Shown here in pieces: positions 1 through 64,000 of a stretch of 64,000 nucleotides of DNA. The stretch covers positions 1 to 64,000 of the forward strand of contig NZ_LGTE01000007.1 in NCBI RefSeq assembly GCF_001263415.1. The letters are read 5' to 3'. The translations under genes and the position numbers were made by a program. The notes beneath the pieces were generated by a model, which saw only the letters and a list, made by a program, of their open reading frames with translations, was not told the origin of the DNA and made no database searches. The stretch is from Thermincola ferriacetica. GTDB taxonomy: Bacteria > Bacillota > Thermincolia > Thermincolales > Thermincolaceae. How positions within the stretch are numbered: the first letter of the stretch is position 1; each line of letters opens with the position of its first letter.

Positions 1-27
1 CATGCGGGAACTCCCTGCCTGCCCGGC
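1..27. repeat. End of a dispersed inverted-repeat element
   Basis: The first 27 bases are the reverse complement, with one mismatch, of 8705-8731. The second locus has an imperfect inverted partner nearby (about 8836-8862), so this sequence looks like one terminus of a small palindromic element whose other end may lie outside the window. No coding capacity is implied. Confidence 0.6.
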
Positions 28-107
28 AGCGGTTTTGTGGGCGCAGTCGCTCCCAAACGGTAGGCGGAGAACCCTGCCTACCCTGCCTTGGGTAAGGGTG
101 AGAAAGA

Positions 108-220
108 GGCCGCTGCCCGGTGAAACAACAAGTTGCGACTCAATAATTTCAACCGAACGGAGTTTACACCGGCTCTGCCCGTAGACTTGGAGCAACGGTT
201 GTTTCACCGGTACAGCGGCC
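108..220. repeat. Long imperfect inverted repeat, noncoding
   Basis: Bases 108-129 (GGCCGCTGCCCGGTGAAACA plus AC) are matched by the reverse complement at 198-220 with a two-base change and one extra base. Weaker dyad symmetry continues outward (GGGTGAG near 97 against CTCACCC near 249). A smaller hairpin, GGTAGGC/GCCTACC, lies at 59-82. The region precedes the lipoprotein gene at 322 and would fold strongly as RNA. I cannot say whether it is a mobile miniature element or a structured leader. Confidence 0.5.
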
Positions 221-321
221 CAAAAGTACCGGTGCAGCGTCTTTTCGCAGCTCACCCTACGTCTTTGATCGGAAGTAGGATATTTCTACCCTGCTTTTAT
301 TTTAGCCGGAGGGAAAAAGAA

Positions 322-1068
322 ATGGTCCTTTTGGGTCAAAAATATACATCCTTTAAATCAGTTAACTGTCTTCTGGCGGTTGTAATTTCTGTAACCTTTT
401 TGGTTACCGGGTGTGTAGAACGGCCGAAAGACGGAAAAAGCCCGGAAATAACGGTATATCCAATCCCCGGAGACAATAACGCTGCCAACAGTTACATTGT
501 CAGCAGTGGCGGCAAAGCTGCCGTAATCGATGCCGGAAAACCGGCAGAAATTATGTCCAAATTGGAAAAAGAAAAACTCTTGCCCATTCATGTAATCCTG
601 ACCCACGGGCATTTTGACCATATCATCGGCCTTACTGCTCTCAAAGAAAAATATCCTTCATTAGAAGTCTTTATCCATGCGGCTGACCAATACAAGCCGG
701 CGGACCCGGTGAAAAACCTGTCCGCTTTATTTGGGTCCAGGGTAAAAACCGGAGTGCAAACCGTTCCATTGTCGGGGCGGTCTGCCCTTAAAATAGGTCG
801 CGTCACTCTGGAAATCATAGAGACGCCGGGGCATTCGCCGGGCAGTATCTGCATTAAGGCCGGCAATCTCCTGTTCAGCGGCGATACCCTCTTCAAAGGC
901 GCAGTAGTGGGCCGTACAGATTTCCCCGACAGCAGCCCCGAAGCTTTAACTGCTTCACTAAAAAAACTCCTAGCCCTCCCGGATAACACAGTGGTTTATC
1001 CGGGGCACGGTCCGAGCACCACTCTTGGTACCGAAAAAGAAAACATTATTTCTATTTTGGATAAATAA
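322..1068 (+). CDS. MBL-fold metallo-hydrolase, lipoprotein
   Basis: A 248-residue metallo-beta-lactamase-fold hydrolase of the glyoxalase-II-like type. The zinc motif HGHFDH is at about residues 95-100, followed by TPGHSPGS (His about 171), FSGDTLF (Asp about 188) and YPGHG (His about 229), so the metal ligands look complete. The N-terminus is a lipoprotein signal peptide with lipobox LVTGC (Cys 31), placing the enzyme outside the membrane. I chose the ATG at 322 because GGAGGG sits 9 bp upstream and the signal peptide starts there; the frame is open back to 133 but that part has no such signal. The substrate cannot be told from sequence. It overlaps the convergent next gene by 17 bp. Confidence 0.85.
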   Translation: MVLLGQKYTSFKSVNCLLAVVISVTFLVTGCVERPKDGKSPEITVYPIPGDNNAANSYIVSSGGKAAVIDAGKPAEIMSKLEKEKLLPIHVILTHGHFDHIIGLTALKEKYPSLEVFIHAADQYKPADPVKNLSALFGSRVKTGVQTVPLSGRSALKIGRVTLEIIETPGHSPGSICIKAGNLLFSGDTLFKGAVVGRTDFPDSSPEALTASLKKLLALPDNTVVYPGHGPSTTLGTEKENIISILDK

Positions 1069-1492
1069 AACTAAACCGGTCAGCGTGTTCCATCTCATCA
1101 ATCATGATTTCAAATAACAGGTCCCTTATGTGCATATCCCGGGTCGCCAACAGCATGGCCCGGTAAAACTCTGCCGCCTCCAATTCGTCCTGAAAAGCTT
1201 TTCTTAACCCAGCCTTATAAGTGGTCTCGGTCGGAACAGGCTCTTCTACCGCCGGATAGCGGCCCGTAAGACTGTAATATAACCGGCGCAGTTGGCACAA
1301 ATGCTTTCTTTCATCATCACGGGCATGTTTTATTTGCTCTTTGTCAAATTCCTTCTCGGCCATATCCATTAGCTGCGTATAAAACAGCGCCGCCTGTGCT
1401 TCATCATTGGCAGCCTTCTCCACATCCCGCAAGAACTTACCAAAATTGTCAAACAGAGACCGATGGTCGGTGGGATAGTGATAAGGAAACAT
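1052..1492 (-). CDS. Ferritin-like (rubrerythrin-type) protein
   Basis: A 146-residue, mostly helical protein with the spaced Glu/His pattern of ferritin-like di-iron proteins: NDEAQAALFY near residue 30, RDDERKHL near 60, QDELEAAEFYR near 102 and IDEMEHADRF near 132. It lacks the C-terminal rubredoxin domain of true rubrerythrins. The family deals with oxygen or peroxide stress and iron handling in anaerobes; the exact reaction here is unknown. Its 3' end overlaps the convergent metallo-hydrolase gene by 17 bp. Confidence 0.75.
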   Translation of the reverse strand: MFPYHYPTDHRSLFDNFGKFLRDVEKAANDEAQAALFYTQLMDMAEKEFDKEQIKHARDDERKHLCQLRRLYYSLTGRYPAVEEPVPTETTYKAGLRKAFQDELEAAEFYRAMLLATRDMHIRDLLFEIMIDEMEHADRFSFIYPK

Positions 1493-1563
1493 AACATTAT
1501 CACCTCAACAGTTTAGTTTCCTTATAATCTATGCGCCCACCCCCCAAAAAGTTATTAGCTTAT

Positions 1564-1771
1564 CACCACAGAGAATTCATTACTTATAAGTTTCTGCTTC
1601 TCAGGTATTCTTTGGTTTTAAAAAATTACCACAGAGGACTCAAAGAGCACTGAGAAAATACCGAAAAAAGTGAACGGTAAAATTTATTAGTAAATAAATT
1701 AATACACCATTGCCAGATAAACTTTTACAATAAATTCTCTGTGTCCTCAGTGGACTCTGTGTTCTCAGTGG
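1564..1771. repeat. CCACAGAG-type inverted repeat element
   Basis: Three copies of an ACCACAGAG-like motif lie in the 279-bp gap between genes: CACCACAGAGAATTC at 1564, TACCACAGAGGACTC at 1626 and, inverted and doubled, CTCTGTGTCCTCAGTGG...TTCTCAGTGGTT at 1735-1773. The outer arms flank an AT-rich core of about 75 bp and the right arm ends at the stop codon of the radical SAM gene. It would form a large hairpin and may be a miniature repeat element or terminator. Confidence 0.5.
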
Positions 1772-2752
1772 TTAACTATACCTGTCCATAAATTTGCGGG
1801 CAAAAAGGGCCTTGCCGTTTAAATAGTCAAATTTGGCCCCCTGCTTGGTATCCAACCGTTCCATCGTCTCCTCGATCAACTGTTTGATCTTCCACCAACT
1901 CGTGTCCCAGTTGCAAAAATACATGTTCCCCTGCGGTCCTTTGCCTACCAGCCTTTGGATGACTATAGCCGGGTCCAGGTATTCCAAAAAAGTCACCACC
2001 CGCCGCACATATTCTTCCAGGGAAATAACCTTAAACTCCCCGCGACTGTACATATCGCCCAAAACCGTCCTTTTCACTATATACAAGGAATGCAATTTAA
2101 CATAATCAACCCCCAGGGCCGATAATATCTTTGCGTTTTCGATAACATCGGTTTCATCATCCCAGGGCAGGTTCAGGATGATATGGCTAACCACCGCAAA
2201 TCCTCTCTGCTTGATTCGCAACACGGCATCTATAAACTCCGCCAGTCCGTGCCCCCGGTTGATTTTCTGCAGCGTATGATAATTTACTGTCTGTAGGCCC
2301 AATTCTATATCAATGGCCAGATTCCGTTCCCTTTGCAGGGAGGCCACGAAATCAAGATAAGCGTCATTTATACAGTCAGGCCGGGTGGAGACAGAAATCC
2401 CGATTATATCTTCGTCCTCAACAGCTTCCCGCATATTGCTACAAAACCGGTCAAAAGGCAGGTAGGTATTGGTAAAGGCCTGAAAATAGGCAATAAATTT
2501 TTGCGCATGGAAACGCTTCATAAAGAATTTTTTATTTTCCCTGATCTGTTCCCTGACCGTGAGGGTGTTGGGCAGACACTCAAAACCGGACCCTTCCTCA
2601 TCACAAAATATGCACCCACCGTGCCCCAGCACACCGTCCCTGTTCGGGCACGTTCCCGGTATGTTTACAGGCAGTTTATAAACCTTTCCGCCGAATTTTT
2701 CAGCCAAGTGGCTGGAATAATCGTTATACCTTTTTCCCTCTGCCAATCTCAT
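1772..2752 (-). CDS. Radical SAM protein, TIGR01212/YhcC type
   Basis: A 326-residue radical S-adenosylmethionine protein. The 4Fe-4S cysteines are in CPNRDG...GGCIFC near residues 35-50, with CX11CX2C spacing rather than the classical CX3CX2C, which is typical of the YhcC/TIGR01212 group. Later conserved stretches include ISVSTRPDCI, DIELGLQT and HIILNLPWD. The function of this family is not firmly known (nucleic-acid or tRNA modification has been suggested). The ATG at 2752 follows a GGGG-containing ribosome binding site; a TTG lies one codon upstream. It stands alone, divergent from the SNF2 helicase gene. Confidence 0.85.
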   Translation of the reverse strand: MRLAEGKRYNDYSSHLAEKFGGKVYKLPVNIPGTCPNRDGVLGHGGCIFCDEEGSGFECLPNTLTVREQIRENKKFFMKRFHAQKFIAYFQAFTNTYLPFDRFCSNMREAVEDEDIIGISVSTRPDCINDAYLDFVASLQRERNLAIDIELGLQTVNYHTLQKINRGHGLAEFIDAVLRIKQRGFAVVSHIILNLPWDDETDVIENAKILSALGVDYVKLHSLYIVKRTVLGDMYSRGEFKVISLEEYVRRVVTFLEYLDPAIVIQRLVGKGPQGNMYFCNWDTSWWKIKQLIEETMERLDTKQGAKFDYLNGKALFARKFMDRYS

Positions 2753-2911
2753 CAAATCCCCATTTCCTTATCTGGTCTCAGTGATATTGTACACCGATAA
2801 CAGGCCAATATAAACCCTATCTTTACAGGGAAAACAAAAACTACCTGCCATGCCTTTAAATTTGCAGGTAAATACTAATTGCGTAAATCTTTTATCGGGG
2901 GTGGTTTCCTT

Positions 2912-4288
2912 TTGCTGCAGTGTTTACAGGATTTGCCTTTCAAACCACACCAATACCAGATCGAAACGGCACACCGCATACTCCACCAGATGGACTGCCG
3001 GGCCTTAATCGCCGATGAAGTGGGACTGGGCAAAACAATCGAGGCAGGACTGGTGATTAAAGAACTGGTTCACCAGGACAAAAACAGGAACATCCTGGTG
3101 CTCACCCCGGCAACACTGCTACACCAATGGTGTGACGAGCTCTATAAAAAATTTGACCTGAATTTCTGGATTTGCCGTAAAGGACCATGGGGTTGGGATT
3201 ATAACTTTGTGATCGGTTCTCTCGATAAAGCCAAGCGGGCCGAACACCGGGAGATGCTACTTTCCCGTTTTTACGACCTGGTCATTGTCGATGAAGCACA
3301 TAAGCTGAAAAACAGGAAAACTGAAAACTGGAAACTGGTCAATGACTTAAAAACCAGGGGATTGATATTATTGACTGCAACCCCACTGCAAAATAACCTG
3401 GAAGAAATCTATAACCTGGTCAGTCTGGTCCGCCCTACCCTTTTCAGAGACTATAAAAGTTTCCTGGAATACTACCAACTGCATCCCAAGGCCCTGATGG
3501 CCGAATTGAAGGATAAGCTGTCCGATATAATGATTCGCAATCTCACCAGGGACCAGACAGAAAAGAAGGTCCAGAGAAGGGTACAACTTATACCTATCAG
3601 GTTGCGGCCGGAAGAAAAACAGATCTACGAGGCCCTGCAGGAGCTCAGGGGGTCCTTTCTGCGCCTCACCCTGACCAAAGAGTATTGCAGCAGCCCTTCG
3701 GCTTTGTACGCCACTTTGCAGAATATGGGCCGGGAAGAACTACTGCCTCTGCTCGAAGAATGCCCCCTGCCCATGAAATTATATCATCTGCAGGCTATTT
3801 TGCAGAAACATCCAGGTAAAATCCTAGTCTTTACCGAATACATGCAGACGCAGTTCTTTATCGGGCGCTGGCTCAACGAATTGGGTATCAACTTTATCCA
3901 TTTTAACGGCAAGTTAAGGCGCAATCAAAAAGAGTACACCAAATGGCTGTTTCAAAACAAAGATTACCGGGTCATGATATGCACCGATTCAGGAAGCCAA
4001 GGCTTAAACTTCCAGTTCTGCAACGTGATAGTAAACTTTGACCTGCCCTGGAACCCCATGAAGGTGGAACAGAGGATTGGCCGGATTGACCGACTGGGCC
4101 AAACCGCCGACGAAGTATACGTATATAATTTTGTGCTGCAGGATACGGTAGAAGAGAAGATTTTTCACATTCTGGGCAGTAAAATCGCCCTGTTTAAGGA
4201 ATGTATCGGCGAACTGGACAACATTCTGACCGGCGAGGAAGATACAGCAGAAAATGAGAAACTGCTGAAATCCATGCTCAGGCTTTAA
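2912..4288 (+). CDS. Compact SNF2-family DNA-dependent ATPase
   Basis: A 458-residue SNF2/RapA-like superfamily 2 helicase. Motif I is DEVGLGKTIEAG (about residues 36-47), motif II is VDEAHKLKN, motif III is LLTATPLQNN, and the C-terminal helicase half has TDSGSQGLNFQ and QRIGRIDRLGQ (motif VI). Both RecA lobes are present, but there is little outside them, against about 900 residues in RapA. I prefer the TTG at 2912, preceded by GGGGGTGG, over the TTG at 2879. It has no restriction-modification or defence partner next to it, so its target is unknown; such proteins remodel protein-DNA or transcription complexes. Confidence 0.85.
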   Translation: MLQCLQDLPFKPHQYQIETAHRILHQMDCRALIADEVGLGKTIEAGLVIKELVHQDKNRNILVLTPATLLHQWCDELYKKFDLNFWICRKGPWGWDYNFVIGSLDKAKRAEHREMLLSRFYDLVIVDEAHKLKNRKTENWKLVNDLKTRGLILLTATPLQNNLEEIYNLVSLVRPTLFRDYKSFLEYYQLHPKALMAELKDKLSDIMIRNLTRDQTEKKVQRRVQLIPIRLRPEEKQIYEALQELRGSFLRLTLTKEYCSSPSALYATLQNMGREELLPLLEECPLPMKLYHLQAILQKHPGKILVFTEYMQTQFFIGRWLNELGINFIHFNGKLRRNQKEYTKWLFQNKDYRVMICTDSGSQGLNFQFCNVIVNFDLPWNPMKVEQRIGRIDRLGQTADEVYVYNFVLQDTVEEKIFHILGSKIALFKECIGELDNILTGEEDTAENEKLLKSMLRL

Positions 4289-4344
4289 CAGTTGCCCAAT
4301 GTTTCCGGCTGAGGTAAAATTAAAATAAGTAAAGGCTTTGGCCG

Positions 4345-4396
4345 TCCACCTGGGACAGGTGGATGTCAATATTGACGGAAAACCGGTGACCGGTTT
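4345..4396. terminator. Two hairpins between convergent genes
   Basis: TCCACCTG/CAGGTGGA (4345-4363) and AAACCGG/CCGGTTT (4380-4396) are perfect short hairpins between the convergent helicase gene and the small membrane-protein gene. Neither has a long T-run, so intrinsic termination is only probable. Confidence 0.35.
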
Positions 4397-4409
4397 CTGA
4401 CAGTTTTTC

Positions 4410-4700
4410 CTACATTATTTTTGATATGGTATCAAGAATCACCAGGGATAATCCCGCCATGCAAAGGATTAAGCCAAAGTTAATTAAACTCTCTTTCCAA
4501 CCATGGTTTTTAAACAACTTATTAAAAAACAAAGTTGTTCCGACCAGGTAAAGAACAGGAACAACAGCCATAAAAACTACGGAATGCGCCTCTTTGCCCG
4601 GCATAAATGCATAGGCCGTCATGATTAACAGAACGAAAAACCAAAACAAAAATCCGGTGACAAATGAAACGGCTAATTTGATGGGCAATAACGAATTCAT
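4410..4700 (-). CDS. Small membrane protein, three predicted TM segments
   Basis: A 96-residue hydrophobic protein that I do not recognise. It has about three membrane-spanning segments (about residues 8-30, 37-60 and 72-92) joined by short charged loops. The ATG at 4700 is preceded by GAGGTG at a 6-bp gap, so I prefer it to the ATG seven codons upstream at 4721, which has no ribosome binding site. It lies downstream of the fetAB pair on the same strand but about 90 bp away. No function is assigned. Confidence 0.6.
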   Translation of the reverse strand: MNSLLPIKLAVSFVTGFLFWFFVLLIMTAYAFMPGKEAHSVVFMAVVPVLYLVGTTLFFNKLFKNHGWKESLINFGLILCMAGLSLVILDTISKIM

Positions 4701-4787
4701 CTCATTCACCTCTAATAACATTTTTCCACCAAAAGCCGTTTTTGTATGTGACCGGTGTCACGAAAAAAATTATTTTGTTTGGGGCGG

Positions 4788-5549
4788 TTATTTGGTAAGC
4801 AAATCAGTTCGTAATTGATAAGCAGCGGTAAAAAAACTGCGGTAAGCCAATGTACTTGCCACAAAGCAGGATATACTCACAGCCGCGCTGATCATAAACA
4901 CCACCATGATTTGATAGCGTACGGCAATAACGGGATTTGTCCCGGCCAGTATTAAACCCGTCATCATGCCCGGTAACTGGACAATACCCATTGTTTTCAG
5001 GGAATCAATGGTTGGCATCATGCCCATTTTAATTGCTTTCTGCAGGCTACCGACAACAGCCTGCCTGGGCGTCGCTCCCAGAGATAAAGAAGTGATAATC
5101 TCCCAGCGTTTTTCTTCGATAGCCTGTCTCAAACGAGTCAACGTCAGGCCTGTAGCAGCCATGGAATTGCCGATCACCATGCCGGCCACGGGGATAGTCT
5201 CTGAGGGAACAAAAGCAATTGCCTGTACAGTTATAAGAATGGCAAGGGTAATGGAGGCTCCTGCCAGAATGGCGGAAGTGGTAATAAAAAGTACTCTGGG
5301 AATGCCCTTCCCTCTTTTGGCGGCATTTACTGAGGCTACAACGGTCATAACAAACAGCATCGCTAACGTGAACCGCCAGTCGTTGAGGTCAAATATGTAT
5401 TTGAGAACAAACCCGATCACAAACAGTTGCACAACTGCCCGGACCGTACCGATAAAAATTTCTTTTTCTAATTTTAGGTGTTGCCAATATGAAATAAGCA
5501 GGGTAAAAAGAACCAATCCCGAAGATGCTAAAAGCGCCGCGTTGCTCAC
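4788..5549 (-). CDS. fetB: FetB-type (UPF0014) ABC permease
   Basis: A 253-residue integral membrane protein of the UPF0014 family, with about seven hydrophobic segments and the conserved blocks VIGNSMAATGLTL, SLGATPRQAV and PGMMTGLILAG. In Escherichia coli FetB is the membrane part of FetAB, an ABC exporter linked to iron homeostasis and oxidative-stress resistance. I chose the GTG at 5549, right after AGGGGGG, in place of an ATG at 5573 that would overlap fetA. With GTG the gene begins one base after the fetA stop, so the two should be translationally coupled. The transported ion in this organism is inferred only from family. Confidence 0.85.
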   Translation of the reverse strand: MSNAALLASSGLVLFTLLISYWQHLKLEKEIFIGTVRAVVQLFVIGFVLKYIFDLNDWRFTLAMLFVMTVVASVNAAKRGKGIPRVLFITTSAILAGASITLAILITVQAIAFVPSETIPVAGMVIGNSMAATGLTLTRLRQAIEEKRWEIITSLSLGATPRQAVVGSLQKAIKMGMMPTIDSLKTMGIVQLPGMMTGLILAGTNPVIAVRYQIMVVFMISAAVSISCFVASTLAYRSFFTAAYQLRTDLLTK

Positions 5550-5550
5550 T

Positions 5551-6288
5551 TTATTCCCCCCTATTTTTTCCACTGGTTAAAAAAGCCCTGGCCTGACGAT
5601 AAGCAGGGTCCGTCAGAATTGTTTCAGTGTCTCCAAAAGCCGCTGCCCTGCCGTTGATCAACACAAGGATTTTGTCACTGATACGCCGGGCCTGCTCCAG
5701 GTTATGGGTAATCCACACACAAGATAGACGTTTTTTCTTTTTTAAAAGCTGGACAGTCTTTTCCACCACGTCTGTTGAACCTGGATCCAGGGCCGAGGTG
5801 GGTTCGTCCAGGAGAAGGACCGCCGGTTCATTGGCAAGGGTTCTCGCCAAGGCAACCCGTTGTTTTTCCCCGCCTGAAAGTTCACTTACTTCCCGGTCCA
5901 GTGCAATACCGCCCAAACCGGCCAGGTCTATATATTTCCTCAGGTCAACTACCCTATCCCGGCCTGCCAGAAACGGCCCATAAAGGATATTTTCCCTAAG
6001 GGTACCCGGGAATAAGACCGGCTGCTGCAGAACCATGCCTATTTGCCGACGCAGTTCCAAAACAGGATAGCAATTTAACGGTTTGTCCAGATAATATATG
6101 CTGCCTTCCGTGGGGTCTGCCAGCCGGTTCAGCAAAAAAAGCAAGGTACTCTTCCCCGCTCCTGAAGGTCCGACGATGGCAACAGTTTCACCTTCCAGCA
6201 CTGAAAAGCTAATGTCCTGCAGGATAGTTTTTTCACTCTTACGAAACCCAACCCTATTTAATCTCAAGACTTCCTTTTGCCCTTCCAT
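5551..6288 (-). CDS. fetA: FetA-type ABC transporter ATPase
   Basis: A 245-residue ABC ATPase with Walker A GPSGAGKSTL (about residues 39-48), Q-loop LQQPVLFPG, signature LSGGEKQR, Walker B VLLLDEPTSALDP and the switch His in WITHN. It pairs with the FetB-type permease immediately downstream, forming the two-gene FetAB arrangement proposed to export iron. A TATAAT box on the minus strand at 6369-6374 may belong to its promoter. Confidence 0.85.
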   Translation of the reverse strand: MEGQKEVLRLNRVGFRKSEKTILQDISFSVLEGETVAIVGPSGAGKSTLLFLLNRLADPTEGSIYYLDKPLNCYPVLELRRQIGMVLQQPVLFPGTLRENILYGPFLAGRDRVVDLRKYIDLAGLGGIALDREVSELSGGEKQRVALARTLANEPAVLLLDEPTSALDPGSTDVVEKTVQLLKKKKRLSCVWITHNLEQARRISDKILVLINGRAAAFGDTETILTDPAYRQARAFLTSGKNRGE

Positions 6289-6567
6289 CTAATCCTTCGC
6301 CGCTTTCTGTCAAAAATTGTTAAGCAAAGAGCTCTTTTCTTCCGGCATTAATTACCGATTCTGAGTTTATTATACCATGAAAAACGTCCTTGCTAGATAA
6401 AATTCTGTAGGGGCTCCGCTGAATCTGGTTCACCAGGAGACTTGCCGCAGGATATATCAAACCAAGGTTCCCTGCATATTCGAAAAATTTTCTATTTGTA
6501 AATAAAAATCCGGCATATGAAAACAATAATAACGACTGGTAGTAAAATAAGCGAGGTTCGGGAAATA

Positions 6568-7065
6568 ATGAGTAAAAAACTGTCACTTACCGATTGGGTC
6601 TGGATTATTCTTATCGTTTTTTTAATAGCGGGCTGGTTTTATCCCCCTATCGGGATAGTAGCCGTTGTATGTATGGCCGCCCCCGTAGTATATGGTTACG
6701 TTAAAGGCGGCCGGATATGGTGCGGTTCTTTTTGTCCGCGGGGTAGTTTTTTGGGTAAGATAATAAGCCGCATGAGTACCCGTGGCAAAATCCCCAAACT
6801 ACTTACCACAGATTACGTAAAAAACGGCATATTAATTTTTCTGTTGGGTAATTTTGCCTGGGGCATCTATAAAGCCCATGGCAACCCCGCCCTCATCGGC
6901 CTTGTTTTTGAACGGCTGATTTTGATTACAACCTTTTTTGCCATTGTACTGGGCATAAAATACCAACCCCGGACATGGTGCTCCGTTTGCCCCATGGGAA
7001 CCCTGTCCACCTTTGCCGTGAGAGCCAGAAAAAAGCTGGACAAACACAATAAAGACAAAAGTTAA
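6568..7065 (+). CDS. 4Fe-4S membrane protein, NapH/YccM-like
   Basis: A 165-residue membrane protein with hydrophobic segments near residues 10-45 and 88-128, and two cysteine clusters, CGSFCPRGSF (about residue 52) and CSVCPMGTL (about residue 140). This is the layout of the NapH/CcoG/NosR-related polyferredoxin family, in which membrane proteins pass electrons through iron-sulfur clusters, but this one is short and lacks the downstream ferredoxin domain. The ATG at 6568 is preceded by GAGG; the reading frame is open from 6517. The electron partners are unknown. Confidence 0.7.
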   Translation: MSKKLSLTDWVWIILIVFLIAGWFYPPIGIVAVVCMAAPVVYGYVKGGRIWCGSFCPRGSFLGKIISRMSTRGKIPKLLTTDYVKNGILIFLLGNFAWGIYKAHGNPALIGLVFERLILITTFFAIVLGIKYQPRTWCSVCPMGTLSTFAVRARKKLDKHNKDKS

Positions 7066-7089
7066 AGCTGCCGCCGGGCAGCTTTTTTT
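7065..7089 (+). terminator. Intrinsic terminator of the 4Fe-4S protein gene
   Basis: AAGCTGCC-GCCG-GGCAGCTT followed by a run of T to 7089, directly after the stop codon. It is a textbook rho-independent terminator. Confidence 0.9.
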
Positions 7090-7331
7090 CGGCAAAACAT
7101 TCCTAAAGGTGAGTATCTTTATTTATAGAATTATTTTAACTTATAGTAGTAATTCCCCGGAGACACAAATGTGCACAAAAGCCAAAATATGTTACGGGCA
7201 AAAAACGAAACAAATCTTGCCTTAGAGGCAGGAAAATGCATTGTTTTGGCAGAAGATAAGTAATTTACGGTCAAATCACACAATATATTTGAGAAATTAT
7301 TAGCCTTGGCGTGATAATGGAGGTCTACGAT

Positions 7332-8690
7332 ATGAGCAATAAGGACTACCTTGAGTTTATTGACGAACTTACTGTACTAGCTAAAACCAATAATAAAATT
7401 AATACAGAAAATTACACAAAATACGATGTCAAAAAAGGTTTGCGCAACAGTAACGGAACAGGTGTATTGGTTGGGCTTACCGAAATCGGCGAGGTACACG
7501 GCTACATCGTTGACGAAGAAGAGGTAATCCCTGTTGAAGGGCGCCTTACTTACCGGGGGATTAATATCCAGGACATTGTTAACGGTTTTCAAAAAGAAGG
7601 GCGCCACGGTTTCGAGGAAGTTTGTTACCTGCTCCTTTTCGGCCAATTACCTAATGCCGAACACCTGGCTAAATTCCGGCAAATGATGGGTAATTACAGG
7701 ATCTTACCGGAAGGCTTTATGCGGGACATGATTCTGAAAGCGCCCAGCAAAAACATCATGAATAAATTGGCCCGCAGTGTTTTGGCCTGCTATTCCTACG
7801 ACCCCAATCCCGACGATATCAGGATTAAAAATGTCCTCAGGCAGAGTATTGAATTGATCGCCCGTTTCCCTGTTTTTGTGGCTTATGGCTATCAGGCCCT
7901 GGCCCATTACCATAAAGGGCAGAGTATGTTTATTCATAAACCCCGGCCCGAACTCAGTACAGCGGAAAACTTCCTATACATGATCAGACAGACGGGAGAA
8001 TATACCAAAACAGAGGCTGACCTGCTTGATCTGTCACTGGTCCTGCATGCTGAACACGGTGGCGGGAATAACTCAGCTTTCACTACCCGGGTGGTGTCTT
8101 CCACCGGTACTGATACCTATTCAGCCATTGCCGCAGCTGTGGGTTCCCTGAAAGGGCCCAAGCATGGCGGAGCCAACCTGCAGGTTATGAAGATGATGGA
8201 AAATATTAAAGAGCATGTTACCGACTGGACCGATGAAGAAGAAATCGAATGGTACCTGGAAAAAATCCTGACCCGGGAAGCTTTTGATAAATCGGGGCTG
8301 ATTTATGGCCTCGGGCATGCTGTTTATACCTTGTCAGACCCACGGGCGGTACTGCTGAAAAAGAAGGCTTTCGACTTGGCTCAGGAAAAAAACCGGCTGG
8401 ACGAATTCAATCTCTATACTACTATAGAAAAACTGGCTCCCAAGGTCTTTGTGCGGGTAAAAAAGTCAAAAAAGCATCTCTGTGTAAATGTAGACTTTTA
8501 TTCAGGCTTCGTTTACGATATGCTGGGTATTCCCAGTGAACTGTGTACACCGCTTTTTGCCATTTCCAGGATAGCCGGCTGGTGCGCCCATAGGCTGGAA
8601 GAACTCATCAGCGTAAAGACTATTATGCGACCGGCTTACAAAAGCGTAGTTACCAGAAAGGAATACGTGCCCCTGGCGGAGCGGCAGTAA
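7332..8690 (+). CDS. Citrate synthase family protein
   Basis: A 452-residue citrate synthase of the si type. Catalytic-site blocks are visible: HAEHGGGNNSAF (active-site His), GSLKGPKHGGAN, GLGHAVYTLSDPRA (second His and Arg) and a late VNVDFYSGFVYDMLG block holding the catalytic Asp. The reaction is acetyl-CoA plus oxaloacetate to citrate; 2-methylcitrate synthase activity cannot be ruled out. The ATG at 7332 has TGGAGG 8 bp upstream, so I prefer it to the in-frame GTG at 7311. It stands alone, with no other Krebs-cycle gene nearby. Confidence 0.9.
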   Translation: MSNKDYLEFIDELTVLAKTNNKINTENYTKYDVKKGLRNSNGTGVLVGLTEIGEVHGYIVDEEEVIPVEGRLTYRGINIQDIVNGFQKEGRHGFEEVCYLLLFGQLPNAEHLAKFRQMMGNYRILPEGFMRDMILKAPSKNIMNKLARSVLACYSYDPNPDDIRIKNVLRQSIELIARFPVFVAYGYQALAHYHKGQSMFIHKPRPELSTAENFLYMIRQTGEYTKTEADLLDLSLVLHAEHGGGNNSAFTTRVVSSTGTDTYSAIAAAVGSLKGPKHGGANLQVMKMMENIKEHVTDWTDEEEIEWYLEKILTREAFDKSGLIYGLGHAVYTLSDPRAVLLKKKAFDLAQEKNRLDEFNLYTTIEKLAPKVFVRVKKSKKHLCVNVDFYSGFVYDMLGIPSELCTPLFAISRIAGWCAHRLEELISVKTIMRPAYKSVVTRKEYVPLAERQ

Positions 8691-8704
8691 TAAATTAATT
8701 TCCA

Positions 8705-8865
8705 GCCGGGAAGGCAGGGAGTTCCCGCATGTTCGAAGATGGCGAAGGCCGCCGGGAAGTCCGGCGCTCAACGCAGGTTGAGTGCCCGGACGGGAGGCGG
8801 CCTGACTTATTAGAAATGCAATATGAGCCATCGAGTTCGGGAACGCTGCCTGCCTGGCCAGGGTT
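8705..8865. repeat. Palindromic element with imperfect terminal inverted repeats
   Basis: The left end 8705-8731 (GCCGGGAAGGCAGGGAGTTC then CCGCATG) has an imperfect inverted partner at about 8836-8862 (CGGGAACGCTGCCTGCCTGG). The same terminus occurs at 1-27. Between the ends lies a strong hairpin (8747-8802). The 240-bp gap after citrate synthase has no convincing gene, so this looks like a non-autonomous miniature element. Confidence 0.5.
8747..8802. repeat. Stable stem-loop inside the palindromic element
   Basis: Outer arms GGCCGCC/GGCGGCC and inner arms GTCCGG/CCGGAC and GCGCTCAAC/GTTGAGTGC, with loop GCAG, form one interrupted stem over 56 bases. It could end transcription of the converging citrate synthase and AraC genes, though there is no T-run. 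Confidence 0.5.
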
Positions 8866-8881
8866 TGCAGCACAAAGCTCC

Positions 8882-8912
8882 GGGGTAGCCGGGTCACCCC
8901 ACCCACCCCTCC
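8882..8912. repeat. C-rich repeat, copy also at 50458-50488
   Basis: This 31-base sequence (GGGGTAGCC...CACCCCTCC) matches the reverse complement of 50458-50488 with two mismatches. Such a long near-identity at two distant noncoding sites marks it as a dispersed repeat. It ends about 20 bp from the AraC gene stop. Confidence 0.6.
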
Positions 8913-8932
8913 TATATACTGGCCTAGTTGGT

Positions 8933-9619
8933 TTACCCTAGTTTCCTGAACTGGCTGGGCGTCCTGCCTTCTCTGCTTCTGAAAACCCTCGTAAAGTAGC
9001 TGGGCTCTTTAAACCCCAGTTTTTCTGAAATCTCATAAATACTGTATTTAGGGTTGCGAAGAAGTATCTTGGCTTTTTCTATCCTGACTTTGGTCAAATA
9101 TTCTATTACCGAAATCCCTTCAACCTCTTTAAACAAGTGGCTCAGGTAATACTGGCTTATGTGAACAGATTTGGCTATGTCCTCCAAGGTAATTCGCCTG
9201 TGGTAATTTTTTAAAATAAATTCCTTAACCTGCTGTACCAATTCCTCTCCTCTGGGGTTTTTTGCTGGCCTACTTTCGATATAAGCCTGTAAAATCTGGC
9301 GGGCAAACTGAGATACGCCTTCAATCGTTTTCAGGCCCGCAATATAAGTTACAAAATCGTGGTTTATCTCCGAAATTTTCCCGTAGTCGGCTCCACTGTC
9401 AATTGCCGCCCTGGACAATACCAGCATGAGTTCCAAAACCCTGACCTTTATTACTTCAATATTATAAAGTTCCATTCTATATATATTCATAAGTATATCA
9501 TCAAAAATATCCCAGACATGGTCAAGTTCTCCTACCCTAATCTTGCTTGCCAGTTCCCGTTCCTTTTGCAAAAGATGTTGATTGCGGTTTTTAGTTATAG
9601 TGACTAAAGGGCTCATCAC
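8933..9619 (-). CDS. AraC-family transcriptional regulator
   Basis: A 228-residue regulator with two AraC helix-turn-helix motifs in the last 100 residues (ITLEDIAKSVHISQYYLSHL and the later YEISEKLGFKEPSYFTRVF). The N-terminal half is a helical sensor-like region I cannot assign; it is not the usual cupin. The GTG at 9619 is 7 bp from AAAGGAG, and an ATG follows directly. Its promoter carries the TGTATATACA operator, so it probably sits under the GntR regulator of the methyltransferase island and may act as its second-level or substrate-sensing regulator. Confidence 0.85.
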   Translation of the reverse strand: MMSPLVTITKNRNQHLLQKERELASKIRVGELDHVWDIFDDILMNIYRMELYNIEVIKVRVLELMLVLSRAAIDSGADYGKISEINHDFVTYIAGLKTIEGVSQFARQILQAYIESRPAKNPRGEELVQQVKEFILKNYHRRITLEDIAKSVHISQYYLSHLFKEVEGISVIEYLTKVRIEKAKILLRNPKYSIYEISEKLGFKEPSYFTRVFRSREGRTPSQFRKLG

Positions 9620-9697
9620 TTATGTACTCCTTTCGAATTCCTCTTAGTTTCCTTATTTGCCCAGGACAATTTTCTCCACAGCAAAAATGTATCTACT

Positions 9698-9749
9698 TGT
9701 ATATACATGTATTTAATTATAAATTACCACGCTGTCTACCTTTTGTCAA
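9698..9749 (-). promoter_or_regulatory. Promoter plus TGTATATACA operator of the AraC gene
   Basis: On the minus strand, TTGACA (9744-9749), a 17-bp spacer and TAATTT (9721-9726) are followed by the palindrome TGTATATACA (9698-9707) about 13 bp downstream of the -10. The 21 bases 9690-9710 recur exactly, inverted, at 15522-15542. The operator position fits repression. Confidence 0.65.
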
Positions 9750-9799
9750 GAGCAGAAAATGACTAAGTCTAACTATCTTATTAGGAATTTCTACCAAAC

Positions 9800-9832
9800 A
9801 AAAAAATGACAATATTCGAGAGAATATTGTCA
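9800..9832 (-). terminator. Intrinsic terminator of the Bcr/CflA-type gene
   Basis: TGACAATATTC-GAGA-GAATATTGTCA is a perfect 11-bp hairpin, followed on the minus strand by seven T residues. It lies downstream of the transporter stop at 9907. Confidence 0.9.
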
Positions 9833-9906
9833 CCCCCAGTAATTGACATATAGCTTATAAAAACCTGTTTGCCAACCTCTGTCCCGACCCCTTACTCCTA
9901 CAGGTT

Positions 9907-11154
9907 TTAAACCTTGGCTATTCGCCGGCGTATTAGAAACATATAGCACAGAACTGACCCAAAGCCGGCGGCAGCAATCACTACACCAAGAGGTATGGCT
10001 GTATGGCTCCCGCCAAGACCGACAAGTGGGGCGGCGAAAGCGCCTAAAATAAATGAGAGCACTCCAAGCAACCCCGATGCGCTGCCTGCCGCATGCCCCT
10101 GATTTTGCATGGCCAGCGAAAAACCTGCAGAGCCCACAATCCCAACACTCGAAACTACCATAAACAAAGGTGGTAAAATGGGGAATAATCCTGCCTTAGT
10201 CAATATTGCGACAAGAAGCGAAATACCTCCTAAAAACGATATTCCAATTCCCGTGGTAAACAGTTTGGTTTCACTGACTATCCCCGCCAGTCTGCCGGTA
10301 ACCTGACCGGCAATAATAATTCCAAAGCTGTTAATTGCAAATAACAGGCTGAACATCTGCGGTGAAACACCGAAAATATTTTGCAGAACGAAAGGCGAAC
10401 CGGAAATATAGGCAAACATGGCCGCAGAAACCATGCCTTGAGCTAATGCATATCCCATAAAAGTGCGGTCGCAAACCAATTGGCGCAATACTCCTAAGGT
10501 GTTGCCGATCCCTCCCCTGGCCCGGCTTGCAACAGGCAGTGTCTCAGGTATCCAGAAAAAAACTGCCATAAATAAGCTAATCCCCACAACAGTCAAAACA
10601 ACAAACACTCCGTGCCAGGAGGTGAACCGCAAAAGCTGGCCCCCCGCAATGGGTGCAAGGACCGGTGCGGCACCGTTAACCAACATTAAACGGGAAACAA
10701 ATTTGGTTAGCTTTGACCCCGAATAAAGATCCCTGGCAATGGCGCGGGCTATTACTATACCCGCAGCTCCCGCCAGGCCTTGCAGGAACCGCAGCACAAT
10801 CAGCATCCAGGCAGAAGGGCTAAGAGCACACAGCAACGATGAAACCGAATAGATTATAAGCCCACCGAGTAATGGTACACGGCGCCCGCGTATATCACTG
10901 AAAGGCCCGGCCAGTAATTGTCCTAATGCTAATCCTAAGAGAAAAGAAGTCAAGCTTAATTGCGCGAGGGATGCAGTGGTATGCAAATCCCTGGCCAGCC
11001 CAGGCAAGGCCGGTAGATACATATCAATGGATAACGGCCCCAATGCGGTCAATGCGCCCAGCACTATGGCCATCCGTACCCGCTGTGGTTTTGTAGACAA
11101 TCGAACTGAAGTCGTAACACTTAAACCTTGTGCAAGATTTGCCATTCTGAACAC
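9907..11154 (-). CDS. Bcr/CflA-family MFS efflux transporter
   Basis: A 415-residue, 12-segment major facilitator protein. The N-terminal LSIDMYLPALPGLARDL, the loop GPFSDIRGRRVPLLGG and the motif-C-like GAAPVLAPIAGGQLL are typical of the Bcr/CflA drug-resistance group, which exports drugs or small metabolites by proton antiport. The GTG at 11154 follows AAAGG; an ATG three codons later is possible. It follows the corrinoid-activation genes on the same strand and ends at a strong terminator, so it may be the last gene of the leftward operon, perhaps exporting an aromatic product; that role is inference. Confidence 0.85.
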   Translation of the reverse strand: MFRMANLAQGLSVTTSVRLSTKPQRVRMAIVLGALTALGPLSIDMYLPALPGLARDLHTTASLAQLSLTSFLLGLALGQLLAGPFSDIRGRRVPLLGGLIIYSVSSLLCALSPSAWMLIVLRFLQGLAGAAGIVIARAIARDLYSGSKLTKFVSRLMLVNGAAPVLAPIAGGQLLRFTSWHGVFVVLTVVGISLFMAVFFWIPETLPVASRARGGIGNTLGVLRQLVCDRTFMGYALAQGMVSAAMFAYISGSPFVLQNIFGVSPQMFSLLFAINSFGIIIAGQVTGRLAGIVSETKLFTTGIGISFLGGISLLVAILTKAGLFPILPPLFMVVSSVGIVGSAGFSLAMQNQGHAAGSASGLLGVLSFILGAFAAPLVGLGGSHTAIPLGVVIAAAGFGSVLCYMFLIRRRIAKV

Positions 11155-11212
11155 TCAAACCTTTCTTGGAATATATCTAATCATTTTGACAATAGTTCCT
11201 CGGTACTATCAA

Positions 11213-11923
11213 TTAACAGCGCTTAGACCCAAATTTATTCATATTACAGTTTTTTTGACGGTCGCAAAAATCACAATGGGTTTTCCCTTTCATGTCCGGC
11301 AGATTTTGTCCCACCCCTGTTACCATCGCAATGGATTTACGGGGTATAATAATGTTTGAATCCGTCAGGTGAAGGCCGATTTTACCTGCTTGAAGAAAGT
11401 GAACAATAGTCTGCATATCATCAAGAGATGTCCAGTAGGAGTGACCGGGTCCCAAAGGGAAAGTTATTTCCCGTCCCGAGTGTCGGCATACCTCCTCAAT
11501 TTTCCCCACTGCGGACATACTGCTTTTGGCAACAAAGGCGCTCCCGGCCGCATCAAGGACAAAAGCCTGAAATATTTTGCCCGTCTTCTTATAGTAATCT
11601 ACACGATCTTCCAGGTCTTTTCCAATAGTCACGGCAAAGAACATTAACTTATCGGCCGTTCCTGCCACCTTCACCAAGAGCCGACTGGTTAACTTCTGCC
11701 CTCCCTCAAGAAATAGCTCCTGTCCCCCGGTGCCGGATATACCAACCTCACGCCATATCGCGATGGGACAAATCAAAGATGCTGCTTCCTCTAATATCTG
11801 GCGGCGTAATTCCACCATACCCGGGCGGGGAGGGCTTTTAAGGTAATCCGCCCCTTCGGCCTGGAAAAGTTCGTCCAAAGTCACTTCCGGCAGAGGAATT
11901 TCCCAAATTGTCGGTTCTTTCAT
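11213..11923 (-). CDS. MetH activation-domain-like protein
   Basis: A 236-residue protein resembling the vitamin-B12-dependent methionine synthase activation domain as a free-standing unit. The FPLGPGHSYW...LHLTDSNIIIPRKS region matches the RXXXGY-type SAM-binding end of that fold, and it ends in a cysteine cluster, CDFCDRQKNC, that could hold metal or an Fe-S cluster. Free-standing proteins of this kind occur beside corrinoid methyltransferase genes. It lies 125 bp downstream of the RamA-like reactivase gene on the same strand, so a helper role in corrinoid activation or maturation is likely but unproven. Confidence 0.75.
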   Translation of the reverse strand: MKEPTIWEIPLPEVTLDELFQAEGADYLKSPPRPGMVELRRQILEEAASLICPIAIWREVGISGTGGQELFLEGGQKLTSRLLVKVAGTADKLMFFAVTIGKDLEDRVDYYKKTGKIFQAFVLDAAGSAFVAKSSMSAVGKIEEVCRHSGREITFPLGPGHSYWTSLDDMQTIVHFLQAGKIGLHLTDSNIIIPRKSIAMVTGVGQNLPDMKGKTHCDFCDRQKNCNMNKFGSKRC

Positions 11924-12048
11924 TTTCCATCAATCCTTTTTCCTTAAGCTTAGATAAACAAAATAAAGCAATTAAACACTAGAAACAAAGTAAAGCAACT
12001 AACCGGAAGCCTTGCTGAATATAATTTCCAACCAAATAACCGGTATAA

Positions 12049-13902
12049 TTAACGAGTCGGCTGAAAATACGTAGATTGGGCAAAAATGCTGTTGAATTTG
12101 GGGTAACTGCCTAATTCAACAAAATTTACCTTACCGGCAATTTCAGCAGCTCTGCGGTATTCACTTGCGGAAAGTAAAGCCAGTTTGGCACCGGTACCCG
12201 CAGCGTTGCCAATTGTCTTAATCTTGCTTTCCAGCTCCGGCGGAATCAGTCCGATCACACATGCGCTGTGCGGGTTTAAATAGTTGCCGAAAGCACCGGC
12301 CAGCAGAACTTCTTTTATATCACTTACCCGGATACCAAGCGTATCCATCAAAACCTGCACACCTGCCGCCATTGCGCCCTTGGCCAACTGCAATTGCCGG
12401 ATATCGTTCTGGGTAACCATAATCGGCCTGCCGTGGCCCGTTTGCTCTGCGTCCACAAGCATAAATGCCGGTTGGTCCTCATACTGAACAAGGTGGTCTT
12501 TGTATACTTTAGCCGCAGGATTGGTTAATTTATCATAAGACAGTAATCTCCCCCGTTTATCAATAATGCCCAGCTCCACTAATCCTGCTATTACGTCAAG
12601 TAAAGCAGACCCGCAGATACCCAGGGGACTAACCCCTCCTATCACAGTATAATCCAGTTTATCTCTGAAGAAAACATGGTCAATGGCACCTATGGCCCCC
12701 CTCATTCCACTGCTGATCTGGGCCCCTTCAAAAGCCGGCCCCGCTGCAGCGGAACAGGCCACCATCTTTTCTTTTGATCCGAGGGCAATTTCCCCGTTGG
12801 TGCCAATATCTATGACCAGCTTGATATCGTCACTCCGGTCCAATTCCACAGCCAATAATACCGCTGCCGTATCGGCCCCGACAAAGCCGGCAATATTGGG
12901 CAGCACAAATATCTTTCCGGCCGGATTTATGTCAATTCGGAGTTCTGCAGCCTTTGCCACTACCGGTTCACTGACAGCCGGTACATATGGCGATACGGCA
13001 ATACTTTGGGGACTAATGCCCAAAAAAAGATGATGCATACAGGTGTTGGCAGCAATTGAAACCCCGTAGATATGGTTCCTGCTGATTCCTGCTTTTTCTG
13101 CCGCTTCACCAATCAGTTTATTCAGTGCTTCTACTACAGCAGTCTGCAACTTATTAAGCCCCTGTTCTTCCTGACCTACAAAATTGATACGTGAAATGAC
13201 ATCAGCGCCGTATTTGGTCTGAGGATTAAGAGTTGATACAACGCTCAACTCTTTTCCAGAATAAAGGTCCAGGAGGTATCCCACAATGGTAGTGGTCCCG
13301 ATATCAAACGCCATTCCCAGCATAGTTGCAGTGGTATCCTGTTCCTCGATTCCCACTACTTTACCGCCATACATAACGGCAGTGACCCGATGTTGAGCTG
13401 CACGAAGGGTCTCCGGCAGCCGGCGAAGAAGGGCAATCGGCGTCTCCCCGTCAAGACGGTCGTAACCGCCTCTGGCAAGACTGTCCCTGAAACGCTGCCA
13501 GTCTGAGCGCTGGTTTTCCAGGACCGGCCTGTCCACTTCAACAAATACTTTCTTCAGGTGCGGCTCAACCTGAAAAGACCTTTCCTCTGAAGCTATTAAG
13601 ATATTGTGCTCCAGCTTTTTATAATTTGGCAGCTCTACGGAAATATTGCCGTAAACTTTAGTTAAACAAGCCAGGCGGACACCCTGTTTAAGTTCTTCTT
13701 CTTCAAGGATATCCATTTCCTGAGCTGTCGGTTGACCCGCTCCCTGTAAAATTTTCACCCGGCATTTGCCGCACTTCCCCCTGCCTCCGCAAGGGAAATC
13801 TAAGTCGATTCCCGCCTCATTCATTATTTCCATTATAGTACTGCCTTCCATTACTTCTACTTTCAGGTCCCCCGGTTGAAATAATACCTGGTAACGGTTC
13901 AA
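12049..13902 (-). CDS. RamA/RACE-type corrinoid protein reactivase
   Basis: A 617-residue reductive activator of corrinoid proteins. The N-terminal 2Fe-2S ferredoxin domain has CGGRGKCGKC and a later LACLTK cysteine (residues about 38-82). The rest is the DUF4445/ASKHA ATPase region with FDIGTTTIVGYL (about residue 192), LVIDIGTNGEIALGS and AGAFGNYLNP. Family members use ATP to return inactive Co(II) cobalamin to Co(I), for example in O-demethylase systems. The start is a TTG 8 bp after GGGGTGA. It is the shared reactivase of the methyltransferase island and lies downstream of two MFS genes. Confidence 0.9.
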   Translation of the reverse strand: MNRYQVLFQPGDLKVEVMEGSTIMEIMNEAGIDLDFPCGGRGKCGKCRVKILQGAGQPTAQEMDILEEEELKQGVRLACLTKVYGNISVELPNYKKLEHNILIASEERSFQVEPHLKKVFVEVDRPVLENQRSDWQRFRDSLARGGYDRLDGETPIALLRRLPETLRAAQHRVTAVMYGGKVVGIEEQDTTATMLGMAFDIGTTTIVGYLLDLYSGKELSVVSTLNPQTKYGADVISRINFVGQEEQGLNKLQTAVVEALNKLIGEAAEKAGISRNHIYGVSIAANTCMHHLFLGISPQSIAVSPYVPAVSEPVVAKAAELRIDINPAGKIFVLPNIAGFVGADTAAVLLAVELDRSDDIKLVIDIGTNGEIALGSKEKMVACSAAAGPAFEGAQISSGMRGAIGAIDHVFFRDKLDYTVIGGVSPLGICGSALLDVIAGLVELGIIDKRGRLLSYDKLTNPAAKVYKDHLVQYEDQPAFMLVDAEQTGHGRPIMVTQNDIRQLQLAKGAMAAGVQVLMDTLGIRVSDIKEVLLAGAFGNYLNPHSACVIGLIPPELESKIKTIGNAAGTGAKLALLSASEYRRAAEIAGKVNFVELGSYPKFNSIFAQSTYFQPTR

Positions 13903-13982
13903 TAGTAATCACCCCAGTTATTGATATGACTTCGCAGTTTGACTGCCGAGACAAATTGCCAACCTTCATTATGCCAGAAGAT

Positions 13983-14017
13983 AATACAAAGAGAGAGAAA
14001 AACTCTCTCTTTGTATT
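13983..14017. terminator. GA-rich 15-bp hairpin between MFS and reactivase genes
   Basis: AATACAAAGAGAGAG and its exact complement enclose a five-base loop. It has no T-run on the gene strand, so it may be a processing or attenuation stem rather than a full terminator. Similar GAGAGA stems lie at 15611-15644 and 23928-23959, each in the gap before the next gene. Confidence 0.5.
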
Positions 14018-14089
14018 AATCTTCTTTTTTCTATTCCCAGACATATTTTAGCTCTTTCAGCGCATTTGTTGTTGCGCCTGCACCATTCG

Positions 14090-15445
14090 TTAGGCAGCAA
14101 TACTCTTTCTGGCCTGAATTTCCTGTCTTATTTCCTGAACTCTTTTTTCATCTAGGCGGTAAAAAAATACTCCGATAAGTGCCAAGGCAGCTATAGAGCC
14201 CGGTACCATAGAGGCTACCAAAATAATGGACCTGGTTAACTCAGCAGTTGGTTCTGCCCCGGCCACATAGCCAATGGCGGCCAGACTAAAGCCGATAATG
14301 GCGCCGCTTAAAGCTACCCCCAGTTTAATTGGAAGAGCGCTTAAGGACATAATCAGTCCCTTAGCATTCTTACCGGTTTTCCATTCACTGTATTCAGATA
14401 TATCGGCATAGACAGCGTACATCACCGAATTGGCCAGGCCTGTGCCGAAGGATACTAAACCGTTCAGGGCAATAAAAGCTATAGGATTTTCAGCAACTAC
14501 CCACATCAGGGCAAAGCAAATGACCTCAAAACTCAAACCCAATACATAAATTTGTTTCTTGGTAGCCTTTTTGGCCAGTAATCCACCGGCAAAAGCACCC
14601 ACTAACATTCCCACACTGACAACGGTAAAGAAAGCAGAGGAGAGCATCATGTTCTGGGCGACATATTTGAAATAGTAAACGTTCAGCCCCAGAATCATGT
14701 ACCTGGCAGTAAGGATACATACCTCAACCATAAAGAATATCAACAAATACTTGTTAGAGAAAATCTGCTTCAACATATCTCCCAGTGTCACGGTCTGCTT
14801 TGCTTCCGTTTGAAGGTCCATTACCCAGGGTTTGGACACACGGGCCATTAATCTATAACCGAGCACCTGCAAAATGGCAAAAACAGTAACGGTGAGGAAG
14901 AAGCCTCTGGCCTCGTTACCCCCTCCCAGGGTGATGACCATGGGCATGGCAATAATACCCAACAGGATCTGAGCGGCAGAAACAGCTTGCTGTCTTCGGG
15001 AAGAAAGGGCTACCCTATCCTCCTGTTCTACGCCGATAACAGGTATAAGGGCAGTTTGTGCGCTCCAGGCAAGGTTCACAGAAAAATGCGCACACACATA
15101 TAATACCCCCAGGACTACAGCCTTTGTTGCAGTGTTCATGGCGCTGAAGTTAGTAAACATCAGGATAAACAGGATGGCCGTGACCGGAGGCGCCATCAAC
15201 AGCCAGGAACGGTATTTTCCCCATCTGGGGTTGGTTTTTTCTATGATCGCCCCGGCAATAGGCACGGAAATCGCATCACCGATGCGGGCAATTAACAGTA
15301 TTGTACCTGCTGTTGCCGCCCCAACAGCCGCCACATCCGTTAAAAAATAGGCATAATAGGTAACCGCCAAATACATCATAAGCTGAAAGCCCGTTTCTCC
15401 AATACTAAAAAGATTTATAACACTGGCAGAAGGTCTGACCGCCAT
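14090..15445 (-). CDS. MFS transporter, GPH (MFS_2) type, copy 1
   Basis: A 451-residue, 12-segment transporter of the glycoside-pentoside-hexuronide cation symporter group, shown by NPRWGKYRSWLLMAPP near residue 65 and the YADISEYSEWKTGKNAKG block near 350. GPH proteins import small solutes with Na+ or H+, and the group is wider than sugars. It is related to, but clearly diverged from, the neighbouring transporter at 15704-17071. Its place between methyltransferase and reactivase genes suggests it imports a methylated substrate; the solute is not known. Confidence 0.8.
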   Translation of the reverse strand: MAVRPSASVINLFSIGETGFQLMMYLAVTYYAYFLTDVAAVGAATAGTILLIARIGDAISVPIAGAIIEKTNPRWGKYRSWLLMAPPVTAILFILMFTNFSAMNTATKAVVLGVLYVCAHFSVNLAWSAQTALIPVIGVEQEDRVALSSRRQQAVSAAQILLGIIAMPMVITLGGGNEARGFFLTVTVFAILQVLGYRLMARVSKPWVMDLQTEAKQTVTLGDMLKQIFSNKYLLIFFMVEVCILTARYMILGLNVYYFKYVAQNMMLSSAFFTVVSVGMLVGAFAGGLLAKKATKKQIYVLGLSFEVICFALMWVVAENPIAFIALNGLVSFGTGLANSVMYAVYADISEYSEWKTGKNAKGLIMSLSALPIKLGVALSGAIIGFSLAAIGYVAGAEPTAELTRSIILVASMVPGSIAALALIGVFFYRLDEKRVQEIRQEIQARKSIAA

Positions 15446-15490
15446 GTGACTTCTCCTTTCTGTATAAACATTTTAACTAACCATTCGTCA

Positions 15491-15534
15491 TTGACAAACA
15501 AAACAATTCATGCTATACTAGACATGTATATACA
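15491..15534 (+). promoter_or_regulatory. Rightward consensus promoter with TGTATATACA operator
   Basis: TTGACA (15491-15496), a 17-bp spacer and TATACT (15514-15519) form a near-perfect sigma-A promoter on the plus strand, and the palindrome TGTATATACA (15525-15534) sits at the expected start of transcription. All nearby genes are on the minus strand, so it drives no recognised gene. Bases 15522-15542 equal the AraC-promoter site 9690-9710 in inverted orientation. Confidence 0.65.
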
Positions 15535-15650
15535 AGTAGATACCATTTTAAACGGTAGATTTTTTGTATATTATTTGCAAGGTATTCAAACTTTTTACTT
15601 TTTTATTTATGGGAAGAGAGATGATCCCAGTCATCTCTCTTCCCCGTGTT
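15526..15650 (+). ncRNA. Candidate short RNA opposite the MFS operon
   Basis: Inferred only from a strong promoter at 15491-15519 and a perfect 14-bp hairpin at 15611-15644 followed by CGTGTTTTT. The product would be about 125 nt and antisense to the intergenic part of the MFS message. An open frame exists here but has no ribosome binding site. It could instead be a leftover promoter from a rearrangement. Confidence 0.3.
15611..15644 (+). terminator. GA-rich 14-bp hairpin between the two MFS genes
   Basis: GGGAAGAGAGATGA, loop TCCCAG, then the exact complement. On the plus strand CGTGTTTTT follows after the stem; on the minus strand there is no T-run. It may end the rightward transcript or protect the 3' end of the upstream MFS gene message. 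Confidence 0.55.
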
Positions 15651-15703
15651 TTTGCAATGCGCTTCTCTGGCAAGGATCAGCTTGTTCAAGCAAATAGCTT
15701 AAA

Positions 15704-17071
15704 TTAAACAGCTTGTCCTGCCTTTCCTGCTGCAATCTCTTTTTGCATTTGCTCCAATTTCTGAGGCGTGATTTTATACAGGAATGATATTAGTAACAGC
15801 CCTGCCAACAAGATAAGAGCAGGTATCAGCGTAATTCCGCTTTTGATACCGTTTACCAGTTCCGGTGTAGGCGCCATCTCCGCAACATACCCTGCCCCTG
15901 CAAGGATAGCAGTAATAACAACGCTCCTTAAAAGTATCGCAGTCTTAATGGGGAAACTAATCAGCGACATAATAAAGCCTCTCGCATTTTTCCCTGTTTT
16001 CCATTCACCATATTCAACAGTAGCTGAGTACATGGCAACACTTAATGCATCAGGCATTGCATATCCCAAATAGGCCACGAACATTAAGATCATAAAAGAA
16101 ACGTAATTCATTGGAAATGCCCATATTGCCAGCAAGCAGCAAATAAATATTAACAGTGATAAAATATAAACATTCCTCTCACCGAATTTTTTGGCCAATG
16201 GGTTGGCAAGTGCAGAACCCAGGAATATAACCACGTTAAGACCGGTAAAGAATATGGTAATTACAGCCAGATTGTTAACAACATATTTGAAATAGTAGAA
16301 GGCCAAACCGAATATAACAAATCTTCCCATAAACCTACCAAGTTCACCTAACATTAACCCTATAAGAGGCGGGTTGATTACAATTTGCTTCAGCATGTCT
16401 GCCACAGACAGTTTTTCTGACGGCTGACCGGCTTCTGCCGTTCCGCTGTGAGCGTAGTCCTTAGTTATAAAGAAAAGCACATAATAGCAGGCTATCATTA
16501 CAAGACCGGTAATTACAACAGTAAGGGTATAACCTATGGCCGGATTGTCTTTGCTTCCCAGAGCAGTAATCAGCGGCATACCGACCAATGAAAAAGCTAT
16601 GGCTCCTAATCCGTTGAACATACCCCTGTTTGACGCCATAGCAATTCTTTCTTCTCTTACAGGCGTCAATGAGGAGTTCATGGCAATGTGCCCTGCATAA
16701 TATATGTTCCAAATCAGGTGGCTTACAACAAAGCCGATTGTAATTAAAACAGCATTCAACGTTGGGGAACCAATTTTAGAAAACTGCAAAACGAAAAACA
16801 AAGCTGCGAAAGGAGGCCCTACCAGTAACCATGAACGGTATTTGCCCCACCTCATGTTGCTCTTTTCCAAAATAACTCCTGCTGTAGGCACCCATACAAT
16901 ATCGAATATACTGGTAATAAGCAATACGGTGCCGACTAAAGCCATCGGGAGCTTTGCAAAGTCAGTCAAAAAGGCTGCAAAATAGAATACTTCCATATTT
17001 ACAAACAACTGAAATCCGAATGAAGGTAATCCGTACAAATTAATAATTGACTTTTTTAATTGCTGTACCAT
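15704..17071 (-). CDS. MFS transporter, GPH (MFS_2) type, copy 2
   Basis: A 455-residue, 12-segment GPH-family transporter with NMRWGKYRSWLLVGPP near residue 71 and VEYGEWKTGKNARGFIMS near 358. It is a paralogue of the next gene downstream (14090-15445). The ATG follows AAAGGGGGAG. It directly follows the 47-residue small gene, so module 1 runs mtrH, corrinoid protein, UroD-fold methyltransferase, small protein, two MFS transporters. Tandem related symporters suggest uptake of two related solutes or a two-part carrier; neither is shown. Confidence 0.8.
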   Translation of the reverse strand: MVQQLKKSIINLYGLPSFGFQLFVNMEVFYFAAFLTDFAKLPMALVGTVLLITSIFDIVWVPTAGVILEKSNMRWGKYRSWLLVGPPFAALFFVLQFSKIGSPTLNAVLITIGFVVSHLIWNIYYAGHIAMNSSLTPVREERIAMASNRGMFNGLGAIAFSLVGMPLITALGSKDNPAIGYTLTVVITGLVMIACYYVLFFITKDYAHSGTAEAGQPSEKLSVADMLKQIVINPPLIGLMLGELGRFMGRFVIFGLAFYYFKYVVNNLAVITIFFTGLNVVIFLGSALANPLAKKFGERNVYILSLLIFICCLLAIWAFPMNYVSFMILMFVAYLGYAMPDALSVAMYSATVEYGEWKTGKNARGFIMSLISFPIKTAILLRSVVITAILAGAGYVAEMAPTPELVNGIKSGITLIPALILLAGLLLISFLYKITPQKLEQMQKEIAAGKAGQAV

Positions 17072-17117
17072 TACATTCTCCCCCTTTTAATCAATGTGGC
17101 CTCCTCTACCCTATTTA

Positions 17118-17139
17118 TCCGCCGGATTATTCCGGCGGA
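17118..17139 (-). terminator. GC-rich hairpin after the small gene
   Basis: TCCGCCGGA and TCCGGCGGA enclose a TTAT loop just downstream of the stop at 17143. Only a weak AT-rich tail follows on the minus strand, so partial termination or message processing before the MFS gene is possible. Confidence 0.5.
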
Positions 17140-17142
17140 CCA

Positions 17143-17286
17143 TTACAGCAGTAAGTTCAAAATGAAATTGAACATCATGTCTTCATACTTTTCTATTTTC
17201 GGAGCGATTACTTTTTCCGGTCGTCCTTCCAGTTCAGGATGCTTTTCCCTGTATTCTTCCCAGGTCATGTAATATTTGGAATTCAT
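17143..17286 (-). CDS. 47-residue conserved small protein, copy 1
   Basis: This small gene encodes 47 residues. It starts at ATG 17286 behind AAGGAGGGGG, a very strong ribosome binding site. The N-terminal two thirds is charged (KYYMTWEEYREKHPE, then EKVIAPK) and the end is hydrophobic (FNFILNLLL). It aligns without a gap to the 47-residue product at 23978-24121 with 23 identical residues, although the DNA has diverged. Both copies sit directly after a UroD-fold methyltransferase gene and before an MFS gene. I do not recognise the family. A subunit or membrane tether for the methyltransferase is a reasonable guess only. Confidence 0.8.
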   Translation of the reverse strand: MNSKYYMTWEEYREKHPELEGRPEKVIAPKIEKYEDMMFNFILNLLL

Positions 17287-17320
17287 ATTCCCCCTCCTTC
17301 CTTGGCTAAATGTAGCCGCT

Positions 17321-18478
17321 TTAATAACTACCGTTTTCCATAATGTAGCTTAATACAGCCCGCAGGTTTTTGGCTACCTTGCCTTCTTTATCAGCGTTGA
17401 TGATACTCTTGTCAGCCTGGAACCAATATTTGCCGGTTGGCGCCAGAATATCCAGTAATTCTTTAGCTTTATCAATACATTGTTCTTCAGTTCCAGTCTG
17501 CAGCAAGGTAACAGGATAGAAGCCGGAAATAATGTGCTTTTTGCCCAGTTTTTCTGCAACAAGTTTCGGGTCACCGTATTCAAACCTCATAATTGTGTTT
17601 TCCGGTAATTCATACAGGTAATCCAGATATCTCATCCAATCATGTTCTACAAACAGTTGCACATTTTGTCCCATAGCAACACATTCTTCTACCAGTTTCT
17701 TAAACGTGGGCCAGTAGAATTTTTCAAAGTCCTTATCACGCATATAAGGAGCCATGTGCAAAGGAATAAAGGTAAAACCAAGAATCCCCGGAGCCGGCAG
17801 CTTGCCCTTCTTGATCATCAAAGGCAGTACTGCTTCACAGGCCGCCAGAACCTTATCAGGATATCTCCTTACATCACCGGAAATCCCTTTAAAGCTCCTC
17901 AGAAAATCAGCTAAAAAATCAAAAGGAGCTTCTGTCAAGGCAACCGCCGGGGCCACCAGACCATGTTTGGCATTAATTCTTTCCCTAATCTGGGCCAGGG
18001 TACCGTAATCGTCGTAATAAGCCTTCATTGCTTTGGCCAAAACCAGAGCCTTTTGACTGGGCTCTGCATCAAGCTCGGTATATAACCTGGGCAAAACAGT
18101 GTCAATAATAAAATCATAGGGGGCTGCAATAAAGTCATCGTATTCTTCTGCCAGCAGACCCACTACCTCCGGGTGCTGCATAAAACCGCCGGAACCCATG
18201 ACAATAGCCTTGGAACCCAACATTTGGTAAAAGGCAGGGAGCCTTAAACTGCCTATGGGAGTAGTATCCGTCGGAAACTCCTGGCAAAACTTGTCAAGAA
18301 TCGGTTCCATGCTGGGTACATCCCATTGAACCACTGCCAGGTCCTCACCATAATACTGAATCGCATATTCCAGAGTTGCCGGATTGCTCACCGGCACCCT
18401 TTTAGGGGTCTTTCCGCTGAAAAGATCCCTGAAAATCTGTTCCCTTTCTTTGGCTAATGCGGTAACATCCGCCATCAT
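17321..18478 (-). CDS. UroD-fold corrinoid methyltransferase, module 1
   Basis: A 385-residue protein of the uroporphyrinogen decarboxylase superfamily, the fold of the MtaA/MtbA group and of several O-demethylase methyltransferase I enzymes. Visible family blocks are PKRVPVSNPA, GFTFIPLHMAPYMRDKDFEKFYWPTFK, FVEHDWMRYLDYL and FEYGDPKLVAEKLGKKHIISG; the conserved His and Asp/Glu could bind zinc. The ATG at 18478 overlaps the corrinoid-protein stop by one base (TAATG), indicating coupled translation. It is about half identical to the module 2 enzyme. It probably transfers a methyl group from the growth substrate to the corrinoid protein; a methoxyaromatic substrate is the favoured inference. 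Confidence 0.8.
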   Translation of the reverse strand: MMADVTALAKEREQIFRDLFSGKTPKRVPVSNPATLEYAIQYYGEDLAVVQWDVPSMEPILDKFCQEFPTDTTPIGSLRLPAFYQMLGSKAIVMGSGGFMQHPEVVGLLAEEYDDFIAAPYDFIIDTVLPRLYTELDAEPSQKALVLAKAMKAYYDDYGTLAQIRERINAKHGLVAPAVALTEAPFDFLADFLRSFKGISGDVRRYPDKVLAACEAVLPLMIKKGKLPAPGILGFTFIPLHMAPYMRDKDFEKFYWPTFKKLVEECVAMGQNVQLFVEHDWMRYLDYLYELPENTIMRFEYGDPKLVAEKLGKKHIISGFYPVTLLQTGTEEQCIDKAKELLDILAPTGKYWFQADKSIINADKEGKVAKNLRAVLSYIMENGSY

Positions 18479-19122
18479 TACATCACCCACCCCTGACAGA
18501 TTTTTACGCCTTCAGCGGCGTTGGTCGTGAATGCATCAGCGCCTATCTGCTTGCATGCATCGTCAGTAACAGGGTTTCCTCCGATGATTATTTTTATGTC
18601 ATCACGCAGTCCTGCTTCTTTAACGGCATCTACTGTCTTTTTCATGGCATCCAGGGCAAGGGTCAGCACCCCGCTCATCCCCAGGATTTGCGGCTTTATT
18701 TCTTTTACTTTTTCTACAAACTTATCGGCCGGCACATCTATTCCCAGGTCATATACCTCAAATCCTGCCGCTTCAGCCATGCTGGCAAAAATATTTTTGC
18801 CTATGTCATGTAAGTCCCCTTCAACTGTACCAAGTACTATTTTCCCAATCTTGGAGGCCTTCTCCCCACCTAAAACGGGTTTTAAGGTATCAATGGCTGC
18901 CGTAAGTAATTCCCCGGCAAATATCAAATCCCCAACAAAGTACTCGCCTTTCTCAAATAAATCTCCGACTATGGCCATTCCCTGCTGACACGCGTTAACT
19001 ACTTTGTTTGCTTCTTCCCCACTTGGGTTAGTTCCCACAAATTCTTTCAACATCGCCAATACTTTTTCTTCGTCAAGTTCTCCTACTGCCTGAGTCAACT
19101 TTTCCAAATCCACCATAATCAT
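18478..19122 (-). CDS. Corrinoid (B12-binding) methyl carrier, module 1
   Basis: A 214-residue MtaC/MtvC-type corrinoid protein. An N-terminal helical cap domain (about residues 1-85) is followed by a Rossmann B12 domain with the cobalt-ligand motif GDLHDIGKNI (His about 106), SGVLTLA and IIIGGNPV. It carries the methyl group from the UroD-fold enzyme to the MtrH-type enzyme. The start follows AAGGAGGAGAA. The first 50 or so codons are almost identical in DNA to module 2, and the rest has diverged, so a duplication or conversion boundary lies inside this gene (18968). Confidence 0.9.
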   Translation of the reverse strand: MIMVDLEKLTQAVGELDEEKVLAMLKEFVGTNPSGEEANKVVNACQQGMAIVGDLFEKGEYFVGDLIFAGELLTAAIDTLKPVLGGEKASKIGKIVLGTVEGDLHDIGKNIFASMAEAAGFEVYDLGIDVPADKFVEKVKEIKPQILGMSGVLTLALDAMKKTVDAVKEAGLRDDIKIIIGGNPVTDDACKQIGADAFTTNAAEGVKICQGWVM

Positions 19123-20125
19123 TTCTCCTCCTTTAATAGTTGTATTAGGCCGAATCTCTCTGCACTTTTCCGGTTAACTCAATTACACCCCCTGCCCGTC
19201 ATCAAACATGCTAATATTTCTTATTTTCTGACAATTTTAGTCGCTCATAAATTTCAGACAATTGCATTGCCAACTAATTTCAATTGTAATGCCAATTATT
19301 TTTCGACCACTTTAACGGGTCCAATTTTGTTTTTCCGGTATGCGTTGGCAAAGTTCCTGCAGAACCGGTCGCGTCCAAGCAACGCTTCCGTTGCCAACAG
19401 CGTCGTTAACATGTCCCTGTTACAGGGGTCCAAAATGGCTGAATCCATGCCGGCATACATTGCTATAGTTAAAAAGTGTTGATTTATTACCTTTCTTAAA
19501 GGCATACCAAAAGAAATATTGCTTAAACCTGAGGTAACTTTTATGGTGGGGTACAATTCTTTTACAGCGGTCAGTGTCTCAATGAAGTTCAGCAGAGATT
19601 TGTTATCAGCGGAAAGGGCCATTACCAATGGGTCTATGTGGATCCTGTCGGGGGTTATGCCGTATTTTTGTGCTTTTTCTACCATAATCTTTGTTATATC
19701 TACCCTGGTCTGAACATCTGACGGAATTCCCCTGTTGTCGCAGGTCAATGCGATAACCTGCCATTCTGTGCCCTGTATCATCGGGTAAATAACTTCGCAT
19801 TTGTCGCCTTCCTCGGATACTGAGTTAATTATTCCGGGCCGCTTGGCATATGGAAAAACCTTTTCAATTGTTCTTGGATTGGGGCTGTCAATGCATAATG
19901 GTTTATCAACGGCATCCTGGACAATGTCCATCAGCCAGATCAAAGTTTCCTCTTCGATCTCCGGCGCTGTACCTGCACAGACATCGATGTAATCGGCTCC
20001 TGCCTCGGCCTGCCTGACAGCCAGGTCCCGAATAAACTCTTCATCCTTGGCCTCTATTGCTTTTTTGACACTTGGAATGGTACCGTTAATTTTTTCCCCA
20101 ATGATAATCAATTAATTCACCCCCT
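18968..20125. repeat. 1158-bp duplicated segment, copy 1
   Basis: This segment matches 25781-26938 at a constant offset of 6813 bp. By eye the only difference is C at 19051 against T at 25864 (Met/Ile in the corrinoid protein). It covers all of mtrH, the 173-bp gap and the first part of the corrinoid gene, and stops just upstream of the mtrH start, before the promoters. The flanks are similar but diverged on the corrinoid side and unrelated on the promoter side. Confidence 0.9.
19296..20111 (-). CDS. MtrH-type methyl-tetrahydrofolate methyltransferase, copy 1
   Basis: A 271-residue pterin-binding TIM-barrel protein of the MtrH/AcsE/dihydropteroate-synthase superfamily. Key blocks are IIIGEKINGT at the N-terminus, AGADYIDVCAGT, LCIDSPNPRTIE, DPLVMALSADN and VTSGLSNISFG, the last two lining the pterin site. 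It should move the methyl group from the corrinoid protein to tetrahydrofolate, feeding the Wood-Ljungdahl pathway. The start is a TTG behind GGGGGTGA. The protein is identical to that at 26109-26924. It opens the module 1 operon, under its own operator-bearing promoter. Confidence 0.9.
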   Translation of the reverse strand: MIIIGEKINGTIPSVKKAIEAKDEEFIRDLAVRQAEAGADYIDVCAGTAPEIEEETLIWLMDIVQDAVDKPLCIDSPNPRTIEKVFPYAKRPGIINSVSEEGDKCEVIYPMIQGTEWQVIALTCDNRGIPSDVQTRVDITKIMVEKAQKYGITPDRIHIDPLVMALSADNKSLLNFIETLTAVKELYPTIKVTSGLSNISFGMPLRKVINQHFLTIAMYAGMDSAILDPCNRDMLTTLLATEALLGRDRFCRNFANAYRKNKIGPVKVVEK

Positions 20126-20152
20126 TTGTCTTCTCGTAAGCAAGTAATTACC

Positions 20153-20199
20153 TGTATATACATGCAATTTCATTTTATCACATTTTATCATTTTGTCAA
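20153..20199 (-). promoter_or_regulatory. Promoter plus operator of module 1
   Basis: On the minus strand TTGACA (20194-20199), a 16-bp spacer and TAAAAT (20172-20177) precede the palindrome TGTATATACA (20153-20162), 42 bp upstream of the mtrH start. The operator lies in the early transcribed region, as expected for repression. Confidence 0.7.
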
Positions 20200-20323
20200 G
20201 AAGTACTAAAATGCGACAAAATATGAATTGCCCCCAATCCAACTGCCTAAGGCCCCGAAAAAAATAAACTGCACCAAAATTTTTGATGCAGTCCTTTCCA
20301 AGGGTTTTTATATTGCAAAATAT

Positions 20324-21022
20324 TCATTGGCTAATTCCCTGCAATTTAATATAGTCTCCACGAAAGTATGTAATTCCCAGCCCCATTGGCTTATCTTCAC
20401 TGTTATAAAGTTTCTGCTCCACAACCATTAAGGCCAATTCATTATAAATATTTAGATATCGTTTTATATCCTCATCCGGAGTTCGAGCATAAATGGTGAG
20501 TTCTTTTTTTATCGCAAAAAGGGACGTGCTGCCGGAAATCATTTCTGTGAAGGTAGCATGTTCGATTTCTTTTTCCACTATAGGCATCCCCTTACGGTAA
20601 ATTAAATATTTAACGTCATAAGCTACAGGGTCGCCGTCAGTATAAAACAACCGACGGATCATAATAACGTTTTTGTTCCTGGTAATCTGTAATTCATCGG
20701 CCAGCTTTTCATCGGGCATGATAATATTGACTTCCAGCAACTTGGTTTTGTCAACACTATTAATAGCGTTGTTCATTTCGTCGTAATAAAGAATATATTT
20801 ATTATGTTGCGGCTTTCGAACAAAGTTACCTTTACCGGGAATTGAGTAAATGTATCCTTCGTTGGCCAGAATGGCCAAGCTTTTTCTTACAGTCATCCGG
20901 CTGGTCCCAAATTCTTTACACAATGCAGCTTCCGAAGCAATAGCATCACCTGGTTTTAATTCGGCGCGGTTTATCTTATTCTTTATTTCTTCAGCTATTT
21001 TTATATAAACAGGATTACTCAT
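20324..21022 (-). CDS. GntR-family (HutC/UTRA) regulator
   Basis: A 232-residue GntR regulator. The winged helix occupies residues 5-72 (GTSRMTVRKSLAILANEGYI, then PGKGNFV) and a UTRA ligand-binding domain fills the rest. HutC-type GntR proteins bind short AT-rich palindromes, often TGTATATACA-like, and release them when a small ligand binds. Six such palindromes stand in front of genes of this island, so this is the most likely local repressor. Its start overlaps the preceding corrinoid gene by 8 bp, and the shared promoter at 22492-22550 also carries the site, implying autoregulation. The ligand is unknown. Confidence 0.85.
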   Translation of the reverse strand: MSNPVYIKIAEEIKNKINRAELKPGDAIASEAALCKEFGTSRMTVRKSLAILANEGYIYSIPGKGNFVRKPQHNKYILYYDEMNNAINSVDKTKLLEVNIIMPDEKLADELQITRNKNVIMIRRLFYTDGDPVAYDVKYLIYRKGMPIVEKEIEHATFTEMISGSTSLFAIKKELTIYARTPDEDIKRYLNIYNELALMVVEQKLYNSEDKPMGLGITYFRGDYIKLQGISQ

Positions 21023-21692
21023 TTTTATTTACTCCCTGTCCGGTCCGATTAATCCATTCGATGCATTTTTTTACGCCAACAGCAGCGTCATTGGCAAAAG
21101 CATCGGCGCCAATAAATCTTAATGCATCCTCTGTAAGATGGTTACCGCCAACGATAAATTTAGCTTTATGTCTTAACCCGGCTTCCACAAAAGCATCAAT
21201 TGTCTCTTTCATTGCATCCACAGTAGATGTGAGTACACCGCTTAACCCAACAATATCGGGTTTGTGTTCCTCAACTTCTTTTACAAAAATCTCTTTCGGA
21301 ACATCTACCCCGAGATCAATAACTTCAAAGCCGTTGGCTTCCATCATGCCCCTGAATATGTCTTTTCCAATATCATGAATGTCGCCTTTTACAGTTCCAA
21401 CGATAACTTTCCCAATCTTTTGCTCGTGGTTGCTTTGGAAATGAGCGGTCATTTTATCTAATTCCAACACTTGCTTAAAAATAAGCCCGGCCATAATCAG
21501 GTCTGCTATATAATAGTCCTTGCTCTCATACAGCTTGCCAACCCTGTTCATACCTTCGTTAATCAGTTCCAGCAGGCGGAGCGGATGCATTCCTGCATTT
21601 AGCGCCTCGTTAGCCAGTTTTATGGCATTTTCTTCGTCTAATTGCTCTACCAGCTTTATAATTGTTCCTTCCATTTTCTTTAGATCTTTCAT
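21015..21692 (-). CDS. Third corrinoid (B12-binding) protein
   Basis: A 225-residue MtaC-type corrinoid protein with motif KGDIHDIGKDIF (His ligand about residue 112), SGVLTST and FIVGGNHL. It is a diverged paralogue of the two module carriers. I chose the ATG at 21692 because GGAGG lies 5 bp upstream; a GTG at 21704 has no ribosome binding site. It is co-transcribed with the DUF1638 gene upstream and the GntR gene downstream, without a dedicated methyltransferase. It may accept methyl groups from an enzyme encoded elsewhere, or work with the DUF1638 protein. Confidence 0.85.
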   Translation of the reverse strand: MKDLKKMEGTIIKLVEQLDEENAIKLANEALNAGMHPLRLLELINEGMNRVGKLYESKDYYIADLIMAGLIFKQVLELDKMTAHFQSNHEQKIGKVIVGTVKGDIHDIGKDIFRGMMEANGFEVIDLGVDVPKEIFVKEVEEHKPDIVGLSGVLTSTVDAMKETIDAFVEAGLRHKAKFIVGGNHLTEDALRFIGADAFANDAAVGVKKCIEWINRTGQGVNKNE

Positions 21693-21728
21693 TTGATCCT
21701 CCACAATAAAGTATTTTGAGGTGGTAAC

Positions 21729-22409
21729 CTAAATAGCCTGGTGGGATGGCTCACTGTACTGATGCCGAAAATGACCGATATTGACTGTTTCACCCTTTTT
21801 AACGACGCAGAAATTTTCATCATATGGCCCTGTTAACAGCTTTTTCAGAAACCAAATGCCGCCTTCTGTTACAGCCAGTTCCAGGTGGGTATTTTGGGCT
21901 AACTCCCGGGCTTTGTTCAACCACTCTTCCAGGTTATATGCTTTTGTGTCAATAAGCATTAAATGATGATAGTGCTTGAGCATTAGCGCAAAAATTTTCT
22001 TAGCCCTTTTTTCTCCATAACGTTTTAAAGTATGCCAGTATTCATTCAACAAGCCTTTAGAACTTTCCATCCAGCCTTTAGTTAAGAAATAGGTTTCTTT
22101 CCGGCGTTCAAATATTTTGCCGGGCTCGCTTAATACCATAGATATGCAATCATCAGTCTTAGGAATAATTAAATTAGCCGTAGAAGCCTTTAAACCTACC
22201 AGACCGTTACCGCAGCAACCGTAGGCGAATAATATGTTGTCCACGTTAGTCAGTGCATCTATTTCCTTTTGCAACCTTTTCCTTAATTCATTAGGATCTA
22301 TATGATATTCTGATTCTACCCAAATTACCGGATATTGGCATCCCGTTTCCCGTATCGCCAAATTTAATTCATCAAGCAGCGTCTCACAGGCAATAATTGT
22401 ATAATTCAT
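21729..22409 (-). CDS. DUF1638 family protein
   Basis: A 226-residue protein that I recognise as DUF1638, a family of unknown function often found with corrinoid methyltransferase genes. It has a conserved-looking double cysteine, YGCCGNGLVGL (about residue 68), and an IPKTDDCIS segment about 25 residues later, which together could bind a metal or corrinoid. The ATG at 22409 has GAGGA 9 bp upstream; the frame is open to 22445 but unsupported. It is first in the operon with the third corrinoid protein and the GntR regulator. Confidence 0.75.
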   Translation of the reverse strand: MNYTIIACETLLDELNLAIRETGCQYPVIWVESEYHIDPNELRKRLQKEIDALTNVDNILFAYGCCGNGLVGLKASTANLIIPKTDDCISMVLSEPGKIFERRKETYFLTKGWMESSKGLLNEYWHTLKRYGEKRAKKIFALMLKHYHHLMLIDTKAYNLEEWLNKARELAQNTHLELAVTEGGIWFLKKLLTGPYDENFCVVKKGETVNIGHFRHQYSEPSHQAI

Positions 22410-22491
22410 ATAAATCATTCCTCGCCTAAAATAATGTAAGGTCACAATACAGCATCTGGTGTTAGTTTAACCGGGAAAACCGCCCTCAAGA

Positions 22492-22550
22492 CGTATATAC
22501 AGCAGTATACCACTAATTATTATATTATAATTATTAAATATTTTTGTCAA
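22492..22550 (-). promoter_or_regulatory. Promoter plus operator of the DUF1638-gntR operon
   Basis: On the minus strand TTGACA (22545-22550), a 17-bp spacer and TAATAT (22522-22527) lie upstream of the site CGTATATACA (22492-22501). The palindrome has one changed outer base. A possible second -10, TATACT, lies at 22504-22509. This would let GntR control its own operon. Confidence 0.6.
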
Positions 22551-22599
22551 CTCTTGGATTCCGGTGGTTTTCTCTTTTATGACCCGATGCACATGTTAG

Positions 22600-22623
22600 G
22601 AGGTGCCGGGGGCCAGGCGCCTC
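22600..22623. terminator. GC-rich hairpin after the OFA-type MFS gene
   Basis: GAGGTGCC and GGCGCCTC pair (one G-T) around an eight-base loop, just beyond the stop at 22630. A TTTT run is on the plus strand only, so its strength for the minus-strand gene is uncertain. Confidence 0.4.
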
Positions 22624-22629
22624 TTTTGG

Positions 22630-23862
22630 CTAGATGGCTTCTATAGAGTTAGGACCCGCCTCAGCCCGGGCTTTGGCGCCCAATTCAGGCAGAAACAAGG
22701 CCACTACGCCCATCATTAAAAATGACAAACTGCCCAGGGCAAATAGCATATTGTAGTTTTGGCCCGCCAACGGGGCAATAATAAAAGATGGAATAAAGAC
22801 AGCCCCGACAACTTGCAGAGTACCGATGATACCTCCGGCGCTTCCGGCATAAACAGGGCCTATTTCCGGAAGCAGCATCGGGAACGCCATAAGTAAAGGC
22901 GTGCATATTCCCGAGAAGATTCCAAGCAGGGCAAGCAGCGCTACCATGTCTGCCCCTTGAGCAACCAGCCAGGACGAATATCCGGCAATTGCTCCCAGAA
23001 CCGCCACAGGGGCCAAAAAGGGCTTAATTTTTCCAATGCGGTCGGACATAACGGGACCTAAGATGCTGCCCACAATGGTACCAAAGGTCACTATAGAGGC
23101 CATAAACCCGGCTGTTACCGGACTCATCCTATGCACTTTGTTTAATGCATTAGGAAGAAAACCGGAAAATACCATTGATGAACCCATGAAAAACATCAAG
23201 GCTAAACCCACCAGCCAGACATTTTTGCTTCTGGCAGCTACGCCAATATATTTGGTCACGGACATGACCGGCAGATCAGGTGCGCCCTCAGGCTTGGGCT
23301 TAATAAAGGCCATCCATAAAATCCATATTACCAGCATAATTAAACCCGCAGTAATAAAGGCGCTCTTGGTTGTTGGAAAGAAAGCCGACGTGGCCAAAGC
23401 GACACTCATACCAACACCGCTGGCAGAAAAATAGATACCCATGGCAGTGCCCATCTGTTCCCTGGGAAACCATGCCCCCAGCAGCTTGGATACGTTGGCG
23501 TTCAAGAGGCCCGGACTGATTCCGGCCAGGAACATCAGCATAAACATTTCCCAGAAGTTGTGGGCGGCAAACCGGAAAAACACTCCTACTATCGAAAAGA
23601 CAAACCCTACTGCTACCACTTTTTTGACACCAAAGCGGTCAGCTAAGGCGCCCGCCGCGAAACTGAAACATACACCGGCCAACATAGGCGCTGTCAGGAT
23701 CATGGAATACTGCCCAGGTGTCAGTTTGAAATCAGGGATAATTTTATATGCCAAGGCTGCTACCTGAAACTGGGCGGCGATACCGATAAATACAGCAGAC
23801 CACATGATTATGAGAATCACCCAGCGATATGGCGACAGCAAAGGCTTTGTACCTTCACTCAT
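22630..23862 (-). CDS. MFS transporter, OFA (oxalate/formate antiporter) type
   Basis: A 410-residue, 12-segment major facilitator protein resembling the oxalate:formate antiporter group of carboxylate carriers, with GALADRFGVKKVVAVG and DRIGKIKPFLAP loops. It is unrelated in subfamily to the two GPH transporters of module 1. It ends the module 2 gene row after the UroD-fold methyltransferase and small protein genes, so it is the likely carrier for the module 2 substrate or its demethylated product, probably a carboxylate. That assignment is from context. Confidence 0.8.
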   Translation of the reverse strand: MSEGTKPLLSPYRWVILIIMWSAVFIGIAAQFQVAALAYKIIPDFKLTPGQYSMILTAPMLAGVCFSFAAGALADRFGVKKVVAVGFVFSIVGVFFRFAAHNFWEMFMLMFLAGISPGLLNANVSKLLGAWFPREQMGTAMGIYFSASGVGMSVALATSAFFPTTKSAFITAGLIMLVIWILWMAFIKPKPEGAPDLPVMSVTKYIGVAARSKNVWLVGLALMFFMGSSMVFSGFLPNALNKVHRMSPVTAGFMASIVTFGTIVGSILGPVMSDRIGKIKPFLAPVAVLGAIAGYSSWLVAQGADMVALLALLGIFSGICTPLLMAFPMLLPEIGPVYAGSAGGIIGTLQVVGAVFIPSFIIAPLAGQNYNMLFALGSLSFLMMGVVALFLPELGAKARAEAGPNSIEAI

Positions 23863-23927
23863 GATTTAATTCACTCCTCTCCTGCATCATCAATTTACTT
23901 GGTAAAAAAATAAAAAAACAGAAAATA

Positions 23928-23959
23928 ATACAGAGAGAGAATCAGGTCTCTCTCTGTAT
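23928..23959. terminator. GA-rich 13-bp hairpin before the OFA-type gene
   Basis: ATACAGAGAGAGA, loop ATCAGG and the exact complement, between the small gene stop (23978) and the MFS start (23862). It resembles the hairpins at 13983 and 15611 and has no T-run on the gene strand. Confidence 0.5.
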
Positions 23960-23977
23960 CGATTAGTAAGCAGTTTT

Positions 23978-24121
23978 CTAGATACACAGGAACATGATAA
24001 ATGCAAACAGCCGTTCCTCATAACTCTGCATTTTAGGAGCGATTACCTTCTCCTGTTTCTCATCAATTTCCGGATGTTCTGCCTTATACTGTTCCCAGGT
24101 TTTATAATACTTGGCCTGCAC
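23978..24121 (-). CDS. 47-residue conserved small protein, copy 2
   Basis: A 47-residue gene starting at GTG 24121, 6 bp after AAGGAGGGG, and 13 bp downstream of the UroD-fold methyltransferase stop. The protein (KYYKTWEQYKAEHPE, then EKVIAPK, YEERLF and a hydrophobic end FAFIMFLCI) aligns end to end with the product at 17143-17286. Identical positions cluster in KYY, TWE, HPE, EKVIAPK and YE. Equal length and conserved protein with diverged DNA argue for a real, selected gene. I know of no named family and assign no function. Confidence 0.8.
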   Translation of the reverse strand: MQAKYYKTWEQYKAEHPEIDEKQEKVIAPKMQSYEERLFAFIMFLCI

Positions 24122-24134
24122 TTACAACCCCTCC

Positions 24135-25289
24135 TTAATAATTAGCGTTGGTAGCTACGTATTCCAGCACAGCCTGGAGGTTTCTGGTGTTAACACTGTC
24201 CACTGTGATAGGTGACTTATCAAAACCAAAGAAGTACCTGCCACCCGGGGCCAAAATATCGATAAGCTCTTTAGCCTTGTCAATACACTCCTGCTCGGTC
24301 CCGGTTTTTAACAGGGAAATTGGATAGAAACCGGTAATGATATGCTTTTTGCCAAGTTTTTCTTTGACTAATTTGGGGTCACCGTACTCAAACATCATGA
24401 TGGTGTTTTCCGGCAGTTCAGCTAAATAATCAACATAACGCATCCAGTCTTGCTCTACGAATAGGAATGACTTAATGCCGGCCTCCGCTAAACCATCAAC
24501 GGTTTTCTTAAAGGTTGGCCAGTAGAATCTTTCAAAGTCCTTATCCCGAAGATAGGGTGCCATGTGCAGAGGAATAAATGTAGCCGATGTTTTTGTCGGG
24601 TTAGGCTGCATGCCCATTTTGATCATCCATGGGGTAACTGCCTCAACGGCCGCTTCCACTTTATCAGGAACCCGGCGAACATCAATGGAAATATTCTTAA
24701 AACCCCTTAACTGGTCAGCGACGAAGTCGAAAGGTGCCTCACACATGCCGCCAAAAAGGTTAACACGGGCATAGCCGTATTTCTCTATCAGTTTGTCATA
24801 TAACATGGCGGCAGCGCCCATGTCATCGTTAAAGGCGGTGAAGGCTTTGGCTAAAGTCATAGCCTTACCCACTGGGTCTTTATCAAGTTCACTGTATAAC
24901 CGGGGTAATACCTTTTCTACTATACAGTCGAAGGGTGATTCGATGAAAGCATCATAATCTTCTAAAGCCAACCCTTCAACCTCAGGATGCTGCAGGAATC
25001 CGCTGGAGCTCATGACAAAATTGCGGGCACCCAGGATCTTGTAAAAGGAAGGAAACCTGAAAGCTAGTACAGGCAGTGTATCGGAATAAAAATCCGCACA
25101 AACTTTTTCAAATATCTCCGGAAGTAGTGAGGTATCCCACTGAGCTTCCGCCAAGTCTTTTCCGGCATACTGAATAGCAAACTCGATGGGCAGATTGTGG
25201 CTAACAGGCACTCTCTTGGGAATGACACCGTCAATTATATCTTCAAACAATTTAGTCCGCTCTTGGGACAATGCGAGTTTATCGGACAT
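24135..25289 (-). CDS. UroD-fold corrinoid methyltransferase, module 2
   Basis: A 384-residue UroD-superfamily methyltransferase, roughly half identical to the module 1 enzyme, sharing PKRVPVSHN, FIPLHMAPYLRDKDFERFYWPTFK, FVEQDWMRYVDYL and FEYGDPKLVKEKLGKKHIITG. A notable change is FVEHDW in module 1 against FVEQDW here; the His/Gln lies in a probable active-site strand. The gene starts one base after the corrinoid-protein stop. Likely role: methyltransferase I for a second, related substrate. The divergence between the two enzymes, against the identity of their MtrH partners, fits different substrates feeding one acceptor. Confidence 0.8.
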   Translation of the reverse strand: MSDKLALSQERTKLFEDIIDGVIPKRVPVSHNLPIEFAIQYAGKDLAEAQWDTSLLPEIFEKVCADFYSDTLPVLAFRFPSFYKILGARNFVMSSSGFLQHPEVEGLALEDYDAFIESPFDCIVEKVLPRLYSELDKDPVGKAMTLAKAFTAFNDDMGAAAMLYDKLIEKYGYARVNLFGGMCEAPFDFVADQLRGFKNISIDVRRVPDKVEAAVEAVTPWMIKMGMQPNPTKTSATFIPLHMAPYLRDKDFERFYWPTFKKTVDGLAEAGIKSFLFVEQDWMRYVDYLAELPENTIMMFEYGDPKLVKEKLGKKHIITGFYPISLLKTGTEQECIDKAKELIDILAPGGRYFFGFDKSPITVDSVNTRNLQAVLEYVATNANY

Positions 25290-25290
25290 T

Positions 25291-25935
25291 CTATTTCACC
25301 CACTCCTGACAAATTTTTACGCCTTCAGCAGCGTTGGTTGTGAATGCATCGGCGCCAATTTGCTTGCATGCATCCTCGGTAACAGGGTTCCCCCCGATAA
25401 TTATTTTTATGTCATCACGCAGCCCTGCTGCCTGAAGCGCATCCACAGTATTCTTCATTGCATCCAGAGCAAGGGTGAGCACACCGCTCATGCCCAAGAT
25501 TTGTGGCTTAATTTCTTTTATCTTCTCTACAAACTTGCCGGCCGGAACATCTATCCCCAGGTCGTAAACTTCAAAGCCGGCCGCTTCGGCCATGCTGGCA
25601 AAGATGTTTTTACCGATGTCATGCAAGTCACCTTCAACTGTACCGAGAACTATTTTCCCAATTTTGGTGTTGCTCTCCCCACCCAAAACAGGTTTTAAGG
25701 TGTCGATGGCTGCTGTAAGTAATTCCCCGGCAAAGATCAAATCACCAACAAAGTACTCGCCTTTTTCAAATAAATCTCCCACTATGGCCATTCCCTGCTG
25801 ACACGCGTTAACTACTTTGTTTGCTTCTTCCCCACTTGGGTTAGTTCCCACAAATTCTTTCAATATCGCCAATACTTTTTCTTCGTCAAGTTCTCCTACT
25901 GCCTGAGTCAACTTTTCCAAATCCACCATAATCAT
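25291..25935 (-). CDS. Corrinoid (B12-binding) methyl carrier, module 2
   Basis: A 214-residue corrinoid protein with GDLHDIGKNIF, SGVLTLA and IIIGGNPV, as in module 1. The first 50 or so codons are nearly identical to module 1 (Ile in place of Met at residue 24), and the rest differs at several places (for example SNTKIGK against KASKIGK). Start and AAGGAGGAGAA ribosome binding site are the same as in module 1. It lies between mtrH and the UroD-fold methyltransferase gene. Confidence 0.9.
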   Translation of the reverse strand: MIMVDLEKLTQAVGELDEEKVLAILKEFVGTNPSGEEANKVVNACQQGMAIVGDLFEKGEYFVGDLIFAGELLTAAIDTLKPVLGGESNTKIGKIVLGTVEGDLHDIGKNIFASMAEAAGFEVYDLGIDVPAGKFVEKIKEIKPQILGMSGVLTLALDAMKNTVDALQAAGLRDDIKIIIGGNPVTEDACKQIGADAFTTNAAEGVKICQEWVK

Positions 25936-26938
25936 TTCTCCTCCTTTAATAGTTGTATTAGGCCGAATCTCTCTGCACTTTTCCGGTTAACTCAATTACA
26001 CCCCCTGCCCGTCATCAAACATGCTAATATTTCTTATTTTCTGACAATTTTAGTCGCTCATAAATTTCAGACAATTGCATTGCCAACTAATTTCAATTGT
26101 AATGCCAATTATTTTTCGACCACTTTAACGGGTCCAATTTTGTTTTTCCGGTATGCGTTGGCAAAGTTCCTGCAGAACCGGTCGCGTCCAAGCAACGCTT
26201 CCGTTGCCAACAGCGTCGTTAACATGTCCCTGTTACAGGGGTCCAAAATGGCTGAATCCATGCCGGCATACATTGCTATAGTTAAAAAGTGTTGATTTAT
26301 TACCTTTCTTAAAGGCATACCAAAAGAAATATTGCTTAAACCTGAGGTAACTTTTATGGTGGGGTACAATTCTTTTACAGCGGTCAGTGTCTCAATGAAG
26401 TTCAGCAGAGATTTGTTATCAGCGGAAAGGGCCATTACCAATGGGTCTATGTGGATCCTGTCGGGGGTTATGCCGTATTTTTGTGCTTTTTCTACCATAA
26501 TCTTTGTTATATCTACCCTGGTCTGAACATCTGACGGAATTCCCCTGTTGTCGCAGGTCAATGCGATAACCTGCCATTCTGTGCCCTGTATCATCGGGTA
26601 AATAACTTCGCATTTGTCGCCTTCCTCGGATACTGAGTTAATTATTCCGGGCCGCTTGGCATATGGAAAAACCTTTTCAATTGTTCTTGGATTGGGGCTG
26701 TCAATGCATAATGGTTTATCAACGGCATCCTGGACAATGTCCATCAGCCAGATCAAAGTTTCCTCTTCGATCTCCGGCGCTGTACCTGCACAGACATCGA
26801 TGTAATCGGCTCCTGCCTCGGCCTGCCTGACAGCCAGGTCCCGAATAAACTCTTCATCCTTGGCCTCTATTGCTTTTTTGACACTTGGAATGGTACCGTT
26901 AATTTTTTCCCCAATGATAATCAATTAATTCACCCCCT
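25781..26938. repeat. 1158-bp duplicated segment, copy 2
   Basis: Partner of 18968-20125, same strand, with one visible difference in 1158 bp. The identical tract runs from within the corrinoid gene to 14 bp upstream of the mtrH start. Confidence 0.9.
26109..26924 (-). CDS. MtrH-type methyl-tetrahydrofolate methyltransferase, copy 2
   Basis: The 271-residue product is identical to that at 19296-20111: IIIGEKINGT, DVCAGT, DSPNPRTIE and SGLSNISFG define the pterin-binding barrel. It opens module 2 (mtrH, corrinoid protein, UroD-fold methyltransferase, small protein, OFA transporter). The start is TTG behind GGGGGTGA. The upstream promoter and operator differ from copy 1, so the two identical enzymes can be expressed separately while the same repressor sees both. 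Confidence 0.9.
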   Translation of the reverse strand: MIIIGEKINGTIPSVKKAIEAKDEEFIRDLAVRQAEAGADYIDVCAGTAPEIEEETLIWLMDIVQDAVDKPLCIDSPNPRTIEKVFPYAKRPGIINSVSEEGDKCEVIYPMIQGTEWQVIALTCDNRGIPSDVQTRVDITKIMVEKAQKYGITPDRIHIDPLVMALSADNKSLLNFIETLTAVKELYPTIKVTSGLSNISFGMPLRKVINQHFLTIAMYAGMDSAILDPCNRDMLTTLLATEALLGRDRFCRNFANAYRKNKIGPVKVVEK

Positions 26939-26951
26939 CTTAATATATACA

Positions 26952-27001
26952 CGTATATACAGGTTTATTTTCATTTTATCACTCCCCGACGTTTTGGTCA
27001 A
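26952..27001 (-). promoter_or_regulatory. Promoter plus operator of module 2
   Basis: On the minus strand TTGACC (26996-27001), a 17-bp spacer and TAAAAT (26973-26978) precede CGTATATACA (26952-26961). A second overlapping TATATAC lies closer to the gene. The layout matches the module 1 promoter although the sequence is not copied. Confidence 0.65.
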
Positions 27002-27088
27002 TATGTCGGTTTTATTATTTTTTAGTATTATTGAATTACGCACATTGGGCATAGCACAGGCTAACAGTGCAAGTAGGTTAATACCAGC

Positions 27089-27119
27089 AAAAAAGCGCTA
27101 CCCATTTACGGGTTGCGCT
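27089..27119 (-). terminator. Intrinsic terminator of the chemoreceptor gene
   Basis: On the minus strand AGCGCAACCC, loop GTAAAT and GGGTAGCGCT (one mismatch) are followed by TTTTTT. It lies 30 bp after the chemoreceptor stop. Confidence 0.85.
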
Positions 27120-27148
27120 GTTAATTTCCTCCTGACAATTCCGATATT

Positions 27149-29338
27149 TTATACACTGAATTTAGATACCAGGCCTTGGAGTTCCTCGGCCATCCTGGCA
27201 AGCTGTTCAGATGAAGCCGAAATTTCTTCAATGGAAGCAGTCAATTCCTCTGTTGAAGCAGACACCTCTTCCGCCGCCGATGCGTTTTCTTCCGAAATTG
27301 ATGCTACATTCTGTATCGAGGAGTTCACCTGCTGTGCGGAAGCAGACATTTCTTCGGTTGCTGCAGAGTTCCCTTCGGTGATAGCCGCTACGTTATTCAC
27401 AGCCTGCGATACTTCCCTGCTTCCGGTTAATATATTGTTTATCAGCTCCATAATTTTGTGTATATTTTCTCCCGAATTTTTGACGCCATCCACTATTTCT
27501 TTCAGGGATCTTCCGGCCTCCTGAGCCAAGACTACTCCCTGTTCGACTTCCGTAGTACCCGTTTGCATTGAATCTATGGCTACTTTAGTACCCCTTTGGA
27601 TGTCTGTGATTAGCTGGGCTATCTCCTTGGTAGCTTTGCTGGACCTTTCGGCAAGTTTTCTTACCTCATCGGCAACTACCGCAAAACCTTTACCGTGTTC
27701 ACCGGCCCGTGCAGCCTCAATCGCGGCATTCAATGCCAGTAGATTTGTCTGTTCAGCAATGTCATCAATAACCTGGATAATTTCCCCTATTTTCTGTGAG
27801 TGTTCACCCAGGTCGTGAATCCTGTTGGCAGTCGCAAAGACTGCTTCTTTAACCTTCAGCATACCGTCAACGGTTTTTTCGACAGCTTTGCCTCCGTTTT
27901 CGGCTACCAGTCCATTCTGTTCGGCCACTTGTCTGATGTTTTCCATACTTTCAGCCATAACAGCTATCTTTTCAACCATTTCGTTTACCATGTCGGTCGT
28001 AGTAACAACGTTTTTACTCTGTTCGCCCGCCCCCGCAGCAACCTGTTGGATTGACTGAACCATCTGGTCCATAACCTGTACAATCTCAGTAACACTCTGG
28101 GCTTGGTTCGCAGATCCTTTGGCAACCTGCTCAATTGTCTGGGCCACCTGCTGAGTGGCTTTGGTAGCTTCTTTGGCATTAGAAGAAAGCTCCTTACTGG
28201 TCATGCTCACCTTGGCTGCCATCTCAGCGGCATGTCTGATCAACCCATTAGTCTGAGCTTGCATTTTATTAAAGGCATGCACAAGACCGCCAAGCTCATC
28301 CTGGCGCTGTATCTCCAAATGGTACGTTAGGTCCCCTTTAGCAGTCCGCTCCATTGCCTCAAGCAGCTTTTTAATCGGCCCAGTCAAGTTTCTGGCAATA
28401 ATTATGGCTGCACCCAAAGCGAGTAACAGGGCTATACCACCAATCACAAAAAATTGCACACGCACTTGGTTAATTTGAGCCAAAACTTCCCCGGACTCTA
28501 TTACTGAAGCTAAAACCCAGTCAGTATTAGGCACTTGCCGGAAAACAATTATTTTTTCTACACCGTTTAAGGTATAAGAACCGCTCCCCTGTACCTCTTC
28601 ACGCATCCTCTGGCTGATCCTGGCCAAGTCAGGTCCCTGCTCGTCCAGATCCTGTTTCATAACCACGGAGGAGTCCGGATGAGCAAGAATTAATCCCTGT
28701 TTGTTGGCAACATATGTAAAACCGGTTTGGCCGATTTTAGTTTCCGTGATCGGCTTTGTCAGCGTATTGAAATCGATGGAAACACCCGCAACACCAATTG
28801 TTTCACTGCCGTTTTTGATTGGCGCTCCGATAACAAAAACGGGCCTGCCGGTAACCGGAGAAATACTTACTTCGCCCAAAGTTAATTTGCCCTCAATTGC
28901 TCCCTTATAGTACTTCTTTTTTCGCAAATCTACCCCAACAGACTTTCCGCCAATCCCGTCAGCCAAGGACCGGCCATTTTTACCGGCAATAAAAACGTTT
29001 TCATATAAGCCGTTGCTTTTTTGATAAATGTTCTTTAGATGACTACTGAGCTCCGCTGTATTTTTAAGAATTTGGCCGGCATTGGCAGCAGCAACATATT
29101 CCCGTACCATAGGTAAACCGGCAATCAATTCATCGGTTTGTGCGCTGTTTTTAATGATTACTTCAAAAGTATTGACTTTTTCCTTTACCACCGTATCGAG
29201 CAATTCATTCTCTTTTTGCCCAATAATTTGTGCCGATCTGTAGTAAGAATTTACGCTAATACCTAATGTAACCACCATAACGAGAACAAACATGTAAAAA
29301 AACAATTTTGTGAATAGATTTAACTTAATCTTTGGCAT
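27149..29338 (-). CDS. Methyl-accepting chemotaxis protein, Cache type
   Basis: A 729-residue chemoreceptor. It has a first membrane segment (about residues 12-33), an extracellular double-Cache-like sensor (about 35-285, with [17 protein letters not shown] and a [11 protein letters not shown] strand), a second segment near 290-312, a HAMP domain and a long coiled-coil signalling domain whose hairpin tip is [19 protein letters not shown] near 555. It should pass ligand information to CheA. It follows the receiver gene on the same strand after 48 bp. The operator upstream of that pair suggests that it tracks the same substrate as the methyltransferases; the ligand is not known. Confidence 0.9.
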
Positions 29339-29386
29339 ACAGCCGCCCCCTTTGACAATTTAACTAATCATTTGGCCCGGTTGTTT

Positions 29387-29791
29387 TTAAGAACAGTTTT
29401 CCACTAGTCCAAATCTATGGATCTTTTCCAGAAGCTTCTCTTCATCGATTGGTTTGGTTATCCAACCATCGCAGCCCTCCTTGAAGGTATCCAATACGGA
29501 GCTGTGCCGGTGCGGAGAACTTAAAACTAATATTTTGGATTTTGGTGACCCCGGTTTCCCGCCGCTTTCTTCGAGAAGCCTGATGTTTTTTACTAATTGA
29601 GTTACATCCATGTCAAATAGATTATTATCAACGATGATAAGTTGATAAGGTCGGTCCCGCCCTAATGTTAATTTGACGTAATTAATTGCTTGCCGACCAC
29701 TAACAGCAATTTTGCAGTTGGCAAATTTGCTAAGGGTTAACTGTAGAAAGCGTCTGCTAAAAAAATCTTCTCCGATTATTAGTACCTCCAT
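29387..29791 (-). CDS. Stand-alone response-regulator receiver domain
   Basis: A 134-residue CheY-like receiver with no output domain. The probable phospho-acceptor Asp is in LIIVDNNLFDMD (about residue 54); the acidic pair is in IIGEDFF, the switch Ser in ILVLSS, and the conserved Lys in ITKPID. I chose ATG 29791, with AAAGGAG 9 bp upstream, over the TTG at 29800, which overlaps the ribosome binding site. It leads the two-gene unit with the chemoreceptor, behind an operator-bearing promoter. It may link the receptor to a kinase or to motility; no cognate CheA is in the window. Confidence 0.8.
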   Translation of the reverse strand: MEVLIIGEDFFSRRFLQLTLSKFANCKIAVSGRQAINYVKLTLGRDRPYQLIIVDNNLFDMDVTQLVKNIRLLEESGGKPGSPKSKILVLSSPHRHSSVLDTFKEGCDGWITKPIDEEKLLEKIHRFGLVENCS

Positions 29792-29926
29792 CACAAGCAA
29801 CTCCTTTGTGAATTAAATCTCTGCTTGTACCATGGACTCATAATATTCAGAATATTTGCCGCTAGATTTAATTTAATCTTTGGTATACCTCTGCCCCTTT
29901 TAAATAATTTTGAGCCAGGAAATACT

Positions 29927-29969
29927 TGTATATACAGGAATATTATATCACATGGAAATAATAATGCAA
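29927..29969 (-). promoter_or_regulatory. Promoter plus operator of the receiver-chemoreceptor pair
   Basis: On the minus strand TTGCAT (29964-29969), a 16-bp spacer and a perfect TATAAT (29942-29947) are followed five bases later by TGTATATACA (29927-29936). The rest of the 29792-30127 gap shows no gene. Confidence 0.7.
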
Positions 29970-30127
29970 AGAGGTTAGAGTAATTTTCTTATTGAAATTT
30001 TACAATAATCTCCACCACTTCAGGATGACTGCCTATTCTTAACGGTGGCCCCTCCTCTGTTGACACGTAATCTGCCTTCCGAAAAACGGAGGCATAAACA
30101 GTTGTTATAAAATATTCTGTATCTAAG

Positions 30128-30154
30128 AAAAAAGCCTCCCCAAATGGGGAGGCT
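30128..30154 (-). terminator. Intrinsic terminator of the TolC-MacAB operon
   Basis: AGCCTCCCC, loop ATTT and GGGGAGGCT followed by TTTTTT on the minus strand, about 30 bp after the TolC-like gene stop. Confidence 0.9.
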
Positions 30155-30182
30155 CACCGCTACAGGAAAATCAGACTGACAG

Positions 30183-31358
30183 TTATTCAGAAACCAGAGT
30201 CACTGTTTTGAGCTGGTTTTTGGCCAGTGAATAATTATACACCGCTTCGACATATTTTGCTTCTGCATCTGCCAGATCCACCGTAGCCCCCAAAACATTA
30301 TCGTAGGTACCAACTCCAATTTGGTAGCGCTTTTGAGCCAGACTATAGTTATCTTTGGCCTGGTCCAGATTCCGGGCCGTGATGGTTACAACCTCATCGG
30401 CTTTCTGCACCTGAAACAGAGTGGATATCACATCGGCCCTGATACTCTGCTCCTGCTGCAGCACGTCGAGTTTTGCTTTTTCCAGTTCTATTTTATTCTT
30501 CCTTGCCATAAAGGTGTTGGGTGCCTGGTAACCAACAACCAGGTCATAGTTTAACTGGGCAATAGTCTGTGTATTTCTGGCCTTTTGCATGTCCAACCTG
30601 GTTTCCAGAGCCTGTTTGGTCAATTCTTCCACAGAGGGCAGGGTTACTTTTTCATACTTCAGGACCTGAGCCGGTTTTATGTCAGTGTTTACATCCAAAC
30701 CAAGGGCTTTGTTCAAAGCCACCTGGGCATTTTTATAATCCCTCTGGGCATTGGCCAAATCAGCCTGAGCGCTGGCCAGATTGATCTCTGCCCGGTTTAC
30801 ATCTGTTTTGATGGCAGAACCTGCCCTGAACTTTTTCTGGACCAGGGCTAACTGTTCCTGGGCCCTCTTCACTGATGCTTCCCTGACTTTTACCATGTTG
30901 TCGGCCTTCAGGACATCGTAGTAGTACCCTTCAACGAGAATTTTAGTTTGTTCCCTGGCAATCTCGTAGGCCTGTTTGGCTATATCCTCGGCTAAGGCTT
31001 TCTGTTTTGTGGAAACATATTTTGTCTGGGCATCCTGCAAGGTGTTTACGGAATCTCCATCTATTTCGTCTGCATTATAATAGGCCTGGTCAGCGTCAAT
31101 AATGGCGCTGTCATAATCCAAAGCGGCCTTTTTCAGGTCAATATTATTCTCCAGGGCCAGTTCATAGGCTTCCTCCAGAGTCAAAGTCTTGGCCGACGCT
31201 TTTGCTGAACCTGTACCGGAACCGCCCGTTTCCTGTTGGGCATTTGTTGCCCCCTGAGCCAAACCGGTTGTTTCCGCCAGAGACGAATTTACAGCCCCGA
31301 ACAAAAGAAGCGCAACAACACATAACAAACCCAATTTCAAACCCCATTTTCTGGACAA
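30183..31358 (-). CDS. TolC-family efflux protein
   Basis: A 391-residue secreted protein: signal peptide (about residues 1-28, cut near SSLAE), then two outer-membrane-efflux-protein repeats rich in long helices (ALENNIDLKKAALDYDSA and the later ARNTQTIAQLNYDLVVGYQ). TolC proteins form trans-periplasmic channels in diderm bacteria. Here the host seems to be of a spore-forming Firmicute line, where the role of such a protein is unclear; it may be a cell-wall-spanning partner. It is last of four genes with the adaptor and ABC exporter. The start is a TTG behind GGGGG. Confidence 0.8.
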   Translation of the reverse strand: MSRKWGLKLGLLCVVALLLFGAVNSSLAETTGLAQGATNAQQETGGSGTGSAKASAKTLTLEEAYELALENNIDLKKAALDYDSAIIDADQAYYNADEIDGDSVNTLQDAQTKYVSTKQKALAEDIAKQAYEIAREQTKILVEGYYYDVLKADNMVKVREASVKRAQEQLALVQKKFRAGSAIKTDVNRAEINLASAQADLANAQRDYKNAQVALNKALGLDVNTDIKPAQVLKYEKVTLPSVEELTKQALETRLDMQKARNTQTIAQLNYDLVVGYQAPNTFMARKNKIELEKAKLDVLQQEQSIRADVISTLFQVQKADEVVTITARNLDQAKDNYSLAQKRYQIGVGTYDNVLGATVDLADAEAKYVEAVYNYSLAKNQLKTVTLVSE

Positions 31359-31382
31359 GCGAATACCCCCTTATTTCGTCAG

Positions 31383-32552
31383 TTACTCAAAGCGCAAGGC
31401 ATCAATCGGTTTCAGGCGGGATGCTTTGTTGGCCGGGAACAAGCCAAAAAAGATTCCCACCAGCACGGAAAAAGAAAAAGCCAGCAACGCCACGCCCGGG
31501 GATACGGTCATGGTCATATTCATGATTGTGCCTATTGCTTTGGAGCCCAACATACCCACAATTATGCCCAATATGCCGCCCATACTGCTGACAACTACCG
31601 CTTCCACCAGGAACTGGCGTAAAATATCCCTGCGTTTGGCCCCTATGGCCTTTCTGATGCCGATTTCCCTGGTTCTTTCGGTAACAGATACCAACATGAT
31701 ATTCATAATACCAATACCGCCAACCAGCAAGGATACTCCCGCTATTCCGCCCAGCATCAGAGTCATGGTTCCCGTTACCTGGTTCACTGTTGATAACATT
31801 TCCGCCTGGTTAAAAACCCGGTAATTGTCCTCATCCTTAAACTTTCTTAACAAAGCTGCTTCTACCTGTCTGACAACAATATCCACATCCTCTTTCGATT
31901 TAGCCTGCAAGGAAACAGAACTGATCTGCGGGTTGGCCAAAAGGCGCATGGCGGTTGTAATTGGGATGATAACTTTGTCATCATTGGACCCACCCATGCT
32001 GCTCCCTTTCTCTTCCAATAAGCCAACCACCTTGAATTTCACGCCGTTAATTTTTACTTCCTGGCCTATAGGATTGCCAAAACCAAAGAGCTCCCGGCTG
32101 ACTTCGCTGCCCAACAGAACTACTTTTTGCCGGTATTCAATATCAACCGGGAGAAGAAACCGGCCGGCACTGGTCTTTTGATTACGCACCGTAGCGTATT
32201 GCTCGTTGGTGCCTTCCAGGGAGGTATCTACTTTTTTTGTCCCATACTTTACCGTTACACTGCTGGATATGGTCGGGGCTATTCCGCTTACTCCCGGCCG
32301 ATCCCCCAACTTCAGGGCTTCCTGATAACTCAAACCACTAACCTCTCCCCGACCTCTAATGTTAACTGATATCAGGTTGGAGCCCAGGCTTTCAATTTGT
32401 CCGGTCACCTGTTTAGCTGACCCCTGGCCGACAGAAACCAGGATAATTACGGCGGAAACACCGATAATCACTCCCAGCATAGTCAGGAACGACCGCATTT
32501 TATTAGCTCTGATCCCTGCTATGGCCAGCTTCACCGCCTGACTGAAATTCAT
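31383..32552 (-). CDS. MacB-type ABC permease
   Basis: A 389-residue permease of the MacB/FtsX type, with an N-terminal membrane helix (about 20-42), a large extracytoplasmic domain (about 45-270) and three C-terminal helices (about 275-380). Typical blocks are MLGVIIGVSAVI, EIGIRKAIGAKRRDI and LFPANKASRLKPIDAL near the end. Such exporters use mechanotransmission to push substrates through an adaptor and channel. It starts directly after the ATPase stop. Substrates range from macrolides to peptides and lipoproteins; none can be named here. Confidence 0.9.
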   Translation of the reverse strand: MNFSQAVKLAIAGIRANKMRSFLTMLGVIIGVSAVIILVSVGQGSAKQVTGQIESLGSNLISVNIRGRGEVSGLSYQEALKLGDRPGVSGIAPTISSSVTVKYGTKKVDTSLEGTNEQYATVRNQKTSAGRFLLPVDIEYRQKVVLLGSEVSRELFGFGNPIGQEVKINGVKFKVVGLLEEKGSSMGGSNDDKVIIPITTAMRLLANPQISSVSLQAKSKEDVDIVVRQVEAALLRKFKDEDNYRVFNQAEMLSTVNQVTGTMTLMLGGIAGVSLLVGGIGIMNIMLVSVTERTREIGIRKAIGAKRRDILRQFLVEAVVVSSMGGILGIIVGMLGSKAIGTIMNMTMTVSPGVALLAFSFSVLVGIFFGLFPANKASRLKPIDALRFE

Positions 32553-33233
32553 CTAATCACCCGCTTTCGTATCGCTGACAATCATACCGTCCTGAATGCG
32601 CACAATGCGCTGGGCCTGCCTGGCTATATCCAGGTCATGAGTAATAAGTACAACAGTATGACCAAGCTGATTCAGTTGATGCAGCAACTGAATCACTTCC
32701 TTTCCCGATTTCGAGTCCAGAGCACCTGTAGGTTCATCAGCCAGAATGATAGGGGGCTCCCCGGCCAGGGCCCTGGCAATAGCCACCCTTTGCTGCTGCC
32801 CGCCGGAAAGTTGGGACGGCAGATGGTCCATCCGGTCTTCCAGGCCTACCAGTTTGAGAAACCTCACTGCCTTTTCCCTGCGCTCGGCGGCACTGGTACC
32901 ACGGTATATCAGGGGGAGTTCCACATTTTCCAAAGCAGTCAGTTTACTGAGCAGATTAAAGGCCTGGAATACAAAGCCAACTTTTAAGTTGCGGATCTCG
33001 GCCAGTTCATCGTCACTTAAACGGTCAGTGGGGTGATTGTCTATTATTACTGACCCGGAAGTAGGGGTGTCAAGGCAACCGATCATATTCATTAAAGTTG
33101 ATTTCCCTGATCCCGATGGCCCGATAATGGCCACAAATTCCTTAGGACGGATGTGGAGAGATATGTCTTTGAGGACCTGCAAAGGAGTACTGCCGGTTTG
33201 ATATATTTTGGACAGATTTTCAATCCTTATCAT
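32553..33233 (-). CDS. MacB/LolD-type ABC ATPase
   Basis: A 226-residue ATPase with Walker [11 protein letters not shown] (about residues 39-48), VFQAFNLL, signature LSGGQQQR, Walker [13 protein letters not shown] and ITHDL switch. The long [21 protein letters not shown] segment is typical of the MacB/LolD clade. It energises the permease encoded immediately downstream. Confidence 0.9.
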
Positions 33234-33260
33234 GTTATCCTTCCCCTTCCGGTGTCTGGA

Positions 33261-35018
33261 CTAATGCCAGGCTCCCGATCCGCTGCTGCGGGTTCCGGAA
33301 TTTCTGTTACTGCCTGGCGGTGGCCCGCCGAAACCCGGCATCATGGTTCGGGCATTCCTTGTATCAGACTGCTGGCCGGGAATAAGTATTTTGTCCCCTT
33401 CCTGTAAACCCTGCGTTATCTCGGCAAAACTTTCATTCATCAGTCCTACGGTAACCGGCCTCATATTACGGCCCGAACCGTCGTCAGCCGGCACCAATAC
33501 AAATTTCCTCTGGCCCCTTTCCTGGAGGGCCTCAACAGGTATCAATACAGCGTTGTCTTTTCTGGCCACAACAATGGTCACATTGGCTGTCATCCCGCTC
33601 TTCAGCAGCTTCTCAGAATTGTCCACCAGGATGGTAACGTCAAAAGAAGCAACATTATTGGTTACCTGACCTTCTTCGGCAATCTCCGTGACCTTACCTT
33701 TAAATACCCGGTCCGGAAGAGCATCCACTGTTAAATTGGCCACCTGCCCGATTTTAACCTTGGCAATGTCCACTTCATCCACCGGGAATGAAACTTCCAC
33801 CTGGTCTGTATTGATGATTTTTCCAAAAGTTTTGGCGGACCCTGTCGTCGAACTGCTTGCCGAACTTTGCGTGTCGCTGGTTTTCGTACCGGTACTACCC
33901 GAACTTCCGGTGCCTATTTCGTCACCTTCCTTGATATCCATCCCTGAAACAATCCCATCTATGGGAGCCGTCACCTTCAGGTCAGCCAGTTGTTGCTGCA
34001 AATCATTTAAGTTCAGCAGTGCCTGTTCATATGCTACCTGTTGGGTTTTCTGTTCGCTCTGGGCTGTATCACTGTGCAAAGCAAAAAGCTTTTGCCCTTT
34101 CTTAACGGTTTGGCCTTCCTGCACATAAATTGCGGCAACTTCGCCGTTCAAGGTCGCCTTGAGCCCCGTCTCGTTCATCCACTGCAAGGAACTGACCGCC
34201 AAAGCATCCACCTGTTTCCCGCCTACAGTCACCGTACCAAAAGCCTTCATTCCGGAAGAAAGATTACCCCTGGCGGCAACGGCCACTTTAATGTAAACCC
34301 GGTTTTCGCCGCTGTAGCCCGAAACGGGCTGGCTGTTTTTAACAATCACCCGTCCTTCTACCGTCTCACCCTGATCCGGTAAAAATACTTCAACTTTTTG
34401 ATTTACATAAACCTTTTTGGCAGTATCGCTGTCTACAGGCATATCAAAAACAAGCTGGCTGTCATCCTGCAACGTTGCCAGAACTGCACCTTTGGAAATT
34501 TCCTCACCCTTTTTTACTTCCAGGTTTACTATCCGTCCTGAAAAAGGAGCCGTAATTATGTCATCAGACAATTGAGTTGAAGAATCTTTCAGATTTAACG
34601 CAGCTTTTTCCAGTTCCAGACGGGCATTGGCCACCTCCACACCAAGGGATTCATTAACCACCTCTGCCAGGAGGTCGCCTTTTTTCACTCTGTCACCGTT
34701 TTGCACATATATTTTTTTTACCGTACCTGATACATTGGGACCTATATTTTCTGCTGCAACGGGAACTATAGTACCAGTCCCCGTTACCGTGACCTCGATG
34801 GAACCTCGTGTTACCTCTGCCTGGGCCGTATTTTGCAGCGCAGAGGCGTCCGTCTGCTGGGTGGTTCTATAGGTACCGTAAACCGCAACTACTAGCACCA
34901 GAGCTACAGCGGCAGTAATTTTTTTATGTTTCACCATCAAATTTTTCACCGAACCGAAAAGAGCGGAAATTTTCCCGGTGCCAGACACATTACCGCCAAA
35001 ATTTGCAGGCAGCTTCAA
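33261..35018 (-). CDS. Membrane-fusion adaptor (MacA/HlyD type)
   Basis: A 585-residue periplasmic-adaptor-type protein. After one membrane helix (about residues 33-52) come lipoyl/barrel-sandwich segments, GTVKKIYVQNGDRVKKGDLL and, unusually, a second one later (GEVAAIYVQEGQTVKKGQKL), then a beta-barrel with QVEVSFPVDEVDIAKVKIGQ. The duplication makes it longer than the 370-400 residues usual for MacA. The end is rich in Gly, Pro and Ser. I chose the TTG at 35018, right after AAGGAGGGG. Its promoter carries the 11-bp-spaced TGTG repeats, placing the efflux operon under a response regulator. Confidence 0.85.
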   Translation of the reverse strand: MKLPANFGGNVSGTGKISALFGSVKNLMVKHKKITAAVALVLVVAVYGTYRTTQQTDASALQNTAQAEVTRGSIEVTVTGTGTIVPVAAENIGPNVSGTVKKIYVQNGDRVKKGDLLAEVVNESLGVEVANARLELEKAALNLKDSSTQLSDDIITAPFSGRIVNLEVKKGEEISKGAVLATLQDDSQLVFDMPVDSDTAKKVYVNQKVEVFLPDQGETVEGRVIVKNSQPVSGYSGENRVYIKVAVAARGNLSSGMKAFGTVTVGGKQVDALAVSSLQWMNETGLKATLNGEVAAIYVQEGQTVKKGQKLFALHSDTAQSEQKTQQVAYEQALLNLNDLQQQLADLKVTAPIDGIVSGMDIKEGDEIGTGSSGSTGTKTSDTQSSASSSTTGSAKTFGKIINTDQVEVSFPVDEVDIAKVKIGQVANLTVDALPDRVFKGKVTEIAEEGQVTNNVASFDVTILVDNSEKLLKSGMTANVTIVVARKDNAVLIPVEALQERGQRKFVLVPADDGSGRNMRPVTVGLMNESFAEITQGLQEGDKILIPGQQSDTRNARTMMPGFGGPPPGSNRNSGTRSSGSGAWH

Positions 35019-35092
35019 CCAAAACCCCTCCTTTATATCGCATTTTTTAGCCAACCTCCCCAAAATTTTCTATCACAAATAAACTACATATA

Positions 35093-35140
35093 ATTATAAA
35101 GACTCTTTGTGTCCGTTCTGTGAACATTATGTGATTTATC
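35093..35140 (-). promoter_or_regulatory. Response-regulator-type promoter of the efflux operon
   Basis: On the plus strand TGTG occurs at 35108, 35119 and 35130, exactly 11 bp apart (TGTGTCCGTTC, TGTGAACATTA, TGTGATTTATC). On the minus strand, 9 bp after the last repeat, is TATAAT (35093-35098); there is no good -35. The same layout occurs at 41048-41095 and 44561-44608. This is the geometry of PhoB/PhoP-type activation. Confidence 0.7.
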
Positions 35141-35178
35141 AGATAAATTATGGCTAAGCCGTCACGTATACGGGACAG

Positions 35179-35931
35179 TCAAATATCTTTTTTGTCAAAT
35201 AAAGAAAATCCCAGGGCAAACAGAATCAGACTGTGAGACAGCATAATCAGGAAGGTGTTAATAAGTCTCCCGGCGCTGACAGCGCTGCCGGTCCACATCA
35301 TGTACCAGTCCGTATACGAAAAAGGACTTACTTTGGCCAGTGTGGGAAAAAGAAATGGGGTAGCCTTTCCCGCCAAGTATACAAAAACAGATGTTATCAA
35401 AGCAGCCCCGCTATTCCTAAAAAATTGGGCCAGGAAGACCCCTATGATACCAAGGACGAGCATGGGCACAACAGCCATAATATAAGCCAGGAGCGTCTGA
35501 AATAAATCTGTCAGGCTTAAGGCACCGCCATTAAGAAAAAAACCTGCAATAACCGAGACGACAAATAGTAGTGCAAGACTCACAACGACAAAAAACGCAA
35601 TGGCGATATTTTTTGAAAGGAACACCTTAAACCTCGTTACGGGCCGGGTCAGGGTAAGTTTTAAAGTTTTATCACCCAGCTCACCCGAAAAAAGATCTGC
35701 TGCCATACTGAAAATAAAAAGGGGCAGCAGAAGTGAGGAGAATAACCCCAGCATCGAAATAGGAAAACTGGCCGAGTTAACTGCAAAAATTCCTAACGCA
35801 TTTTGACCAAAAACAAATAAGGCTGCCGTCCCGGCAGGAACTAAGACCGTAATTATCAGAAAAACAACAGTTTTTTTCCTCTGGAATATCTTTTGCGTTT
35901 CGTTTACTGAATTAACTATGATTCTGTTCAT
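35179..35931 (-). CDS. ABC-2 type permease
   Basis: A 250-residue membrane protein with about six helices in the ABC-2/NatB-like pattern: a first helix at about 20-42, a cluster from 55 to 165 with ADLFSGELGDKTLKLTLTRPVTRF between helices, and a last helix near 220-245. It overlaps the preceding ATPase by four bases (ATGA), so the two form one exporter. The substrate is unknown; bacitracin- or lantibiotic-type resistance exporters have this build. Confidence 0.8.
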   Translation of the reverse strand: MNRIIVNSVNETQKIFQRKKTVVFLIITVLVPAGTAALFVFGQNALGIFAVNSASFPISMLGLFSSLLLPLFIFSMAADLFSGELGDKTLKLTLTRPVTRFKVFLSKNIAIAFFVVVSLALLFVVSVIAGFFLNGGALSLTDLFQTLLAYIMAVVPMLVLGIIGVFLAQFFRNSGAALITSVFVYLAGKATPFLFPTLAKVSPFSYTDWYMMWTGSAVSAGRLINTFLIMLSHSLILFALGFSLFDKKDI

Positions 35932-36665
35932 CGCAAGAAACTCCCCCCTTCCCCTCTTAACTGGCTGATATAGTAATCTTCCAAAGAATTATACTGATCA
36001 CTCAATAACTCGCTGACCCTTCCTTCCCTGATCAGTTGTCCGTTAATAATAATACCTATCCTGTTGCAGATAAGTTCTATTTCATGGATTAGGTGGCTGG
36101 AAATAAAAAAGGTAATTTGTTTTTCGCCGGCCAGATGAGTAATGGTATTTCTGACGTCAACCATTCCTTCTATATCAAGGCCGTTAACGGGTTCGTCCAA
36201 AATCACAAATTCCGGTTCCGATAGGATGGCCAGCGCCAGGCCAAGCCTTTGCTTCATTCCCAATGAAAAAGTTCCCACCTTTTCATGTTTGAACGGCCCC
36301 AGACCAACATCTTCCAATACTTCTTCAATTCGCGTCTTTTTTATATCACTGTAAAACCTCGCCGCCAATTCCAGGTTTCGATATGCGCTCATATATTCAT
36401 AGGCATCGGCCGTTTCTATAAGGCACCCTACTTTGGCCATTGCCTTTTCAAACTGTTCTGTAATGTCATATCCGAAAATTTTTACTTCACCCTTGTCCGC
36501 CCTGGACAGACCGGTAATTATTTTCATTACGGTGGTTTTGCCCGCTCCGTTAGGCCCGAGAAAACCGAAAACATCGCCTTTGAATATGTCAAAAGTTATA
36601 TTTTTTATACCTCTTCCATTTCTGTAAAGTTTGGTCAGGTTTGTTACTTCCAGAATCTTTTCCAT
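35928..36665 (-). CDS. ABC-2 type exporter ATPase
   Basis: A 245-residue ATPase of the CcmA/NatA/BcrA group: Walker A GPNGAGKTTV (about residues 37-46), signature FSLGMKQRLGLA, Walker B FVILDEPVNGLD and FFISSHLIHE. The LGMKQR signature is typical of drug-exporting BcrA-like ATPases. It is paired with the overlapping permease downstream. The 143-bp gap before it holds no obvious regulatory site. Confidence 0.85.
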   Translation of the reverse strand: MEKILEVTNLTKLYRNGRGIKNITFDIFKGDVFGFLGPNGAGKTTVMKIITGLSRADKGEVKIFGYDITEQFEKAMAKVGCLIETADAYEYMSAYRNLELAARFYSDIKKTRIEEVLEDVGLGPFKHEKVGTFSLGMKQRLGLALAILSEPEFVILDEPVNGLDIEGMVDVRNTITHLAGEKQITFFISSHLIHEIELICNRIGIIINGQLIREGRVSELLSDQYNSLEDYYISQLRGEGGSFLR

Positions 36666-36808
36666 GTTTTTTCCCCTTTCCCAAAAAAAATTGGATTACG
36701 GACCTATTAACACAAAGACCATGCAGATAAAAAGAAAGGCCGCAAAGTTCATGTCGAACTTTGAGGTCTAAAATTTTGGGGTCCTTGTACCGCTGGGGCA
36801 TTAGCGTT

Positions 36809-37705
36809 TTATTTTTCGTGCCTGTAATTTTCAGGGGAAATTATATTTACCTGCTTCCCGCTGAGGTCTACCGTATCTGGAGTGGTACTGTTGTAATTTG
36901 AAAAGCCGGTATCAATATTGATGACTACCTCGTGACCATTTCCTTTAGCGTCAGTGCCGGTAATAGTAATGTTTTCAGTCTGTTCCTGAATAAGGTTGTC
37001 TTTGTTGATTTTTGCCTCTACATCAATATGGCTCACCCTGATATTGTCCACCAGTCTGGGCAATTTATCCTGCAGGCTATTTTCGAACGCGAAATCCATA
37101 GGCTTATTTCCCATGTGTTTTAGCTCTTTGTCCAGATTTTTCACCATCAGGGAGGCCACAGCATTAATTATCGGCGAAATCTGTTTGTCTGAAAGTTGCA
37201 AAGCTACTTCTTTCGTTCCGTCGGGATTGCTATTTAAGGTAATATAGTTTTGGATAGTGCCCGTCAGAGCGTCAGCAACATTTTCTATGTCCTTAATCCG
37301 GCCCGGGTCGTCTTCCCGCCATTCCTTTTTATGATTTCTCTCCCTGCCACGTTGCAGTACGTTGTAGACACTGCTGTCACTGCTTTTAATAACTGTTTTA
37401 TTATCTTGTCTGTACATATCCACGGTTTTCTGAAGGCCCCCGGAAGTAACCGTAACACTGTTGCTCATAGACTCTTTTTCTTTATCCAACTTGGATATGG
37501 CATCGACTTTAAATAAAAGTTTCCCGTTGTCTTTTACTGTAACTTCCGTTTTCGGTGTTATGCTGTTTACAGCATAGGTATTTTTTAGAGCCTCTTTGTA
37601 AACATCGTACCCAGAAGTCCCGGATATGGCAGCAAAAGCCGTGGTCCCTAACAATACGCCACCCACTGCCACAGTTCCAAGGATAGCCATTAACTTTTTG
37701 TTCAT
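36809..37705 (-). CDS. Secreted protein of unknown function
   Basis: A 298-residue protein with a signal peptide (about residues 1-26, ending TTAFAA) and a largely beta-strand body with repeated threonine/valine strands, a little like LolA/MucB-type lipid-binding shells. I do not recognise a named family. It lies between the ABC exporter and a divergent two-component system whose gene starts 205 bp away, so it may be a cell-envelope target or sensor partner of that system; this is context only. Confidence 0.65.
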   Translation of the reverse strand: MNKKLMAILGTVAVGGVLLGTTAFAAISGTSGYDVYKEALKNTYAVNSITPKTEVTVKDNGKLLFKVDAISKLDKEKESMSNSVTVTSGGLQKTVDMYRQDNKTVIKSSDSSVYNVLQRGRERNHKKEWREDDPGRIKDIENVADALTGTIQNYITLNSNPDGTKEVALQLSDKQISPIINAVASLMVKNLDKELKHMGNKPMDFAFENSLQDKLPRLVDNIRVSHIDVEAKINKDNLIQEQTENITITGTDAKGNGHEVVINIDTGFSNYNSTTPDTVDLSGKQVNIISPENYRHEK

Positions 37706-37910
37706 GTTTTCCCTCCTTCGTTTCTAAATTAACCCGATTTACATTTACAATTTATACCTCCTTCATCACCTCCGGTGTAATTAATTAAGCCGGCCCACAC
37801 TTTTATTTTGAAATACAAACCTTAAAACCACCTTAAAAATGTTTTTTAAAAACCTCTTTTCTTAATGTAATTCCAAGGAAAATAGGTTAACATTATGTTG
37901 AGGTGATTTT

Positions 37911-38609
37911 ATGAGGCTGCTTCTGGTGGAGGACGAAAAGAGGCTGGCAGACGCTCTCGCGTATATTTTTAAAAAGAATAACTACGGTATTGACGTGGCT
38001 TATGACGGTATAGCCGGGCAGGAAATGGCCGAGACGGGTATCTATGACTTAATCATCCTGGACCGGATGCTCCCCAAAAAAGAAGGCGTTTCTGTCCTAA
38101 AACACCTTAGAAGCATAGGAATAAAAACACCGGTTCTCCTGCTCACCGCCAGAGATGCCGTGGAAGACCGGGTGGAAGGCCTGGATGCAGGCGCCGATGA
38201 CTATTTGGTGAAACCTTTTGCCACAGAGGAATTGTTAGCCCGGATCAGGGCCTTGGCCAGACGGCAGAGTGAAAATTTCCACAGCGAAAAAATACGTGTC
38301 GGCTCTCTTACGCTTGACCCGCTTCACTGTGAAATTACCTGCGGAGATGAAAAAGTCAGACTGACATATAAAGAGACCCAACTGCTTGAACTTTTTATGC
38401 GTAACAGCGGGCAGGTGATAACCAAGGAACAAATCCTGGACAAGGTATGGGGAATTGATTCGGAAGTGGAGATAAACAACGTGGAAATTTACATTCATTA
38501 TCTGAGAAAAAAAATAGTTCCGGAAAAAAGCAAAGTGCGGCTGGAAACTGTAAGAGGGGTTGGCTACTGCCTGAAGGAGGAACCCGATGTTTCGCAGGCT
38601 AAAAATTAA
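37911..38609 (+). CDS. OmpR-family response regulator
   Basis: A 232-residue regulator: receiver domain 1-120 with LVEDE, phospho-Asp in LIILDRMLP (about 51), LLLTAR and LVKPF, then a winged-helix DNA-binding domain (about 130-225) with LTYKETQLLELFMRN and RGVGYCLKEE. It starts 8 bp after GAGGTG. It overlaps the histidine kinase gene by 23 bp. Targets may be the divergent secreted protein or the envelope promoters described at 35093, 41048 and 44561. Confidence 0.9.
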   Translation: MRLLLVEDEKRLADALAYIFKKNNYGIDVAYDGIAGQEMAETGIYDLIILDRMLPKKEGVSVLKHLRSIGIKTPVLLLTARDAVEDRVEGLDAGADDYLVKPFATEELLARIRALARRQSENFHSEKIRVGSLTLDPLHCEITCGDEKVRLTYKETQLLELFMRNSGQVITKEQILDKVWGIDSEVEINNVEIYIHYLRKKIVPEKSKVRLETVRGVGYCLKEEPDVSQAKN

Positions 38610-39819
38610 ACTTATATTGATTAATGTAGTTGTGGTAACTATAATATCCGCTTTCTTTATGATAGGTATCTACGCCCTGATGATGCGAAGTATGCACCGG
38701 GAATCGGACCAGTTAATGCAACTTATTGCTTCCGATGCAGGTTCAAATCCGGGGACCTACACTTCCCGTCCCAGATGGCAAAGACTTAATTATTTTTATG
38801 TAAAAGTAGACCATTCCGGCGATATTCTGGAAACGGCGCAAAATATACCCATTTCCCAGGAACAACTGCAAACGCTGATTAAAGAAGCCTTGAGCCATCC
38901 AGAGCAAAGGGGCTTCATAAGGCATCGTCAACACGACGAATACTATCGTTTTCTGAAAGCGCCCCTGAAAAACGGGCAAGGACTTACAATCGTTTTCTTA
39001 AATTCAGAGTCCGAGGAAAGGGTTATTGGTCATCTGTTGGCAGCCTTTGCTATTACAGGCCTTGGCGGAATAGCAGTAGCTCTGTTAGGCAGCCTTTTTA
39101 TGGCCAACAGAGCTCTAATCCCCATTAAAAAGTCCTGGGAACAACAAAAAAATTTTATTGCCGATGCCTCCCACGAATTACGCACTCCCCTTGCCGTAAT
39201 TCAAACAAATTTAGATATTGTGAAAAGCAACCCCAATGAAAAAGTAGCAACTCAAACGGTATGGTTGGAAAATATCGAGGCTGAAACCAAGCTAATGACC
39301 AAAATGGTTACCGACATGCTCCTTCTGGCCAGAGCTGACTCCCACCAATTACCTGTTCACATGGAATCTTTCAAATTAAATGAAGCTGCAGAAGAAGTTT
39401 TAACGCCATTCGAACCGGTAGCAGTCCGGCGAGGTCTGAGACTAAACAAAAAATTTGGACAACAAATCAACTTTGACGGGGATCAAACGCGGATTAAGCA
39501 GTTGATTAGGATTTTAATTGACAATGCAATCAAATATACGCCCGCCGGTGGCGAAGTCAGCCTTGAAATACATGACCATCCCTATAACATTGAAATTATA
39601 GTGACAGACACCGGGGAAGGGATTGAAAAAGAACACTTAAATAAAATATTTGAACGTTTTTACAGAGTGGATAAAGCCAGGTCTAGGGAGAGCGGCGGTA
39701 CAGGGCTGGGCCTCTCCATAGCCGAATGGATAGTCAAGGAGCATCACGGCACTATAAAGGTTTCGAGTTCACCGGGTGCGGGGACCACCTTTCTGGTGAA
39801 CCTTCCCAAACGAAAATAG
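38587..39819 (+). CDS. Sensor histidine kinase
   Basis: A 410-residue membrane kinase. It has membrane helices at about 8-30 and 148-172 and a 115-residue extracellular sensor between them. The H-box is ADASHELRTPLAV (His about 197), followed by DNAIKYTP (N-box), VTDTGEGIEKEHL (G1) and GGTGLGLSIAEWIV (G2). No clear HAMP is visible. It pairs with the preceding OmpR-type regulator. Confidence 0.9.
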   Translation: MFRRLKIKLILINVVVVTIISAFFMIGIYALMMRSMHRESDQLMQLIASDAGSNPGTYTSRPRWQRLNYFYVKVDHSGDILETAQNIPISQEQLQTLIKEALSHPEQRGFIRHRQHDEYYRFLKAPLKNGQGLTIVFLNSESEERVIGHLLAAFAITGLGGIAVALLGSLFMANRALIPIKKSWEQQKNFIADASHELRTPLAVIQTNLDIVKSNPNEKVATQTVWLENIEAETKLMTKMVTDMLLLARADSHQLPVHMESFKLNEAAEEVLTPFEPVAVRRGLRLNKKFGQQINFDGDQTRIKQLIRILIDNAIKYTPAGGEVSLEIHDHPYNIEIIVTDTGEGIEKEHLNKIFERFYRVDKARSRESGGTGLGLSIAEWIVKEHHGTIKVSSSPGAGTTFLVNLPKRK

Positions 39820-39840
39820 AGGTCGTCAGACCTCTATTTT
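39813..39840. terminator. Bidirectional terminator
   Basis: AAAATAGAGGTC, loop GTCA, GACCTCTATTTT is a perfect 12-bp hairpin with A and T runs on either side. It overlaps both stop codons of the convergent kinase and HtrA genes. Confidence 0.9.
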
Positions 39841-40997
39841 TCTGCCAGAACAACGGTTGCTTTCTTAATCGTCCCATCCCGGTAGACTTCTACAACCAAC
39901 TTATCATTAACTTTGCTTTTTTGAACGATCTCCTGCAGGCCTTCAGCAGTTGTTACCGTTTTCCCGTTGACTTTCTGAATAACATCACCGGCCCGCAAAC
40001 CGGCCTTCTCAGCAGGACTGCCGGAGAGTACGTTAGCTATGATAACGCCTTCAGTTTTCTCAATTCCGTAATATTGGGCCATACTGGAATCAAGGGTTTG
40101 GATATTCACGCCCATATAAGGCCTTACTACCTTACCCTTCTCCAACAGGTCTTTTAATACATCCGCCACAGTGGAAGTAGGAATGGCAAACCCAATTCCC
40201 TGGGCTTCGGCATTTACGGCTGTATTAATACCTATTACCTCGCCAGCCAGATTTAGCAGGGGGCCGCCACTGTTCCCTGGGTTAATGGCCGCGTCGGTCT
40301 GCAGTAGGTTCTTATATTCCCGGGAATCTATGGTGACAGGACGGCCCTTAGCGCTTACCACCCCAACTGTGACGGTGTGGTCAAGGCCGTATGGGTTTCC
40401 AATGGCGATGGCCCAATCACCTGCGTTCACCTGATTGGAATCCCCCATTTTCAGGTAGGGTAAATCTTTGCCCGCATCAATTTTAATCACAGCCAGATCC
40501 AGGTCATAATCGGAACCAATCACTTTAGCCTTAAAGGGCCTGTCATAACTTACTACCTTGACATTGATTTCGCTGGCGCCGTGAATTACATGTTCATTGG
40601 TAAGGATATACCCGTCTTTATTAATAATGAACCCGGAACCTACACCTCGGTTTGACTCTGCCCCAGAGTGATAAGGCATTTGACGGCCAAAAAAATCTCT
40701 ATAGAAGGGGTTTGTAAAATAAGAATTCCCGGAAATTTGAGTAACGGTTTCTATATTAACAATGGCGGGACTTACCTTTTTAACTATACCGGCGATATCG
40801 GGCAGTTTATTGGCCTGACTGACGGAAAGACTGGCAGGTACAACGTTCTGGGCTGCGCCGGTCTGAGTTTTAGCCAGATCCGAAAAATAATTGGCGTAAG
40901 CAAAAATCCCCCCCAGGACAAACATTGCTCCGACCAGGAAACTGACCATCGTAGCAGCGACAGCGCGGATAAACTTAGGTTTTGTTTCCATTGACAT
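39834..40997 (-). CDS. htrA: HtrA/DegP-type serine protease
   Basis: A 387-residue membrane-anchored S1C protease. One helix (about 12-36) is followed by the trypsin-like domain with the triad His in LTNEHVIHG, Asp in DYDLDLAVI and Ser in NPGNSGGPLL, and one C-terminal PDZ domain (VIIANVLSGSPAEKAGLRAGDVI). It degrades or refolds damaged exported proteins. The promoter carries the three 11-bp-spaced TGTG repeats, and the downstream-encoded kinase/regulator pair (41136-43279) is a plausible controller. Confidence 0.9.
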   Translation of the reverse strand: MSMETKPKFIRAVAATMVSFLVGAMFVLGGIFAYANYFSDLAKTQTGAAQNVVPASLSVSQANKLPDIAGIVKKVSPAIVNIETVTQISGNSYFTNPFYRDFFGRQMPYHSGAESNRGVGSGFIINKDGYILTNEHVIHGASEINVKVVSYDRPFKAKVIGSDYDLDLAVIKIDAGKDLPYLKMGDSNQVNAGDWAIAIGNPYGLDHTVTVGVVSAKGRPVTIDSREYKNLLQTDAAINPGNSGGPLLNLAGEVIGINTAVNAEAQGIGFAIPTSTVADVLKDLLEKGKVVRPYMGVNIQTLDSSMAQYYGIEKTEGVIIANVLSGSPAEKAGLRAGDVIQKVNGKTVTTAEGLQEIVQKSKVNDKLVVEVYRDGTIKKATVVLAEK

Positions 40998-41047
40998 GGT
41001 CTAACACTCCTTTTGCTTCTTTAATCCCCTTTCAAAGTGACAAGTTT

Positions 41048-41095
41048 ATTATAAAAACTATATGTGTCCACCTTGTGAACAATATGTGTATTTTA
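41048..41095 (-). promoter_or_regulatory. Response-regulator-type promoter of htrA
   Basis: TGTG repeats start at 41063, 41074 and 41085 (TGTGTCCACCT, TGTGAACAATA, TGTGTATTTTA), and TATAAT on the minus strand is at 41048-41053, again exactly 9 bp from the first repeat. No -35 consensus is present. Confidence 0.7.
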
Positions 41096-41135
41096 GGTGA
41101 ATATGTGTTATAAAAAATTAAATGAGGCTAAATGT

Positions 41136-42608
41136 TTAGCATTCAGCCTCATCAATTTCAAACCAAAACAGGACTCCATCGTCTTTATTTTCAGCTCCAT
41201 AAGCATTGTGATGGGCTTCAAGAATCCCCCGTACTACAGATAATCCTAAGCCCGTTCCTCCATAAGTCCGGGTCCTGGCTTTATCAACCTTATAAAAACT
41301 GGTCCAAATCTTATCCAAGGAATCTTCGGGGATAGGGTTGCCGGAATTGTACACACTAACCCGGACTTTATTGTTTCGGCAGGTTACCTCTATTCTTATG
41401 ATCTTACTCTCATCGATATGATTAATAGCATTATTAAGGTAATTGATTAAGACCTGTTCAATTCGGACAACATCACCATAAACAAACAGGCTTTTTTCAT
41501 TTTTAACGTCTAACCTAATTCCTTTTTCCGCAAAAATGGGCCGGAATTTTTCTAGTACATGCTCAATAAAAGCAGAAACTTCAAACACGGTCTTTTCCAG
41601 TTTCAAATATCCCGATTCTATCTGCGACAAGTCCAGCAAATCTTTGACCAGCCTGTTCATCTTGTCCGCTTCATCCATGATTACATCACAGTAAAAATTC
41701 CTGCTTTCCTCATCCTCATTAACATTTAACTTTAAACCTTCTGCATACCCCTGAATTAAGGCTATAGGGGTCTTTAACTCATGGGAAACATTCGAAATAA
41801 ACTCCTTCCTCATCTTATCGATACGCCGTTCACGCTCGATATCTTCTTTCAATATTTCATTGGCTTCTTTTAACTCAGAAATTGCCTTATCCAATTGATC
41901 GGACAACGAATTAATGCTTTGACCTAACTGTCCGACTTCGTCTTCAGATTGGACAGGGTATTTCCTGCTGAAATTCAGTTTGGACATTTCCTGGGCAATG
42001 TCATTTAATTCAAGAATAGGTTTGGTGAACCGGTTAGCAAATAAAAATACAGCAATGCCCCCCAGAACAATTGTGAGCAGACCGGTAAACAAGAAAAACC
42101 TGTTGGCTATAGCAGTACCTTCGTTAATTGCCGCAATTGGGGTGTTCAAAACCAACATTTCACCGTTACTCAGCCTGGCAGCCAAGGCGAGAAAGTTTGT
42201 TTTCAACCGGGGGTCTGTGGCCACATCCATAATATATTCTCCTATATCGAGGTCCTGCAGTTCCATCATCATATGGGGGGGTAGGGGCAACAGCTCGAAC
42301 AGCTTTCTTCCATGTTCTAAACTAAATAACCTGAAGGATGTATTGTACTTCAGCTCATAGTCCGGGCTGAGAATGCTAATATTTATACCTCTGTTCCTTT
42401 CCAAATTTTCTAATTCAAGGGCTATCGACTCGGGATCGCCCTTATACAGATTGTCAATCATCTTGGCGCTCTCTACTAAAGATGCCCGCTTCTGCCCGAT
42501 GTAGTACCTGCCAAGAAACTGAGAGTTCAATACCAGCGAGAAGGCTACAAAAAATACAATTAAACCGCTCATGCCCAAAAAAAGCCTGGTCCTTAAGGAT
42601 ATTTTCAC
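41136..42608 (-). CDS. Sensor histidine kinase with HAMP domain
   Basis: A 490-residue kinase: first helix about 8-30, an extracellular sensor region of about 140 residues, second helix about 172-195, HAMP (about 196-250), H-box SNVSHELKTPIALIQGYAEG (His about 272), N-box LNNAINHI, and GGTGLGLSVVRG. It is similar in build to PhoR/CssS-type envelope sensors. Its start overlaps the regulator gene stop by four bases. It sits beside htrA, in keeping with secretion-stress sensing, though the signal is not known. Confidence 0.9.
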   Translation of the reverse strand: MKISLRTRLFLGMSGLIVFFVAFSLVLNSQFLGRYYIGQKRASLVESAKMIDNLYKGDPESIALELENLERNRGINISILSPDYELKYNTSFRLFSLEHGRKLFELLPLPPHMMMELQDLDIGEYIMDVATDPRLKTNFLALAARLSNGEMLVLNTPIAAINEGTAIANRFFLFTGLLTIVLGGIAVFLFANRFTKPILELNDIAQEMSKLNFSRKYPVQSEDEVGQLGQSINSLSDQLDKAISELKEANEILKEDIERERRIDKMRKEFISNVSHELKTPIALIQGYAEGLKLNVNEDEESRNFYCDVIMDEADKMNRLVKDLLDLSQIESGYLKLEKTVFEVSAFIEHVLEKFRPIFAEKGIRLDVKNEKSLFVYGDVVRIEQVLINYLNNAINHIDESKIIRIEVTCRNNKVRVSVYNSGNPIPEDSLDKIWTSFYKVDKARTRTYGGTGLGLSVVRGILEAHHNAYGAENKDDGVLFWFEIDEAEC

Positions 42609-43279
42609 TTCCTCACCTCAAATCTATATCCCAGCCCCCGGACAGTCTGGATAAGATAACTTTTTTCTCCTAACTTCAGCCGGAGTTTCTTGATGTGCGT
42701 ATCCACCGTTCTTACATCACCGAAATAATCGTAATCCCAGACGGCATTTAAAATCTGCTCCCTGCTCAATGCTCTGCCCGCGTTTTCCGTCAGGTACAAC
42801 AGCAGTTCAAATTCCTTGGGGCTCAGGTCTACCGGTTCACCGTCCACATAAACATACCTGCCCTGCTCATCAATTTCCAACCCGTCAAAGGCCCTGACTG
42901 CTCTGTTATTCTGAACGCGCCTTAACAGAGCCTGTATCCTGACGGCCAGTATCTTCAGACTGAAGGGTTTGGCAATGTATTCGTCAGCGCCCAGGTCAAA
43001 ACCAAACAGCTCGTCGGATTCCTCTCCCCTGGCAGTGAGCATGATAATAGGAACCTGGGATGATTTTCTGATTTCCCTGCATACCGTCCATCCGTCGTAA
43101 CCAGGCATCATTACATCCAGGATAATTAAATCTATATCGTTATTACCATAAAACAGGTCAAGAGCCTGACGCCCATCGGCAGCTTCAATTATTGCATAAC
43201 CTTCTTTTTTCAGAAAATCTGCCACCAATTTTCTCATCCGGGCTTCATCATCGGCGATCAATATTTTTCCGGCACCCAT
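42605..43279 (-). CDS. OmpR-family response regulator
   Basis: A 224-residue regulator with ILIADDEARM, phospho-Asp in LIILDVMMPGYD (about 53), TARGEESD and IAKPF, then a winged helix with SPKEFELLLYLTEN, VDTHIKKLRLK and RGLGYRFE. The ATG at 43279 has GGAGTGGAG just upstream; the in-frame start at 43324 is less likely. It is the best local candidate for binding the 11-bp-spaced promoters, because it is flanked by two of the three genes that carry them. Confidence 0.9.
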   Translation of the reverse strand: MGAGKILIADDEARMRKLVADFLKKEGYAIIEAADGRQALDLFYGNNDIDLIILDVMMPGYDGWTVCREIRKSSQVPIIMLTARGEESDELFGFDLGADEYIAKPFSLKILAVRIQALLRRVQNNRAVRAFDGLEIDEQGRYVYVDGEPVDLSPKEFELLLYLTENAGRALSREQILNAVWDYDYFGDVRTVDTHIKKLRLKLGEKSYLIQTVRGLGYRFEVRK

Positions 43280-43405
43280 TTCTCCACTCCCCCTGTATCC
43301 GGTACAGCCAGTACAGGACACCACTATTATACTGTAAAATATAATTTATCTTTAATTACAGTGTATACAAAAACGGGTTTGAAGAAAAGCATAATGTTGC
43401 AAAGG

Positions 43406-43438
43406 AAAAAGCTCCATAATTTTCGGTAATTATGGAGC
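43406..43438 (-). terminator. Intrinsic terminator of the repeat-protein gene
   Basis: GCTCCATAATT and AATTATGGAGC form a perfect 11-bp stem, followed on the minus strand by TTTTTCCTT. It lies 40 bp after the stop at 43478. Confidence 0.9.
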
Positions 43439-43477
43439 ACAACTTCTTAAAGAAAAATATTCTGCATCTACAGACTA

Positions 43478-44509
43478 TTAACGTCTGCCGCCTCTGAATC
43501 CTTCGGCTTTAAAACCTCCCTGCGGGAGTACCTTACGCACTGCATCGGCCTGTTCCTGTGTAATTACCCCGTCAGTTACCAGTTGTGTTAATGGGTTTTT
43601 AAATTCTTTCCTGTTATTTTCCATGTATGCCCGGCGCTCTTCAGGAGTCATATCCTTTATCTTTTCAAATAGAGCCTCCCGGTTCTTTTGAGCATTTTCA
43701 AACTGTTTTACAATTTTATCAGCCTGTTCCTGAGTAATGGTGCCTTTTTCTACAAGCCCTTTCAGACTGTCAGCGGTCCTCTCAAGTTGCTGTTTCTGTG
43801 CCAATTCCCGCATTGCACCGTAAAACGCGTCAGCCTGTTCCTGCGTAATCACGCCGTCAGATACCAGTTGTTCAACAGGGCTTTGTGGTTTTTCCCGGTT
43901 TTGCATGTAAGAGCGAATTTCTTTCAGGGTCATGTTTTCCATTTTCTGCGCCATCTCTTCACGCTCTTTTTCAGCTTCGTTGAATTTCTGCAGGATTTTA
44001 TCCGCCTGCTCCTGGGTAACAGTCCCTTTTTCTACAAGGGCTTTCAGGCTGTCTGAAATCCGTTGTTGGTGTTGCTGGTCTGCTATTTCCCTGATTTTTG
44101 CCTTAATGGTATCGGCCTGCTCCTGCGTAAGGATGTTGTTTGTTACCAGTTGGGTAAACAGGTCCTGTCTGGCCCCAGGCCTTGTTCCAGGATCTTGGGC
44201 CTGCCTCTCTTGGGCTAATTTGTCAATATAAGCTTTTATTTCATCGGCTTTGTTCTGAGTAATTACTTCCTCCTTCACTAGTTGGTCAAGGGTGTCCTGG
44301 GACAGCATTTGCCCGCCGGCCCTAAAATGCCCTCTGCCTTTCATCATTCCTCCTGCACCTTGTAACAATTTTCCTACCACAGGAATTTTCCCTGCCCAAC
44401 TGTTTGAAGCGGCGTTGTCTGTGTCACCCGCAAAGGCCAGCCCTCCTGTAAGCAGTAACCCTCCTATCAATACTCCGCTGAGGGCTGTAACAACAGTTTT
44501 TCTTTCCAT
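43478..44509 (-). CDS. Secreted ITQEQAD-repeat protein (DUF2680-like)
   Basis: A 343-residue exported protein: signal peptide (about residues 1-27, LAFAG) then six copies of a helical unit with core (V/I)TQEQAD, for example NNILTQEQADTIK, KGTVTQEQADKIL and DGVITQEQADAVR. The units alternate as a VEKGT type and a VSDGV/VTDGV type, pointing to duplication of a two-unit block. Linkers such as DMTPEERRAYMENN recall the LTXXQ motif of the CpxP/Spy stress chaperones. With the response-regulator-type promoter in front, an envelope-stress role is likely but not shown. Confidence 0.75.
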   Translation of the reverse strand: MERKTVVTALSGVLIGGLLLTGGLAFAGDTDNAASNSWAGKIPVVGKLLQGAGGMMKGRGHFRAGGQMLSQDTLDQLVKEEVITQNKADEIKAYIDKLAQERQAQDPGTRPGARQDLFTQLVTNNILTQEQADTIKAKIREIADQQHQQRISDSLKALVEKGTVTQEQADKILQKFNEAEKEREEMAQKMENMTLKEIRSYMQNREKPQSPVEQLVSDGVITQEQADAFYGAMRELAQKQQLERTADSLKGLVEKGTITQEQADKIVKQFENAQKNREALFEKIKDMTPEERRAYMENNRKEFKNPLTQLVTDGVITQEQADAVRKVLPQGGFKAEGFRGGRR

Positions 44510-44560
44510 GGTCTCATCCCATCCTTTCTGTTATTTGTTTTTCTTTTTCTTTTCAAGTTC

Positions 44561-44608
44561 AGTATATCCAGCCATTGTGTCCGTTTTGTGAACAGTGGGT
44601 GAAAGTTT
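44561..44608 (-). promoter_or_regulatory. Response-regulator-type promoter of the repeat-protein gene
   Basis: TGTG at 44576 and 44587 and a weaker GGTG at 44598 keep the 11-bp period (TGTGTCCGTTT, TGTGAACAGTG, GGTGAAAGTTT). TATACT on the minus strand is at 44561-44566, 9 bp from the first repeat, as in the other two promoters. Confidence 0.7.
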
Positions 44609-44670
44609 GATGTAAATCAATTTTGCCACTCACTTATCCAAAAAAATTTTAAACCATCGCCTAAGTAACG

Positions 44671-45015
44671 TTACTTTTCAATAAACTTAATATACTTCAT
44701 ATACTCCTCTCCCCATTTGTACATTATATCCATAACTTCTAAAAATTTTTTACCAATGTCGGTTAACGAATACTCTACTTTAGGCGGAACTACTTTATAT
44801 ACTTCCCGGTGTATAAGTCCATCACGTTCCAGTTCTCTTAATTGTTGAGTCAGATAACCCTGCCTGATATCAGGTAAAGCGCGCTGCAATTCACTAAAAC
44901 GTTTTACACCGTCTTTTAATAACCATATGATTACCAGTTTCCATTTTCCTGCCATTACGTTTTGCGTTATACCTATGGGACATTTAATCTCTAATAATTC
45001 TTTTCTTGGTTTCAA
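44671..45015 (-). CDS. HxlR-family regulator
   Basis: A 114-residue winged-helix regulator: CPIGITQNVMAGKWKLVIIW (with the conserved Cys near residue 11), FSELQRALPDIRQGYLTQQL, and VEYSLTDIGKKF wing. HxlR proteins often sense electrophiles or redox change through the cysteine. I chose the TTG at 45015, which follows GGGGGAG by 6 bp and gives the usual family length and N-terminus. It is divergent from the flavoprotein gene at 45145 and probably controls it from the palindromes between them. Confidence 0.8.
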   Translation of the reverse strand: MKPRKELLEIKCPIGITQNVMAGKWKLVIIWLLKDGVKRFSELQRALPDIRQGYLTQQLRELERDGLIHREVYKVVPPKVEYSLTDIGKKFLEVMDIMYKWGEEYMKYIKFIEK

Positions 45016-45030
45016 ATTTAGCTCCCCCTT

Positions 45031-45082
45031 CATAGTACGTTTTTTTATACTATGTTCAAAAAAACATCGTACTTGCATATGC
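45031..45082. promoter_or_regulatory. Palindromes between HxlR and flavoprotein genes
   Basis: CATAGTA/TACTATG (45031-45054), a larger GTACG-T7 / A7-CGTAC dyad (45035-45072) and GCATATGC (45075-45082) are packed into the divergent intergenic region. Such dyads are probable binding sites for the HxlR regulator. Confidence 0.5.
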
Positions 45083-45144
45083 AGTTCTTATATTATACCA
45101 TGTGAACAAAAGGTAATTCATCAATTTAAATAGGAGGTTTTTTA

Positions 45145-45543
45145 ATGAAAGAAATAGTAGAGTTTCTAAATGAGAATAAGATGGGCGCTTTTGCAACAGT
45201 AGACAACGGTCAACCGCGAGTCAGACCGTGGGGGTTTATGATGGAGGAAAACGGCAAATTCTATTTCTGCACTGCCAACACCAAGGATGTATTTAAACAA
45301 TTGCAAAAAACACCGTTTTGCGAATTTACGTCCACTTCAAAAAATATGGTAACTGTCAGACTATCCGGTAAAGCAATCTTTACTAATGATGTAAATATCA
45401 AACGCAAGGTTCTCGAAAATAACCCTGATGTAAGAGCAATTTATCATTCTGAAAATAATCCTGTTTTTGAAGTATTCTATATTGAACACGGCGAAGCCTC
45501 CATATCTGAGTTTGGCCAACCACCAAGAAAATTTAATTTTTAA
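45145..45543 (+). CDS. PNPOx-like flavin-binding protein
   Basis: A 132-residue split-barrel protein of the pyridoxamine-5-phosphate-oxidase-like group: MGAFATVDNGQPRVRPWGF near residue 13, FYFCTANTKDVFKQL, and a YHSENNPVFEVFYIEHGEA end. Small members bind FMN or F420 and reduce quinones or other electrophiles. It starts 10 bp after AGGAGG. With the nitroreductase gene next to it, it forms a small redox unit under the divergent HxlR regulator. Confidence 0.8.
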   Translation: MKEIVEFLNENKMGAFATVDNGQPRVRPWGFMMEENGKFYFCTANTKDVFKQLQKTPFCEFTSTSKNMVTVRLSGKAIFTNDVNIKRKVLENNPDVRAIYHSENNPVFEVFYIEHGEASISEFGQPPRKFNF

Positions 45544-45601
45544 TAAATATACATAATCAAAAAATTAAAGGCCGATTAAATAACCTGAGGAGGAAGGATG
45601 A

Positions 45602-46171
45602 TTGCTGACCATGAATGAAACTTTAAAAGTTATTCATAACAGGAGGAGTATTAGAGCGTATAAATCCGAACAAATAACCGATTCTGAATTGCAGCAAATA
45701 TTAGATGCTGCTTTGATGGCCCCTAATGCTGTGAATCAGCAAAAATGGCATTTCACTGTGATACAGGATAAAGGCCTGCTTGACCGAATGGTAAACACAA
45801 TAAAAGAAAATATTTTGAATTCGGGTAATGAGTTTTTAAAACAAAGAGCAAGCGCCCCTGATTACCATACCTTTTATCATGCTCCTACAGTTATTCTAAT
45901 TTCCGCAGATGAAAAGGCTCCATTGATACAAATCGATTGTGGATTAGCAGCCCAAAATATTACATTAGCGGCAGAATCACTGAACATAGGGTCTTGCATT
46001 ATTGCATCTTCTGCTTTCCTCTTTGCATCGGAAAAAGGCAGCCAATTCAAAAAGGAATTGGGAATTCCGGAAGGGTATAATCATATTTGCACAATAGCGC
46101 TTGGCTACAAAGCCGGTGAAAATCCGGCCGCACCACCCAGAAACAAAGATGTGATTAATTACGTAAAATAG
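45602..46171 (+). CDS. Nitroreductase family protein
   Basis: A 189-residue FMN-dependent nitroreductase-fold protein: RRSIRAYKSEQITDSELQQ at the N-terminus, APNAVNQQKWHFTVI binding the flavin, and SLNIGSCIIAS with IALGYKAGE near the end. It probably reduces nitro compounds, quinones or similar electron acceptors. The TTG at 45602 is 8 bp from GGAGG; an ATG three codons later is too far for good spacing. It is 58 bp downstream of the flavoprotein gene. Confidence 0.85.
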   Translation: MLTMNETLKVIHNRRSIRAYKSEQITDSELQQILDAALMAPNAVNQQKWHFTVIQDKGLLDRMVNTIKENILNSGNEFLKQRASAPDYHTFYHAPTVILISADEKAPLIQIDCGLAAQNITLAAESLNIGSCIIASSAFLFASEKGSQFKKELGIPEGYNHICTIALGYKAGENPAAPPRNKDVINYVK

Positions 46172-46193
46172 TATCCGGCATACAAGCTATACA

Positions 46194-46236
46194 AAGCGAG
46201 TAGGCCCATGATTAATTCATGGGCCTACTCGCTTTA
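46194..46236. terminator. Strong hairpin between convergent genes
   Basis: AAAGCGAGTAGGCCCATGA, loop TTAAT and its exact 19-base complement lie between the nitroreductase gene and the TusA-like gene, overlapping the latter's stop. Only short T-runs follow, but the stem is very stable. Confidence 0.8.
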
Positions 46237-46488
46237 CTTCTTCTCCGGCACCTTGAGGAAAAACCTGATGGTCGGACCTTCCCGCAAAGGCTCCCGCAGT
46301 ACAATATAACCGTGTTTTACCGCTTCTTCCGGCACTGTGCGGAAGGATTGCGGGCAGTCAGCCAGCACTTCCAGGGTCTGACCCGGCTGCATTTTACCAA
46401 GGGTCTCCAAGCTGTAAATCAGCGGGTACGGGCATGGCTCTCCCCGCAAATCAAGTACCAGATCAACCGATAATGCCTCTCCGGCCAA
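46234..46488 (-). CDS. TusA/SirA-like sulfur carrier
   Basis: An 84-residue TusA-fold protein with the active cysteine in RGEPCPYPLI (Cys about 19) and the usual beta-alpha pattern. TusA-like proteins carry persulfide sulfur, or in some gene sets selenium. It is 14 bp downstream of a YedE-type transporter gene, a common pair. The start is a TTG after GGGGA. Confidence 0.8.
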   Translation of the reverse strand: MAGEALSVDLVLDLRGEPCPYPLIYSLETLGKMQPGQTLEVLADCPQSFRTVPEEAVKHGYIVLREPLREGPTIRFFLKVPEKK

Positions 46489-46502
46489 ATCATTCCCCTC
46501 CC

Positions 46503-47756
46503 CTATTGATTATCCGAAACCGCAGTGGTGTTGACTTCTACCGGCAGGCGCAGTTCCAGCGCGTACTTGTGGCGTTTCTCCCGCCAGCGGGCCCAGGTGT
46601 AGATGAGCCCCAGGAAAACAAAAGTTGCTGCCAATGCCCCCCAGGGGCCAAGGATTTTAATCAGATCCACTTTGGGATACGGAGCTACCAGGAAAGTATA
46701 AAGGCCCTTGTCCCAGGCCACCGCCAGGATAGTGGCGCCGATGATATTGCCCAGGCCAACGACCCAGAAATTCACCTGGCCTTCCATAGCCCGGTACATC
46801 CAGCCGGTCTCGCACCCACCGGCAATAACGATACCAAAACCGAAGAGCAACCCGCCGATAACAGCCCCTGCTCCGGCCCACATCACCTTGGCCGGTACTC
46901 CCTGCATAATGAAATATAATGTACCCAGGGACTGCACCGCCATACCCACGACAATTGCCTTGGTTACCGTAGCCCGGCCCACCAGCCAGAGGTCGCGGAA
47001 AGCAGAGGTAAAGCAGACCTGTCCACGCTCGATTACCGCTCCAAAGGCTAACCCGAACAGCCCGGCCAGGGCCAGCTTGCCATTACCGGCCTGCCAGGCA
47101 AGTACCGCCCAGCCCAGGGCCACAGCAGCCAGGAACCAGCCGATGACAGGCTGCCGGCTCTTTACCGTTTCTGCCGCCACTACCCGGCGACCGGGCAGGA
47201 TTACAGGTTTACCTAAGAAAAAAGGCATCAGGCTTACTTTGAGGCCGAAATAGGTCCCGGCAATGGTAGCTAATGTAAAAAGCCACGCATGCAGGGTAAA
47301 CTGCGGAATTCCCGTAAACATGGCTGCCAGGTTGCAGCCCATGGCCAGCCTTGTACCAAAGCCGGCAATTATTCCGCCCAGCAGGCCCTGCACCAGCCGG
47401 CGCCGCTGCACCGGCACCCGGAGCTTGAAATTACCGGCCAAAAGAGCGGCAATAAGAGCCCCACCGAACATACCAAAAACCACCCAGCCATCCACCCGGT
47501 CCCACGGTAGCCCCTTCAATTTAATAATTTTAAAATAACTCATATTAGCCGTATCATAGCCCAGCAACTGTAGGATATGACCACCCCAGCGGGTAAATTC
47601 GCCGGTCACGGCCCAAACCGTCTGTAGGAGGCCGAAATATAGGGCGCTCAGGACGCCCAGTACCAAAACAGCAGTCATCGGGTGCCAGTGGTCCCGGAAG
47701 GCGCGCCGGTAAAACCTGCTCCAGCCGGTTTCCTTAACCTGAAACATTTCCGTCAT
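46503..47756 (-). CDS. YeeE/YedE-type sulfur (or selenium) transporter
   Basis: A 417-residue membrane protein with about ten helices and the family repeats GTRLAMGCNLAAMFTG (about residue 135) and FGIVIAGGCETGWMYRA (about 310), each with a conserved cysteine thought to relay thiosulfate or similar species. YedE members import thiosulfate; a subgroup is tied to selenium. Together with the TusA-like protein it forms a two-gene sulfur-uptake unit. The ATG follows AAAAGGAG. Confidence 0.8.
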   Translation of the reverse strand: MTEMFQVKETGWSRFYRRAFRDHWHPMTAVLVLGVLSALYFGLLQTVWAVTGEFTRWGGHILQLLGYDTANMSYFKIIKLKGLPWDRVDGWVVFGMFGGALIAALLAGNFKLRVPVQRRRLVQGLLGGIIAGFGTRLAMGCNLAAMFTGIPQFTLHAWLFTLATIAGTYFGLKVSLMPFFLGKPVILPGRRVVAAETVKSRQPVIGWFLAAVALGWAVLAWQAGNGKLALAGLFGLAFGAVIERGQVCFTSAFRDLWLVGRATVTKAIVVGMAVQSLGTLYFIMQGVPAKVMWAGAGAVIGGLLFGFGIVIAGGCETGWMYRAMEGQVNFWVVGLGNIIGATILAVAWDKGLYTFLVAPYPKVDLIKILGPWGALAATFVFLGLIYTWARWREKRHKYALELRLPVEVNTTAVSDNQ

Positions 47757-48100
47757 TCATCTCCTTTTGACTGAAGATTAGGATTATCCTTGGCCAATAT
47801 TTCCGGGATATATTTTATTACAATAAACTCTTATAAGTCCAATAAATTATTTTTATTACCGCCAGCTATAAAATAATGGTTTTTTATCGGGCTATTGTGA
47901 AAGTTACATGGTAGGAAAAGGGGAGGTTAAATAATTCCTCCGCTCTGGGCGAAATAAAAAACCCCTTACTCTAAAAATAAAAACGGCAACAGTCCCAAAA
48001 CCACTAATATAAATACAAATCATGCCATTATATTCCATTAATATTTTGTACTAAGACTGCATACCTATTACTAATCTTTAATTAAAGGATTGTGAATACC
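47757..48100. other. Intergenic region, 344 bp, no gene seen
   Basis: An AT-rich gap between divergent genes. A small hairpin GGAGG...CCTCC lies near 47921-47942. I find no ribosome-binding-site-supported frame. Confidence 0.5.
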
Positions 48101-48574
48101 ATGTACGTTTTGCGAAATTTAATTAATTATATTGGAATCGTTTCTCCACAGGAATACCCTCCGAAGCCATTACACTTCAAACAATTTACTCTCTTAAAAA
48201 AAATTGTTGTGCCGGATGCAAAGCCTGATATTGAATCAATTATTAAAGTAATATCAAGTGCTAAAATAATTAATACCAGGCAAATAGAAACTCCCTACAA
48301 TAAAAAATATATAATTGAAGGAAAAGTATCTCAACGCTTTATTTACACAGCTGCTACACCAAAACAATCAGTACACAGTTTTGAATCAAGTAGTTATTTC
48401 TGTGAAATTATTGAAGGAAATTTTGAGCTAGAAAATATAACTACGAAAGTCGTGATAGAAGATATAAACATAATCCACCACGACCTTCGTAGTCTTTTTG
48501 AATGTAAAGTATTATGCGCAATCATCGAGTATACCGGAGACGAAGAAGAAGAGGAAGAAGAGGAAGAAGAATAA
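48101..48574 (+). CDS. SPOCS (DUF3794) domain protein with poly-Glu tail
   Basis: A 157-residue protein with one SPOCS/DUF3794 domain: KIVVPDAKPDIESI near residue 38, then IEGKVSQRFIYTAATPKQSVHSF. It ends in a run of ten glutamates. DUF3794 occurs in spore-coat and morphogenesis proteins such as SipL of Clostridioides. I chose the ATG at 48101, 11 bp from AAAGGA; a GTG lies at 48092. Its stop codon directly abuts that of a paralogous convergent gene. Confidence 0.75.
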   Translation: MYVLRNLINYIGIVSPQEYPPKPLHFKQFTLLKKIVVPDAKPDIESIIKVISSAKIINTRQIETPYNKKYIIEGKVSQRFIYTAATPKQSVHSFESSSYFCEIIEGNFELENITTKVVIEDINIIHHDLRSLFECKVLCAIIEYTGDEEEEEEEEEE

Positions 48575-49111
48575 CTAAGGTGCCAATACTGGACCCAATG
48601 CGGCAACCAAAGTGGTGTATACAAACAGGACTACACACTTGTCAACTGTCCTTGGGTCCAGCAAATTTACTTCAACATCTTCGATAATCACATTAACTGG
48701 GCCAGCTAATAAATCTGTTAGAGATAAACCTAAAGAAGCCAATAAAGTTTCAACTGTTCCTCCTGCTGGAATAATTAACGGAACATCAATATACGTACAA
48801 AACGGTTTTTCATAATAAGCTGAATGAACAGATTGTTCTGGAACTAGTGCAGTATAAATTATCTTTTGTTTTAATAATCCTTCTACAACAATTTTAATCC
48901 CTGTTGGAGTTAATATTGTCCTACTATCAGTCACTTGTGCTTCCACTAATAAAGTATTAATCTGTTCAATATCCGGTTTCGCGGCAGGAATAGTTAAACT
49001 TTCCTGTATAGCTGCTTGATTATGCGGGTTCAATGGACCAATAACAGGAAACTCCGTCGGATCGGTAATCCCAATTATCTGTACAAAATCTCTCAAAACA
49101 CTTCCAGCCAA
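48575..49111 (-). CDS. SPOCS (DUF3794) domain protein
   Basis: A 178-residue SPOCS/DUF3794 protein: LTIPAAKPDIEQIN, TPTGIKIVVEG, LLKQKIIYTALVPEQSVHSAYYE and a hydrophobic VALGPVLAP end. It is a paralogue of the protein at 48101-48574, which it meets tail to tail with no gap. I chose the TTG at 49111, 8 bp after AAGGAG. A role in spore surface assembly is inferred from the family only. Confidence 0.75.
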   Translation of the reverse strand: MAGSVLRDFVQIIGITDPTEFPVIGPLNPHNQAAIQESLTIPAAKPDIEQINTLLVEAQVTDSRTILTPTGIKIVVEGLLKQKIIYTALVPEQSVHSAYYEKPFCTYIDVPLIIPAGGTVETLLASLGLSLTDLLAGPVNVIIEDVEVNLLDPRTVDKCVVLFVYTTLVAALGPVLAP

Positions 49112-49611
49112 AATAATCACTCCTTATGTTAATTTACCACTTGGTTGTGGTATATTACATCTTATGAAATATCTATAATTGTTGACACTTTTTTATTAAC
49201 TTACTTGAGCATCTTGGTCATTTACAGGTTGGGGAAAATTAGGTAAGGAAGTGTCGCTGCTCGGCTTATTTGACCACAATATGCTCAGGTTCTGTGGCCG
49301 TTAGTTTTACTAATAAACCCTGTCCGGCCATAACCCGGACAGGGTTTTAATTACCAGTCAAACTTCTCTTCAATAATAAATCATACCATGTGGTCGTCGA
49401 TTAATTTTGCTTGCTGCTCTGCTGTGTGCATTAGGCATGCCGTGCATAATTTGTTTATCTTCCTATAGACGCACTGAAAAGGGCTATAAATTAAATTTGA
49501 GAAGTACTTATTACCTCTCTTTTTTACGTATTAATTTGTGAGTTACGTGTGAGTTATCGCCCCAATTTTCAACGATTTTTAACGATTTTTAATGTCATCC
49601 GCAACAAAAAC
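49112..49611. other. Intergenic region, 500 bp, no gene seen
   Basis: This stretch holds the terminator-like hairpin at 49315-49347 and a short tandem repeat AACGATTTTT/AACGATTTTT at 49571-49590. I see no gene in it. Confidence 0.5.
49315..49347. terminator. Bidirectional intrinsic terminator
   Basis: AAACCCTGTCCGG, loop CCATAAC and CCGGACAGGGTTT form a perfect 13-bp stem with A and T flanks. It lies between the SPOCS gene and the tRNA gene. Confidence 0.8.
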
Positions 49612-49642
49612 AAAAAACCCTGCGATACTTGATATCACAGGG
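49612..49642 (-). terminator. Intrinsic terminator of tRNA-Ala
   Basis: CCCTG-T-GATA, loop TCAAG, TATC-G-CAGGG followed by TTTTTT on the minus strand, 19 bp after the tRNA 3' end. Confidence 0.85.
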
Positions 49643-49660
49643 CTTTCAAGGTTTCTTTTT

Positions 49661-49738
<78 letters not shown>

Positions 49739-49797
49739 TTTTTATATCTGGTGACATTTATATATTATATATATTTCTGCGGCTTTGTCAAGCTATC

Positions 49798-50325
49798 TTA
49801 TTTGCTATTGTTATCCAGCGGAATAGAACCGCCCGGGCCGTGCGGGTTAGCAGTTCCTGGAGAAGCAGCACCTCCTGTGCCGCCCGTGGCAGGCGGCATT
49901 CCCCCGGTCGGCATACCGGCTGGCGCACCCATACCTCCCATACTGCCACCCATACCGAGATTAGAGATAAACCATTTGTTACCTTCTTTAACCAGTTCCG
50001 CGTATAAAGTTACTTCGGGCATTTGGGCATTACCGGTTTTAAAGACTACGGAACCGGTGCCTTTATCACCTTCCGTTTTTACATCTTTGACTTCAAAGTC
50101 CTTAAACTTCATGGAACCGGATTTCTTTTCCTGTACGTATTGTTCCTTGGACTTACTGGTCTTTAGGTAACTGTAAGCCTGTTCATATTCTTTATTTTGC
50201 AAGGCCTGCACATAAGCCTTCAGTACTCCCTCTGCAGAATCAGGAGTTGCGGTTACTTTCGAACCGCTACAGCCCGCTGCAAATAAAAGTACCAAACCCA
50301 ATAATAATGCGGTAACTTTTTTCAA
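49798..50325 (-). CDS. Lipoprotein with Gly/Pro-rich tail
   Basis: A 175-residue lipoprotein: signal peptide with lipobox FAAGC (Cys about 19), a DUF4878/NTF2-like domain (about residues 30-125, EGVLKAYVQALQNKEYEQAY) and a low-complexity end rich in Gly, Met and Pro (GMGGSMGGMGAPAGMPTGG). I chose the TTG at 50325, 6 bp after GGAGGG, over the ATG at 50343. It should be anchored on the outer face of the membrane. The function is unknown. Confidence 0.7.
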   Translation of the reverse strand: MKKVTALLLGLVLLFAAGCSGSKVTATPDSAEGVLKAYVQALQNKEYEQAYSYLKTSKSKEQYVQEKKSGSMKFKDFEVKDVKTEGDKGTGSVVFKTGNAQMPEVTLYAELVKEGNKWFISNLGMGGSMGGMGAPAGMPTGGMPPATGGTGGAASPGTANPHGPGGSIPLDNNSK

Positions 50326-50651
50326 TCCCTTCCCTCCTTTCATGTATTAGTCTTTTATTCTACTCCATCTGCTGATTTCCTTTTGGTCTCACGGATAAAT
50401 TTAGGGATCTTAAATATTAATATTTTCCGGAGACTAATTTAATCTGCCGGTTTTTATGGAGGGGTGGGTGGGGTGACTGGGCTACCCCACCCACCCCTCC
50501 TATAGCCCGGCCTAAAAATATCGGAGCGGAAAAATTATTTAAGCTCCCCTTAATCGTGGTAATTTTGTCTACAAACTGAGGGATAGGTATTTAACCTATC
50601 CCTGCACTTCAACGCTTTGGGGCTGCCTTTTCGACAGCCCCCTTTGCCTTA
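50326..50651. other. Intergenic region, 326 bp, with hairpins
   Basis: No gene is seen. The region holds the GGAGGGG hairpin repeat (50458-50500), a small hairpin GGGATAGGT...ACCTATCCC (50580-50602) and a terminator-like GGGGCTG/CAGCCCC stem (50619-50641) after the next gene's stop. Confidence 0.5.
50458..50500. repeat. Perfect 17-bp hairpin repeat
   Basis: GGAGGGGTGGGTGGGGT and its exact complement enclose GACTGGGCT. The left arm plus loop and the start of the right arm (50458-50488) recur inverted at 8882-8912 with two mismatches. The G-rich arm (GGGG-T-GGG-T-GGGG) could also form a G-quadruplex. Confidence 0.7.
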
Positions 50652-51017
50652 CTAGCGGTTAAGATCGTTATTAGTGTTAAAAGCTGAAGTACCGGTTGCT
50701 ACGTAATCGCCGGAAGCGCCGTAAATACCGGAAGTAATACTTGGGCTGATATTAGTGTTAACAGGACGGTTTGACCAACTGCTGCCCATGGTTTCGCCCA
50801 TACCTGTCATGGACGGGCCCATTGCAGTACCAAATTGACCAGGACCGGTAAATTGAACACCTCCTGAAGCGCTCATCATTTGACTCATCTGGGCAGTAAC
50901 CTGTTGGCAAAGTTGAGCCGCATGCTGTAGTTGTTGCGCAGTATTGCGTTCGGCTTGGCTCAACTGGTTGCAGATCTGGGCAATTTGATTCAGGTTACTT
51001 TGAATTTGGTTCATCAT
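50652..51017 (-). CDS. Gln/Met-rich small protein of unknown function
   Basis: A 121-residue protein that I do not recognise. The first 60 residues are a Gln/Asn-rich helix (NQIQSNLNQIAQICNQLSQA, then LCQQVTAQMSQMM) with heptad-like spacing, and the rest is a Gly/Ser/Thr-rich, disordered-looking tail. There is no signal peptide. AGGAGG lies 11 bp from the ATG at 51017. Such a helix-plus-tail layout occurs in small spore-coat proteins, which fits the SPOCS genes nearby, but this is weak. Confidence 0.6.
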   Translation of the reverse strand: MMNQIQSNLNQIAQICNQLSQAERNTAQQLQHAAQLCQQVTAQMSQMMSASGGVQFTGPGQFGTAMGPSMTGMGETMGSSWSNRPVNTNISPSITSGIYGASGDYVATGTSAFNTNNDLNR

Positions 51018-51103
51018 AAAAAAATACACCTCCTAGTTAATTTTCGTAATCTATTATTTATTGAAATTGGTTTTTTTATACCATAAGCGCATAATATAAC
51101 CTC

Positions 51104-52519
51104 TTATTTCTTTTTGACCGTGATTACTCGCCAGGCAGCTTTATCGATTCGTTTATGCTTCAGTATGGTGTCTCCACTGAAAAATACCTGGTCAACCCCA
51201 TCCAAAAAATCATGCGGTAGGCTTACGATTAAACGGTTACCCTTAACTTTGACGCTTGTTGTAGTAGGCAATGCAAGGCTGTTTTTTGCTAAACGCAGGG
51301 CGGTAATTCTAAAATCATATATACTCAAGTCCATTCTTTTCACATCATTATTACGCCGGAAAAGGCGTATCCGGAGATTATACCTGATATCTTTGCGCAA
51401 AGGCTTTCTTGTTTGCAATCCGACATAAAATTCATTATTGCCTTGAGCAGCGCTTAATCGAACAATATCCCCGCCACCTTCCAACTCTGTCAAAATAGTA
51501 TCTGCCGAAGGCTCGGAAAAATACGTTTCAAAAAGTTTATCAAAGTTTCCGTTGTCCACCCCTCCCTTTATAAAAGGCAGGTAGTGTTGAGGATAAGACC
51601 CAATCAGGTCATTTTTCCGGATAAACGCCTCAAGAAACGGGTCCATTACTTTTGTCTGGGTAACATATTTCTTCACCGCTTCTGATTTCAGATGTTGTTC
51701 TTTTGAAGTTAAGGCCAGATAATGCCACCGGGTATCCAGGTTTTTTAATACATAAGGAGGATGCAATTGTTTATTGGGAGCATATTCCCATGGCCATGGA
51801 TAATCACCGCGATGGACCAAATAAGTCCACTCCTGAGTCCTAAAATTATTTTTGGCCAAAACATATTTGACAAATGCATTAGTGGCCCAGTGGTCGTGAT
51901 GCTGGTCGTATGGATCCGGATAAAGAATATCTGTTGGTTTAAATTCATTAATAATACTGGTTAAATTCTTGACGACGTTCGCCCCGCAATATGGGGCTCC
52001 CTTCTCATAACTAAAGCTATAAGGAGAATGCCGGAAGCCATTAAGACCCTTGTGAAGATTGGTATAATCCCAGTTATATTCCCAAAGGCCGTTAATACCA
52101 CCGTCAGGATATCCGAAAAAGATTACATCTTCCTGTTTCACGCCCAAAACCCCGGTGGCTTTTAAAGATTCCAAATGCCTTATTCTGCCAAGTTTTCTGA
52201 AGTCGGCAGGCTTAGGTTCGGATACTCCGAAATTTTTTTCTACGGCAACCTTGTATCCATCGCCACAGGTCATAACGATTATTTTTATTTTTTTCCCTTC
52301 CCGCAGAGCTTGTTCTATCACCCATGCTCCACCAAGGGTTTCGTCATCAGGGTGAGGTGCGATAATAAGTATACGTTCACCCATGCTAACAGGCTGTTTG
52401 TTGGTTTTCTGCAACGGGGTAAACCAATCAGCTATAATAAATCTGTTAAAATAAGCACCCAGACCTAATATAATGGTCGTGATGGCAATAAACCATTTTA
52501 TATGCTTTTTCGCTCCCAT
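51104..52519 (-). CDS. PIG-L family deacetylase, membrane-anchored
   Basis: A 471-residue protein: one N-terminal membrane helix (about 10-30), then a LmbE/PIG-L zinc deacetylase domain with APHPDDETLGG (about residues 54-64), VMTCGDGYK and DPYDQHHDHWATN holding the later metal His. The C-terminal 150 residues are beta-rich and not assigned. The family removes acetyl groups from N-acetylglucosamine-type sugars; the extracytoplasmic location suggests a cell-wall glycan or glycoconjugate. The ATG follows AAGGAG. Confidence 0.85.
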   Translation of the reverse strand: MGAKKHIKWFIAITTIILGLGAYFNRFIIADWFTPLQKTNKQPVSMGERILIIAPHPDDETLGGAWVIEQALREGKKIKIIVMTCGDGYKVAVEKNFGVSEPKPADFRKLGRIRHLESLKATGVLGVKQEDVIFFGYPDGGINGLWEYNWDYTNLHKGLNGFRHSPYSFSYEKGAPYCGANVVKNLTSIINEFKPTDILYPDPYDQHHDHWATNAFVKYVLAKNNFRTQEWTYLVHRGDYPWPWEYAPNKQLHPPYVLKNLDTRWHYLALTSKEQHLKSEAVKKYVTQTKVMDPFLEAFIRKNDLIGSYPQHYLPFIKGGVDNGNFDKLFETYFSEPSADTILTELEGGGDIVRLSAAQGNNEFYVGLQTRKPLRKDIRYNLRIRLFRRNNDVKRMDLSIYDFRITALRLAKNSLALPTTTSVKVKGNRLIVSLPHDFLDGVDQVFFSGDTILKHKRIDKAAWRVITVKKK

Positions 52520-52665
52520 AGATACTGCTCCTTAAAGAAAAGAACTTTATTAACTTAGGTTGTCTTAAAATCTAGTTTCTTAACCTGAAATTTGATTGGT
52601 TTCCGCTTACATTTTTCTTACGAATATCCTCTTGATTATGCAACATTCCTGGCCGGATTTGGTAA

Positions 52666-54744
52666 TTAGAACTCACCGGCCCGGTCGTCAATAAACTCCA
52701 TCTTAAACGGCTGCCTGGTCAAAAATTGTTCGAACTCCTTGGCAGGCACCGGTTTACCGAAGAAAAAACCCTGAAATTCATCACACTGCCGTTCCAGCAG
52801 GAATTTTAATTGTTTCTCGTTTTCCACTCCTTCCGCAACCACTTTCAGTTTCAGGTTCTTGGCGAGGACAATCATGGTTGCCACCAAAGCATCGGAAGCA
52901 TTCCGGGGATTTTGAGAAATATCCCTGACAAATGACCTGTCAATTTTCAGGGTATCAATAGGCGGAAAAAGCTTTAGATAACTAAGGGAAGCATAACCCG
53001 TACCAAAGTCATCTATAGATATATGCACTCCCAGGTCTTTTAACTGTTTCACCAATTTTATGGTATTTTCAAGGTTTTGCATAGCAACGCTCTCAGTAAT
53101 TTCCAACTCAAGGTAATTAGGGTCCAAGCCGGTTTGCTTTAATACCCGGGCAATCATTGATACCAGATTCCTTTGCTGAAACTGGCGTGCGGAAAGGTTA
53201 ACGGCCACTCTAATGGGGGCATACCCTTTCTGCTGCCAGTATTTATTTTGCATACAGGCAGTATAGAGAACCCACTCGCCTATAGGCACAATTAAACCCG
53301 TTTCCTCAGCAACAGGTATAAATTCCGCCGGTGATATCAAGCCTTTTTCGGGGTGCTTCCAGCGGATAAGGGCTTCCATGCCAACAATTTCACCGGTCAT
53401 ACCGTGGACCTGGGGCTGGTAAAAAAGGGTAAACTCGTGCCTTTCCAAAGCCGCCCGTAGGCTGTTTTCCAGCTCCAGTTTTGCCATGGCCATTTCATTC
53501 ATGGCAAAGGTATAAACTTCATAACTGTTGCCGCCTTGTTCCTTGGCCTTATACATTGCTATGTCGGCATTTTTCAGCAAAGTCTTGGTATCTTCTCCGT
53601 TATCCGGGAAAACCGTTATGCCAATACTTGTGGTAACATGAAAATTGCGACCGGCTATAGTAAAGGGTTTTCTTAGGTTTTCACAAACGTCTTCCGCAAA
53701 TTTCCGAACATCTTCTATACGGCCCACATTGGGTAGTAAAATAATGAATTCGTCACCGGATAACCGGGCCACTACCCTGCCTTTACCGACCCGTTTTTTA
53801 AGCCTTTTGGCAACATCCTTCAACAGTTGGTCGCCTACATCATGGCCCATTATATCATTAACGGTTTTAAAACGGTCCAGGTCTAAAAACAATATAGCCA
53901 GTTTCTGCTTCTTACTGCGGGACTTTATAATAGCTGCCGTTAATTTTTCTTTGAAAAAAGCCCTGTTGGGCAGTCCTGTAAGACTGTCATAATATGCCAT
54001 ACGCCGCATCTTCTCTTCGGCCTGTTTGCGTTCCGTTATGTCTTTACCCACGCCAAAAACCACTGCTTTCCCTTGCCAGATAGCAGGAGTAACCGTGAGC
54101 TCCATAATCTTGATTCTGTTCTTTATCAAATACTCGGCTTCGATAACACCTTCTGTTTTCCATAATATCTTGTGGGCTTGGGGCCTTTTTTCCCACCCTT
54201 TGGGCAAAAGGTCCCGCACGTTAAGAGTCAGCAGTTCTGCCCGGCTGATTTCCAAAAACTGACAGGCTGCCTCATTGCAGTCAATATAATTTCCCTTTGT
54301 ATCGGTAACCAGGATAGGACTGGCCGTCCGTTCAAAAAGGGTTCTGTATCTTTCCTCGCTCTCTGCCAGAGCCTCTTCCGTCTTCTTGCGTTCAGTAATA
54401 TCCTCGAAGGTTTCTATACCGCCAATAATTGCTCCGTCATTATCCCGGAGCAGGTCTATATTTTTCAAAATTATGCGCACCAAGCCGCTCCTGGTCTTTA
54501 TAATCCCCTCGCCTGAGGCAGGTTTCGGTACGCTGTCATCAAATAATCTGCAATGCGAACAACAAGGGCCATAGCAAAATTCCGTGCAACTCCTTCCCAC
54601 TATTTCTTCCGCCGAATACCCAAATAAGTTTGCCGCCTTATCATTTATACTGGTAATAATCCGGTTAGTATTTACGGTAAATATGGCGCTGGGAATCATA
54701 TTATACAATTGGTCCAGGTTATTCCACGTAAAAAATTTATGCAC
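52666..54744 (-). CDS. PAS-PAS-GGDEF-EAL cyclic-di-GMP protein
   Basis: A 692-residue signalling protein. PAS 1 (about 10-110) contains a cysteine cluster, [13 protein letters not shown], that might bind a metal or cofactor; PAS 2 spans about 125-245. The GGDEF domain has SGDEF in place of GGDEF, a change that is often still active, and I see no upstream RXXD inhibitory site. The EAL domain keeps [38 protein letters not shown] and VAEGVE, so phosphodiesterase activity is likely. I prefer the GTG at 54744, 9 bp from AGGGGA, over the TTG at 54771. Confidence 0.85.
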
Positions 54745-54941
54745 AACAATTCTTCCCCTGTCTCTCTGCAATATTTAAATTAATTAATACTACACAAAAC
54801 GACATTTTCCTTATTTTTACGCCATTTATATTTTTTATAGCCACATCAACGTTTCTTTTATCCATAAAGAACATAGTTACGTTTATACTATGGTTATACT
54901 GCAATAACACCTACAAATTTGTCCTAAAAAGAGCGGTCAAA

Positions 54942-54974
54942 AATAAAGACGGAGACGCCTGTCTTGGCTTCTCC
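54942..54974 (-). terminator. Intrinsic terminator of metF
   Basis: GGAGAAGCC, loop AAGACA and GGCGTCTCC (one mismatch), then GTCTTTATTTTT on the minus strand, about 50 bp after the metF stop. Confidence 0.8.
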
Positions 54975-55024
54975 GCTCGAGTTATCACATTTATCTTTAT
55001 AAATAATTGCAGTATCATCGTGTT

Positions 55025-56581
55025 TTACTTCTTCTTAACATAGGGCTCGATACCAAACTTCTTGGCGGTATGATCCCGGCCAAGGTAGAAGTTCAACCAG
55101 GAAGAAGTCTGGTGGAAATCCCAGTTAGCCGGCGGAATAATTTCTTTGCTTAACTGCTCTTCTTTCCCGGAATTTTTCAGCCTGGAGTAAGCCCTTACCC
55201 AAGCACACTTCTTCTTACCGGGGTATACTTCACACCAGCCTTCAAAACTTCCGCCGCAGGCGCCGTTCCGCTGGTTCTTGGGACACTGAGACATGGGGCA
55301 GACATATGCTACGTCCATTAAAGCACAGTCACCGCAGTCTTTGCAGTCAAACAGCCCTACTTTAATCATGTGCTCAAATTTATGATATTTCTTCTCCATA
55401 GAAGTACCGTCCACAGCTTTGGCTACAGCAGTCATCGGTCCCCAGAGCGGTGTGCCCGGCTCAAGCATAAGATTATGCATGAACTTGGATAAGCGGTAAG
55501 TAAATTCCACCGGTGCATCGAGGGGACGCCCCTTCCTGTTAGTGGGTGTGGTAGTATTTAAGCCGGTTTTCTCGTCCTTTTCGTAGTAATAAAACCCGTT
55601 GGGTTGCGGATAATCAAACTCATGTATAAAGTCCATCCAGTTCTTGCTGAGTTCTTCACCCTTGTCAATAATGAATTCCACATCCTCATATTTCATACCG
55701 TGGCCGCCGATGTGGACGCCGTTGTAACCCATACCTTTCATAAAGGCATACATCTTGGCCGCGCGCAGGAGCCTTGCCTCTTTGCCTTTATCGGGCGCCT
55801 GAGCTTCTCTTTCGAGGTCTGCCACCAACTTATCCGTTACAACACAACCCGGTATCCTGTTCTTATTCATCACTTTAGCAGTACCGAGAGGTAAGATGTA
55901 AATATTGCCCACTACAGGAATATCCCAGCCGTTCAGCCTGATAAACTGAATTATTTCATGGAACTTCCGGGCATCATAGCCCAACTGAGTAACAATAAAC
56001 TGGGCTCCTGCTTCAATCTTCTTTTTCAGCTTATAATATTGGAGCATTTGCTCTGCTTCGGTGGCCTTGAACTGGGATGCGGCAGCGCCGGCAAAGAAAT
56101 CACTGGGTTGATGCTTTATTGTGCCCTTGAAACCCTGATATTCCAAGCCTTTGTTCATTTCACCGATTAAACCAAGAACATGAATGGGGTCCAAGTCAAA
56201 TACCGGTTTCGGTCTACCTTTATATCCGGTAACGGTATAATCACCGGTCATAACCAACAAGTTACGTATACCGGCACGGTCCAAAGCATATAATTGGCTC
56301 TCGATTTGGTTCCGGTTTTTATCTTTACAGGTAAAATGGACAAGCGGCTCAATACCTTTGGCCAAAACTTCTTTCGCCAGGGCGTCAGCCAAAATAGCCG
56401 GGTTTCCACCGGGGTTATCAGTAAGGGTAAGAGCATGAATCCGTCCGCCTTTGGCAGCTTGTTCAGCAGCCGCGATGGCTTCCTCCTGGGATTTCTCCCT
56501 GGCCCCCCTGCCCGGTACCAATTCCCAGGTCACGGACATGGTATTTTTGTCCAACAAGGACTCCTTAAAACGGTTTTGCAT
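55025..56581 (-). CDS. metF: Methylenetetrahydrofolate reductase with C-terminal MetV-like domain
   Basis: A 518-residue fusion. The N-terminal two thirds is the MetF barrel (SVTWELVPGRG, VHFTCKDKNR, LLVMTGDY, then FIVTQLGYDARKF). The C-terminal part is a cysteine-rich domain (CKDCGDCALMDVAYVCPMSQ, then CGGSFEGWCEV) like MetV/MTHFR_C of acetogens. It reduces methylene- to methyl-tetrahydrofolate, the pool the MtrH-type enzymes also feed or draw on. In many acetogens MetF and MetV are separate genes. I chose the ATG at 56581, with AAAGGAG 11 bp upstream. No other Wood-Ljungdahl gene is next to it. Confidence 0.9.
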   Translation of the reverse strand: MQNRFKESLLDKNTMSVTWELVPGRGAREKSQEEAIAAAEQAAKGGRIHALTLTDNPGGNPAILADALAKEVLAKGIEPLVHFTCKDKNRNQIESQLYALDRAGIRNLLVMTGDYTVTGYKGRPKPVFDLDPIHVLGLIGEMNKGLEYQGFKGTIKHQPSDFFAGAAASQFKATEAEQMLQYYKLKKKIEAGAQFIVTQLGYDARKFHEIIQFIRLNGWDIPVVGNIYILPLGTAKVMNKNRIPGCVVTDKLVADLEREAQAPDKGKEARLLRAAKMYAFMKGMGYNGVHIGGHGMKYEDVEFIIDKGEELSKNWMDFIHEFDYPQPNGFYYYEKDEKTGLNTTTPTNRKGRPLDAPVEFTYRLSKFMHNLMLEPGTPLWGPMTAVAKAVDGTSMEKKYHKFEHMIKVGLFDCKDCGDCALMDVAYVCPMSQCPKNQRNGACGGSFEGWCEVYPGKKKCAWVRAYSRLKNSGKEEQLSKEIIPPANWDFHQTSSWLNFYLGRDHTAKKFGIEPYVKKK

Positions 56582-57092
56582 TTGTATACCAACTCCTTTG
56601 AAATTTTTATATAGACACTTTTGAATATACCGGGTAGCCTGCCGAGGGGCAAAAACAGCATGGGTGGTATTCAGGCCAATAGTAAGATGATCTATCACAA
56701 ACCGGAGATAAAAAGCTATGTGGAATGAAAAGTTGTGAGAAAAACATGCAATGACCTGTGTAAGTCTTTGTTAACAGCTATTTTGACACATGGACAATGC
56801 AGCAATCTAATATAAATTATATTAAAAATTTAATAAAAGGTAAAGCTCGAAATTATCTGAAAATTGTACAAGTTTATCGAATAAGCCCAACCTTGCCCGC
56901 AAAATACTTTTTTTATATTATATTGGTGCTGACCAACATTTAGGCCTTTTTTTCACAAGCTATGGTATAATTGCCTTTAAATGGAACAGCAAACTCAATT
57001 ATTAAGCATATTATTCGATACAAATAAACCAGTTCCCTTTATTTCTGACAGCATTTTTGTCTTTCAGACAAATATGAACAGAATGGACAAAC
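56582..57092. other. Intergenic region, about 510 bp, no gene seen
   Basis: An AT-rich leader region upstream of metF. A TTGACA at 56783 and TATAAT at 56974 lie on the plus strand without a matching gene. I see no convincing riboswitch or small gene. Confidence 0.5.
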
Positions 57093-57129
57093 AACAAGCA
57101 GGGAACGGCCGCAACCGTTCCCTATTGTT
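57093..57129 (-). terminator. Intrinsic terminator of the SLH-protein gene
   Basis: GGGAACGG/CCGTTCCC with outer AACAA/TTGTT pairs; TTGTTGTTTG follows on the minus strand. It lies 45 bp after the stop at 57174. Confidence 0.8.
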
Positions 57130-57173
57130 TATTCGCCGGAAAACTCCGTAATTCATATTTGAGATAGAGATTA

Positions 57174-59327
57174 TTAATTCACATTGAGGTAATTATAAAC
57201 CAGGCTAAATGCCTGGGCCCGGGTCAAGGCAGCCGTAGGATAACAATTCCCGCCGTTCCCGCCAATTATATCAAGCCCGTAAGCAACTGCCATGTAACCG
57301 TACAGTTCAGGTTTTATTTGCTGCGCATCTTTAAAAGGCAAGGCAAATATTTTTTTCTTCACCTCAGCCACCCTGTCAAAATTCAGGGCCCGTACAACGA
57401 ATTTCACAGCATCCTGTCTGGTCACAAAGGAATCAGGCAGTCTTTCACCGTCTTTTACAATTCCTCCGCTAATAAGCGCATTATAAAGATTATCATCGTT
57501 TTTGGAGTCATTAAGATCCACAGACAGGTACGGGTTTGTCGCTTTCAGCAGAAGATAGAGAAACTCCCTTTGTTTTATCCTTTGCTCCGGCTTTAATTGA
57601 TTACCCGGTAAAGAAATTCCGTATTCGGCCAGGACCTTAATCTGGTTTTCAGCCCAATGTCCCTTAATATCGGTGTACTGTGCTATTTTGTCCCCGGTAT
57701 AGGGCTGGCCGTCGTAATTAAGCAGTTTCCCTGTATACGCATCAATATTTACCGGTTTACCGGGTTTGAGAGCATATACAAGTTTGATGTCCGGCTTTCT
57801 GTTTTCAATAGGCGTGGGCCACAGTTTTTCTCTATTCTCCGGTGAGTAAACAGAAATGTACTGCAGTTGAAGGCCGACGCTGTTGAACAGGAGCTCATGG
57901 GCCTTTTCGGCAGAAAGTACATCTTCACCAACGGAAAGTTCTTTTTTATACCAGTTAAAGCTGTAATTGATCACTTCTCCCGTGGTGACATCTACCGTCA
58001 CGTTAAAACCGTTTCCGATAAAAAATGCCTCCTGTACCTTCCTGGTGAAGGAAAAATCATACTGCCTCGGCGGTTCACTTCCACTTACCGGCTCAACAAA
58101 AGGTTCACCCCAGGTAGTCCGTTCAACTCCTTTCGCCTTTGCCGGCTGCATGGACTTAATGAAATCTTCCGCAATTTTAAGCGCCTGTTCTCCGGTGTAC
58201 CTCACAGGCTTATCTGTCTCAGGTGAAAACTTATAAAACTGGGTTATATCACCGGTTTTAGCATCAACAGAAACACTGATGCCCGTGTATTGTCCGGCTC
58301 CATTGGCCTCTCTACCAAAATCCATAGTCCATATGTATTCTTCTCTATTCTGCCAATCATTGTACAGGCTGATGTGATTCAGCTTGAACGAACCATCAAT
58401 CTGTAAAAGCCTTCTTGCCGTCTCCTCGGCTTTACTCTGGTCCATCAGGTTGGCAGCATTTTTCACAGCTTCCTGTTCCTGAGGGGTAAGGGATACAGGT
58501 TTCCCCTCCGCGTAGCTGGCCATCCCTCCGACCATTTTTTCTTTTTCCATGCCCCGATAATAGTTAAAGTAGTTATTCCCCATTATCAAGCCGCCTGTTT
58601 TGGCGTCAATAAACCGGTCGTTATATACAGTGGTATACACCAGGTAAGGTTTTCTTTCCCCGGGGCCAAAAGTTAACTTATAAACCAATTTCAAACCCAG
58701 CCTGTTGGCAAACTCCTCCTGGGCTTTTTGTAAAGGTATAACGTCCCCGGCATCCGGGAACGCCAAATCGTCATGCCAGTTACAATAGTAATTCTGTATT
58801 TCCCCCGTCATGCCGTCCACTTGAATATTTATATTATCTTCGGGAAAAGGCACGCCGTTTTCCACCCTCTGGTACAAAAACCGGTAACTTCCTTCGTTAA
58901 TGTTCATGGGCTCATTATTATCCACATATATGACCTTGTTCCCCGCAAAAGGAGCCACCTTGCGGATAAAGTCACCGGCAATCCGCAAAGCATTGCTCTT
59001 ACTGATCTTGGGCAGTTTTTGCCTGTTTCTTCCCATGAAAGGCTTAAAGGAATAGTAATTGGTAATTTTTCCGTTGGAATCAATAGTTACGTTGACCTCG
59101 CCCAACCTGTTTTTACTGTCGCTCCAGTGCAGGTTAAACACAGTCCTGTCATTTTGCTTGTTAATGTTGTAATTGAAGGTATCATATCCCTTGGCAATAT
59201 TAAAAACAGATTTGGCAGTACTGATTGCCTGTTCCAGTTCCTTGTCGTAGGCCGCTTCCGCCTGCAGAGGAAACAATAAGGTCACCAACATTACAAGCAT
59301 CATACTAAACGCTAAACTCCTTTTCAT
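57174..59327 (-). CDS. YcdB/YcdC repeat protein with SLH domains
   Basis: A 717-residue secreted protein: signal peptide (about 1-26, QAEAA), three or more YcdB/YcdC (PepSY-like) repeats of the type ALKIAEDFIK...TGDITQFYKFSP, and C-terminal S-layer-homology units (YTDIKGHWAENQIKVLAEYG, then AYGLDIIGGNGGNCYPTAAL). SLH domains hold proteins on the pyruvylated cell-wall polymer of Gram-positive bacteria, which argues for a monoderm or S-layer surface. PepSY-like repeats may inhibit proteases. I chose the ATG at 59327, 6 bp after GGGGG. Confidence 0.85.
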   Translation of the reverse strand: MKRSLAFSMMLVMLVTLLFPLQAEAAYDKELEQAISTAKSVFNIAKGYDTFNYNINKQNDRTVFNLHWSDSKNRLGEVNVTIDSNGKITNYYSFKPFMGRNRQKLPKISKSNALRIAGDFIRKVAPFAGNKVIYVDNNEPMNINEGSYRFLYQRVENGVPFPEDNINIQVDGMTGEIQNYYCNWHDDLAFPDAGDVIPLQKAQEEFANRLGLKLVYKLTFGPGERKPYLVYTTVYNDRFIDAKTGGLIMGNNYFNYYRGMEKEKMVGGMASYAEGKPVSLTPQEQEAVKNAANLMDQSKAEETARRLLQIDGSFKLNHISLYNDWQNREEYIWTMDFGREANGAGQYTGISVSVDAKTGDITQFYKFSPETDKPVRYTGEQALKIAEDFIKSMQPAKAKGVERTTWGEPFVEPVSGSEPPRQYDFSFTRKVQEAFFIGNGFNVTVDVTTGEVINYSFNWYKKELSVGEDVLSAEKAHELLFNSVGLQLQYISVYSPENREKLWPTPIENRKPDIKLVYALKPGKPVNIDAYTGKLLNYDGQPYTGDKIAQYTDIKGHWAENQIKVLAEYGISLPGNQLKPEQRIKQREFLYLLLKATNPYLSVDLNDSKNDDNLYNALISGGIVKDGERLPDSFVTRQDAVKFVVRALNFDRVAEVKKKIFALPFKDAQQIKPELYGYMAVAYGLDIIGGNGGNCYPTAALTRAQAFSLVYNYLNVN

Positions 59328-59554
59328 CACAATCCCCCTTTCAAATTCTTCCCTAATTTATGACGTAATTAACGGAAAAATGTTCCACTATAAATTATAT
59401 TTTTTACTGCGTAAATCCTCTTCGGTCCGGAAATTTGACCCGGGTGTAACCATTTACCCTTACGCATCATAGTTTAGATTAGTTAAAAAACTTAGGGGCA
59501 GCTAAAAATTAAAACCTGAATACTGCCTGCAAGCCCAAAGGGGGTGTAAAATTA

Positions 59555-60877
59555 TTGTCGTCCGGGCAAGCAAACGTAGAAACGGCGGTTACACATGACC
59601 TGACTTCCCGTTCAGGTCAACTGACAGAACATACCACGCCTCATGAGTCTTATCAAATTATCAACCGCATTAAACAACTGCTTAAGTTCCTGGGACCGGC
59701 TTTTGTCGTCAGTGTTGCTTATATCGACCCGGGAAACTTTGCCACTAATATAAGCGGTGGCTCCAAATTTAATTACAACCTTTTATGGGTCATCCTTTGG
59801 AGCAACCTTATGGCTATCTTCCTGCAAACCATCTCGGCAAAATTAGGGATCGCTACAGGAAAAAACCTTCCTGCAATGTGTGCCCGGGTATTTTCCAGGA
59901 AAACTAACTGGTTTCTCTGGGTAGTTGCAGAATTGGCGGCGATGGCCACCGATTTAGCGGAATTCCTGGGTGGAGCTTTGGGATTATTTCTGTTACTTAA
60001 AATACCTCTCGTGTATGCGGGCATGCTGACCGGTGTATTTACCTTTATTATCACAAGTCTTGAAAAATACGGCCAGCGGGTAATTGAAGCTGTTATTGCA
60101 AGCCTTGTAGCAGTTATCTGCACTGCTTACGGCATAGAACTTTTTTTGGCCAAACCTAATTGGCCGGCCGTAGGAGTACATATGATTTTGCCTTCACTGC
60201 CGAACAGTGAGGCAGTGCTGGTAGCCACAGGTATGCTGGGCGCAACGGTAATGCCGCATGTTATTTATCTCCATTCCCAACTGGTCCAGTGCCGCAGAAC
60301 CCCCGATACTGACGAGCAAAAGCTTGAGCACTTCAGATTGGAATGCACCGACATCATGCTGGCCATGAATATCGTTTTTCTTGTGAATGCGGCTATGGTG
60401 GTAGTCTCTGCCGCCGTTTTTCATACCAAGGGCATACAAGTGGTCACGATTCAGCAAGCTCACCGGTCACTGGCGCCATTGCTTGGGTCGTTATCCGCGG
60501 GAGCTTTTGGCATTGCCCTGTTGGCGTCAGGCCTTTCATCATCGGCAGTAGGAACTCTGGCCGGCCAGACTATTATGAACGGCTTTGTCGGGCTGCGTAT
60601 ACCACTGTTTATTCGCCGGTTTATAACTATGTTCCCGGCCATGGTTATTATCGGACTGGGTATTAACCCCATGAAAGCGCTGGTGATCAGTCAGGTTATA
60701 TTAAGCTTTGCCTTACCGGCCGCAATCATACCCCTCATGTTGATGACAAGTCGCCGGGATATTATGGGCGCTTTGGTCAATAAACCGCTGACCAATATTG
60801 TCGGGTGGATTATAACGGCCATAATTGTAGTCCTTAACGTCATCCTGCTTTACCTTACTTTCTCCGGCAACATATAA
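59555..60877 (+). CDS. mntH: Nramp-family metal transporter
   Basis: A 440-residue, 11-segment Nramp protein. The metal-site motif DPGN is in YIDPGNFATN (about residue 57) and the second site is GATVMPHVIYLHS (MPH, about 231). It should import Mn2+ or Fe2+ with protons. The N-terminal 40 residues are a polar extension. The start is a TTG 8 bp after AAAGGGGGTG. A DtxR-type regulator gene lies 105 bp downstream. Confidence 0.9.
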   Translation: MSSGQANVETAVTHDLTSRSGQLTEHTTPHESYQIINRIKQLLKFLGPAFVVSVAYIDPGNFATNISGGSKFNYNLLWVILWSNLMAIFLQTISAKLGIATGKNLPAMCARVFSRKTNWFLWVVAELAAMATDLAEFLGGALGLFLLLKIPLVYAGMLTGVFTFIITSLEKYGQRVIEAVIASLVAVICTAYGIELFLAKPNWPAVGVHMILPSLPNSEAVLVATGMLGATVMPHVIYLHSQLVQCRRTPDTDEQKLEHFRLECTDIMLAMNIVFLVNAAMVVVSAAVFHTKGIQVVTIQQAHRSLAPLLGSLSAGAFGIALLASGLSSSAVGTLAGQTIMNGFVGLRIPLFIRRFITMFPAMVIIGLGINPMKALVISQVILSFALPAAIIPLMLMTSRRDIMGALVNKPLTNIVGWIITAIIVVLNVILLYLTFSGNI

Positions 60878-60878
60878 A

Positions 60879-60909
60879 AAAAAGCTCCTTCCTGTTAAAG
60901 GAGCTTTTT
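60879..60909 (+). terminator. Intrinsic terminator of mntH
   Basis: AAAAAGCTCCTT, loop CCTGTT and AAAGGAGCTTTTT, right after the mntH stop, so the DtxR-type gene probably has its own promoter or gets read-through. Confidence 0.9.
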
Positions 60910-60981
60910 GGGATGACTGCTATTTTCCACTCCACTGCATATAATGGTAAAAACCTTTTATTCTTTAAGTAGGTGGTTTAG

Positions 60982-61464
60982 TTGGACAACGAGTTTTATA
61001 CCTTCCGGGAGTATATGAAACAGGCAGACTCCCAATTAACGGCTTCCATGGAAGACTACCTGGAGATGATCTGCCGACTGTCCCGGGACAAAGGATATAC
61101 ACGGGTTAACGCCTTGGCAACGGCCCTTAACGTCCAGCCCCCTTCCGCTACCAAGATGGTACAAAAACTGGCCGACATAGGACTGATAAATTACGAAAAA
61201 TACGGTATCATTACCCCTACCAAACAAGGGCAGCAAATCGGCAATACGTTATTGGAACGCCACAAGACGATAGAAAATTTTCTAAGGCTGCTGGGCCTAA
61301 AAAAGGGCGTCCTTGAAGAAACCGAAAAGATTGAACACACTGTTAGCTCACAGACATTGGAACACCTGGCTACTTTTGTTAACTTTCTAAAAACCAGGCC
61401 GGAAATAATAGAAAATTACAATACATTCCAAAAACGCCTAAAAATAAACAAAGAAAATGAATAA
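60982..61464 (+). CDS. DtxR/MntR-family metal regulator
   Basis: A 160-residue regulator with the winged helix TASMEDYLEMICRL, VNALATALNVQPPSATKMVQ and NYEKYGIITPTKQGQ, then a helical metal-binding and dimer region (ERHKTIENFLRLLGL, EKIEHTVSSQTLEHL). The His/Glu spacing fits MntR/DtxR metal sites, and there is no SH3 domain. It likely represses mntH when Mn or Fe is plentiful. The TTG at 60982 is 5 bp from AGGTGG. Confidence 0.85.
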   Translation: MDNEFYTFREYMKQADSQLTASMEDYLEMICRLSRDKGYTRVNALATALNVQPPSATKMVQKLADIGLINYEKYGIITPTKQGQQIGNTLLERHKTIENFLRLLGLKKGVLEETEKIEHTVSSQTLEHLATFVNFLKTRPEIIENYNTFQKRLKINKENE

Positions 61465-61474
61465 CAGCAAATTA

Positions 61475-62191
61475 TCACTTTTTCACGCTCTGGCCCAGAT
61501 AAGCTTTCTTAATCTCGTCATTGGCCAGCAGTTCTTTACCCGTTCCTTGCATGGTTATTCGTCCCGTCTCAATAACATATCCGACGTCTGCAATATGCAG
61601 GGCCGCGTTGGCATTTTGTTCAATTAACAAAATGGTAACTCCCTGCCTGTGAATTTCCCTGATTATGTTAAAGATGTCTTTAACCACCAGAGGCGCAAGC
61701 CCTAAGGACGGTTCGTCCATCATCAGGACCTTGGGCCGGGACATAAGGGCCCGCCCCACAGCTAACATTTGCTGTTCCCCACCGGACAAAGTGCCGGCTG
61801 ACTGCCACAGTCGTTCCTTAAGCCTGGGGAACAGACTATATATCCAATCCAGGTCTTTTTCAATTTCCCTGTGATCTTTTCTTGAGTAAGCGCCCAACTT
61901 TAAGTTTTCCAAAACAGACAGGTTCGGAAATACCCGCCGTCCTTCCGGCACCAACGTTATGCCGTAATTAACCATTTCATAGGGTTTCTTAGCAAGAAGG
62001 TCTACTCCGTTATAGGTAATAGTTCCGCTCTTCGGTTTTACATGCCCTATTATAGTCCTGAGCAGCGTGCTTTTTCCGGCGCCATTAGCCCCTACCAGGG
62101 TAACAATTCTGCCTTCCTCAACCTCCAGGGTGACTCCTTTTAATGCTTCAATTCCACCGTACGCAACAACCAGGTTCTCTATTTTAAGCAT
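61475..62191 (-). CDS. livF: Branched-chain amino-acid ABC ATPase LivF
   Basis: A 238-residue ATPase with Walker A GANGAGKSTL (about residues 35-44), VPEGRRVFPNLSVLENL, signature LSGGEQQML and Walker B VLMMDEPSLGLAP. The VPEGR...VFP block is a LivF hallmark. Its start overlaps livG by 8 bp. It is the last gene of a livM-livG-livF run in the window. Confidence 0.9.
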   Translation of the reverse strand: MLKIENLVVAYGGIEALKGVTLEVEEGRIVTLVGANGAGKSTLLRTIIGHVKPKSGTITYNGVDLLAKKPYEMVNYGITLVPEGRRVFPNLSVLENLKLGAYSRKDHREIEKDLDWIYSLFPRLKERLWQSAGTLSGGEQQMLAVGRALMSRPKVLMMDEPSLGLAPLVVKDIFNIIREIHRQGVTILLIEQNANAALHIADVGYVIETGRITMQGTGKELLANDEIKKAYLGQSVKK

Positions 62192-62954
62192 TCTCAGCCA
62201 CCCCCAGGTATGCTTCTATAACTTTCCGGTTATTCTGAATTTCACTTGGCGCCCCCTCAGCTATGGTAACACCATAATCTAAAACGTAAATGCGGTCCGA
62301 AATTCCCATCACTACTTCCATGTGATGCTCAATCATAAATATGGTTAAGCCAAATTCCTTCTGAATTTCCCTGATGAAATGGGTTAAATCCTCAGTTTCC
62401 CTTGGGTTCATACCGGCCGCCGGTTCATCCAACAAAAGTATCTCCGGATCAGTGGCCAGAGCCCGCGCTATCTCCAGCTTTCTTTGCATGCCGTAAGGAA
62501 GGGAACTGGCTTTTTCATTTTGCACATTTACAAGTCCGGTCTTTTCCAGTAAGGCAATAGATTTTTTCCGCATTTCTTTCTCTTCCCGTCTATACCGCGG
62601 AAATCTAAAAACAGCCTCTAGAAAGTTCGACCTGATATGCAGGTGATTGGCTATAAGGACATTATCCATTACACTCAGATCTTTAAAAAGTCTTATGTTC
62701 TGAAAAGTCCGGGCAATGCCCAATTTTGTTATCTGGTCGGGCCGCATACCTGTAATGTTTTCATCTTTAAAAAATATTGCGCCCTGCGTGGGTTTATAGA
62801 CACCCGTAATCATGTTGAAGGCAGTTGTTTTTCCGGCGCCGTTGGGGCCAATGAGAGCAACTATTTCACCCTGGTTCAGGCACAGGTTGAAATCATTCAC
62901 GGCCGTCAAACCGCCAAACTGCATAGTCGCATGTTCTGTCCGCAGCACTTCCAT
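62184..62954 (-). CDS. livG: Branched-chain amino-acid ABC ATPase LivG
   Basis: A 256-residue ATPase with Walker A GPNGAGKTTAFN (about residues 36-47), GIARTFQNIRLF (LivG hallmark), signature variant LPYGMQRKLEIA and Walker B ILLLDEPAAGMNP. It partners with LivF and the LivM-type permease, starting directly after the livM stop. Confidence 0.9.
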   Translation of the reverse strand: MEVLRTEHATMQFGGLTAVNDFNLCLNQGEIVALIGPNGAGKTTAFNMITGVYKPTQGAIFFKDENITGMRPDQITKLGIARTFQNIRLFKDLSVMDNVLIANHLHIRSNFLEAVFRFPRYRREEKEMRKKSIALLEKTGLVNVQNEKASSLPYGMQRKLEIARALATDPEILLLDEPAAGMNPRETEDLTHFIREIQKEFGLTIFMIEHHMEVVMGISDRIYVLDYGVTIAEGAPSEIQNNRKVIEAYLGVAENA

Positions 62955-63992
62955 CTAATTGCTCCCTCCCCCGGCCGCCGGTTTCTTTTGCAGCCTGTCG
63001 AAAAGTTTATCCCAGGTAAACTCATTGGTGCCCATAATTCCCTGCCGGAAGAACAACACTACGACCATTAACAGGGCTGAAAAAACTACCATCCGTAGAC
63101 CAGGAATTCCCGGGACGTAAAGGCTGCCTATAGTAATCGATTCATCGAGAAACCGCAAAGCTTCACCGGCAATGGTAATAATAAAAGCGGAAATTATGCT
63201 ACCGGTTATACTGCCCATACCTCCAAGAATGATAATCAGGAGTATGTTAAAGGTGAGAAAAAACCTGAACATCAGCGGGTCAACCGTTCCCAGCAAATTG
63301 CCTAACAAACCGCCGCCAATGCCGGCAAAGAAAGCTCCTATGGTAAAAGATAAAACTTTATGCCTGAAGATGTTAATACCCATACTTTCCGCGGCAATTT
63401 CATCTTCTCTGATGGCTTTCAACGCTCTTCCGAAACTGCTGTTAATCAGGGAGCCGATAAGGATAACGGTGATAACGGCAATACCGAAACTCCACCAAAG
63501 GTTAGTGGTTACCGGAATGCCTTTTAAGCCCAACGCACCGTTAGTGAGGCTTTGGGTATTGGTAAATATAACCCTGATTATTTCAGCAAATCCAAGCGTA
63601 GCTATAGCCAAATAATCCCCTTTCAGCCTCAGCGCCGGAGCGCCAATTAAAAAACCGACCAGTGCCGATAAAACGCCGGCAATTAAAAGCGCCGGTAAAA
63701 ACGGCAAGGTAATGGAATCCAAAGGCTTAATTAAAGGCGCCATAAAAAAATTCTGCGCTTTTACCAATGGCGGCATAGTCAAAAGGGCAGTAGTATATGC
63801 ACCCACAGCCATGAAGCCGGCGTGACCCAGAGAAAACAAGCCGGTAAACCCGTTAACCAAGTTCATGCTCAGGGCAAGAATGACATAAATGGCACAGAGA
63901 TTCAGGATACGAACTTTATAGGAGTCGAGGTAAGCATCAGCAAAATAAACAAAGACAAATAACAATATTAACGATACAAGGGTCAATATCAA
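62955..63992 (-). CDS. livM: Branched-chain amino-acid ABC permease LivM (may be 5' partial)
   Basis: A LivM-type permease of at least 345 residues with about nine helices: ALSMNLVNGFTGLFSLGHAG near residue 40, DYLAIATLGFAEI near 128, the EAA-like AIREDEIAAESMGIN near 195, and GGMGSITGSIISAF near 258. A TTG at 63992 is the last possible start in the window, and the frame stays open to the edge, so the true start may lie outside. Together with LivG and LivF it would import branched-chain or related amino acids or amides. Confidence 0.85.
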   Translation of the reverse strand: MILTLVSLILLFVFVYFADAYLDSYKVRILNLCAIYVILALSMNLVNGFTGLFSLGHAGFMAVGAYTTALLTMPPLVKAQNFFMAPLIKPLDSITLPFLPALLIAGVLSALVGFLIGAPALRLKGDYLAIATLGFAEIIRVIFTNTQSLTNGALGLKGIPVTTNLWWSFGIAVITVILIGSLINSSFGRALKAIREDEIAAESMGINIFRHKVLSFTIGAFFAGIGGGLLGNLLGTVDPLMFRFFLTFNILLIIILGGMGSITGSIISAFIITIAGEALRFLDESITIGSLYVPGIPGLRMVVFSALLMVVVLFFRQGIMGTNEFTWDKLFDRLQKKPAAGGGSN

Positions 63993-64000
63993 ATCCCGCT

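Follow-up and report, generated by a model that had tools for sequence, protein, structure and literature searches.

A tiny protein encoded behind UroD-type methyltransferase genes of Thermincola ferriacetica and other anaerobic bacteria as a probable second subunit of the enzyme

The first 64,000 nucleotides of contig NZ_LGTE01000007.1 of Thermincola ferriacetica (hereafter the window, meaning the whole stretch of DNA analysed) contain two modules in which a gene of only 47 codons follows the gene for a UroD-fold, substrate-specific methyltransferase (MTI). Each module further includes genes for a corrinoid protein, for a methyltetrahydrofolate:corrinoid methyltransferase (MTII) and for a transporter. 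The features are listed below.

15704..17071, minus strand: GPH-family transporter, directly downstream of copy 1 (Pfam MFS_2, TIGR00792)
17143..17286, minus strand: copy 1 of the gene for the putative small subunit, 47 aa, ATG start (homologues; pN/pS 0.09 with the nearest relatives)
17293..17299, minus strand: ribosome binding site AAGGAGG of copy 1, 6-nt spacer (read from the sequence)
17321..18490, minus strand: MTI of module 1, 389 aa (Pfam URO-D; MTI tree)
18478..19122, minus strand: corrinoid protein of module 1 (Pfam B12-binding and B12-binding_2)
19296..20111, minus strand: MTII of module 1 (Pfam Pterin_bind, NCBIfam PRK07535.1)
22630..23862, minus strand: MFS transporter, directly downstream of copy 2 (Pfam MFS_1)
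23978..24121, minus strand: copy 2 of the gene for the putative small subunit, 47 aa, GTG start (homologues; 23/47 identity to copy 1)
24130..24136, minus strand: ribosome binding site AAGGAGG of copy 2, 8-nt spacer, overlapping the MTI stop codon (read from the sequence)
24135..25289, minus strand: MTI of module 2, UroD-fold methyltransferase, 384 aa (Pfam URO-D; MTI tree)
25291..25935, minus strand: corrinoid protein of module 2 (94% identical to that of module 1)
26109..26924, minus strand: MTII of module 2 (DNA identical to the MTII gene of module 1)

The original prediction had placed both small open frames at 17143-17286 and 23978-24121, where they are indeed found, but had omitted the strand, which is minus for both. 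It had also described an excellent ribosome binding site, a position directly after the module 1 methyltransferase gene and a gapless alignment of the two products with diverged DNA, and each of these observations is borne out: AAGGAGG stands 6 nt before copy 1, the MTI stop codon lies 34 nt from the small ORF (13 nt for copy 2), and 23 of the 47 residues are identical in an ungapped alignment, with a DNA identity of 62.5%. When the whole genome was searched with copy 1, copy 2 was matched (E = 8.5e-14), and so was a third copy (E = 2.1e-12), which lies on a different contig (C21:51235-51372) and likewise behind an MTI gene; the likeness of the copies is not due to chance. The two window MTIs score 25.2 and 39.4 bits against Pfam PF01208 (UroD superfamily), above the gathering cut-off of 23.9. 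Between the modules, the corrinoid proteins are 94% identical, the MTIs 58% and the small proteins 49%; MTI and small protein have diverged together.

When one set of GTDB species genomes was scanned with the window type of the small protein (class A, see below), 42 loci were obtained, among others in Desulfosporosinus, Desulfotruncus, Desulfoscipio, Desulfallas, Anaerovirgula, Anaerosolibacter, Geosporobacter, Thermosediminibacter, Robinsoniella and Thermincola MAGs. Sampled Bacillota genomes gave matches in 26 of 398, the weakest of which may be chance. In Bacillota, the confident homologues occur in two arrangements and in nothing else, either as a free ORF of about 47 aa that starts about 11-34 nt past the MTI stop codon or as the exact C-terminus of a longer MTI whose open frame comprises about 440-500 residues. 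Both kinds are present in Anaerovirgula and Anaerosolibacter, and the small part always comes last, whether as a separate gene or within a fused protein. Thus, the search for homologues beside methyltransferase genes that had been proposed as a check places them immediately after UroD-type methyltransferase genes or, in fused proteins, at the C-terminus of the methyltransferase. Weak matches at three loci (L011, L074 and L077) are not behind an MTI and were dropped as homologues.

A second check concerned synonymous versus nonsynonymous change. Many synonymous distances are saturated, including that between copy 1 and copy 2 of the window; among relatives, nonsynonymous change is far the lower, with a pooled pN/pS of 0.13 in Desulfosporosinus and, around copies 1 and 2, values of 0.09 and 0.19, respectively; the small gene is under purifying selection. 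There is practically no chance that the ORF is an accidental open frame or that it encodes a leader peptide of the transporter gene that comes next: apart from the small size, nothing speaks for such a reading, and it conflicts with conservation of the protein across many genera, with purifying selection and with the rarity of similar ORFs behind other genes (3/441, see below). It is already refuted by the existence of fused forms, and 17143-17286 is a real, conserved gene.

To survey its distribution, MTIs were gathered with a divergent query, and 100 loci were fetched. By a fixed rule (36-66 aa, a strong ribosome site, a start between -15 and +60 nt), 81 of the 115 non-fused MTIs no longer than about 405 aa have a small ORF behind them, against none of 47 fused MTIs and none of 21 longer ones; the other genes of these loci served as the control, and only 3 of 441 have one. 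Many of the MTIs missed by the rule do have such an ORF, but its ribosome site is weaker or the gap before it is wider, at up to about 165 nt. Among 158 non-redundant MTIs, labelled by the automatic rule together with assignments by eye, a partner, free or fused, was assigned to 128 and none to 30; the loci share ancestry, so the counts do not represent independent events. Where an MTI lacks a profile match, a small ORF of another sequence class still follows it in most cases.

Three classes of partners (A, B and C) and two small sets (E and G) are linked by profile, while classes D and F are recognised by position only. In profile comparison, class A, to which the window copies belong, reaches class B at 97%, set E at 94% and set G at 90%; class B reaches class C at 90%, and A to C alone gives 46%. 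Column-shuffled controls (30 each) stayed at or below 2.5 for class C and at or below 5.8 for class B, with the exception of one outlier at 36.6. Class C itself occurs both in a split form, ..CVPWEEK..EWEKLDAFAYAYLWWWVQR, and in a fused form, ..VTPWEVK..WEQLEVMGYTWIWQWVL. No alignment of classes D and F with the other classes was obtained by profile; these ORFs share the position without detectable likeness in sequence and may therefore be unrelated. They comprise 36-48 residues and lie behind divergent MTIs (L038, L039, L040, L124, L130, L137; L125, L169, L177, L178, L185, L193). For one class C small ORF (L145), the tested range offers no start other than an internal GTG, which suggests a frameshift or a sequencing error at the beginning of the ORF, and at two other loci (L128 and L131) the fused tail is shortened and more divergent. 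Overall, the 47-residue genes belong to a largely unnoticed family of tiny MTI partner proteins in anaerobic bacteria.

The family is not entirely new to the literature. It had been stated that no named family was recognised, and this holds for Pfam and NCBIfam, where neither window copy, nor class C, nor classes D-G, nor the fused tails found a match above the curated cut-offs; it does not hold for the literature, in which one distant member has been published as RdhX (PMC9888536). RdhX is a 48-residue protein of unknown function, which in Desulfitobacterium hafniense DCB-2 (ACL18787) was detected in the proteome as up-regulated along with RdhU, a corrinoid protein, and RdhV, a UroD-like one (PMC9888536). 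In Dehalobacter restrictus, rdhUVX occurs three times, twice in adjacent positions, with rdhX directly behind the UroD gene, while in D. hafniense the MTII gene rdhW lies between rdhV and rdhX; the authors suggested a role of RdhX in corrinoid handling for dehalogenases (PMC9888536). In a genome taken to be that of D. restrictus PER-K23, we found a class B ORF behind each of three MTIs, one at 2,034,748 and an adjacent pair at 2,084,950 and 2,087,192, and the first of them adjoins TAT-signal and 4Fe-4S proteins of the kind expected for reductive dehalogenases. Class B is thus identified as RdhX by genome, gene order and copy number, rather than by the published RdhX sequence, and with this identification one member of the family has evidence at the protein level, from the proteome. 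RdhX and the window proteins are alike in size (about 48 versus 47 aa) and in being encoded with UroD-like and corrinoid proteins; in sequence, a link would run through the 97% profile match of class B to class A. They differ in context, as RdhX belongs to reductive dehalogenase islands and the window copies to demethylase-type modules: among the ORFs examined around the latter, genes for MTI, corrinoid protein, MTII, transporter and activator were present, and no dehalogenase gene was seen. In Dehalobacter, the same stretch as an RdhV/RdhX-type locus also carries a further UroD methyltransferase with its own corrinoid protein (L257:15425-17279), near dehalogenase-like TAT/4Fe-4S genes.

Presence of the partner follows the MTI tree. 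On this quick tree, which has some long branches, presence versus absence amounts to 2 changes and the three states split, fused and none to 6 changes; fused forms of class A are found at three positions, and one of these lies within the copy 1 clade. Several interconversions between split and fused forms are seen on this tree. Identities among MTIs and among their small peptides correlate with r = 0.886 (Mantel, 0 of 999). Corrected mutual information between tail and core (Neff 43) gave no clear enrichment for any core segment.

Fused proteins made it possible to consider the small part and the enzyme within one predicted structure. The AlphaFold2 model of a fused A-type protein (L017), a close relative of the window MTIs, has a mean pLDDT of 96.0 and a pTM of 0.94, and its tail, whose block means are 93-96, forms a short helix at the TWEQY motif and a second one at 432-453. 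For a fused C-type protein (L164), the mean pLDDT was 93.9 and the pTM 0.92, with helices at 419-426 and 433-453 and a looser linker. A pTM this high at about 455 residues makes it unlikely that the last 45-65 residues lack a fixed place. In Foldseek, the L017 model has its best matches in UroD and in a UroD-type methyltransferase of Methanosarcina, and the L164 model also matches UroD; on the model of their close fused relative, the window MTIs are assigned a predicted UroD TIM-barrel fold. The small protein is predicted to fold as a short helix followed by one of about 21 residues, ordered in the model of the fused MTI. Comparison of the small protein itself with profiles of solved structures returned chance matches only.

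From its hydrophobic tail, the original prediction had considered either a membrane link or a small subunit. A tether that holds the methyltransferase to the membrane or to a neighbouring transporter might be read from the hydrophobic C-terminal residues and from the transporter gene that comes next in both window modules, but the best 19-residue hydropathy window reaches only 0.28-0.92 in the three copies of this genome, and the range of 0.28-1.06 lies well under the usual threshold for a membrane span, which is about 1.6. Moreover, the fused tail is ordered within the model of a soluble, UroD-fold enzyme. A tethering role is accordingly very improbable and the membrane link is not supported, while the suggestion of a small subunit is strongly supported by homologues that lie, where confident, only behind UroD-type methyltransferases or fused to them.

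A partner placed right behind the MTI, and fused to its end in some species, means that these MTIs are probably two-part enzymes. We therefore consider it highly likely that the small protein is a structural subunit of the UroD-type MTI encoded just upstream, and the claim that it is a subunit, taken on its own, is a shade safer still. By analogy with characterised systems, the MTI would move a methyl group from the substrate to the corrinoid protein, and a methoxylated aromatic may be guessed, from related enzymes, as the methyl donor. UroD-superfamily MTIs of three-component corrinoid systems also include the aromatic O-demethylases MtvB, OdmB, VdmB and MtoB (PMC13222342, PMC8630106), which are compared here by description only; they differ from the window MTIs in that the available portions of these two articles mention no small subunit. 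Literature searches found no named small subunit of O-demethylases.

What the subunit might contribute is suggested by MTIs that lack it. The two main tail-less clades have an insertion of 20-28 residues before the middle of the barrel, at different sites of the cap region: in the first (9 sequences), a cap segment has 57-58 residues versus 29-36, and in the second (19 sequences), another cap segment has 74-79 versus 50-59. Examples with an insertion are L179, L181, L186 and L190, and L171, L197 and L204. Both insertions are absent from all 128 MTIs that bear a tail; in two more tail-less sequences there is no insertion either. The chloromethane methyltransferase CdmB of Acetobacterium dehalogenans (PDB 9rui) is, according to PMC13222342, a homodimer held together by extensions between the first strands, which also form a hydrophobic tunnel system or channel. 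CdmB resembles the window MTIs as a UroD-fold MTI of a three-component corrinoid system and matches the MTI of module 2 at E = 4.3e-20, but it has no C-terminal tail and aligns end to end with the first tail-less clade, the one with the cap insertion. That CdmBC, according to PMC13222342, works without a small subunit was counted against the subunit reading, although CdmB is itself of the tail-less type; the window MTIs, which lack both cap insertions and have the partner, are not of the CdmB type.

The small subunit might thus pack on the MTI barrel and complete a cap, a dimer interface or a hydrophobic substrate channel, doing from outside what internal insertions would do in tail-less relatives such as CdmB. 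We put this forward tentatively, as somewhat less than an even bet, because only two clades carry the insertions and two tail-less sequences have neither feature. A similarly guarded view is taken of the wider proposal that the UroD-type corrinoid methyltransferases of a large branch, hitherto regarded as single-chain enzymes, are obligate two-part enzymes, whose second part of 36-63 residues would have been repeatedly fused and split and would replace the channel or dimer insertions of tail-less relatives.

Two other roles can be considered for the small protein. As a docking element, for either the corrinoid protein or the activator of the latter, it would bind the MTI but serve mainly to recruit the methyl acceptor and not to complete the fold of the MTI. 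In fused proteins the tail comes last and is accessible, and most tail-bearing loci, in the pieces fetched, have a corrinoid protein gene on the same strand; tail-less MTIs, however, adjoin corrinoid genes too (26/30), and the window corrinoid proteins have remained 94% identical whereas the small proteins, at only 49%, have diverged like the MTIs, so that docking is judged unlikely. The small protein could also be a regulator of the MTI, i.e., an inhibitor, stability factor or activity switch rather than a constant subunit, by a logic like that of the small proteins of the Mtr complex of methanogens. Small methyltransferase modulators have been published, namely MtrR (PMC13370731) and MtrI (PMC12774963) of Methanosarcina mazei, and, as far as the accessible parts of these reports describe them, they too act on a corrinoid-linked methyltransferase; the likeness is by description only, and they modulate an archaeal membrane complex. 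A constant part agrees better with permanent fusion in several lineages and with the strict pairing of each MTI gene with a single small gene, and regulation is the more doubtful of these two roles.

Methoxylated aromatics and haloalkanes are used anaerobically by means of UroD-type methyltransferases, which are also candidate biocatalysts for demethylation. Should many MTIs require a tiny second subunit, expression of only the large gene would yield an enzyme that is weak or unstable, and a role would be found for dozens of unassigned small ORFs, among them RdhX. The small-protein family has no name apart from RdhX. The repeated splitting and fusion would offer a natural test case of how a domain becomes a subunit.

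Several features of the surroundings should also be mentioned. The two modules share an identical MTII gene (816 bases) and, behind it, an identical spacer of 173 bases (19123-20111 versus 25936-26924), whereas the genes for transporter, MTI and small protein have widely diverged, which points to a duplication or gene conversion that was recent and limited to the shared part. Between the modules (20324-22445), one ORF resembles a GntR-type regulator, another (21015-21704) encodes a corrinoid protein of a second kind, and 21729-22445 encodes a DUF1638 protein (E = 5.8e-49). At one of the other loci (L073), part of a DUF1638-like ORF is likewise present, immediately upstream of the MTI.
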